A stretch of 33,790 nucleotides of DNA. It comes from Halomicronema sp. CCY15110 (GTDB lineage Bacteria; Cyanobacteriota; Cyanobacteriia; Phormidesmidales; Phormidesmidaceae). The notes beneath the pieces are model-generated. The model worked only from the letters and a program-made list of their open reading frames with translations. It searched no databases and was not told the DNA's origin. Shown in pieces: positions 1 to 33,790 of the stretch. The stretch spans positions 1-33,790 of the forward strand of contig NZ_JACSWC010000238.1 in assembly GCF_016888165.1 (NCBI RefSeq). Reading direction: 5' to 3'. How positions within the stretch are numbered: position 1 is the first letter of the stretch; each line of letters starts with the position of its first letter. A program made the translations under genes and the position numbers.

Positions 1-74
1 CACAGATGGCTCCCCTTCTCAATCTGAGAATCTAGCTACATCAATACTCTCAGGACTTTTCTGCACCACTAAGG
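1..74 (+). repeat. Left copy of exact terminal inverted repeat
   Basis: Bases 1-74 are the exact reverse complement of bases 33716-33789. The match stops at base 75 (C here, and C rather than G at 33715). Repeats shared by both ends of a contig usually mark an assembly break inside a dispersed element such as an insertion sequence. They could also be true ends of a mobile unit. No transposase is adjacent and I cannot name a family. Confidence 0.9.
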
Positions 75-84
75 CTTACTGCTG

Positions 85-444
85 TCAGGCATTCAAAAAC
101 TGGTTGAGGTCTTCAATCACGCGGGGCAGTTCGGCTTCGGTAGTGAGGCGTAGGCGATCGTCGCGCACGGTGATTAGCAACTTAGCCGCAAACGGGCTGG
201 GCCAAATATTCGGATTGCAGAAGACTTCGAAAAACACATCGCCGGTGTGCTGATATTCCATCGAGGGGGCCACGGCTCGCTTATCAGCGGTCGGAGGCTG
301 GGCGGCGATCGCCTTTAGTTGGCCCACCAATTCCGTCAGGGCCGCTTTCAGATCCTGGCCAGCGGCGTGAGAAAAATTGAACCGCACCGAACCTTGCAAC
401 AGGTTGAGCGTGATTTGCGTGACGGTGGTTGAAGTCATGGCCAT
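85..444 (-). CDS. Small conserved-looking hypothetical protein (119 aa)
   Basis: I do not recognise a named family. The protein is soluble, with no signal peptide or membrane segment. It has a beta-rich start (TQITLNLLQGSVRFNFS), a middle helix (about residues 33-47) and a C-terminal helix ending in LNQFLNA. Cysteine is scarce and there is no catalytic motif I can name. It begins Met-Ala-Met, so residue 1 or 3 could be the start, and no strong ribosome binding site is visible. It lies 77 bp downstream of the oxidoreductase gene on the same strand and could be cotranscribed with it. Coding is supported by clean open reading, HIP1-type codon use (GGCGATCGCC near 303) and lack of a better frame. 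Function unknown. Confidence 0.7.
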   Translation of the reverse strand: MAMTSTTVTQITLNLLQGSVRFNFSHAAGQDLKAALTELVGQLKAIAAQPPTADKRAVAPSMEYQHTGDVFFEVFCNPNIWPSPFAAKLLITVRDDRLRLTTEAELPRVIEDLNQFLNA

Positions 445-521
445 CTCAATAAGCAGCTAGTCCTATTTTGTGGGCAAACCGGACGAAAATAACGGGTCTT
501 AAGGTTGGGTAAAGGTTGCGG

Positions 522-1523
522 TCAGTCCATCGTCAGCACGACTTTGCCCATGCCGCCACCGCCGCGCTGAATCCACTCGTGGGCGGCAACGGCCTGACTC
601 AGGGGAAACGTTTGATCCACATGAATGTGCAGCTTGCCAGCGTCCAACCATTGGGCACAGTTCGCCAAAATCTGGGCTTGATGATGGCGCGCTTCCGGCA
701 GGTACTGAAGTTGGGGCGTCAGCATCAGCTCAAAACTCACCCGCAGGTTGCGATCGCGCGCGACTTGCCAATTCGTGGTGTCGGCGGGGGCGAGCAACGT
801 CACCACATCGCCGCCATATTTCACCGCCTCGAAACTCTTCGCCAACACCGATTGCCCCACTGTATCGAAGGCGATATCCACCCCTTGATTGTCCGTCCAG
901 GCCATAACTGCCTGGACAAAATCCATGCGGTTGTAATAAATGCAGTGGTCGGCCCCCAAATGAGTGGCAAAGCGGGCCTTGTCTTCCGAGCTGATAGTCG
1001 TGGCAACTTGGGCCTCGCGGAGTTTCGCTAGTTGAATCGCCACATGTCCCACGCCGCCCGCCCCGGCATGAATCAGCACTCGCTGGTGGGGTGCTAAGCG
1101 GGCGCGATCGTACAGGGCTTCCCACGCCGTGAGCAAGACGAGGGGAGCCGCCGCCGCTTCGGCAAAGCTGAGGCGAGCCGGTTTGAGGACAACATCGGAC
1201 TCGGACACCACGGCATATTCGGCATAGTTGCCGCGATCGCCCCCCAATCCCCCGCTACAAAAGAACACCTCATCGCCGGGACTAAAGTGGCGGACGCGAT
1301 CACCCACGGTTTCCACCACCCCGGCCCCATCACAGCCCAACACCGTCAAGTCGGCACCTGGCACCAACGATCCCCGCCCCCGAATTTTGGTATCAATCGG
1401 GTTCACCCCCGCCGCTTTGAGCTTCACCAAAATATCGGTGTCTTGCCGCAGGGTGGGTAGCGGCAGTTCAGCCAGGGTCAACACCTCAGTGGCCCCCGGC
1501 GTTTTGAAAATACAGGCTTTCAT
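522..1523 (-). CDS. NADPH:quinone oxidoreductase-like MDR protein
   Basis: Medium-chain dehydrogenase/reductase of the zinc-independent quinone oxidoreductase type, about 333 aa, the usual length. The N-terminal GroES-like part contains KAAGVNPIDTKIRGRG and GCDGAGVVETVGDRV. The Rossmann nucleotide-binding loop is HAGAGGVGHVAIQLAKL at about residues 155-171. C-terminal GGGGMGKVVLT is typical of the family, where the substrate-side lobe closes the sheet. No structural-zinc cysteine cluster is visible. Likely role: cytosolic NADPH-dependent reduction of quinones or reactive enones; the substrate cannot be told from sequence. The first possible codon is TTG (1532), but the ATG three codons later (1523) begins the canonical MKACIF start, so I use it. 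It stands 91 bp downstream of ileS. Confidence 0.88.
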   Translation of the reverse strand: MKACIFKTPGATEVLTLAELPLPTLRQDTDILVKLKAAGVNPIDTKIRGRGSLVPGADLTVLGCDGAGVVETVGDRVRHFSPGDEVFFCSGGLGGDRGNYAEYAVVSESDVVLKPARLSFAEAAAAPLVLLTAWEALYDRARLAPHQRVLIHAGAGGVGHVAIQLAKLREAQVATTISSEDKARFATHLGADHCIYYNRMDFVQAVMAWTDNQGVDIAFDTVGQSVLAKSFEAVKYGGDVVTLLAPADTTNWQVARDRNLRVSFELMLTPQLQYLPEARHHQAQILANCAQWLDAGKLHIHVDQTFPLSQAVAAHEWIQRGGGGMGKVVLTMD

Positions 1524-1614
1524 ACTGAGCAATCGATGGCTGTGATCGGACTAGACGGTACGACATTTTGCCCCATCACCGGAGCGTTGCCCCCAGAGAG
1601 GCCGCACGGTCGGT

Positions 1615-4521
1615 TTAGAAGCTACCGGAGAGGGCGGCGACACAGCGATCGCAAATGGTGGGATGCTCACTGGACTGGCCGACGCTGGTGGAGTAGTTCC
1701 AACAGCGATCGCATTTCTCGCCAGCGGCATCCCCCACGCCGACCCCGATATGATCCGCCTCGCTGCGGTACTTCGCCTCGGTCAGCTTGTCCGGCGTCTC
1801 CAGTACCTCGACCTGCGACACCAAAAAGAGATACCGCAGCTCATCCACATGGACGCTGCCCGTTGCGACAGAGTCCGCTGGATTCATCGCATTTAGGGTT
1901 TGCCGTAGCGCCGGATCGGTCACATAGAGCAGCACTTTCGCTTCCAATGAGGACCCGATCGCTTTCTCCGCTCGCGCCTGCTCCAGCACTTTGTTCACTT
2001 CCTGCCGCACTTCCCGCAGTTGCGACCACTTTTGGGACAGTTTCGGTTGCCGCCAGGTGTCTTCTAGCGTGACCCAGCCCGCCTCAAACACCGATTGGGT
2101 CGGCGCGGCATAGGGCAGGTTTTGCCAAATATCCTCGGCCATGTGGGAGAGCACGGGGGCGATCGCCCGCGCCAGATTCTCAATGATGACCGCCAGCACC
2201 GTTTGGCAACTGCGACGCCGGGGAGAATTGGCATCACTGATGTACAGCCGATCCTTAGCCGCGTCCAAGTAAAAGTTGGACAGGTCTACCACACAAAAGT
2301 TCTGCACCGTTTGGAAAAATCGGAAGAACTGGTAGGTATTAAACGCATCCGTCACTTCGTCAAAGATTTCGGTGACGCGATGGAGCATATACTGATCCAG
2401 CTCCGGCATTTCTCCATAGGGGATGGCGGCTTTCGCTGGATCAAAATCGTGCAAATTCCCCAGCAAAAACCGGGCTGTGTTGCGGATCTTGCGATACACA
2501 TCGGCCATCTGTTTCAGGATGGTGTTGCCCAGTGGCACATCCGAAGAATAGTCCACCGAAGACACCCACAGCCGCAGCACGTCGGCCCCGTAGGCGGGTT
2601 CCTTTTTCTGATTTTTACCGCCCTCGATCACCACGCGCGGATCGATGACGTTGCCGATCGACTTGCTCATCTTGCGGCCCTGCTCATCCAGGGTGAAGCC
2701 GTGGGTCAGCACTTGCCGATAGGGGGCATGGCCGTTCACCGCCACACTGGTCAGCAAACTGGATTGGAACCAGCCCCGGTGCTGATCGGTGCCTTCCAGA
2801 TACATATCAACGGGATAGCTCAGCCCCTCGCGCTGCTGGGCCACCGCCGCCCAAGAGGAGCCGGAGTCAAACCACACGTCCATGGTGTCCATGCCTTTGA
2901 CGTAGGTGCGACCGTTGCTGCGATACGGTTCGGGCAACAAATCTTCGACGGGTAACTCCCACCAGGCGTCAGAGCCCTTCTCGGCAAAGAGCTGTTGAAT
3001 ATAGTTCAGCGTCTCTTCATTGATTAGGGGTTCATTGGTTTCACTGTCGTAGAACACGGGGATAGGCACGCCCCAGGTGCGCTGGCGCGAGATACACCAG
3101 TCGGCGCGATCGCTCACCATCGGCGTGATCCGGTTTTCCCCCTGGGCGGGAATCCAGGTGACTTCCTTAATGGCTTTCAGAGCCTCATCGCGGAACCCTT
3201 CCACCGAGGCAAACCACTGCTCCGTCGCCCGAAAGATCGTCGGCTTTTTGGTGCGCCAGTCGTAGGGATACTTGTGAACATAGGGTTCATGCTTGATCAG
3301 CGACCCGGCCTGTTCCAAGGCTTCGATGACGGCAGGGTTGGCGTCTTTCAGGACGTTTTTACCGGCGAACGGCCCGGCCTCCGCCGTCATATCGCCCCGC
3401 TCATCCACCGGACACAGCACGGATAAGCCATAGCGCTGACCCACGATGAAGTCGTCCTGACCATGACCGGGTGCCGTGTGCACTAAGCCCGTACCGGACT
3501 CAGTGGTGACGTAATCGCCCCCAATCACGATGGGACTCGTTTCGCCTCGTTTATCCGTCGGCAGGTGGTCTTGCAGGGGATGGCGGTAGGTACAGCCTTC
3601 GAGGTCTGCCCCTTTCAGTTCCGCTTTAAGGGTCAGTTCAGTGCCCATGATCGTGCTGAGGCGATCGCGCAAATCCTTCGCAATCAGCAGATACTTAAAG
3701 GGCTGGCCCGCCGCCACTGCCACCACGGCATAGGTGAGTTTAGGATTCAGCGCCACCGCCATATTGGCGGGAATCGTCCACGGCGTTGTCGTCCAAATTG
3801 CGACGCCGAGTTCAGATAGATAAGGCGCTAACGTCGGCATCGCCGCTTCAGCCGCTGCGACCATCGGAAATGCCGCATAGATACTCGGCGAAGTGTGGCC
3901 CTCGGGATATTCCAGTTCCGCTTCCGCCAGCGCCGTTTGCGATGTCGGGCTCCAATGCACCGACTTCAACCCCCGGTAGATGTAGCCTTTCAAATACATC
4001 TGGCCAAAGACGCCGATTTGCGCGGCTTCATATTCCGGCTGTAGGGTCATGTAGGGCGCTTCCCAATCCCCCCAGACGCCATACCGTTTGAAGCTTTCTC
4101 GCTGTTCGTTGATGGTTTTCTCGGCAAACGCTTTGGCCTTGTAGCGCAGTTTGATCGGGGTCAGTTTAGCGCGGGCCTCTGAGTCCATGTTTTGCAGGAC
4201 TTTCAGCTCAATCGGTAGACCATGACAATCCCACCCAGGGATATAACGCACTTTGCGCCCCTGGAGGATTTGGTACTTATTGATGACGTCTTTCAGAATT
4301 TTGTTCAGCGCATGACCGATGTGCAACGAACCGTTAGCGTAGGGCGGCCCATCATGCAGCACAAACGGCTCACCCGGATTCTTTTCGGCCAGCTGTTCGT
4401 AAACCTGGTGCTCGCGCCAAAATGCCTGAATCTCGGGCTCCCGCTTGGCGGAGTTGGCCCGCATCTCAAACGTTGTTTGGGGCAACAGAACGGTTTCTTT
4501 GTAGCTTTGGGTGTCAGTCAC
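1615..4521 (-). CDS. ileS: Isoleucyl-tRNA synthetase
   Basis: Class I aminoacyl-tRNA synthetase charging tRNA-Ile with isoleucine in the cytosol. HIGH lies in GSLHIGHALNK (about residues 67-70 from the start used here) and KMSKS in GRKMSKSIGNV near residue 600. The editing (CP1) domain lies between them (WTTTPWTIPANMAVALNP). The C-terminal zinc finger CDRCWNYS...CDRC marks the bacterial-type enzyme. From GTG at 4521 the product is 968 aa, close to the cyanobacterial norm, and begins VTDTQSYKETVLLPQT, resembling other cyanobacterial IleRS N-termini. The frame stays open 47 codons further upstream, with an ATG at 4575, so a longer form is possible. No T-box leader is apparent. Single housekeeping gene. 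Confidence 0.97.
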   Translation of the reverse strand: MTDTQSYKETVLLPQTTFEMRANSAKREPEIQAFWREHQVYEQLAEKNPGEPFVLHDGPPYANGSLHIGHALNKILKDVINKYQILQGRKVRYIPGWDCHGLPIELKVLQNMDSEARAKLTPIKLRYKAKAFAEKTINEQRESFKRYGVWGDWEAPYMTLQPEYEAAQIGVFGQMYLKGYIYRGLKSVHWSPTSQTALAEAELEYPEGHTSPSIYAAFPMVAAAEAAMPTLAPYLSELGVAIWTTTPWTIPANMAVALNPKLTYAVVAVAAGQPFKYLLIAKDLRDRLSTIMGTELTLKAELKGADLEGCTYRHPLQDHLPTDKRGETSPIVIGGDYVTTESGTGLVHTAPGHGQDDFIVGQRYGLSVLCPVDERGDMTAEAGPFAGKNVLKDANPAVIEALEQAGSLIKHEPYVHKYPYDWRTKKPTIFRATEQWFASVEGFRDEALKAIKEVTWIPAQGENRITPMVSDRADWCISRQRTWGVPIPVFYDSETNEPLINEETLNYIQQLFAEKGSDAWWELPVEDLLPEPYRSNGRTYVKGMDTMDVWFDSGSSWAAVAQQREGLSYPVDMYLEGTDQHRGWFQSSLLTSVAVNGHAPYRQVLTHGFTLDEQGRKMSKSIGNVIDPRVVIEGGKNQKKEPAYGADVLRLWVSSVDYSSDVPLGNTILKQMADVYRKIRNTARFLLGNLHDFDPAKAAIPYGEMPELDQYMLHRVTEIFDEVTDAFNTYQFFRFFQTVQNFCVVDLSNFYLDAAKDRLYISDANSPRRRSCQTVLAVIIENLARAIAPVLSHMAEDIWQNLPYAAPTQSVFEAGWVTLEDTWRQPKLSQKWSQLREVRQEVNKVLEQARAEKAIGSSLEAKVLLYVTDPALRQTLNAMNPADSVATGSVHVDELRYLFLVSQVEVLETPDKLTEAKYRSEADHIGVGVGDAAGEKCDRCWNYSTSVGQSSEHPTICDRCVAALSGSF

Positions 4522-4713
4522 GGCCAATAAAACGGGTGATTTTTGCACGGAATAATTATCTTTCACAGACCTCATCTCATCAAGCGATGCGGATGCCACT
4601 CTATGAAAAAGACATCTCTCTAGCGTAGGCCAGACCGATGAATTTGCGGGAGTTGTCCCCAAAATTCGCTCGTTATCGTTCCAGATCGCGTGAAAGCGCC
4701 AGCAGCCATTCCC

Positions 4714-5718
4714 TTAAAAGCGATGGCGCAGGCCGAAGAGATAGGCGTTGCTGCCCCCGATCGCATCGCCGAACTGTCGATAGGCCCCACTGCGGTGATG
4801 GATTCTCCCCGCAATGCCCCATTTGGGCGTATGCAGATATTCAATTTCTAACGCCAGGTAGTTGAGAAATTGCGATTCATCAGTGTTGTTGTCATCTTCA
4901 ATTTCCGGCAGCAGCGTGGCATAAGACACGCCCTCAATCAAGGCGATACTCAAGCTGGGCGACCATTCCCACCGTAGAGCCAGAGCCGCCGTGCCTTCCC
5001 AGTGATTTTGGCGACCTGAGTGCTTCAGCAGCAACAATTCGCCCTCGATTTTGACGGTATTACCGCCGGCCAAAGTCCGGCTGATGCCTGCGCCAAACAG
5101 GCTGGAATCCTCCACTTCAATGCCTTGGAAAGTCAGACTCTCTTCGAGGTCGTTATTGGTCATGAACCCACCCCACGCAGTGGCTCGCCACTGAATAAAG
5201 TCATCCGGCGGGGTGGCGACTTCCGCACTAATTTCAGTTAAAGACTGGCCCGTGGGCTCTGGAATATAATCCTCGACCTGAAAGGGAACCGTGTCGGGTC
5301 TTTCAGTTGGTTTCAGCGGCTCAGGCGGGTCGAAGTCAGCGGCGTCAAAATTGGGGGTGAGGCTAGCTGGGGGAGCCACCCCTGGATCTGCCGTTCCATC
5401 TAAAAGATCCCCTTCCGTTTCAAAGTCGATCGCCGCCGGGGCGAGGTGCTCCACATTGATGACCGGCGGCGTTGAGGCGGTGGTCAGCGGGACTGCTGAA
5501 GCGGGTGGGGCGATCGCAGGGACGCTGGCTGACGGTCGGTCGGTCTGTAACTCGGCGGCAGTAGTGGCAAAAGAGTGAGGTTGGGCGGTGCTCGGGGCGA
5601 CATCCAAACGTCGGACTTCGGCGCAGGCACTCTCCACCACGACCCATGACATCCCCACGGTCATGAGCAGGGCCAGACGAAGCGGAAGGCGCAGACAAAG
5701 ATGACCCGGTGTAAACAT
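4714..5718 (-). CDS. Secreted outer-membrane beta-barrel protein
   Basis: About 334 aa. There is a cleavable signal peptide (arginine-containing N-region, hydrophobic LALLMTVGMSWVVV, cleavage likely after SACA). A Pro/Ala/Asp/Glu-rich low-complexity linker spans about residues 45-165. The last 170 residues look like amphipathic beta strands ending in YLFGLRHRF, with a C-terminal Phe as in BAM-inserted outer-membrane proteins. The segment GRIHHRSGAYRQFGDAIGG followed by SNAYLFGLRHRF resembles the terminal strands of PagL-like/acyloxyacyl-hydrolase-related barrels. That is family resemblance by eye only, and a deacylase function is not claimed. A TTG lies one codon earlier; ATG at 5718 is preferred. 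It stands 193 bp upstream of the ileS start on the same strand. Confidence 0.75.
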   Translation of the reverse strand: MFTPGHLCLRLPLRLALLMTVGMSWVVVESACAEVRRLDVAPSTAQPHSFATTAAELQTDRPSASVPAIAPPASAVPLTTASTPPVINVEHLAPAAIDFETEGDLLDGTADPGVAPPASLTPNFDAADFDPPEPLKPTERPDTVPFQVEDYIPEPTGQSLTEISAEVATPPDDFIQWRATAWGGFMTNNDLEESLTFQGIEVEDSSLFGAGISRTLAGGNTVKIEGELLLLKHSGRQNHWEGTAALALRWEWSPSLSIALIEGVSYATLLPEIEDDNNTDESQFLNYLALEIEYLHTPKWGIAGRIHHRSGAYRQFGDAIGGSNAYLFGLRHRF

Positions 5719-6008
5719 CAATCGTAGGTATCTAGTTGTTGATGATGGATGGGGAGACTCCCGCAGCAGGCAGTTTGGAGCCCGCTAAAAACGTCTCACA
5801 TAGACTGCCAGAGCGGCGGCGGATGCGGTCAATGTGCTTATTTAACCAGAGAATTCCCGCTGCGGAGCATTAATTCTGAGCGATCGCTCCCCGTAGCGGC
5901 AGCCAACCTTCAGCTCGTGGAGACATCGGACACCACGGCGCACTTTCAACTGGGTTTGGGTCATATCAAGCTGCCTGTCTGCGTCATGGGTGGCGGCTAT
6001 CGAGTGAA
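5719..6008. other. Intergenic region, no gene seen
   Basis: This stretch of 290 bp lies between the HdeD-family gene and the barrel protein gene, both on the minus strand. An 87-codon plus-strand frame overlaps most of it, but it has no ribosome binding site and no family resemblance. A HIP1 octamer lies at about 5880. I see no RNA gene. The promoter of the barrel protein is expected here but I cannot place it. Confidence 0.5.
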
Positions 6009-6602
6009 TTAGCGCGATCGGGGCTGGTGATCATCTTGAGATTGCATCGTAGACGCCAGAAAAATAAGCCACCCGCCAGGCAAAATTAGGCTTAACGCGA
6101 CAATCAATCCCAACAGCCACGCCAGTGTGATTTTGAGACTGCTTATCAACAGGCCACCCAACCCCAATGCCCCCAACCCCATCGCCCAAAACCAGCGGCG
6201 CGTCGGCCCCGGTGGCAACTGCTTGGCCAAGGCCAGCTCCAGCATCCCTTGCAACAACAAAATCATACCCAACAGCGTCGATAGTGCCACATACCTCTGC
6301 AACAACGCGGTAAATAGTAGGAAACTCGCCACGACGTACAGCACTCCAGTGCTGACCTTGAGGCGAAATCCCGGTTCCGAGCGAGTTTGCCAACCGTAGA
6401 CTAACCGTGCCCCGCCTGCCACTAAAAATACTCCAGACATTAAAAAAACAATGACGCCTGGGGCCTGGATGGCGGTCACGATCGCGGCTAACCCCAGTAG
6501 CACCAGCAAGACGCCAATGAGCAAAATACCCTGGGTGAAATCCTTGAAACGGTTATTCGACGAAGAGCTCATAAATTCTGGAGGCAGAAACCACGCTTTC
6601 AC
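6009..6602 (-). CDS. HdeD/DUF308 family integral membrane protein
   Basis: 197 aa with about six hydrophobic membrane segments in hairpin pairs (for example GILLIGVLLVLLGLAAIVTA and GVIVFLMSGVFLVAGGARLV), typical of the HdeD/DUF308 fold. A short acidic/basic C-terminus (SQDDHQPRSR) follows. Family members are linked to acid or stress tolerance in enterobacteria; the role in cyanobacteria is undefined. The start is GTG at 6602, chosen because a perfect AAGGAGG lies seven bases upstream. The internal ATG at 6572 has no comparable site. Monocistronic as far as seen. Confidence 0.85.
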   Translation of the reverse strand: MKAWFLPPEFMSSSSNNRFKDFTQGILLIGVLLVLLGLAAIVTAIQAPGVIVFLMSGVFLVAGGARLVYGWQTRSEPGFRLKVSTGVLYVVASFLLFTALLQRYVALSTLLGMILLLQGMLELALAKQLPPGPTRRWFWAMGLGALGLGGLLISSLKITLAWLLGLIVALSLILPGGWLIFLASTMQSQDDHQPRSR

Positions 6603-6609
6603 TCTAAAG

Positions 6610-6616
6610 CCTCCTT
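6610..6616 (-). promoter_or_regulatory. Strong Shine-Dalgarno deciding a GTG start
   Basis: On the minus strand AAGGAGG is followed by seven bases and GTG (6602-6600). It fixes the start of the HdeD-family gene at a non-ATG codon. Confidence 0.85.
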
Positions 6617-6624
6617 AAGCTTTG

Positions 6625-6650
6625 CATTGCCTCGTTAAAGAAAGGCAATG
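6625..6650. promoter_or_regulatory. Inverted repeat upstream of the HdeD-family gene
   Basis: CATTGCC (6625-6631) and GGCAATG (6644-6650) form a perfect 7-bp inverted repeat with a 12-base spacer, 23 bases before the GTG start. This could be an operator or a small leader hairpin. No factor can be named. Confidence 0.35.
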
Positions 6651-6885
6651 TCCACAGGCCGTTGATGCCTGCCGGTCATCGTAGAAGTAGCACTAAAAAC
6701 GGGGCGTTGCGGCATTAGGAGCATGAACGCGACAGCGGGCCTCACTCCAGCCGCTCTCTACCCAAGGGCTCCAGCCCAAAGCTTTCGATCCTGCACCCAA
6801 ACTGGACGACTTTAAGAATAGATACCGCAGTTCAGACCGCCAAACGCCAAGGGACTTGCGCAAAAAAAAGATCCCCATGGACCGA

Positions 6886-6936
6886 GTTTCGACTCCGCTC
6901 AACTCTCGATACTGGGAGGTTGAGCGAAGTCGAAAC
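6886..6936. repeat. Hairpin repeat of the TTCGACTTCGCTCAAC type
   Basis: Left arm GTTTCGACTCCGCTCAAC (6886-6903) pairs with right arm GTTGAGCGAAGTCGAAAC (6919-6936), with a single mismatch and a 15-base loop. Sequences of this kind occur as dispersed intergenic hairpins in cyanobacterial genomes. Function unknown. Confidence 0.7.
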
Positions 6937-7167
6937 CGAATTGAACGGATTCTTTATTTCGTTGCAGAACGCTAAATTAGCCGACTTTATCCCCACATTC
7001 TGGGAGGGAGACGGGCGTTCAACCTCACCCAGGATGATGGAGTCGAGGGAGTGACCAGGCTATCAGTAACTGGTCGTGTCATTGGTCTGCATCCCAACTA
7101 TCCCCAGGACGAGGGGCCACCGGACGGTACCTTGTCCAAGCTTTCAAACCCTGCCCTCCTCAGCTCC

Positions 7168-8325
7168 TTAAGCGGCGACCAACTGAAATCGCGACAGCTT
7201 GAACAAACTGGTGTCATGGGGAGTGCTGCCATCGACGGCGAGATCAGCGAGCATCTTACCCATCAGCGTGGTGAATTTGAATCCATGGCCCGAAAAACCC
7301 GCGCCAATCACAACCTGGGGATAGTTGGGATGCTGATCGACCACAAAATCTTTATCGGGAGTCAACGTGTAGAGACATCGGCGGGTCGAAATGAGTGGCC
7401 CAGCGACATCGGGAATGTACTGACTGGCCCAGTCGCGAATCCGCTCCGTCCACGCTTCACTGGGGGTGTAGTCCACTTCACTCGGGCTTGCGACCGTATC
7501 CCACCCGTAAAAGGTGGTGAGTTTGAAGCCGATGCTGGGGTCGGCGTGGGGAATGCCGTAGGGCATTTCGCCGTAGTCGCCGTTCATGTGGGCAAAGAAG
7601 ACGGGAAACTTACCCGGTTCAAATAAACTCGGGTCTTTGGGCTGATAGAAGCCGAGTTGACAGGGCATGATTTTGAGGGGTAAATCAATGCCTTGTTCCG
7701 CCAGGACTCCCTTGGCCCAGCTGCCGACGGTGAGCACGATGCGATCGCACGTATACGTCTCATCTTCAGTTTGCACTTCCACCCCCGACTCCGACGGGGT
7801 GACCTTTAGCACAGGGGTTTGATCGAGGACTGTAGCCCCACGGGCTTGGGCCAGACGCACGTGGGCGAGGACACAGCGCGAGGTTTTAAGTAAGCCCGCA
7901 TCGGGGTTAAATAGCCCCTCCATGCCGTCATCTAGCGCAAATTGAGGATAGCGTTGGGCAATTTCGGCTTTGTTGAGGTGCTCATAATCCAGCCGTGACT
8001 CATCCAGGCTCGCCTTCATGCGCTGCCAGGTATCCATTTCGGGCGAGCCAAAGTCCAGGCCGCCGGTTTTGATGTAGAGCTCTTCGTCGGCTTCGTCTTG
8101 CAGGGCAAACCAGAGCGGATAGGCATCCCGCATCAGGTTGACATAAATGGGATTGTCGTAGGTGTAGCGAATAACTCGGGAATTGCCGTAGGAGCTGCCG
8201 TTCTGGTGATCGAGCTCAAACTGCTCTAGCAGCAATACTTTTTGTCCAGCTTTGGCCAGGTAGTAAGCAGCGGCACTGCCCACGCCGCCCGCGCCAATTA
8301 CGATCGCATCAAAATGCTGTGCCAT
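7168..8325 (-). CDS. Monomeric sarcosine oxidase family flavoenzyme
   Basis: 385 aa, the length of monomeric sarcosine oxidase (MSOX)/SolA. The FAD-binding GAGGVGSAAAYYLAKAG is at residues 11-27 and the dinucleotide-fold acidic end (LLLEQF) follows. Cys317 in RRCLYTLTPDKDF matches the cysteine that binds FAD covalently in MSOX, and Lys268 in GFKLTTFYG matches the oxygen-activating lysine. GAGFSGHGFKF (341-351) is the C-terminal flavin motif. Expected reaction: sarcosine + O2 + H2O gives glycine, formaldehyde and H2O2; N-methyltryptophan or pipecolate oxidase activity cannot be excluded from sequence alone. It is 230 bp downstream of the BCCT transporter on the same strand and opposite the dimethylglycine dehydrogenase cluster, which favours sarcosine. 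A HIP1 site lies inside (7741). Confidence 0.85.
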   Translation of the reverse strand: MAQHFDAIVIGAGGVGSAAAYYLAKAGQKVLLLEQFELDHQNGSSYGNSRVIRYTYDNPIYVNLMRDAYPLWFALQDEADEELYIKTGGLDFGSPEMDTWQRMKASLDESRLDYEHLNKAEIAQRYPQFALDDGMEGLFNPDAGLLKTSRCVLAHVRLAQARGATVLDQTPVLKVTPSESGVEVQTEDETYTCDRIVLTVGSWAKGVLAEQGIDLPLKIMPCQLGFYQPKDPSLFEPGKFPVFFAHMNGDYGEMPYGIPHADPSIGFKLTTFYGWDTVASPSEVDYTPSEAWTERIRDWASQYIPDVAGPLISTRRCLYTLTPDKDFVVDQHPNYPQVVIGAGFSGHGFKFTTLMGKMLADLAVDGSTPHDTSLFKLSRFQLVAA

Positions 8326-8503
8326 GTCAAACCACGCTCCTAGAAGAAAGTTGCAGGGATAGAGTCTGCTAAGGCGGGTGATGAGGCTGGAGCAAACAAA
8401 TCACAGGCCAGTGGAGAGCACTCCTAAGGACTGGCGGAAACGCTTAACCACTCGCAACCGAGTTAACGCCTGTGGGTGGGTGTAAGGTAGTGAATCTTAG
8501 AGC

Positions 8504-8535
8504 AGAGGCGCAATTAACCGGTCAACTACGCCTCT
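8504..8535. terminator. Weak hairpin after the BCCT gene
   Basis: AGAGGCG (8504-8510) and CGCCTCT (8529-8535) form a 7-bp stem just downstream of the transporter stop codon on the minus strand. There is no U-run, so it may be a processing or partial termination site between transporter and oxidase. Confidence 0.3.
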
Positions 8536-8555
8536 GAAACGGTTATGCCAAAAGG

Positions 8556-10235
8556 CTAGCGAACGACGGCTTCTGCCGCTTCTGCGGCCTCGGACTTCCG
8601 CAGCGCTTGTTTCACATGAATCACATCATGCTCATAGCTCAGCCCCTTGTAGATGCTGTAGCACATGATCAGCAGCACCACCGCAAAGGGCAACCCCGCA
8701 CTGATGGCTGCCGTTTGCAAAGCTGACAGACCGCCGCCCAACAGCAGCGTCGAAGCCACTACCCCTTCGAGCACCGCCCAGAAGACCCGCTGCGGCACCG
8801 GCGACTCCAGCTTGCCGCCGGAGGCGATGCTGTCGACCACCAGAGAACCGGAGTCGGAGGAGGTGACGAAGAATACGACCACTAGAATAATGGCAACAAA
8901 GGAAGTAATGCCGGTTAAAGGGAGCTGATCCAGCATCACGAATAGGGCTGTGGCCACATTTTCAGACACGGCGGTGCTGATGATGCCGGCAGTGCCTTCG
9001 CTCAGCCCGAAACTCAAGGCCGTGCCGCCAAAGGCCGACATCCACAGAAAGGTCAGAGCAGTGGGCAGCAGCAGCACCCCAAGGATGAACTCACGCACGG
9101 TGCGGCCCTTGGAAATGCGGGCGATAAAAATGCCCACAAACGGAGCCCAGGATACCCACCAGCCCCAGTAGAAGACGGTCCAACCATTCTGCCAGCCGTT
9201 ATCGTTAAACGTCTCAGTCCAGAAGCTCATGGTGGGCAGAGACGCCAAGTAGTAACCAGTGGTTTGCACAAAGGTGTTGAACAGAAAGACCGTGGGCCCC
9301 ACCAGCAGCACAAACGTCAGCAGCACTGCCGCCAAAATCATGTTGAGTTCGCTCAGGCGGCGCACTCCGTTCCCCAGGCCTGATACGACCGAGGCGGTGG
9401 CAAAACCGGTAATGATCGCAATGAGGCCCACCTGCACGGGGGTGCTAATTTGCAGACCAAACAAAAAGTTCAAGCCCGCATTCGTCTGCTGCACGCCGAA
9501 GCCCAGAGAGGTCGCCAGGCCAAACAGGGTAGAGGCTACTGCCAACACGTCAATCGCATTACCCTGCCAGCCGTAAATCTTTTCTCCCAAGATGGGGTAA
9601 AACACTGAGCGAATGGTGAGGGGCAGACCCCAGTTAAAGGTAAAAAATGCCAGGGAAAGGCCGACCAAAGCATAGATGCCCCAGGCGTGGAGTCCCCAGT
9701 GGAAGAAGGTGACGCCCATTGCTTGCCGGGCGGCATCGGCGGTATTGGGCTCGATCGCCCCAACAATGACTGGCGGGTCTTGGAAATGGTAAATCGGCTC
9801 CGCGACGCTCCAGAACATCAGGCCGGTACCCATACCAGCGCTCATGAGCATGGAAATCCACGCAAAGGTGGGAAACTCTGGCCTGGCGTCGGGGCCGCCT
9901 AAGCGCACACTGCCCAATTTGGTTAAGGCAATGTAGACCGTAAACAGCAAAAAGAACGTCACGGACAGGATCATGAACCAGCCCAGCGTGCCCGAAATAA
10001 ACGCCTGAACCGCCCCAAAGGCTGACGTAGCAGGCTCCTGAAAGAGCAGCGTGAACAGAACAAACAGTAGAACCAGGCTACCTGAAACCAGGAAAACCTC
10101 AGGGTGAAAATCGAACCCTCTTTTGGTGAAGTTGCGATCGCCGGGACGGCGAGTTAGATGGCGCGTAGGGGCATGTTCGGGCATCACAAACGGATGCTCT
10201 TCATGCCTTCCATGCCCATTGTTTTCAATAGTCAT
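8556..10235 (-). CDS. BCCT family glycine betaine transporter
   Basis: 559 aa, with twelve membrane segments predicted by eye after a hydrophilic His-rich N-terminus (residues 1-42). The first-repeat glycine motif is SAGMGTGLMFWSVAEP (132-147). The family signature FYWGWWVSWAPFVGIFIAR (355-373) contains Trp359, Trp360 and Trp363, which correspond to the aromatic betaine-binding box of BetP. Expected role: sodium- or proton-coupled uptake of glycine betaine or related trimethylammonium compounds across the plasma membrane. The short C-terminus ends in AAEAAEAVVR and lacks the long regulatory tail of osmosensing BetP, which would fit a supply role more than osmotic gating. It is divergent from the Rieske oxygenase across an 839-bp spacer. 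The ATG at 10235 has a weak ribosome binding site; Met18 is an alternative. Confidence 0.93.
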   Translation of the reverse strand: MTIENNGHGRHEEHPFVMPEHAPTRHLTRRPGDRNFTKRGFDFHPEVFLVSGSLVLLFVLFTLLFQEPATSAFGAVQAFISGTLGWFMILSVTFFLLFTVYIALTKLGSVRLGGPDARPEFPTFAWISMLMSAGMGTGLMFWSVAEPIYHFQDPPVIVGAIEPNTADAARQAMGVTFFHWGLHAWGIYALVGLSLAFFTFNWGLPLTIRSVFYPILGEKIYGWQGNAIDVLAVASTLFGLATSLGFGVQQTNAGLNFLFGLQISTPVQVGLIAIITGFATASVVSGLGNGVRRLSELNMILAAVLLTFVLLVGPTVFLFNTFVQTTGYYLASLPTMSFWTETFNDNGWQNGWTVFYWGWWVSWAPFVGIFIARISKGRTVREFILGVLLLPTALTFLWMSAFGGTALSFGLSEGTAGIISTAVSENVATALFVMLDQLPLTGITSFVAIILVVVFFVTSSDSGSLVVDSIASGGKLESPVPQRVFWAVLEGVVASTLLLGGGLSALQTAAISAGLPFAVVLLIMCYSIYKGLSYEHDVIHVKQALRKSEAAEAAEAVVR

Positions 10236-11074
10236 AGCAATTATTCAATTCTCGACACATCAACGGACAGCAAGAACGCGCCGATAAATATAAAACTGCG
10301 GCGTTTCTCACAGCTAGTAACTGATCACAAACAGCCCGACCTACTCATCTGCAGGCATTAAATGTTCTTCAACTGTCATTGCTGTACGTGATCACCATTC
10401 CTTAGACAACGCAAGCTTGTCAAGCACGCAGAGCACAGCGTTGCCGGGCTGCAACAACCGTAATCAGAGAAATCGTGACCAGCCCTACCAATAAATCGAC
10501 GAACCAACTCAAAAAAACTAGGCGACAAAATCTCGACCAAGATTCAGCAAACTCTATCCAAGTCAAAACTAGGGGCTTTAATTCAGGAAAACTGTCGTTG
10601 CCGATACAGTTGTCACTACAAGTCATGAATCGTGGATTCAGATCGTCGTCAAGGCAGCTATAGACGGCAAAGACTTGGTCAGAAAGTAGCCTTCTCGGGC
10701 GCGCTATCAATGAAGCCCAGAACCCAATGCGGCCAAGATTACCGCACCTGTATTGACTCCACCGGCTAGGGACGGTGGCCCCTTGGCTGAAAGGATTTGA
10801 ATAGTTCCAAGATGCCAGGCCTGGTGATGGTGTCAAACGGCGCAGGTCAGCACATCATGAAAAAACAAATGCCAAATTGTAAGCCAGAAAACATTATTTA
10901 TTTTTTTTGGGCCTTATCTTTCCTTTTTAAGTCTTGTAATAACAAGTTGAGATAGCTCGTCATTACAAGGTGATAAATAGCTTTTGGGTTCTGGCTCGGC
11001 ATCGGGATGTCCGGGCTGTTTTTACAGGTTGTCTTCGAAAAAGTCGTATCCAAGCGTAGCCACAGAGGCGAAGT
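10236..11074. other. Long divergent intergenic region of the betaine cluster
   Basis: This 839-bp spacer separates the minus-strand transporter from the plus-strand Rieske oxygenase, so it should hold both promoters. The part from 10840 on is AT-rich and includes an inverted repeat (10933-10969). Minus-strand frames at 10420-10836 and 10898-11143 look non-coding, although the first ends in a hydrophobic stretch (SWFVDLLVGLVTISLITVVA) that could be a remnant of a membrane protein. No tRNA or obvious riboswitch is seen. Confidence 0.55.
10933..10969. promoter_or_regulatory. Candidate operator before the Rieske oxygenase gene
   Basis: CTTGTAAT (10933-10940) and ATTACAAG (10962-10969) form a perfect 8-bp inverted repeat. 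The left half is itself part of CTTGT-AATA-ACAAG (10933-10946). Three half-sites of CTTGT/ACAAG within 37 bp, 106 bases before the start codon in an AT-rich tract, would suit a dimeric regulator. No regulator is encoded nearby. Confidence 0.35.
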
Positions 11075-12286
11075 ATGACACAGGAAAATATCGCAGTTTA
11101 CCCCCCTGACTTGACTTTGGTTGAGTGTCCTGAGACATCTCAAAGGGCAGAGGTTGATGTCGAATCAGCGGTCGTTCACTTAGATGATTATCGTCAGTTA
11201 GGTTTGCCCGCCGAGGCTTACACTAGCGAACGCTATTTGCAGCGGGAACGCGAGACGGTATTCAGTCAATACTGGGTGTTTGTGGGGTTGGCCTCTGATG
11301 TGCCCAACCCCGGAGATGTGTTGCCGCTGGAGGTGGCGGAGATGCCGATCGCATTGGTGCGCGATCGCGCGGGCACGCTCCGGGCTTTCCATAACGTGTG
11401 CAGTCATCGCGGTTTGCAGTTGGTTCAGTCTCCCTGCAATGTGCAGGGCAATTTGCGCTGTCCCTATCATTCCTGGGCGTACAAATTGGACGGCCAGCTC
11501 AAGAGCACGCCCCACTTCGGCGGCTATTACCAAGACACCTATGACGGCTTTGACCGCGACAGTAAAGGGCTCCAGCCGATTCGCTGTGAGCAGTGGTTGG
11601 ATTTAGTGTTTGTGAACCTCTCTAGGGATGCGCCACCCCTGGAAGAATACTTGCAGCCGGTGATTGAACGCTGGGCCGCCTATGATCTCGACCAGCTCCG
11701 CCGCGAGCCCCGCGAGATTGGCTTTACCTGCGATGCCAACTGGAAACTGGCGATCGAAAACTTTTCGGAAAGCTATCATCTCACCTGGGTGCACCCAGCG
11801 CTGAATAGCTGCTCCCGCATGGAAGACCACTTCCGCTTTGAGGTCGGCGATGTCCATGTCGGTCAGGGGAGCTTGATGTACCAGAGTGGGGTAATTGAGG
11901 GGCGATCGCTGCCCACCTTTCCCAACCTGCCAGAGCGCCACAAAGAGACTGTGGCGGAATACGTCACGGTGTTCCCGAACTTAATGCTAGGCGTCCATCC
12001 CGACTATTTCCTCGTGTTTTCAGTTGATCCGCTGGGGGTTAACCAAACCCGTGAGCGCATGACCTTTCACTTCATTGGCGATGCTGCGATGACGCCGGAA
12101 AATGAGGCTCTCCGCCACCTCCCCATTGACCTGTGGCATGACACCAACGAAGAAGATATCGAGATGATTGAGCGGCTACAGCGCGGACGCCACTCCCCCC
12201 GTTTCGACGGTGGCTGTTTTTCCCCGGAATTGGAGCAGGCGGTCTATCGCTTTCAGCAAATGGTGGCCAAGGCCGTCGGCGAATAA
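11075..12286 (+). CDS. gbcA: Rieske oxygenase, probable glycine betaine monooxygenase
   Basis: 403 aa alpha subunit of a Rieske non-heme iron oxygenase. Rieske 2Fe-2S ligands are Cys109/His111 (CSHRG) and Cys129/His132 (CPYHSW). The mononuclear iron site is His235, His240 and Asp361 (EEDIEMIERLQRG). Glu232, three residues before His235, occupies the bridging position that is Glu in quaternary-ammonium oxygenases such as CntA, rather than Asp as in aromatic dioxygenases. Expected reaction: oxidative demethylation of betaine to dimethylglycine plus formaldehyde. Choline, carnitine or stachydrine are alternatives; the adjacent dimethylglycine dehydrogenase favours betaine. GAGG lies six bases before the ATG. 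No partner reductase (GbcB) is encoded here, so electrons may come from a host ferredoxin/FNR pair. HIP1 sites lie at 11361 and 11902. Confidence 0.8.
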   Translation: MTQENIAVYPPDLTLVECPETSQRAEVDVESAVVHLDDYRQLGLPAEAYTSERYLQRERETVFSQYWVFVGLASDVPNPGDVLPLEVAEMPIALVRDRAGTLRAFHNVCSHRGLQLVQSPCNVQGNLRCPYHSWAYKLDGQLKSTPHFGGYYQDTYDGFDRDSKGLQPIRCEQWLDLVFVNLSRDAPPLEEYLQPVIERWAAYDLDQLRREPREIGFTCDANWKLAIENFSESYHLTWVHPALNSCSRMEDHFRFEVGDVHVGQGSLMYQSGVIEGRSLPTFPNLPERHKETVAEYVTVFPNLMLGVHPDYFLVFSVDPLGVNQTRERMTFHFIGDAAMTPENEALRHLPIDLWHDTNEEDIEMIERLQRGRHSPRFDGGCFSPELEQAVYRFQQMVAKAVGE

Positions 12287-12324
12287 TTGCCGCCAGCCGT
12301 CGGATGAACCCGCAATATTCCGTC

Positions 12325-12392
12325 GGGGCAAGGCATCGTCGGAGTCCCTGATCGGACCAATCCAAAAAGTATTGGCAACGATGCCTCGCCCC
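12325..12392. repeat. Hairpin repeat, GGGGCRAGGCATCGT type
   Basis: GGGGCAAGGCATCGT (12325-12339) and ACGATGCCTCGCCCC (12378-12392) pair with one mismatch around a 38-base loop. The arms share the GGGGCGAGGCAT core with the repeat at 16878-16951, so both belong to one dispersed family. Confidence 0.75.
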
Positions 12393-12423
12393 TAACGATT
12401 GGGGGATGAGGAAAGCGATCGCC

Positions 12424-12498
12424 CTACCCATCCACCCATCCACCCATCCACCCTGCCACCCTGCCACCCATTCACCTCCTCCTACCTACCCACACCCC
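12424..12498 (+). repeat. Low-complexity pyrimidine tract (CCACCCAT)n
   Basis: Imperfect repeats of CCACCCAT and CCACCCTG run up to the ribosome binding site of the dimethylglycine dehydrogenase gene. Read in frame, they would extend that protein by a Pro/His-rich leader, which I reject as coding. Confidence 0.75.
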
Positions 12499-12507
12499 GG
12501 AGAACCC

Positions 12508-14931
12508 ATGCAAACCAACGCCACCCTCGTCGTCATCGGTGCGGGCATCGTCGGCTGTAGCACCGCCTACCACCTCGCCAAACAGGGCTGGAAAAATATT
12601 GTCGTCGTGGAACAAGGCCCCCTCTTCGCCACCGGCGGCTCCACCTCCCATGCGCCTGGCCTGGTGTTCCAAACGAACTCGTCCAAAACCATGACCCAGC
12701 TGGCCCAGTACACCATCGAACTGTATAGCCAGCTCAGCACAGACGAAGGCCCCGCTTTTTACCCCGTCGGCGGTATCGAAGTCGCCTACACCCCAGAGCG
12801 GATGGCTGAGTTGCAGCGCAAGCTGGGCTGGGCCAAATCCTGGGGCGTTGAAGATGCGACCCTGCTGACCCCCGCAGAAGTCAAAGCCAAAGTTCCCCTC
12901 ATCGACGCAAGCAAAATTCTCGGGGCCTACTACGTGCCCAGCGACGGCATCGCCAAAGCCCTGCGAGCGGCTGAAGCCATGGCGACTGAGGCCACAGCCG
13001 CCGGGGCCGCAGAATTCTACGGCGACACGACCGTGATGGACATTGAGGTGGTGGATGGACAGGTGACCGCGATCGTCACCGATAAAGGCCGCATCGAGAC
13101 CAGCAAAGTGCTCGTCTGTGCGGGCATTTGGGGGCCGCGCATTGGCCGCATGGTGGGCGAAGTCATTCCCCTCACCCCGGTGCAGCACCAGTATGTGAAA
13201 ACCGCCCCGATTCCTGAACTCGCGGGCGAAACCGAGGAAGTCAACTTCCCCATGGTGCGCCACCAAGATCACGCCATGTACTTCCGGCAGCACGGCGACT
13301 GTTGGGGCATCGGCTCCTATCAGCACGAACCGCTCTTGGTCGATCCGGACAACATCTTGCCCTATGCCGAAGCCCCCGTGATGCCGTCGGTCAGGCCCTT
13401 TACCGAAGAGCATTTCGGCCCCGCCTGGGAGTCCACGACGGAACTGTTCCCCGCTCTCAAGGACGCCGAGTTGACCTACAAAATCAACGGCATGTTCTCT
13501 TTCACGCCCGACAGCGGTTCGGTAATTGGGGAATCGACGAAGGCGAAAGGCTTCTGGGTAGCCGAAGCGGTGTGGGTCACCCACGGCGGCGGTGTAGGCA
13601 AAATCGTGGCGGAACTGATGACCACGGGCGTGCCCAGCCTGGACATTCACGAAATGGACATCCACCGCTTCCCCGCAGTCTGCCAGAGCAGCGACTTCAT
13701 CACCCGCGCCGGGGCGCAGCAGTACGACGAGGTGTATGACATCATTCACCCGCTGGATCAGCAACTCCACTCGCGGGACTTGCGGGTGAGCCCGTTTTAC
13801 CCCCGCTTACAGGAACTGGGGGCACAGTTCATCTTTAGTGCGGGTTGGGAACGGCCCCAATGGTTCAAGTCCAACATTGCGCTGCTGGAAGAGTACGACG
13901 TGCCGCCGCGCCACGGCTGGGCAACCAAGCACTGGTCACCGATTCAAGGGGTGGAACATCTGGCTACGCGGGAAAAAGTCGCTCTCTATGACCTCACCCC
14001 CTTTGCCAAGTTTGAAGTGACCGGCCCTGGGGTCGTGGACTATCTGCAAAATCTCTGCGCCAACGATATCGATAAACCCGTCGGCAAGGTGATTTACACC
14101 GCGATGCTGGACGAGAGCGGCGGCATTATGTGTGACCTGACGGTGAGCCGTTTGGGGGTCGAGAAATATTGGGTGGTGACGGGGGGTTCCGTCCACGGTC
14201 ATGACCTGGCGTGGCTGCGATCGCACCTCCCCGCCGATGGTTCCGTGCAAATCACCGATGTGTCCTCTAGCTACTGCTGTGTTGGTCTGTGGGGGCCGAA
14301 AGCCCCAGCGGTGCTGCAAGCAGTCACTCAAACCGATGTTTCTAAACCCAAGTTCAAGTTCTTCACTCAGCAGCAGTTCCGCATTGGCAACGTTCCGGTG
14401 CTGGCGTCGCGGGTGTCTTACGTCGGTGAAGAAGGCTGGGAGATCTATGCCCCGACGGAGTGTGGCCTGAAGCTGTGGGATACCCTGTGGGCGGCGGGTC
14501 AAGCGCACGGCATCATCGCTGCTGGGGGGGCCGCCTTTGAAACTCTACGGTTGGAAAAGGGCTTTTTGCTGTGGGGCACGGACATCCACACCGAGTATGA
14601 CCCCTATGAAGCGGGGCTGGGCTTTGCCGTGAAGCCGAACAAGGGCGACTTCATTGGCAAGGAAGCGCTGCTGCAACGGAAAGAATATGCCAGCCGCCAG
14701 CTCTGCTTCCTCACGCTGGATGATCCAACGGCGGTGGTGATGGGTAAGGAACCCGTCATCGCGGACGGGAAAGTGCTGGGTTATGCCAATAGTGCGGGCT
14801 ATGGGTACAGTTTGGGACGCTGCGTGGTGTATGCCTATCTGCCACTGGGATACACTCAGCCCGGCACGCCGGTCTCGGTGGAATATTTTGGTGAGTCACT
14901 GTCGGCGACGGTGGTTGAAAAGCTGCTGTAA
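12508..14931 (+). CDS. Dimethylglycine dehydrogenase-like flavoenzyme with GcvT domain
   Basis: 807 aa, same architecture and size as DMGDH/sarcosine dehydrogenase. Order: FAD-binding DAO domain (about 1-370, GAGIVG at 11-16), FAO-type middle domain (about 370-430), then an aminomethyltransferase GcvT domain and its C-terminal barrel (about 430-800). His48 in STSHAPGL matches the histidine that carries FAD covalently in mammalian DMGDH. Expected reaction: N,N-dimethylglycine to sarcosine, with the methyl carbon captured on tetrahydrofolate as 5,10-methylene-THF. Sarcosine or betaine-like methylamines are alternative substrates. The start at 12508 is chosen because GGAG precedes ATG by six bases and the FAD motif then sits at the normal distance. 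It follows the Rieske gene by 221 bp of repeat-filled DNA. HIP1 at 14217. Confidence 0.88.
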   Translation: MQTNATLVVIGAGIVGCSTAYHLAKQGWKNIVVVEQGPLFATGGSTSHAPGLVFQTNSSKTMTQLAQYTIELYSQLSTDEGPAFYPVGGIEVAYTPERMAELQRKLGWAKSWGVEDATLLTPAEVKAKVPLIDASKILGAYYVPSDGIAKALRAAEAMATEATAAGAAEFYGDTTVMDIEVVDGQVTAIVTDKGRIETSKVLVCAGIWGPRIGRMVGEVIPLTPVQHQYVKTAPIPELAGETEEVNFPMVRHQDHAMYFRQHGDCWGIGSYQHEPLLVDPDNILPYAEAPVMPSVRPFTEEHFGPAWESTTELFPALKDAELTYKINGMFSFTPDSGSVIGESTKAKGFWVAEAVWVTHGGGVGKIVAELMTTGVPSLDIHEMDIHRFPAVCQSSDFITRAGAQQYDEVYDIIHPLDQQLHSRDLRVSPFYPRLQELGAQFIFSAGWERPQWFKSNIALLEEYDVPPRHGWATKHWSPIQGVEHLATREKVALYDLTPFAKFEVTGPGVVDYLQNLCANDIDKPVGKVIYTAMLDESGGIMCDLTVSRLGVEKYWVVTGGSVHGHDLAWLRSHLPADGSVQITDVSSSYCCVGLWGPKAPAVLQAVTQTDVSKPKFKFFTQQQFRIGNVPVLASRVSYVGEEGWEIYAPTECGLKLWDTLWAAGQAHGIIAAGGAAFETLRLEKGFLLWGTDIHTEYDPYEAGLGFAVKPNKGDFIGKEALLQRKEYASRQLCFLTLDDPTAVVMGKEPVIADGKVLGYANSAGYGYSLGRCVVYAYLPLGYTQPGTPVSVEYFGESLSATVVEKLL

Positions 14932-14950
14932 GTATCTAGGGGACGCACCC

Positions 14951-14983
14951 AGGGGACGCACCCCGTAAAGGGGTGCGTCCCCT
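14951..14983. terminator. Perfect 14-bp hairpin after the dimethylglycine dehydrogenase gene
   Basis: AGGGGACGCACCCC (14951-14964), loop GTAAA, GGGGTGCGTCCCCT (14970-14983). The stem is perfect and GC-rich but has only a weak T run after it (GAATTTG). It begins 19 bases after the stop codon and may act as an mRNA 3' stabiliser, a partial terminator or a REP-like element. An extra GGGGACGCACCC copy lies directly before it (14939-14950). Confidence 0.6.
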
Positions 14984-15023
14984 GAATTTGATGGGCTGTA
15001 TTCGATCTAATGAGGTATTCGGT

Positions 15024-15956
15024 ATGCCTGTTATCGGACTCGAACTCATGTTTGTCTTGTTGTGGAGTTCTGGCTTCATTGGTGCCAAGTATGGACTGCC
15101 CTATGCGGGGCCGTTTACTCTACTGCTGATTCGATATTGCATTGTGGCGGGGCTGTTGGGGGCCTGGCTATGCATTCACAGCGATTTTAAGTTTGTTAAT
15201 CGGGCCGCGATCGCGCGCGCGGCCATCATTGGGGTGCTGGCCCATGCCGTGTGGCTCAGTGCCGCCCTGGGCGGAATTGCCCTGGGTGTTTCACCGTGGA
15301 TTGTGGCGCTGATTACGGCTTTGCAGCCGATGTTAACCAGCGTTTTGTCTGGCCCAATTTTGGGAGAGCGGATCTCACCCGTGCAGTGGTGGGGCACCTG
15401 TATCGGACTCGTCGGCGTGGTGGTGGTCGTCATCACCAAACTGGACGGGGCCGCTGATGTGTCGCCTTGGGGCTATGTGTTGCCCTTTGTGGCCGCAGCC
15501 AGCATGACTGTATCGACGCTCTATCAGCGCCACCTCAACGGTAACCATGCCATCCGGTTGCCAATTCTCAACAGTTTGTTTGTGCAATCGGTCACGAGTG
15601 CGATCTTCCTATGTCCCCTGGCGGTAATGATTGAAGGCGTGGAAGTGCAGTGGACTGGGCAGTTTATCTTTGCCTTAGCATGGCTGGTGATCATGCTATC
15701 GATTGGCTCTTATGGACTGATGCTGAAACTGCTGGAACATCGCACCGCTGCCCGGGTAGCAAGTTTGATGTATCTGACCCCGCCCACGACCCTAATACTG
15801 GGCTCGCTTTTGTTTGGGGACAGCATTACGTGGATTGATGCGCTTGGGCTGGTGATTGCGGCGATCGGCGTGACCCTGGTGTATCAGAGCACGATCAACT
15901 TGAAGCGGCGCATGCCCAGAGCAGATCCCAGACGTTACCTCAGCATGAAGCCTTAG
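15024..15956 (+). CDS. EamA/DMT family transporter
   Basis: About 310 aa with ten hydrophobic segments in two EamA repeats (first about residues 5-135, second about 145-280). The start MPVIGLELMFVLLWSSGFIG and the internal SVLSGPILGERISPVQWWG are typical of the drug/metabolite transporter superfamily. Substrate unknown. Some relatives export amino acids or their derivatives, so release of surplus glycine, serine or a methylamine intermediate is possible in this cluster, but this is inference from neighbours. The frame is open upstream to a GTG at 14973, which overlaps the hairpin. ATG at 15024, with GAGG eight bases before it, is preferred. Confidence 0.85.
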   Translation: MPVIGLELMFVLLWSSGFIGAKYGLPYAGPFTLLLIRYCIVAGLLGAWLCIHSDFKFVNRAAIARAAIIGVLAHAVWLSAALGGIALGVSPWIVALITALQPMLTSVLSGPILGERISPVQWWGTCIGLVGVVVVVITKLDGAADVSPWGYVLPFVAAASMTVSTLYQRHLNGNHAIRLPILNSLFVQSVTSAIFLCPLAVMIEGVEVQWTGQFIFALAWLVIMLSIGSYGLMLKLLEHRTAARVASLMYLTPPTTLILGSLLFGDSITWIDALGLVIAAIGVTLVYQSTINLKRRMPRADPRRYLSMKP

Positions 15957-15964
15957 GACAGAAG

Positions 15965-16024
15965 TTTTGAGTTCATAGTCTTGAATTTTGAATGTCTGCT
16001 CAACTCAGAACTCAGAACTCAAAA
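15965..16024. repeat. Inverted repeat between transporter and MTHFR-like gene
   Basis: TTTTGAGTTC (15965-15974) and GAACTCAAAA (16015-16024) form a perfect 10-bp inverted repeat. The right side includes a short tandem of CAGAACT units. It fills most of the 112-bp gap. Confidence 0.6.
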
Positions 16025-16068
16025 TTGAGCATTCGGATTTATTGCAGTCCCAGATGTGAGCCAGCGCT

Positions 16069-16851
16069 ATGCAGTTTTCGATGGAAGTGACGCCGAAGGT
16101 GGATGTGTCAGAGTTGCCGAAGACGGTGCGGGAGGTGTCGATTACGTATCTGCCGGGGGTGGACTATCGGGATGTGGTGGCGCAGGCGATGCGGTTGCGG
16201 CAGTTGGGCTTTGAGCCGATCGCCCACGTTCCCGTCCGAAGCATTGGCGATCGCCCCCACCTCGCCAATTATCTCGCCGCGCTCAAAACCGAAGCCGACA
16301 TTCGCCAAGTGCTGCTCATCGGCGGCAGCCCCGATCGCCCCCTCGGCCCCTTCACCTCAACGCTGGATTTGCTGGAAACGGGACTCTTCGATGGGCTGCG
16401 GGTGGGGGTTGCCGGACATCCGGAGGGCATGCCCGTCCTGAATGAGCGAGAATGCGATCGCCTGCTTGCCCTGAAAAACCAGTACGCCCGTGACACGGGT
16501 ACGGAGATGTTCGTGATGACCCAGTGGTCGCTTGATGTGCCAACCATTCACCGCTGGCTCGATCGCATCGAAGCTTTCAATACGCTGCCCATTTACCTCG
16601 GTATTCCTGGCCCAACGACGCCCGCGATGTTACTGAAGTTTGCCAAACTCTGCGGCGTCAAAACCAGTTTGCTAGGGTTGCGAAATCAGTCGGGTCGCCT
16701 CGGCAAATTGCTCACCGTGCAAACGCCGGATTACCTGGTGGATGGCCTCGTCGGACGGATCGATCATTTCCACGTCTACACGTTTGGGGGAGTGCAGCGA
16801 TCGCGCGACTGGCTCGTCACCCGCCAATCCGACATCGCCATCCCGGCGTAA
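16069..16851 (+). CDS. Short methylenetetrahydrofolate reductase-like protein
   Basis: 260 aa TIM-barrel protein of the MetF/MTHFR family, shorter than E. coli MetF (about 296 aa). Glu6 in SMEVTPK occupies the position of the catalytic Glu in the family's SFEFFPP motif. [15 protein letters not shown] (81-95, with Asp89) corresponds to the flavin/folate loop LxxGD. The late segment [22 protein letters not shown] is also family-like. Expected chemistry: interconversion of 5,10-methylene-THF and 5-methyl-THF with FAD. In this cluster it could dispose of C1 units made by dimethylglycine dehydrogenase; the direction is inferred. HIP1 at 16247. It is 112 bp after the EamA gene. Whether it can replace canonical MetF for methionine synthesis cannot be judged here. 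Confidence 0.78.
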
Positions 16852-16877
16852 CCCGCCAGATTTCCCATCAACATCTC

Positions 16878-16951
16878 GTAGGGGCGAGGCATTTTGTGAA
16901 CATCGTGATTTGCCAATCCGAAACGTTACAACCAAAATGCCTCGCCCCTAC
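16878..16951. repeat. Hairpin repeat GTAGGGGCGAGGCATTTTG
   Basis: GTAGGGGCGAGGCATTTTG (16878-16896) and CAAAATGCCTCGCCCCTAC (16933-16951) are exact reverse complements of 19 bases with a 36-base loop. The foot carries GTAG, the tetranucleotide seen at the base of REP hairpins. Same core as 12325-12392. Confidence 0.85.
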
Positions 16952-16966
16952 AACCCCAACCACCCT

Positions 16967-16994
16967 GTACGGGCGCACGGCCGTGCGCCCCTAC
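16967..16994. repeat. Compact palindrome directly before the serine ammonia-lyase gene
   Basis: The 20 bases 16971-16990 (GGGCGCACGG/CCGTGCGCCC) are a perfect palindrome. With flanks the dyad reaches 28 bases with one mismatch. It ends five bases before the ATG at 17000, so it could affect translation initiation in mRNA. Confidence 0.8.
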
Positions 16995-16999
16995 CTACC

Positions 17000-18391
17000 A
17001 TGTCCACCAGCGTTTTCGACATCTTTAAAATTGGCATCGGCCCCTCTAGTTCTCACACTGTCGGCCCGATGAAAGCGGCCCAGCAATTTGCTCAAGGACT
17101 GGCTGATGATGGGCTACTGAAGCAAGTCAGACGTATTCAGATTGACTTACATGGATCGCTGGGGGCAACGGGACGGGGACATGGGAGCGATCGCGCCGTC
17201 CTCCTGGGTCTGGAAGGTGAATCTCCCGAATCCGTCAATACCGACATGGTGGAGGGTTACCTGCATCGGGTACGCGAAACGGGCTCCATCTGGCTGCTGC
17301 GCCAAACTGCCGTTCCCTTTGATGAAAAAAACGACCTGCATTTTCACTGGAAACCCTTGCCGTTTCACCCCAATGGGATGGTGTTCACCGCCTTCGACAG
17401 TTTGGGGGCGATGCTGCGATCGCGCACCTACTATTCCATCGGCGGCGGCTTCGTGGTGGATGAAAACGCCGCCAGCATCGATCGCCTCCTGCTTCACCGA
17501 TCGCCCGTCCCCTATCCCTTCACCACGGCGGCGCAACTACTGGACTATTGCCAAAAAGACGGCATTGCCATCAGCGATTTGATGCTGCGAAACGAGCTGG
17601 TGTGGCGATCGGAGGCGGACATTCGAGCGGAACTGCTGCGCATTTGGCGGGTGATGCAGGACTGTGTTTCACGGGGCTGTCATACTGACGGCATTCTCCC
17701 CGGTGGCCTGAAAGTGAAGCGGCGGGCAGCCGATCTGTATCGTCACCTGAAGGAGCGATCGGACTTTTCTCTAGCGGACCCGCTCACCATCATGGACTGG
17801 GTAAATGTCTATGCCATGGCGGTGAATGAAGAAAATGCCGCTGGGGGAAGGATTGTGACAGCCCCGACTAATGGCGCAGCGGGCATCATTCCGGCGGTGC
17901 TGCATTACTACCATCGCTTTTGCCACGGAGCTGGTGACGATGGCATTGTCCGGTTTTTGTTGACCGCTGGGGCGATCGCCATCCTGTATAAAGAAAACGC
18001 CTCCATCTCTGGAGCGGATGTGGGCTGTCAGGGGGAAGTAGGCGTTGCTTGCTCCATGGCGGCAGGAGCCCTGGCCGCAGTGCTCGGCGGCACCCCCGCC
18101 CAAGTGGAGAACGCGGCGGAAATTGGTATGGAGCACAACCTGGGCCTCACCTGTGACCCCGTGGGGGGATTGGTGCAAGTGCCCTGCATTGAACGCAATG
18201 CCATGGGGGCCATCAAAGCGATCAATGCGTCCCGCATGGCGCTGAGAGGCAACGGTGAGCACTGTGTTCATCTCGATAAAGTGATCAAAACCATGCGCGA
18301 CACCGGCCGCGACATGCACGAAAAGTACAAGGAGACCTCTCGTGGGGGCCTCGCGCTGAATGTGGCGACCGTTAACGTGATCGAGTGTTAG
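17000..18391 (+). CDS. sdaA: L-serine ammonia-lyase, iron-sulfur dependent, single chain
   Basis: 463 aa, the usual length of the single-chain type 2 enzyme. The N-terminal beta domain starts [20 protein letters not shown]; the substrate-side segment [15 protein letters not shown] and the cluster motifs lie in the alpha domain. Cys343 (GCQGE), Cys385 (TCDPVGG) and Cys396 (VPCIERN) are the family's 4Fe-4S ligands. The last residue is Cys463, as in enzymes whose C-terminal cysteine tail enters the active site. Reaction: L-serine to pyruvate and ammonium. Here it would close the betaine route after GlyA. The frame is open upstream into the MTHFR-like gene, but ATG at 17000 gives the canonical N-terminus; no clear ribosome binding site precedes it because a palindrome occupies that space. 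HIP1 at 17416. Confidence 0.94.
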
Positions 18392-18454
18392 CGCCCCACT
18401 GGCGATCGCTCAAGTTCAACCCCAAATTTTCACTGCGGCCTCGGCAAGTTTTAC

Positions 18455-19420
18455 TTAACCTTGAGTTGAGGCTGGCGCGACTGGGGAGACGGGCTCATGC
18501 CAGCGACAGTTGTCGGGCTTCAGGGTAATTAGATCTTCAATGTTGCGCTGCATTGTGTCGCAAATAGCATCCAAGGGCAGGTCGTTGGTGTCGTACCCAA
18601 AGGGATTTTCGATTTCGATGCCGATTTGCTCAATGCCAAAAACGGCAAAGCTAATGATGCCAGCCGCGATCGCTGTCCACCATCCCAACCCACTCACCAT
18701 TTGCAACGGTAGGGCCAGGCAATAAAGCAGCAGCAGTTGTTTCAGATGAATCGCGTAAGCCAGCGGAATTGGGGTCTTAAGAATGCGCTCACAGCCGCCC
18801 AAGACATTGACTAAAGCATCGACCTGACCCAGCAGCGCCGAGAGTTGAATGGCATTGAGCCGCCCCTGGTTAAAGCAAGCCTGCAGATAATCCGCAATCC
18901 AAAACGCAATCTCTAATGGCGGATGCTGCATGGTTTGCAGTTTGGCCAGTTCTTCAGAGGTCACTACAGCAGCAAAGCTGTCATCCAACGGTGCGCCGCG
19001 CAGATGCTGTTTGGTCGCTCTCGCAAAGGCCACGAGCAAATGTAAATGGTGGATTTTGGCGTCGCAGTCGCTGGACTCATTTTCTTGCACAGCCACCCAA
19101 ATCTGGCGGGCAAGATTGCGATTGGTGTTGACCAGCTGGCCCCAGAGTTTGCGCCCTTCCCAAAAGCGCTCATAGGCCGTGTTGGTGCGAAAGACCAACA
19201 GCAGACCTAACACGATACTGGGCACAACGTTGCCCAAACTGCTGAAGGAAACCGGAGCCCCCAATTGGTATAGGTAGGTAATGAATAGGCCAAACCCAGC
19301 GCAGAGCAGCGATCGCGGCCAAACCGCTGGCACCACCGAGCCCCGCCACTGAAACAGTACCCGAAACCAGGGACGATGCTGGAGAACGCTGGCAATGGGA
19401 GAAGGAACGGGCGATCGCAT
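18455..19420 (-). CDS. Bestrophin-like (UPF0187) anion channel
   Basis: 321 aa membrane protein of the bestrophin family. The N-terminal two hydrophobic segments (LLCAGFGLFITYLYQLG and VVPSIVLGLLLVFR) lead into RTNTAYERFWEGRKLWGQL, the family hallmark. A second membrane pair lies near residues 220-265 (LLLLYCLALPLQMVSGLGWW). Bestrophins are pentameric chloride or bicarbonate channels, and algal bestrophin-like proteins feed bicarbonate to RuBisCO compartments. The gene lies 137 bp downstream of rbcS on the same strand but after a terminator, so a link with carbon fixation is suggestive only. It converges with the serine ammonia-lyase gene (63-bp gap). ATG at 19420 has no obvious ribosome binding site. 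Confidence 0.85.
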   Translation of the reverse strand: MRSPVPSPIASVLQHRPWFRVLFQWRGSVVPAVWPRSLLCAGFGLFITYLYQLGAPVSFSSLGNVVPSIVLGLLLVFRTNTAYERFWEGRKLWGQLVNTNRNLARQIWVAVQENESSDCDAKIHHLHLLVAFARATKQHLRGAPLDDSFAAVVTSEELAKLQTMQHPPLEIAFWIADYLQACFNQGRLNAIQLSALLGQVDALVNVLGGCERILKTPIPLAYAIHLKQLLLLYCLALPLQMVSGLGWWTAIAAGIISFAVFGIEQIGIEIENPFGYDTNDLPLDAICDTMQRNIEDLITLKPDNCRWHEPVSPVAPASTQG

Positions 19421-19500
19421 ACATCATCGCAATGACACTGACCACACTATAGCGATCGCTGGAGTCATCGTCAGTGCGGCTTGGCGCAGTCAAAGACAAT

Positions 19501-19527
19501 AAAAAAGGGGCAAGACTGCCCCCTTTT
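19501..19527 (-). terminator. Rho-independent terminator after rbcS
   Basis: On the minus strand AAAAGGGGGCA pairs with TGCCCCTTTT (one bulged G) around a short loop and runs into T6. It starts 30 bases after the rbcS stop codon and should end the rbcLXS transcript. Confidence 0.85.
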
Positions 19528-19557
19528 ACTCATCAGACCTATTCGGCCCAGCTCACT

Positions 19558-19905
19558 CTAGTAGCGGTAGCTGTTGCTGCTAGCACCGGGCTTATGCACG
19601 ATAAAGCTGGTGATTTGGCACTGCTTCACGTTGTCAAAGCCCACCACGCGAACATAGCAGTCGGGGTACTCAGAGCGGCAAGCCTGAACTTCACTCAGGA
19701 CTTCTTGGGTGCTCGATGCGTTGAACATCGGCAACTTCCACATCGTCCAGTAATAGGTCTCGGGGTTGGAGTCTTCGTTAAACTCCACCGCCGGGAAATA
19801 GCCCATCTTGAGAATGTACGCAATCTGACGCTCGATTTGGGCATCAGTCAACGGCGGCAGGTACGAAAGGGTTTCGTAACGACGCTCTTTAGGCAGAGTT
19901 TTCAT
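19558..19905 (-). CDS. rbcS: RuBisCO small subunit
   Basis: 115 aa, the normal cyanobacterial length. It starts [19 protein letters not shown] and contains [11 protein letters not shown] and the C-terminal FIVHKPG, all characteristic of form IB small subunits. It packs at the ends of the L8S8 holoenzyme and is needed for full carboxylase activity; the enzyme acts inside carboxysomes. It is third in rbcL-rbcX-rbcS, 98 bp after rbcX. The codon choice is clean and the sequence looks intact. Confidence 0.98.
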
Positions 19906-20003
19906 GATTTCTCGTTAGATTAACTAATTGACAATCGGCCAGAGCCGACCAGGTTCACAAAGCAGAATGGGTTGATGTTGAAGCATCACTGCCACAACTC
20001 GCA

Positions 20004-20420
20004 CTACTCAGCCGCAGACTCCGAATCAGCCGCAGATTCTTGAGGCAAATCGATGTCCTCGTCGGCTGTGTGCTGCGCCGAGCCTAACTGAGTAAGGCGC
20101 TCTAAATGCTGGCGACGGTATTCCATATTGGCTTGCTGGATGCCGGTCAAGACCATCTCTGGCAAAAACTCGCAGATTTCTTCTGCAATGGTTTGCCGGA
20201 CCGTCATGATCCGGATGGCAAATTCCGGCCTTTCCTGCAAGAGGGCATTCAGATAAGCTTCCCCATCTTGTAATGCTTCTTTGGAAGAAAACGAATTAAG
20301 CCAATAGGCATGGGCCGGGTTAGTTTCCCTCAGTTGATTCAGCACTGTCTTCACAGCCTGAAACGTGAGATAGCTAGTGAGCACCTGGGCGGCGTCTTTA
20401 GCTGACTTCTTGAGGTCCAT
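20004..20420 (-). CDS. rbcX: RuBisCO assembly chaperone RbcX
   Basis: 138 aa from the start chosen. The all-helical homodimeric chaperone binds the C-terminal tail of RbcL during L8 core assembly. MDLKKSAKDAAQVLTSYLTFQAV, an interior YLNALL and RIMTVRQTIAEEICEFLPEMV are diagnostic. A short acidic tail (EDIDLPQESAADSESAAE) is typical and variable. The frame extends 12 codons upstream to an ATG at 20456 (MAGLMSTVRKPL), but the ATG at 20420 gives the family's usual N-terminus and follows GGAAA. Position between rbcL and rbcS is the standard arrangement in beta-cyanobacteria. Confidence 0.95.
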   Translation of the reverse strand: MDLKKSAKDAAQVLTSYLTFQAVKTVLNQLRETNPAHAYWLNSFSSKEALQDGEAYLNALLQERPEFAIRIMTVRQTIAEEICEFLPEMVLTGIQQANMEYRRQHLERLTQLGSAQHTADEDIDLPQESAADSESAAE

Positions 20421-20513
20421 CAGAGGTTTCCGAACGGTTGACATTAACCCCGCCACTGGGCGGTTGGTAGCCCTGAATCTAAGCTCGAAACTTCTTTGGT
20501 TTCGGTAGCTGAT

Positions 20514-20547
20514 GCAGCAATCTCACGGGTTTCTGTGAATTTGCTGC
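20514..20547 (-). other. Stem-loop in the rbcL-rbcX spacer
   Basis: GCAGCAA (20514-20520) pairs with TTGCTGC (20541-20547), and TCAC (20523-20526) with GTGA (20535-20538), giving a 7+4 bp stem with a 2x2 internal loop and an 8-base loop. It lies 64 bases after the rbcL stop and could be an mRNA processing or attenuation element that keeps rbcL expression above rbcX. Confidence 0.4.
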
Positions 20548-20611
20548 CATCGATTCCAGCAACCAACGCGCCCTGCCCCGTCACCGCGACACCGAAGTGC
20601 CGCATCGCGGT

Positions 20612-22042
20612 TTAGAGAGTGTCAACAGTGTCGAACTCGAACTTGATTTCCTTCCACAGTTCGCAAGCGGCGGCCAGTTCCGGCGACCACTTACAAGCTT
20701 CGCGGATGATGTCGCCACCTTCGCGAGCCAGGTTGCGGCCTTCGTTACGGGCTTGGACACAAGCTTCGAGAGCCACGCGGTTAGCAGTTGCACCAGGCGC
20801 GTTGCCCCAGGGGTGACCCAAGGTACCCCCACCAAACTGGAGGACGGAGTCGTCGCCGAAGATTTCCACCAGGGCGGGCATGTGCCACACGTGGATACCA
20901 CCGGAAGCTACCGCCATCACGCCACCCATGGAGGCCCAGTCTTGGGTGAAGTAAACGCCGCGAGACTTGTCTTGCTCAACGTAGTTTTCGCGCAGCAGGT
21001 CAACAAAGCCCAGGGTGCCCGCGCGATCGCCTTCCAACTTACCCACAACGGTACCGGTGTGAATGTGGTCACCCCCGGACATCCGCAGGCACTTAGCCAA
21101 CACGCGGAAGTGGATACCGTGGTTCTTTTGACGGTCAATCACGGCGTGCATGGCGCGGTGGATGTGTAGTAACACACCGTTGTCACGACACCAGTGCGCC
21201 AACGTCGTGTTCGCGGTGAAACCACCGGTCAAGAAGTCGTGCATGACGATGGGCATGCCGAGTTCTTTGGCGTACTCGGCCCGCTTCAGCATCTCTTCGC
21301 AGGTGGCGGCAGTCACGTTGAGGTAGTGACCCTTGATTTCGCCAGTTTCCGCTTGGGACTTGTGAATGGCATCAGCCACAAACAAGAAGCGATCGCGCCA
21401 GCGCTGGAAGGGCTGAGAGTTGATGTTCTCGTCGTCTTTGGTGAAGTCCAAACCGCCGCGCAGACATTCGTAAACGGCGCGACCGTAGTTCTTGGCCGAC
21501 AGACCCAACTTGGGCTTAATGGTACAGCCGAGCAGCGGACGACCATACTTGTTCAAGCGATCGCGCTCTACCTGGATACCGTGGGGCGGGCCTTGGAAAG
21601 TCTTCAAATAAGCGACGGGAATGCGCAAATCTTCTAGACGGAGGGCACGTAACGCCTTGAAACCAAACACGTTACCGACCAAAGAGGTCAGCAAGTTGGT
21701 CACCGACCCTTCCTCAAATAGATCGAGAGGATAGGCAACATAACAAATATATTGATTATCTTCGCCGGGAACGGGCTCGATATCGTAGCAACGACCCTTG
21801 TAGCGATCCATATCGGTCAACAGGTCAGTCCACACGGTCGTCCAAGTACCGGTAGAAGATTCTGCTGCAACCGCTGCGGCGCATTCTTCGGGGGGTACAC
21901 CTGGCTGGGGCGTCATCCGGAACGCGGCCAAGATGTCCGTATCTTTAGGGGTGTAATCGGGGGTGTAATAAGTAAGCTTATAATCCTTAACCCCGGCGCT
22001 GTAACCAGCTTTCGACTGAGTCGTCGTCTGTGAGTAAGACAT
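20612..22042 (-). CDS. rbcL: RuBisCO large subunit, form IB
   Basis: 476 aa, full length. Catalytic core: Lys202 in [14 protein letters not shown] is the carbamylated, Mg-binding lysine, followed by Asp204 and Glu205. Loop 6 is [11 protein letters not shown] with Lys335 closing over the substrate. The N-terminal [16 protein letters not shown] and C-terminal FDTVDTL are typical. It fixes CO2 on ribulose-1,5-bisphosphate. First gene of rbcL-rbcX-rbcS. The ATG at 22042 follows a strong GGAAGGGAG. The nearest upstream feature is a 457-bp leader/promoter region and then a REP array. Looks native, with nothing abnormal in the reading frame. Confidence 0.99.
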
Positions 22043-22499
22043 ATCTCCCTTCCTGTGAGGTTCGTAAAGACACCACGCAATCCCTCGCTGCCAAACAACG
22101 GGGACGCCTCAATAAGCTGCCATGGGTTGAAGATGCAAATCTTGCTCCAAGGCAGGTGGCAGTGGGTAATTAGCACTCCAGCGGCCCAGCGGCGTAATCT
22201 GCCTCGGTCGGGCTCCAGTACTGGATTTCGGGAGTCCTGCAATTCCCTATGCTCTTTAGAATACTATCAGCGTTCCGATAAGCCTTATTTTGGAAGATCT
22301 GTATAGATTCATAAATAAATATTATGTGATGCCATCACACAATCTTGCGGGATGTCTCACGATGTAAATCCGGGCTGTGCTGCAGCGATCTCGGTCCTTC
22401 GCAAAGATTTTTCATTGCAGGAACGATAACGCCAGTGCCCTCTAACTCCGGCGTTTTTTCCACGATGTCTTAAGCCTGTTGTAGCGATCGGTTAAATCA
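22043..22499 (-). promoter_or_regulatory. rbc operon leader and promoter region
   Basis: This gene-free stretch of 457 bp precedes rbcL. A perfect dyad ATAAG-C-CTTAT lies at 22278-22288, and a possible minus-strand -10 TAGTAT at 22261-22266 (no good -35). The dyad's position just upstream would suit a LysR-type regulator of rbc genes, but I cannot assign a site. The AT-rich part is 22290-22340. No RNA gene is recognised. Confidence 0.4.
22045..22053 (-). promoter_or_regulatory. Ribosome binding site of rbcL
   Basis: GGAAGGGAG on the minus strand lies two bases before ATG, with the GGAAGG core at a normal distance of five bases. It fits a highly expressed gene. Confidence 0.75.
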
Positions 22500-22734
22500 C
22501 CGTAGGGTGCGTTGCCGAAGGTAAACGCACCGCATAGTTGAATCACCGTAGGGTGCGTTGCCGCAGTAAACGCACCATTTGGAGAATCCACCGTAGGGTG
22601 CGTTGCCGAAGGTAAACGCACCGCATACAGTTAAATCCCCGTAGGGTGCGTTGCCGAAGGTAAACGCACCGCATACAGTTGAATCCCCGTCGGGTGCGTT
22701 GCCGCAGGTAAACGCACCATTTGGAGAATCCACC
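22500..22734. repeat. Array of five REP-like palindromic units
   Basis: Units begin at 22500, 22546, 22591, 22639 and 22687 and are 45-48 bases long. Each has CCGTAGGGTGCGTTGCCG, then GTAAACGCACC, so GGTGCGTT/AACGCACC makes an 8-bp hairpin. GTAG sits at the hairpin foot (GTCG in unit 5). Two alternating tails occur: CGCATA(CA)GTT(G/A)AAT in units 1, 3 and 4, and ATTTGGAGAATCCA in units 2 and 5. This resembles a BIME-like cluster. Confidence 0.9.
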
Positions 22735-22758
22735 GCATGAAACCGATTTGCCCTCCAT

Positions 22759-23256
22759 TTACGGATAACGCCCCGCCGCCAACCACCGATGCACACTCGA
22801 AAACGGCCAATCCGTCGGCATCTCACATAATTGATGCCGCACCGGATTCTCATGAATATAGCGACAGTGATTCGCAAAATCCCGGTCATCGCGAATCACA
22901 TGCTCCCAAAACCGTCGTTGCCACAACGCCCGCTCTCGCCGCTTTCGACGCGATGCCGAAAGCTCAACCGTCGCCTCCAAATCCGCCCCGTAGTGTCTGG
23001 TGACATAGGTTTTGATCAGACGCAGACGCGTAGAGATATCGCTGTCGTCCGTTGGCAACGTCATCAAGCAATGAAAGTGGTCGGGCAGCAGCACAAACGC
23101 ATCAAGCTGAAATGGACGAGTTTGCCGCACTTGAGAAATGGCAGTGCGCAAAGCATGGCGGGCCACATCGCCACACAGCCAGGGATGCCGCTGGTAGGTG
23201 ACTTGCGTAATGAAGTAAGTGCCGCCAGCAATGTGAGGTCGGCGGTAATTGGGCAT
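22759..23256 (-). CDS. REP-associated tyrosine transposase (RAYT, Y1_Tnp)
   Basis: 165 aa, the size of a compact RAYT of the IS200/IS605-related HUH superfamily. It starts YRRPHIAGGTYFITQVTYQR, typical of the group. The HUH pair is His60-Phe-His62 in LLPDHFHCLM. FWEHVIRDDRDF and YIHENPVRH follow, with Tyr133 the likely catalytic tyrosine. RAYTs cut single-stranded REP hairpins carrying GTAG at the foot. Here GTAG-footed hairpins lie on both sides (22500-22734 and 23336-23364), which fits a self-contained REP/RAYT unit. All motifs are intact, so the enzyme may be active. Confidence 0.92.
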   Translation of the reverse strand: MPNYRRPHIAGGTYFITQVTYQRHPWLCGDVARHALRTAISQVRQTRPFQLDAFVLLPDHFHCLMTLPTDDSDISTRLRLIKTYVTRHYGADLEATVELSASRRKRRERALWQRRFWEHVIRDDRDFANHCRYIHENPVRHQLCEMPTDWPFSSVHRWLAAGRYP

Positions 23257-23335
23257 GGCTGCTGGGTCGTATCGTTACCCTTGAGAATGCCCGTTTATCG
23301 AAGGGTATGGAGCGCTGTGCAAATAATTGGAACGA

Positions 23336-23364
23336 GTGCGTTTGCTTTTGGCAACGCACCCTAC
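23336..23364. repeat. Inverted REP-like copy on the far side of the RAYT gene
   Basis: Read on the minus strand, it begins GTAGGGTGCGTTGCC, then AAAAGC and AAACGCAC. It is the same as the array units except in the loop. Distance from the RAYT start codon is 80 bases. Confidence 0.85.
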
Positions 23365-23507
23365 ACCCTGAAATTGCGGCCTTGCAATTTACCGATTCGA
23401 CGTGACTCAGGTGCCAGGTAACAGATCGCCGAAACACCCAGTTTTCCGTGTGGAGGGGGTCTGAAATAATTCTTTTGGATCGGACTGTAATGCTTATTTG
23501 CTACAGT

Positions 23508-24449
23508 TTACAAGTCTGGATGCGAGAGAAGATACACCACCCACCCCCCAACCCATCTACACCCCCACCCCCCCACCGGAAATTCTCCGGCGGGTGAAAA
23601 ATCAGGGTTGGCTTTTAGCTCGTCGTAGTCCAAGTATCGGGATGCAGTTTCATCTTGCCAGCCCACCTTAACGCAAAACTGATCCCAGTCTTTGCCGCTG
23701 CTGGTAGGGCTACCGCACTCGATCCAAATATCTTTTTGCACGCTAAAGCCAAACTTGCCGCCGCTGTGCAACTTCCACAGTGCGTCAATCGTTTTTAGGT
23801 CAGCACAGGGAAAGGTCTGCAACTCTTCAAGTCGAATCCAATCGTTTTCGGGTCGTCCGACTGCTTCTAGCATTCGATGCCAAGTTTCGAGGTCAGCCTC
23901 TCGCCATTTTTTCGCTTTTAGCAGCCGTTGCAGTTCTCGATAATCAACCCCCTTGTCCGACTTCAACTCAATTTCAGTCGTTTTGGCCGACATTTTAACT
24001 GATGGTCTGGGCACAGGCGAGATTTTTTCCTCGACTACCGTTTGCACCGGCAGCGACTCAGCCACTGTCGGCGGCGTCGAAAAATAGCCGCGCACCGTGT
24101 CAAAAAAGCGAGCGGGTGGCAGTTGGCCGCCGATCACATCCACCGACTGAATGGCCGCCACCGATAGCCAGCGTCGCCCTTCTAGCAATAAGGGAAAAAT
24201 CGGCTTTTTCAACTCTAAGGCCAGGCTCAGCTCACACTGCACCCAGTGAGAGTCTTCCGATCGCGGCGACATCACCACCAAAAACACCGAGCACTGCTCC
24301 AGATGATCTTGAATCACCCTCGGCCAGGTGGTGCCGTAGTCGATACTGTCATCAATCCACACGGGCAAGCGATGCGACTGTAGCGCCTGCACCAAGGTGC
24401 TGACGTAGGCCTGGTCTTGCCGACTGTAGCTAATAAAAATAAAACTCAT
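23508..24449 (-). CDS. TIR-GUN4 fusion protein
   Basis: 313 aa. Residues 1-135 are a TIR domain: FIFISYSRQDQAYVSTLVQAL, LPVWIDDSIDYGTTWPRVI, then SHWVQCELSLAL with Glu73 at the position of the catalytic glutamate in NAD-cleaving TIRs. A linker (about 136-165) leads to a GUN4 domain (169-290): VDYRELQRLLKAKKWREAD, FPCADLKTIDALW and GGKFGFSVQKDIW are diagnostic. Free-standing GUN4 binds porphyrins and activates Mg-chelatase; in cyanobacteria GUN4 modules are also fused to signalling domains. Possible role: tetrapyrrole-linked signalling or stress/defence, unproven. The last 20 residues (GGWGCRWVGGWVVYLLSHPDL region) come from a G-rich simple repeat and look accidental. It is 34 bp after the DUF2283 gene. 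Confidence 0.88.
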   Translation of the reverse strand: MSFIFISYSRQDQAYVSTLVQALQSHRLPVWIDDSIDYGTTWPRVIQDHLEQCSVFLVVMSPRSEDSHWVQCELSLALELKKPIFPLLLEGRRWLSVAAIQSVDVIGGQLPPARFFDTVRGYFSTPPTVAESLPVQTVVEEKISPVPRPSVKMSAKTTEIELKSDKGVDYRELQRLLKAKKWREADLETWHRMLEAVGRPENDWIRLEELQTFPCADLKTIDALWKLHSGGKFGFSVQKDIWIECGSPTSSGKDWDQFCVKVGWQDETASRYLDYDELKANPDFSPAGEFPVGGWGCRWVGGWVVYLLSHPDL

Positions 24450-24483
24450 GCTGTCGTCAAGCTACCTGGTACCGCTTGCAGTC

Positions 24484-24702
24484 TCATGCGATGTTTTCAG
24501 CCATGAGTTGGGCATAAAGCGGTTTGTCTTTGGCCAATTGGCTCACGTTTAGAACCGAAAAGCCGAGGATGTTGCCCTGCGGATCGACGCGCTCCATGAT
24601 GGCGTCATTATCCGTCTCGCGCATAAATCCGGCGGCATCAGAAAACAGGACTTCCAAGAAGTCCGCTTCTGCATCAAACCAAATTTTTACGGATTGGGCC
24701 AT
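24484..24702 (-). CDS. DUF2283 domain small protein, possible antitoxin
   Basis: 72 aa. It opens with VKIWFDAEADFLEVLFSDA and contains VDPQGNILGFSVLNVSQL, typical of DUF2283 (short beta-hairpin repeats with W/YD-x-x-ADxLYI). It overlaps the preceding 103-aa gene by 16 bases, indicating translational coupling. GGGAG lies eight bases before the ATG. DUF2283 proteins are commonly found next to small DUF4258-like proteins in toxin-antitoxin-like pairs; the antitoxin role is inferred from that pattern. Confidence 0.8.
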   Translation of the reverse strand: MAQSVKIWFDAEADFLEVLFSDAAGFMRETDNDAIMERVDPQGNILGFSVLNVSQLAKDKPLYAQLMAENIA

Positions 24703-24998
24703 ATTTGTGCTCCCGGTTTGAGTTTGTCAGTGAGGTAAGCGGTGATGACAAAGGCATCTGCTTCCAGATATTTCACCACGACACAGAGCCACTTGTCGCC
24801 CACCAAAGTCGCGCGTTGATAAAGATAGTAAAGGGAGACCGTCTGGTCAGTACGAGATTGCCTCACCACTGCTGGATGCAGCAGCACGGCTGGAATCGCT
24901 GCTTCCATGTTAACCATTTCGGGATGCTGGAGAATATGCGTCAACCGTTCATCAGTTAGCCGAATCTGGCGACCTTGATAATCAACAAACCGTTGCAT
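24687..24998 (-). CDS. Small DUF4258/RelE-like protein, possible toxin
   Basis: 103 aa basic/neutral protein. Features: DERLTHILQHPEM near the N-terminus, a mid-protein pair of strands (QTVSLYYLYQRATLVGDKWLCVVVKYL) and DAFVITAYLTDKLKPG. This layout (helix with His, then strands ending in a VxTAYxTD-like motif) is seen in small nuclease-like families of RelE/BECR type paired with DUF2283. His21 could be catalytic. The family assignment is by eye, not by search. First of the overlapping pair; 105 bp after the 165-aa gene. Confidence 0.7.
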   Translation of the reverse strand: MQRFVDYQGRQIRLTDERLTHILQHPEMVNMEAAIPAVLLHPAVVRQSRTDQTVSLYYLYQRATLVGDKWLCVVVKYLEADAFVITAYLTDKLKPGAQIWPNP

Positions 24999-25103
24999 AG
25001 TGACAAAGCCCTGGGGTTAACTAACCCACCGACCAAAGATGAAGTCTCTCAGCAATTTTATGATCACCGTTGCCATGCCTAACTCCGGTGTTGTGCGGGA
25101 TGT

Positions 25104-25601
25104 TTACTCTTGCACGCCGGAGATGACCGCCAGGGCATGGGCGTAGGTGGCGAGTTCTTGCCGCAGCTTTTCTAGCTCTGCTCGGATGGCGGGTTCCTCA
25201 GCCCAGGCTTTTTCGTGTTCCTGCGGACTCAGTCCCCCGGTATTTTGCGCTTCCCAGGCTTGCAGGCGGGGGTGCCATGCCGACATAAACGGACGCAACC
25301 CCTGGTTGAGCACCGCGATCGCAATGCCCCCCACCGATTCCCGCGAGGCTCCGACCTGCGGGCCAGCCTGGCGTAAGATGTCGCGGGTGGTGCCAAACAA
25401 CGTGTAAAGCGAACTCAAGGCTTCGCGCACGGTGCCCTGTTCACTATCCAAAGACTGCACGGCGATGCGGGTGACCAACTCGATGTAGAGTTCCCAGGCG
25501 GCATTTTGCTCTGTGGGGTCGGCTTCCCAGGTGGCTCCCCCCATGCCAAAGGGCAAGTTCACCGACACGGATTTTAAGATGGCGGGCGGATCTTTAGGCA
25601 T
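25104..25601 (-). CDS. Helical hypothetical protein (165 aa)
   Basis: I do not recognise a named family. The N-terminal segment VSVNLPFGMGGATWEADPTE is followed by long helices (AAWELYIELVTRIAVQ, EALSSLYTLFGTTRDILRQ, VAVL-type helix near 95-105, then EEPAIRAELEKLRQELATYAHAL). No signal peptide or membrane segment. The mix of a short glycine-rich strand and a helical bundle with many Trp/Glu residues suggests a regulatory or structural protein. It leads the minus-strand set with the toxin-like pair and the TIR-GUN4 gene, so a joint role in an accessory system is possible. Start ATG at 25601; weak ribosome binding site. Confidence 0.75.
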   Translation of the reverse strand: MPKDPPAILKSVSVNLPFGMGGATWEADPTEQNAAWELYIELVTRIAVQSLDSEQGTVREALSSLYTLFGTTRDILRQAGPQVGASRESVGGIAIAVLNQGLRPFMSAWHPRLQAWEAQNTGGLSPQEHEKAWAEEPAIRAELEKLRQELATYAHALAVISGVQE

Positions 25602-25756
25602 AGGTCAGTGGAAGACTGTTTTCAAAAAACTAGAACGACGAGTTCGCGGTGACTGTATTCGTCACATTTTTGAGCGGATGATTGATTCAAGTTTAATATC
25701 GTCTGCCCAGGGTGATGAGGTGACTACAATGACGGTGCAGTGCGATCGCAACTCTT

Positions 25757-26017
25757 ATGCCTGAATCAGCAAAACCGTCCGTGTGGGATTACAAACCCTG
25801 GTGGTGCCAGCCCTGGTCAATTTTGTTGACGGGTGTCAGCATCATCGGCGGCAGTTGGCTGCTGTTTCATCGCTATTGGGTGACGGGCATTGTCGCCGTA
25901 CCGATTTTGGCCTGGATGGGCTTCTTTTTGCTGGTCTATCCCCGCTTAATGGCAGAAGCGGAGGCGTTGCCCGAGCCACCTGACCTGCCCACGCCCGAAA
26001 ATCTGCCTAAACTCTGA
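25757..26017 (+). CDS. Small cyanobacterial membrane protein (DUF6737-like)
   Basis: 86 aa. The N-terminal SVWDYKPWWCQPWSILLTG is followed by two membrane segments (SILLTGVSIIGGSWLLFH and VTGIVAVPILAWMGFFLLVYP) and a Pro-rich acidic tail. I have seen this WxxKPWWCQPWSI pattern in short cyanobacterial proteins of unknown function; the domain number is from memory. It is divergent from the 165-aa gene across 155 bp. Confidence 0.75.
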   Translation: MPESAKPSVWDYKPWWCQPWSILLTGVSIIGGSWLLFHRYWVTGIVAVPILAWMGFFLLVYPRLMAEAEALPEPPDLPTPENLPKL

Positions 26018-26171
26018 ACTGCGCCGAATCTAGGCACGCTAATGGCTAAGCCGCGGGCCAGTATTTTCTCAGCAGTTTGTTTTGATAAATACAACGCAGT
26101 GAGTCAACCCCTCCTACAGTCTCTTGTGTGATTAGAAGCACATTTACTCGGCTGAGTCAGGAGCAATCAAT

Positions 26172-27539
26172 ATGGTGTGGGGAATGAGTCGAAAGGGGCG
26201 CTTTGCCCTGATGAGTTTGGGGGCGACGGCGCTGCTGCTGGCGATCGCCAGCTTTAGTAACGGGGCCGGATTGGGGCAGCGGGCGATCGCGCAAACCACT
26301 GCCGATCATTATCTAGCGGCGACTGCCGATACCGTGCACTGGGGTTATTTCAGTCAAGATTTAGCACCGGAGTTAGTGATTGACTCAGGTGAGACGGTCA
26401 CCGTCGAGACCCTGACCCACCACGCCAACGATGACGCCTCGCTGATGGTGACGGGTGATCCAGGTGCAGAAAGCGTTTATGCGTGGACGGAAGATGGCAA
26501 AGGGGTTGACCGTCGCGGTGCCGGATCGATCGACCCCGAGGTCTACACCGTCGGCGCGGGCGAAGGGGCAGGTGTCCATATCTTGACTGGCCCGATTTAT
26601 GTCAATGGGGCCGAACCGGGGGATGTCCTGGAAGTCGAAATTCTCGATGTGGCACCGCGTCCCAGCGCCAATCCCGATTATGCAGGCCGCACCTTTGGTA
26701 GCAACGCCGCCGCCTGGTGGGGCTTCCACTACAACGACATGCTGGAAGAGGCGCGGGAAGTCATCACCATTTACGAACTCGACTCCACGGGCGAAGAAGA
26801 CTACGCCACCGCCCTCTACAACTTTCAGTGGACGCCGCAAACCGACCCCTACGGTGTCGTCCACGAAATCATGGATTATCCTGGTGTGCCTGTCGATCAC
26901 GACACCGTGGAAGAAAACTACGAAGTGCTCGAAGGCGTGACCGTGCCCATTCGCCCCCACTTCGGCGTAATTGGCCTCGCTCCCGCCGAGGCTGACATCG
27001 TGGACTCGGTGCCGCCCAGCTACTTTGGCGGCAATATCGACAACTGGCGCATCGGCCAAGGGGCCACGATGTACTATCCCATCGCGGTTGAGGGGGCCTT
27101 ACTCTCAATGGGCGATCCCCATGCCGCGCAGGGCGATTCGGAGTTGGCGGGGACGGCGATCGAAACTTCCCTGACGGGGACTTTTCGCGTCACCGTTCAC
27201 AAGCAAGACGAGTTGCCCGATACCGTCCTCGAAGACCTCTACTATCCCCTGTTAGAGACCGAGGATGAATATATCGTCCACGGTTTCAGCTATCCCAATT
27301 ACTTGGCTGACTTAGGTGAGACCGCCCAGCAAGACATCTATGCCAACTCTTCCATTGATAAAGCCATGCGCGATGCCTTTCGCAAGATGCGTCATTTTCT
27401 GATGACCACTCAGGGCTTGACGGAAGATGAAGCGGTGTCGCTGATGTCCGTAGCAGCCGACTTTGGCATCACTCAGGTGGTCGATGGCAACTGGGGCGTT
27501 CACGGCATCATCAAAAAAGAGGTGCTGCCCACCGCTTGA
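26172..27539 (+). CDS. Exported acetamidase/formamidase family protein
   Basis: 455 aa. The N-terminal Sec signal peptide (KGRFALMSLGATALLLAIASF, cleavage near RAIAQ) is followed by the FmdA/AmdA domain. Diagnostic stretches are TVETLTHHANDDAS, THILTGPIYVNGAEPGDVLEV-like VHILTGPIYVNGAEPGD, RPHFGVIGLAP, PPSYFGGNIDNWRIGQG and GDPHAAQGDSEL. The last is the HAxQGDGE-type metal-site motif, here with Ser in place of Gly. Expected reaction: hydrolysis of formamide or acetamide to ammonium and the acid, in the periplasm. Secreted members of this family are less usual than cytosolic ones. AGGAG lies eight bases before the ATG, supporting this start. Monocistronic. Confidence 0.9.
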   Translation: MVWGMSRKGRFALMSLGATALLLAIASFSNGAGLGQRAIAQTTADHYLAATADTVHWGYFSQDLAPELVIDSGETVTVETLTHHANDDASLMVTGDPGAESVYAWTEDGKGVDRRGAGSIDPEVYTVGAGEGAGVHILTGPIYVNGAEPGDVLEVEILDVAPRPSANPDYAGRTFGSNAAAWWGFHYNDMLEEAREVITIYELDSTGEEDYATALYNFQWTPQTDPYGVVHEIMDYPGVPVDHDTVEENYEVLEGVTVPIRPHFGVIGLAPAEADIVDSVPPSYFGGNIDNWRIGQGATMYYPIAVEGALLSMGDPHAAQGDSELAGTAIETSLTGTFRVTVHKQDELPDTVLEDLYYPLLETEDEYIVHGFSYPNYLADLGETAQQDIYANSSIDKAMRDAFRKMRHFLMTTQGLTEDEAVSLMSVAADFGITQVVDGNWGVHGIIKKEVLPTA

Positions 27540-27567
27540 GCCCTGTTGCCCTGACAAGAGACTCGCT

Positions 27568-27630
27568 AGGGGACGGTTCCTTGATGGTAAGCCCAGGACT
27601 CATCGCTTTGCCATCAGGGAACCGTCCCCT
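27568..27630. terminator. Long hairpin between convergent genes
   Basis: AGGGGACGGTTCCTTGATGG (27568-27587) pairs with CCATCAGGGAACCGTCCCCT (27611-27630) with one G-U pair. It sits between the formamidase gene and the thermonuclease gene, which converge. It may act as a bidirectional terminator or be another dispersed hairpin; the AGGGGACG foot is shared with 14951-14983. Confidence 0.65.
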
Positions 27631-27705
27631 TAACGGTTCGCGGTCAGTTTGATGATCCGCATCCATGCCTCCAAGCAGAGTTATGGATGCGTTTTTAGTG
27701 AGTCC

Positions 27706-28062
27706 TTATTCTAGATAAGGCGCGGCCAATCCTTCGGTCAGGAGTTCTTGATTGAGGTTGCGCCACTGGTCGTCAACGCGATAATGCACCGTCCCCAAGA
27801 GGCGGCCATATTTGCCCGTGGTGTCTTTGTGAGTCTCGATGATGAGGCGGTCAGCCTGACGCAGGCGCTGCTCGACGATATCCCGCACGATTAAGCCCTG
27901 CTCTCGTTCAACGCCCCGCAGTTCTGGGGTGTCGATGCCGTAGAGGCGGATGGGTTTGTTGAGCTGCCAGATATTGAAACCGAGTGAGAGATCGACGCGG
28001 ATGGTGTCGCCGTCATACACCGAGGCTAACCGCGCTTCGTAGTGGTAAAGAAAGTCATCCAT
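27706..28062 (-). CDS. Thermonuclease (SNase-like) family protein
   Basis: 118 aa, compact SNase fold. VYDGDTIRVDL (about 15-25) holds the metal aspartates, RLYGIDTPELRG (39-50) holds the catalytic Arg and Glu, and GKYGRLLGTV (83-92) holds the second catalytic Arg. All key residues are present, so a Ca-dependent nuclease is plausible. No signal peptide is visible. It follows the VWA lipoprotein gene by 14 bases, so the two are probably cotranscribed. Confidence 0.88.
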   Translation of the reverse strand: MDDFLYHYEARLASVYDGDTIRVDLSLGFNIWQLNKPIRLYGIDTPELRGVEREQGLIVRDIVEQRLRQADRLIIETHKDTTGKYGRLLGTVHYRVDDQWRNLNQELLTEGLAAPYLE

Positions 28063-28076
28063 ACAGTTGAACTAGG

Positions 28077-29837
28077 CTACAGATTGGTTTGGAAGAGATC
28101 CTTGAGCAAGTCTTGGACGTTGTCGGTGGTGCCGGTTTTGACGGTGGATTCGCGGAGGGCGGCGATCGCCGCTAACTCACCCTCATTCACATCCCCATAC
28201 GCAATGGGATACACCCGAATGCCGCTGAAACTAATCAGCTCTTCGACATCGTTGAAGCTATAGCCGCGATTCGCTTCGCCATCGGTCAACAAAAGTAGAT
28301 AGAACCGCCCCTCCGGGTCAGCCTGCCGCTGTTTCATCAGTTCGCCCATACCCATTAACATGGCGTCGTACATCGCCGTGCTGCCATCCGCGCGCAAATT
28401 ATCGACAGCGGCGAGCAGGCGCTGATGCTGGAGTTGATCAAACGGTGCGAGGGGCAGGCGGTAAACGGCGCGATCGCCAAAGGTAATCAAACCCACTTGG
28501 TTGCCCGCGTTGATCACCGAACTCGCCACCTGCAAGCCTTCCTGCACGGCGCTGAGGGGTTCCCCTTCCATCGAACCGCTCGTATCCACCACGGTCATCA
28601 GGTAGACGGTGCGGCCCCCATCTTTTAGCGCTTTCCAGTAAGTTTGGGCAGCGGTTAGTACCTCACCAGAAGGAATCGGCGGGGCTTGTCCACTTTCTAA
28701 ATACGGCGTCGGCTCAAAGCCCTGTTGCGCCGCTAGCGCCTGCATCTCGCTCGACAGTGCAAACTCGCCAAAGCTTTGCAGGGCCTCGGCCTGGGCGGCA
28801 GAGTTCCAATCAAAGCCGACCAGGGGATTGTTGTGGGGAATGCCAAAGGGCACGAACTGCACATTCTCAAAGCCGGGCAGCTGTACCAAGCTCTGGTAGT
28901 TCTGATATTCCAGCGGAAAGGCCTGTAACTTGTCGGGATCGCGGATAAAGATTTCTTGTAAGTCCAGGGTCGTGGTGGTCGTAATCAAGACCTGCTCTTG
29001 GAAGGCACTGAAGACGGAATTGACCTCTGGAGATTCCAAGTTGGCGACGGTTAAGGCCCCGCCCTCAGGCAGACCCGCCGATCGCCAAAACAAGCTATAC
29101 AACAGGTTTAGGGCAGTCGAACTGGTGTAGGGATTGGGATAGCCCGCCGTCAACTGCCCCGAAATCATCGCGTCGAGCACTTGGGCAAAGGTGACCTCAC
29201 CCCCGCCGAGGGCCGCGTAAGCCTCGCCTTGCAGCACCAGGCCAGCGGTATTGGGCACCAGTCGAGGTTGCACCGCCGGGGTGTTGACGCCCTCACTGTT
29301 GATCATCTGCACCCACAGGTCGTTAGAGGGGGAATATCCCGCTGGCTGCACGGTACCTGCCGCTAACAACCGCGCCGCCGTCCCAGACGGAATCTGGCGA
29401 ATGCCCACCTGAATGGGTTGCCCCCCGCTGGTCGTTACCCCCTGCTGGTTAAAGGCTTCGGCCACTTCCACCAGCCAGCGTTCGTTTTGTTTGTCAACGT
29501 TCGCCTTTTCGGAAGAGCTGAAAATTTCCAGATATACGGTCTGCTCATCGTTGGGCGGTTGCGCCGCGTAAAGGGGGAAATCAGCGATCGCGGGCAGGGG
29601 GTCGCTAATCGTATCGGTGCTGTAGCGACTAGCCACGGCATCCGGCACAAACTCTTCGGTTCGGTCGATGCGGGGCAGCACCGTTTCCAGCAAGGCCGTT
29701 TCGGCCTCGGCCTCGGAACTCACGGAGGGAATGCCCCCACCGCCAAAACAGCCCCACAAGAGCGTCAGGCACAGTCCGGTGAGCAAGCTCAACACAAATG
29801 AGCGCTTGAGTGTGGCAAACAATCGAGAAATCAGCAT
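28077..29837 (-). CDS. Lipoprotein with substrate-binding-like and VWA domains
   Basis: 586 aa. Signal peptide with lipobox LLWGC (Cys30) predicts a membrane-anchored lipoprotein facing the periplasm. Residues about 95-395 look like an extracellular solute-binding (SBP) fold (TVYLEIFSSSEKANVDKQNE, ... LQAFPLEYQNYQSLVQ). A VWA domain follows (about 406-586): DTSGS MIDAS loop at 418-422, GSTAMYD and LTDGE complete the metal site. Such proteins bind ligands or partner proteins at the cell surface; a chelatase- or transport-like role is not supported directly. Operon: a membrane coiled-coil protein ends five bases upstream and the nuclease gene follows. Confidence 0.88.
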   Translation of the reverse strand: MLISRLFATLKRSFVLSLLTGLCLTLLWGCFGGGGIPSVSSEAEAETALLETVLPRIDRTEEFVPDAVASRYSTDTISDPLPAIADFPLYAAQPPNDEQTVYLEIFSSSEKANVDKQNERWLVEVAEAFNQQGVTTSGGQPIQVGIRQIPSGTAARLLAAGTVQPAGYSPSNDLWVQMINSEGVNTPAVQPRLVPNTAGLVLQGEAYAALGGGEVTFAQVLDAMISGQLTAGYPNPYTSSTALNLLYSLFWRSAGLPEGGALTVANLESPEVNSVFSAFQEQVLITTTTTLDLQEIFIRDPDKLQAFPLEYQNYQSLVQLPGFENVQFVPFGIPHNNPLVGFDWNSAAQAEALQSFGEFALSSEMQALAAQQGFEPTPYLESGQAPPIPSGEVLTAAQTYWKALKDGGRTVYLMTVVDTSGSMEGEPLSAVQEGLQVASSVINAGNQVGLITFGDRAVYRLPLAPFDQLQHQRLLAAVDNLRADGSTAMYDAMLMGMGELMKQRQADPEGRFYLLLLTDGEANRGYSFNDVEELISFSGIRVYPIAYGDVNEGELAAIAALRESTVKTGTTDNVQDLLKDLFQTNL

Positions 29838-29842
29838 ACGGG

Positions 29843-30499
29843 TTACGTGGGGTCGTCAGTAGCGGTTTGCAGGGTCGTTTTATTGGCTTCAATAATCAAT
29901 TGCAGGCGGTCAGGGAGGGCCACATTTGCCTTCGCGTCGGCAGAGAGTTGGGCCAGCACAATCTGATCCCGTAGGGACTGGAGCTGATGGTGAGTTTCTT
30001 GCAGGCGATCGCAGCTCGTCTCTAATTGCTGTTGCGTCAGGGTGCGGTATTGCTCAGTTTGCACTTGCTCCAGCGCCACGCTGCTGCCAGCGATATTAGC
30101 GGCGAGTCCTTCCACGGTGTACAGCGCTTCCAACAAGTCGGGAATCAGGGTCGAGTCCCGGTCGGCAATTTCCGCTGCGGCTGCTTGCCCTTCGCTGGCC
30201 CACTGATAGGCATCAGTCCAGGGACCTTGGGGCGCAAGGGTGGGAAATTTGGCCGCGATCGCATCCAGATGTTCCAACATGACGGTGCGGTTGAGCAGGT
30301 TGCCCGTGGTGTTGAGGCGATCGCCTCGAAATTGGCTAAACCAGGCCCCCAACATACCGACGACAATGATGGCCCCGACCCCCAGACTGATGAGCTGGAA
30401 GCCCGCAAAAACGATGAGTGCCAAATATCCCAGAATGGCCCCGACTAACAAGAAGGTGGTCTGGGGATATCGAAATGCGCTACGCCAGCGAATGCTCAT
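29843..30499 (-). CDS. Membrane-anchored coiled-coil hypothetical protein
   Basis: 218 aa. Two hydrophobic segments near the N-terminus (TTFLLVGAILGYLALIVFAGF and ISLGVGAIIVVGMLGAWF) are followed by a long Gln/Leu-rich helical region (about residues 65-205, e.g. TLTQQQLETSCDRLQETHHQL), likely a coiled coil on the cytosolic side. No known family is recognised. It starts with ATG at 30499; a TTG three codons earlier is possible. First gene of the operon with the VWA lipoprotein, five bases apart, so it probably helps anchor or regulate that protein. Confidence 0.8.
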   Translation of the reverse strand: MSIRWRSAFRYPQTTFLLVGAILGYLALIVFAGFQLISLGVGAIIVVGMLGAWFSQFRGDRLNTTGNLLNRTVMLEHLDAIAAKFPTLAPQGPWTDAYQWASEGQAAAAEIADRDSTLIPDLLEALYTVEGLAANIAGSSVALEQVQTEQYRTLTQQQLETSCDRLQETHHQLQSLRDQIVLAQLSADAKANVALPDRLQLIIEANKTTLQTATDDPT

Positions 30500-30894
30500 G
30501 CGATCCAATCGGGAATTCGGGAATTGCTGGTCTGATCATACCTATGACTTTGACCCGCGATCGATTTCTTTACGCGCGGTGACGGGTCTAGCCCCATTGA
30601 TGACGCGCCCTAGCTGATGAAATGATTGCGGGGCCTCCAAGCTTTTCGGACTGAATGGAGGGCGCACTCTGGCGTGTCCGATGTGCATGGGACTGGCGAA
30701 TGTAGCCTGTATCAACGATCACGACATCACGATAAGTTGATGACTCGTGTAGTGAATGTGCCGGTTCGTCATTTCTCCACCAAAGTCAGCAAATCTCTAA
30801 AATAAGGGTTTAGCGATCGCCCATACTTCTGAAGCAGGAGATTAGAATAGTGCGTGTTGCTACAAATTTTGTCGTTTATTGCTTGTGAATACCG
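30500..30894. other. Divergent promoter region before leuA
   Basis: This stretch of 395 bp lies between the coiled-coil gene (minus) and leuA (plus). A possible -10 TAGAAT at 30843-30848 lies 46 bases before the leuA ATG; no convincing -35 is seen. A HIP1 octamer lies at about 30814. No leader peptide rich in leucine codons was found, so classical attenuation is not supported. Confidence 0.4.
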
Positions 30895-32526
30895 ATGAGT
30901 AACCAACCCCAGCCTGACCGCATCTTGATCTTTGACACCACCCTGCGCGACGGCGAGCAGTCTCCCGGCGCGACGCTGAACGTGGATGAAAAGCTTACGA
31001 TCGCGCGGCAGCTGGCACGACTGGGGGTGGACATCATCGAAGCCGGTTTTCCGTTTGCGAGTCCGGGTGACTTTGAAGCGGTGAACAAAATTGCCGCTCA
31101 GGTCGGTACTGAAGACGGCCCGACGATCTGTGGTTTAGCGCGGGCGACCAAGGGCGATATCGAGACGGCGGGACGGGCGATCGCTCCGGCAGCCAAAGGT
31201 CGTATTCACACCTTCATCGCCACATCCGACATTCACATGCAGTACAAGCTGCGTAAAACCCGCGAAGAAGTGCTCGCCATTACGGCAGAAATGGTGGCCT
31301 ACGCCAAGACGTTCACTGACGATATCGAGTTCTCGCCGGAAGATGCGGGGCGTTCTGACCCCGAGTTTATGTATCGGGTGTTGGAAACCGCGATCGCGGC
31401 GGGGGCCACCACCATCAACATTCCCGACACCGTGGGCTACCTGACCCCGTCTGAATTTGGCGGTTTGATCCGGGGCATTCGTGAACATGTGCCCAACGTT
31501 GACCAAGCGATCATTTCCGTCCACGGTCACAACGATTTGGGTCTGGCTGTCGCCAACTTCCTCGAAGCGGTGAAAAATGGCGCTCGACAGCTCGAATGCA
31601 CCATCAACGGCATTGGCGAGCGGGCCGGCAACGCCGCGCTGGAAGAATTGGTGATGGCCATGCACGTGCGTCGCAGCTTCTACAATCCCTTCCTTGGCCG
31701 TCCCGCCGAGTCGGAAGCGCCGCTCACCAACATCAACACTACGGAGATTTATCCCACCTCTCGCCTCGTCTCCAACCTAACGGGCATGTTTGTGCAGCCG
31801 AATAAGGCGATCGTCGGGGCCAATGCCTTTGCCCACGAGTCCGGCATCCACCAAGACGGAGTGCTGAAGAATAAGCTCACCTACGAAATCATGGATGCGG
31901 AGTCCATCGGTCTCAATAAAAACCAAATCGTCCTGGGCAAGCACTCGGGCCGCAATGCCTTCCGCACTCGGTTGAAAGAGTTGGGCCACGAACTTAGCGA
32001 TCAGGAACTCAATCGCGCCTTTCTCCGCTTTAAGGATTTGGCCGACAAGAAAAAGGTCGTCACGGACTGGGACATTGTGGCGCTAGTGAATGACGAAACC
32101 CAGCAGGCTCCTGAACATTTCCATATCGAACTGGTACAGGTTTCCTGTGGCAACCATGCTTGCCCCACCGCCACCGTGACCCTGCGCACTCCTGAAGGTC
32201 AGGAACTGACGGATGCGGCCACGGGGACTGGCCCGGTGGATGCGGTCTATCGCGCCGTCAATCGCGTCGTCAATATTCCCAATGAGCTCATTGAGTTCTC
32301 GGTACAGTCGGTGACTGCGGGCATTGATGCGATCGGTGAGGTGACCATTCGCATTCGTCATGAAGAGCGCGTCTTTTCGGGGCATTCCGCGAACACCGAC
32401 ATCGTTGTGGCCTCGACCCAAGCCTACTTGAATGCGCTCAATCGCCTTTACACCAGCATTCAGGACGGCAAAACCATTCATCCCCAAAAAGATGAAATGG
32501 CGACGGCAGCGACAGCACGTATTTAG
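30895..32526 (+). CDS. leuA: 2-isopropylmalate synthase
   Basis: 543 aa, the size of bacterial LeuA type 1. N-terminal [17 protein letters not shown] carries the catalytic Arg-Asp pair and metal site start. [17 protein letters not shown] holds the two metal histidines. The C-terminal regulatory domain (about 400-520) allows leucine feedback inhibition. Reaction: acetyl-CoA + 2-oxoisovalerate to 2-isopropylmalate, first step of leucine synthesis in the cytosol. The ATG at 30895 gives the canonical [20 protein letters not shown] start. Monocistronic with a terminator 37 bases after the stop codon. Confidence 0.97.
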
Positions 32527-32563
32527 TCACCGCTGAGAACGGTTTCCGTATTTCTCTCGCCAT

Positions 32564-32596
32564 GGGAAGGCAACGATTCTGTTGTCTTCCCTTTTT
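32564..32596 (+). terminator. Rho-independent terminator of leuA
   Basis: GGGAAGGCAAC (32564-32574), loop GATTCT, GTTGTCTTCCC (32581-32591), then TTTTT. The 11-bp stem has one G-U pair. Confidence 0.9.
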
Positions 32597-33715
32597 GGGT
32601 TTAGCAGCTTAAGGGGATCAATCCCTTATCCTCAACCCTTTGCCCCGAGCATCAGAAAGCCGGGAATATCAACACAGAGCGGCATCCCGCCGGGTAAGCA
32701 GAGCGGCCACGAAACTTATGCCATTGGGTGCTGCTTCCTGACAACGACATTGCCCGGCCACTAAAGGTGCAAGGCTACGTTTGTTTAGGGGCACCCATTC
32801 ATCTATGTGCTCACCCTAAACTATTGGTAAATCCACTTTGCACATCTGCCCGCAAATACCGATAATTCTTGCTCACCTAAATATAGGTGAAATATTTGAA
32901 AAGACAACAACATCCAGAACAGTCTCGCCGAAGAATCTCCTAGTATTAATTGAGCCTTTATAGAGCTGTCTTGATTGCTGCATCGGTGACTTCTCGCCCT
33001 TCTATATCTAAGACTTCACTCCCATACTACGGACTAGAGGAGACATCAAAAACCTAATTGAATGCTTTTGTCATACATGAATTTTTAGTCGTTAAATCGA
33101 TAATAAAGACCCTATTTAAAGGAAAGCAAACGGAAATTCAAAATCGAAGATTGCCGCCTCTTACTTGTTAAAATAAAAGCGAAACGCATATTTGAGGATC
33201 AGGCAAGCCTTTATGAGCGATCGCCGCCTCAGGTTTTCGCCCATAGTCAGATCTGTGCCGTAGGGTTGCTCGAGAGCCTTGGCGCAATTCGAGACGCCTG
33301 GAATGGTTCACACTTAAGCGAATCAACACCATGATCTGGGCTCAATGACCGACAAATTTGCCTATTACCGCGCCGCTAAACGCGATAGGGCTTGCCCACC
33401 GTGGTATATCGGCATGATTGATCTTTGAAGCGCTGTGACTTAGATTCACCAAACTGTAGATCAAAACATCGCAACGCACTCATCACCAAACTTGAAAGCC
33501 TACAGGTCAGGGAAAGTTGACGAGACCTAGATGTGTAGAATTAGCGTAGCCGCAGGGTATAACAGGAATATTTCTTAGTGTTCAGAGCAACTGAACCTTT
33601 CTTAAGCGTAGTGAAGGACATCGCGTTTATGCGAAATGAAGATATCCAGCGATTTTTTGTCTGCCGCTGGCTTTGGGAATACTGTGGATCCCTGGGACAG
33701 CACACTCAAGATGGC
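32597..33715. other. 1.1-kb gene-free tail
   Basis: There is no open reading frame with a credible start, composition or family resemblance. The middle (32850-33180) is AT-rich, unlike the rest of the window. A HIP1 octamer lies at about 33219. Short direct phrases such as GCGTAGCCGCAGGGTAT (near 33543) look like decayed repeat or gene debris. No tRNA cloverleaf is recognised. Confidence 0.5.
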
Positions 33716-33789
33716 CCTTAGTGGTGCAGAAAAGTCCTGAGAGTATTGATGTAGCTAGATTCTCAGATTGAGAAGGGGAGCCATCTGTG
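33716..33789 (-). repeat. Right copy of exact terminal inverted repeat
   Basis: Exact reverse complement of bases 1-74. The partner copy and its likely meaning are described under the left repeat. Confidence 0.9.
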
Positions 33790-33790
33790 A

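What the first reader, a model, noticed from the sequence alone, without database searches (positions are those of the whole stretch)
23508..24449. TIR domain fused to a GUN4 porphyrin-binding domain
Seen: TIR (with Glu73 at the NADase position) followed by GUN4 in one protein. Known: GUN4 binds tetrapyrroles; many bacterial TIRs cleave NAD in defence. Inference: NAD cleavage or signalling gated by porphyrin or bilin level, a possible stress or defence switch specific to phototrophs.
Basis: partly seen in the sequence, partly recalled or inferred. Interest (0 to 1): 0.65.

Follow-up and report, generated by a model that had tools for sequence, protein, structure and literature searches.

The report
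TIR-GUN4 protein with a rewritten tail
A cyanobacterial gene joins a TIR signalling domain to a GUN4 domain, and the last stretch of the GUN4 domain, where chlorophyll precursors normally bind, looks as if it is wholly rewritten again and again next to a fixed DNA tag, so these proteins may be variable sensors of a kind not described before.

Summary
The TIR-GUN4 fusion is real (window 23508-24449, minus strand, 313 aa), with Glu73 at the SARM1 catalytic position. The architecture and the tetrapyrrole-sensor idea are already in print (PMC7159879). New is the 3' end: a 45-nt G/T-rich tract between a GGAGAATTTCC box and a conserved DNA element (23499-23531) spanning the stop codon. The element occurs in 104 of 388 genomes of the class, nearly always at the end of a GUN4 gene (66 of 67 sites; 107 of 110), and is read in all three frames. 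Tracts differ in length (29-157 nt) and sequence: of 471 gene pairs with GUN4 DNA at least 80% identical, 2 share a tract (a third found). The tract replaces the bilin-binding LxNxLR motif. Partner domains are kinase, TIR, caspase and NACHT. One subfamily of HUH Y1 (RAYT-like) transposase lies convergently behind such genes at 57 of 64 assessable copies, though only a quarter or fewer of element sites have one adjacent. Best reading: conflict effectors with a junctionally diversified GUN4 tail; the transposase is the leading, unproven, catalyst. No reverse transcriptase was found in this genome.

The parts
23508..24449 (-). TIR-GUN4 fusion gene, 313 aa, stop TAA included
24132..24440 (-). TIR domain (residues 4-106)
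   Evidence: Pfam TIR_2 E 4.6e-23; SARM1 TIR by sequence and fold
24231..24233 (-). Glu73 codon, NADase position
   Evidence: aligned with SARM1 WVHKE
23562..23960 (-). GUN4 domain (residues 164-296)
   Evidence: Pfam E 9.4e-36; Foldseek 1z3y E 3.2e-9
23577..23588 (-). 5' boundary box GGAGAATTTCCG (codes GEFP)
   Evidence: DNA-level bias at this place in 59 sites: codon GGA 37 of 59 against 2 of 55 at a control Gly; coordinates
23532..23576 (-). Hypervariable G/T-rich tract, 45 nt (G 30, T 12, A 3), in place of the LxNxLR loop
   Evidence: a 47-nt pattern covering it plus one base on each side occurs once in the genome at up to 3 mismatches
23499..23531 (-). Conserved 3' DNA element CTTCTCTCGCATCCAGACTTGTAAACTGTAGCA spanning the stop codon
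23484..23507 (-). Imperfect inverted repeat ACTGTA...TACAGT after the element (structure not established)
   Evidence: covariation above shuffles at 1 of 9 pairs
23410..23435 (-). Second conserved box GTTTCGGCGATCTGTTACCTGGCACC
   Evidence: TTACCTGGCACC (up to 2 mismatches) within 40-170 nt of the element in 71 of 151 sites; 0 hits in a control stretch 200-330 nt (control denominator not printed)
22759..23256 (-). REP-associated tyrosine transposase of ANOTHER subfamily than the GUN4-linked one
   Evidence: NCBIfam REP_Tyr_transpos 184.7 bits, cut-off 80; Pfam Y1_Tnp
25104..25601 (-). 165-aa protein without Pfam or NCBIfam match; relatives beside TIR/GUN4 genes in loci L050, L055, L057
   Evidence: relatives recognised by eye
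24687..24998 (-). 103-aa protein of unknown family, kept in synteny in genome G001

Best explanation
The gene is one member of a large cyanobacterial set of conflict-type effectors (TIR, kinase, caspase, NACHT) whose C-terminal GUN4 domain serves as a variable recognition module. SHOWN: the GUN4 reading frame runs through a hypervariable tract into a DNA element that is conserved as DNA, in all three frames; between related genes the tract mostly differs wholesale, with a fixed 3' border at the element and a less fixed 5' border. INFERRED: a site-specific break at the 5' border of the element is followed by trimming and G/T-rich re-synthesis on the GUN4 side, then re-joining. LEADING CANDIDATE CATALYST: the RAYT-like HUH transposase encoded convergently behind a part of these genes (in this genome behind the caspase-GUN4 gene), acting here in trans. 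HUH chemistry (recalled: covalent 5' end, free 3'-OH) fits a fixed element side and a variable gene side. The new tail, rich in Gly, Val and Trp, lies where the bilin motif would be and would change what the GUN4 domain binds; binding would then switch the TIR NADase. The last step is inference only.
For: Element: 104 of 388 class genomes, 53 of 159 genera, backwards-read control 0 of 388. GUN4 directly upstream in 66 of 67 sites and 107 of 110 assessable sites of an all-prokaryote scan. Frames at the element 18/23/23 and 23/30/51. Sharp 5' edge of conservation, only base bias in the tract. Tract lengths 29-157 nt; A 16, C 11, G 42, T 31% against A 30, C 19, G 28, T 23% in the GUN4 coding part. 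471 pairs at 80% identity or more: 2 with a similar tract, both identical; at 92% or more 2 of 35. Syntenic TIR-GUN4 in G001: flank 80-93% (first 60 nt apart) and TIR 85-96% identical, linker and GUN4 43-68%, 3' stretch with the element 76-95%. Open frames kept: 57 of 59 tracts against 29.6 expected after shuffling. RAYT convergent with GUN4 or element at 57 of 64 assessable copies; HUH, Trp and Tyr motifs kept in 40 of 40; RAYT genes 92.5 and 93.5% identical flank unrelated tracts. Copies of the flanking boxes inside tracts: 7 against 1.1 and 7 against 0.6 of 148 by shuffling, while the reverse complements are not beyond the shuffles. A kinase gene with GUN4 gone but tail and element present (L317).
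Against: Seen from the element, the RAYT is adjacent at only 16 of 64 sites (the 17th, in the window, is another subfamily) and 16 of 101. 58 of 104 element genomes show no RAYT of this subfamily at E<=1e-60 (hand count), among them G001, whose tail differs from the window's. In the genus with the closest gene pairs (g91), 3 of the 4 RAYT copies read have no GUN4 at the 3' side (L147, L148, L151; L150 has). The most similar RAYT pair (94.8%) has no recognisable element. No RAYT of this subfamily is next to the window gene. The hairpin has almost no covariation. Some tails are kept: two close pairs identical, and L298/L306 share a tail with point changes although their GUN4 DNA is only about 81% identical. 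Genomes are one per species: no variation inside a clone was seen. The G000/G001 difference covers the whole GUN4 domain, so recombination also acts. No ligand or NADase activity is shown.
Confidence: 0.55

Rival explanations
1. Tetrapyrrole-gated TIR: GUN4 senses porphyrin level and switches the TIR.
For: GUN4 fold with tetrapyrrole-bound structures among the top matches; published proposal; a GUN4 variant without the bilin Asn still bound porphyrin.
Against: The ligand-side loop is the very part that differs between nearly all close gene pairs; LxNxLR absent. A fixed ligand does not need a variable lid.
Confidence: 0.25
2. A DGR (reverse-transcriptase) system writes the tracts.
For: Position at the gene's 3' end and a conserved 3' element resemble VR plus IMH (recalled); DGRs act on effectors in cyanobacteria. 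41 of 63 family genomes do have some RVT_1 match.
Against: No RVT_1 in this genome or in G001; no second copy of the tract in this genome; lengths and sequences vary freely; no RT-like ORF by a motif search in the 14 loci that hold a site without a GUN4 hit.
Confidence: 0.06
3. Cassette exchange: tails move between GUN4 genes by recombination at the shared boxes, and the RAYT is a hitchhiker.
For: GUN4 domain replaced between G000 and G001; shared 3' DNA stretch beyond the stop codon; L298/L306 share a tail while GUN4 differs, and L312/L317 share a tail without a match further upstream.
Against: Tails are nearly all unique: 2 shared among 471 close pairs, and the window's tract has no second copy in its genome. 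Exchange alone moves variants but does not make them.
Confidence: 0.17
4. Neutral low-complexity tail: G/T-rich DNA slips and drifts, and the element is a conserved transcription or RNA end signal.
For: Tracts are G/T-rich; some contain short runs; the element is followed by an inverted repeat; L298/L306 differ by point changes.
Against: In the pair count the alike tails are identical and the others lie at the random level; open frames kept in 57 of 59; no Rfam match; the convergent RAYT association is unexplained.
Confidence: 0.12

Closest known systems
GUN4-fused conflict effectors of cyanobacteria (Kaur et al. 2020, PMC7159879; passages read)
   Same: GUN4 joined to kinase, caspase, trypsin and TIR; proposed tetrapyrrole sensor
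   Different: The passages shown for GUN4, hypervariable, diversity-generating and diversifying ('transposase' occurs 0 times) tell of no variable tail or 3' element for GUN4
Diversity-generating retroelements of cyanobacteria (PMC7517822, passages read)
   Same: Rewritten stretch near the gene's 3' end, modular domain on many signalling proteins, conserved sequence at the border
   Different: DGRs: RT, template repeat, A-to-N changes, C-type lectin; here no RT in the genome, no template found, free length, GUN4 fold
RAYT / TnpA-REP transposases (PMC6006769, passages read)
   Same: HUH, Trp and Tyr motifs as in subclass 2.1 (NHVH, WE, YIHLNP; no REP)
   Different: Fixed convergent place behind GUN4 genes; element at GUN4 ends instead of scattered REPs
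V(D)J junctional diversity of vertebrates (recalled)
   Same: Wholesale untemplated-looking filler, varying frame, fixed signal sequence at the border
   Different: No second gene segment is joined; bacterial HUH candidate instead of RAG

Membership tests
GUN4 (PF05419) | Pfam GUN4 domain over cut-off | tested here: met
   123.5 bits, cut-off 29.2
GUN4 orthologue of Mg chelatase | GUN4_N domain and LxNxLR motif | tested here: not met
   No GUN4_N at E<=0.01; GEFPVGGWGC... instead of GHLPLTNQLR of the orthologue L001
TIR NADases | TIR fold with Glu at the catalytic position | tested here: met
TIR NADases | NAD cleavage | not testable with these tools
   needs an assay
Thoeris | NCBIfam Thoeris TIR model over its cut-off | tested here: not met
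   ThcB4 model 29.7 bits, cut-off 220; PADLOC ThsB models match the TIR part only, best E 9.1e-9
Thoeris | ThsA partner gene beside it | not tested
   neighbours were only looked at by eye
DGR | Reverse transcriptase in the genome | tested here: not met
   RVT_1 0 matches in G000; rings in 3 of 14 control genomes
DGR | Template repeat of the variable region | tested here: not met
   47-nt pattern covering the tract found once, up to 3 mismatches; a more diverged template would be missed
DGR | Fixed-length, adenine-directed substitution | tested here: not met
   lengths 29-157 nt, mostly unrelated sequences
DGR | Variable region at the 3' end with a conserved border element | tested here: met
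RAYT/TnpA-REP (the GUN4-linked transposase, not in the window) | HUH and catalytic Tyr motifs | tested here: met
   40 of 40 proteins over 230 aa; NCBIfam REP_Tyr_transpos 70.8 bits, E 1.1e-19, but below the cut-off 80
RAYT/TnpA-REP (the GUN4-linked transposase, not in the window) | REP elements scattered in the genome | tested here: inconclusive
   the GUN4 element occurs only twice in this genome; other REPs not searched

The most novel reading that the evidence does not exclude
Cyanobacteria possess a DNA-based junctional diversification system: a domesticated HUH transposase cuts at a signal sequence behind GUN4 genes, the gene end is trimmed and refilled with G/T-rich DNA in any frame, and the resulting repertoire of GUN4 tails serves as anticipatory receptors that fire TIR, caspase or kinase effectors.
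Probability: 0.3. Interest if true: 0.96.

Novelty: categorically new. Interest (0 to 1): 0.86.

Why it matters
Programmed rewriting of receptor ends is known from DGRs in bacteria and from antigen-receptor genes in animals. A reverse-transcriptase-free, length-variable, frame-free version on cell-death effectors would be a third kind. It would give RAYT transposases, whose function is open, a target, and could explain why cyanobacteria carry so many GUN4 paralogues without the bilin motif. It is directly testable in cultured strains.

Tried and rejected
DGR: rejected on three features tested in the own genome or the site set. Known RNA family: none in 23200-24600. Hairpin behind the element: an inverted repeat is visible, but only 1 of 9 pairs exceeds shuffles and the best ungapped stem lies in nearly invariant columns; not claimed. 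Silent donor copy of the window's tract: none at up to 3 mismatches. Conservation beyond the RAYT: none seen in the part of the alignment that was printed. Phage relatives of the protein: no match at 1e-5. Defence island around TIR-GUN4 genes: ten neighbourhoods looked at by eye, no consistent defence genes apart from other TIR genes and the 165-aa protein; no defence library was run on them.

Corrections made on the way: one search listed a 100% identical pair with different tails; one search showed that it was one stretch overlapping itself, so it was dropped, and the pair L279/L313 is not GUN4. One search removed genes identical in their last 150 nt and so hid identical-tail pairs; one search repeats the count without that loss and is the one used. 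For this I raised the exchange rival from 0.15 to 0.17. In one search the script put one contig-edge RAYT (G232:C249, 371 nt of room) under 'GUN4 by HMM' through a prefix match; corrected by hand to 33 + 24 = 57 of 64, with 5 at contig edges and 7 without GUN4 (one of these, L153, has only 570 nt of room and is counted against). One of the 33 (G085) has a broken RAYT 824 nt away. The RAYT list leaves out the picocyanobacterial matches (47-52% identity), which were not examined. Seven of 66 GUN4 sites had no recognisable 5' anchor and are missing from the 59. Of 195 pooled sites, 14 have no GUN4 hit within 700 nt; several are solo tails or deletions, some may be chance.

Full report
1. Observation. 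The ORF at 23508-24449 is on the minus strand, 313 aa, with TIR_2 (4-106) and GUN4 (164-296) well above Pfam cut-offs. The AlphaFold2 model (67 sequences, mean pLDDT 77, pTM 0.58) matches solved GUN4 structures and SARM1 TIR. Glu73 sits on the SARM1 Glu in a weak alignment.

2. What is already known. Kaur et al. 2020 (PMC7159879, passages) state that GUN4 is fused to kinases, caspases, trypsin and TIR in cyanobacteria and may act as a tetrapyrrole-dependent allosteric sensor. The fusion and the first explanation are therefore not new. PMC10156173 (passages and section 7) shows that an LxNxLR motif matters for bilin binding, that the GUN4 paralogue clade lacks its Asn, and that a Chlamydomonas N219G variant lost bilin but not porphyrin. 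The window protein lacks the motif; the genome's orthologue has it (LTNQLR).

3. The genome. It holds eight GUN4 genes (nine matches of which two lie in one gene): the orthologue, a caspase-GUN4, two TIR-GUN4, a lone GUN4, a GUN4 with an unknown N-part, an L7/L12-GUN4 and a NACHT-GUN4-FGE.

4. The tail. After GEFP or GHLP, where the orthologue has LxNxLR, the window gene has 45 nt of G/T-rich DNA (G 30, T 12, A 3) and then CTTCTCTCGCATCCAGACTTGTAAACTGTAGCA, which contains the stop codon. The same DNA ends other GUN4 genes, but read as SSLASRLVNC, LLSHPDL or FSRIQTCKL according to frame. Protein-level selection cannot keep one DNA sequence in three frames, so the element is constrained as DNA or RNA, or re-copied.

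5. Distribution and specificity. At up to 2 mismatches it is in 31 of 63 genomes of the family and 104 of 388 of the class, 53 of 159 genera, while the pattern read backwards is in none. GUN4 lies directly upstream in 66 of 67 sites and 107 of 110 assessable sites of that scan, which did not choose for GUN4 (the sets overlap in part). Of 195 pooled sites, 181 have a GUN4 hit and 14 do not; some of the 14 are solo tails, and one is a kinase joined straight to tail and element (L317).

6. Frame and borders. The frame at the element is spread 18/23/23, plus 2 with a stop, and 23/30/51, plus 3 with a stop. Column conservation begins abruptly about five bases before the element; the columns before it carry little beyond a G/T bias. 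At the 5' border the Gly codon is GGA in 37 of 59 genes against 2 of 55 at a control glycine, so this box too seems held as DNA.

7. Hypervariability. Among 172 genes with a GUN4 stretch of at least 240 nt, 471 pairs are at least 80% identical in GUN4 DNA. In 2 the last 30 nt of the tract are alike (both identical: GUN4 98.4 and 96.4%); the class medians from 80 to 98% are 0.53-0.60, against 0.55 with s.d. 0.09 for random pairs. The element stays at 0.93-0.97. At 92% or more: 2 of 35 alike. Change is therefore mostly wholesale. Not always: L298 and L306 share a tail with point changes. Genes L290 and L303 share the first 13 nt of the tract and then part, which suggests replacement from the element side. 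RAYT genes 92.5 and 93.5% identical stand beside unrelated tails. In the syntenic locus of G001 the flank is 80-93% (first 60 nt apart) and the TIR 85-96% identical, but linker and GUN4 only 43-68%. That gene also has a TAG between TIR and GUN4.

8. Function of the tail. Tracts are open in 57 of 59 genes against 29.6 expected on shuffling, so the product seems selected to be read through. The tail peptide is rich in Gly (18.8%), Val (11.5%) and Trp (8.1%). It occupies the place of the bilin motif. Partner domains in 112 of 115 complete element-bearing proteins (the three shortest left out; 31 incomplete ORFs not scanned): Pkinase 36, TIR_2 28, Peptidase_C14 14, NACHT 8, CHAT 1, not mutually exclusive. 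Of 23 proteins picked as TIR-like by a motif, 17 show the Glu motif by two patterns and 3 more a looser W..E; 3 do not.

9. The transposase. In this genome the caspase-GUN4 gene is followed, convergently, by a 255-aa Y1 HUH protein. The subfamily is in 66 of 388 class genomes at E<=1e-60. Without the picocyanobacterial matches there are 69 copies, of which 5 end at contig edges. Of the other 64, 57 have an element or a GUN4 domain convergent at their 3' side (with the correction given above); 32 of the 33 measured distances to the element are 81-320 nt. From the other side the link is weaker: 16 of 64 and 16 of 101 element sites have this RAYT behind them. MSNHxHYL, HFWE and RYIHxN are kept in 40 of 40 proteins over 230 aa, matching subclass 2.1 of PMC6006769 (passages), for which no REP is given. 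Genomes with the RAYT have the element in 46 of 58, others in 58 of 330 (hand count; Fisher p 6e-20; not corrected for kinship). So 58 element genomes show no such RAYT.

10. Mechanism. HUH enzymes (recalled) stay bound to the 5' end of the cut strand and leave a free 3'-OH. A cut at the element's 5' border would protect the element and expose the gene side to trimming and refilling. This would explain the fixed element, the variable gene side, free length, mixed frame, solo tails, and bits of the flanking boxes inside tracts (7 against 1.1, and 7 against 0.6, of 148; reverse complements 7 against 3.1 and 9 against 8.6, not beyond the shuffles). The source of the G/T-rich filler is unknown. 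None of this has been seen in action.

11. Verdict. The given finding is real and its architecture known. I did not find the tail system in the open library searched: GUN4 with DGR (3 papers, all three seen in passages), with hypervariable (both seen in passages), with transposase (two of them seen in passages, the rest in the listing only), with diversification and effector (seen in passages), with hypervariable, C-terminal and frameshift; RAYT with cyanobacteria (one seen in passages); tyrosine transposase with hypervariable (listing, unrelated). Subscription papers and preprints are not held.

Noticed in passing
L008 (own genome, C239): A NACHT-GUN4-FGE protein: the GUN4 domain is in the middle and the FGE (C-type lectin) domain, the usual DGR target, is at the end, in a genome without any RVT_1 match.
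   Followed up: no
window 25104-25601; L050 6939-7436; L055 9934-10431; L057 7544-8041: A 165-aa family without Pfam or NCBIfam match recurs beside TIR and GUN4 genes and may belong to the same conflict system.
   Followed up: partly
PADLOC model PD-T4-6: This model matches the GUN4 part of the window protein at profile positions 293-425 of 450 (E 9.6e-36), so GUN4 proteins may be labelled PD-T4-6 for that part alone.
   Followed up: no
Streptomyces clavuligerus plasmids, hits H2-H15: A TIR-domain protein aligns with residues 4-270, that is TIR and most of GUN4, at 27% identity: perhaps a GUN4-like domain outside cyanobacteria.
   Followed up: no
G064:C2:3253337-3256062: Eight partial reverse-transcriptase matches in a row, about 350 bp apart, most with the same score: a tandem array of RT fragments.
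   Followed up: no
L057 8562-10025; L136 942-8821: A TIR-GUN4-GUN4 protein, and an array of five GUN4 domains in 8 kb next to one RAYT.
   Followed up: no
L012 4776-6688; L047 59-2004: TIR-GUN4 genes overlap the end of a second, unfused TIR gene in two genomes, suggesting a TIR pair.
   Followed up: no
window 22497-22889: A repeated stretch (read as FTFGNAPYG units) beside the other REP-associated transposase; could be its REP family.
   Followed up: no
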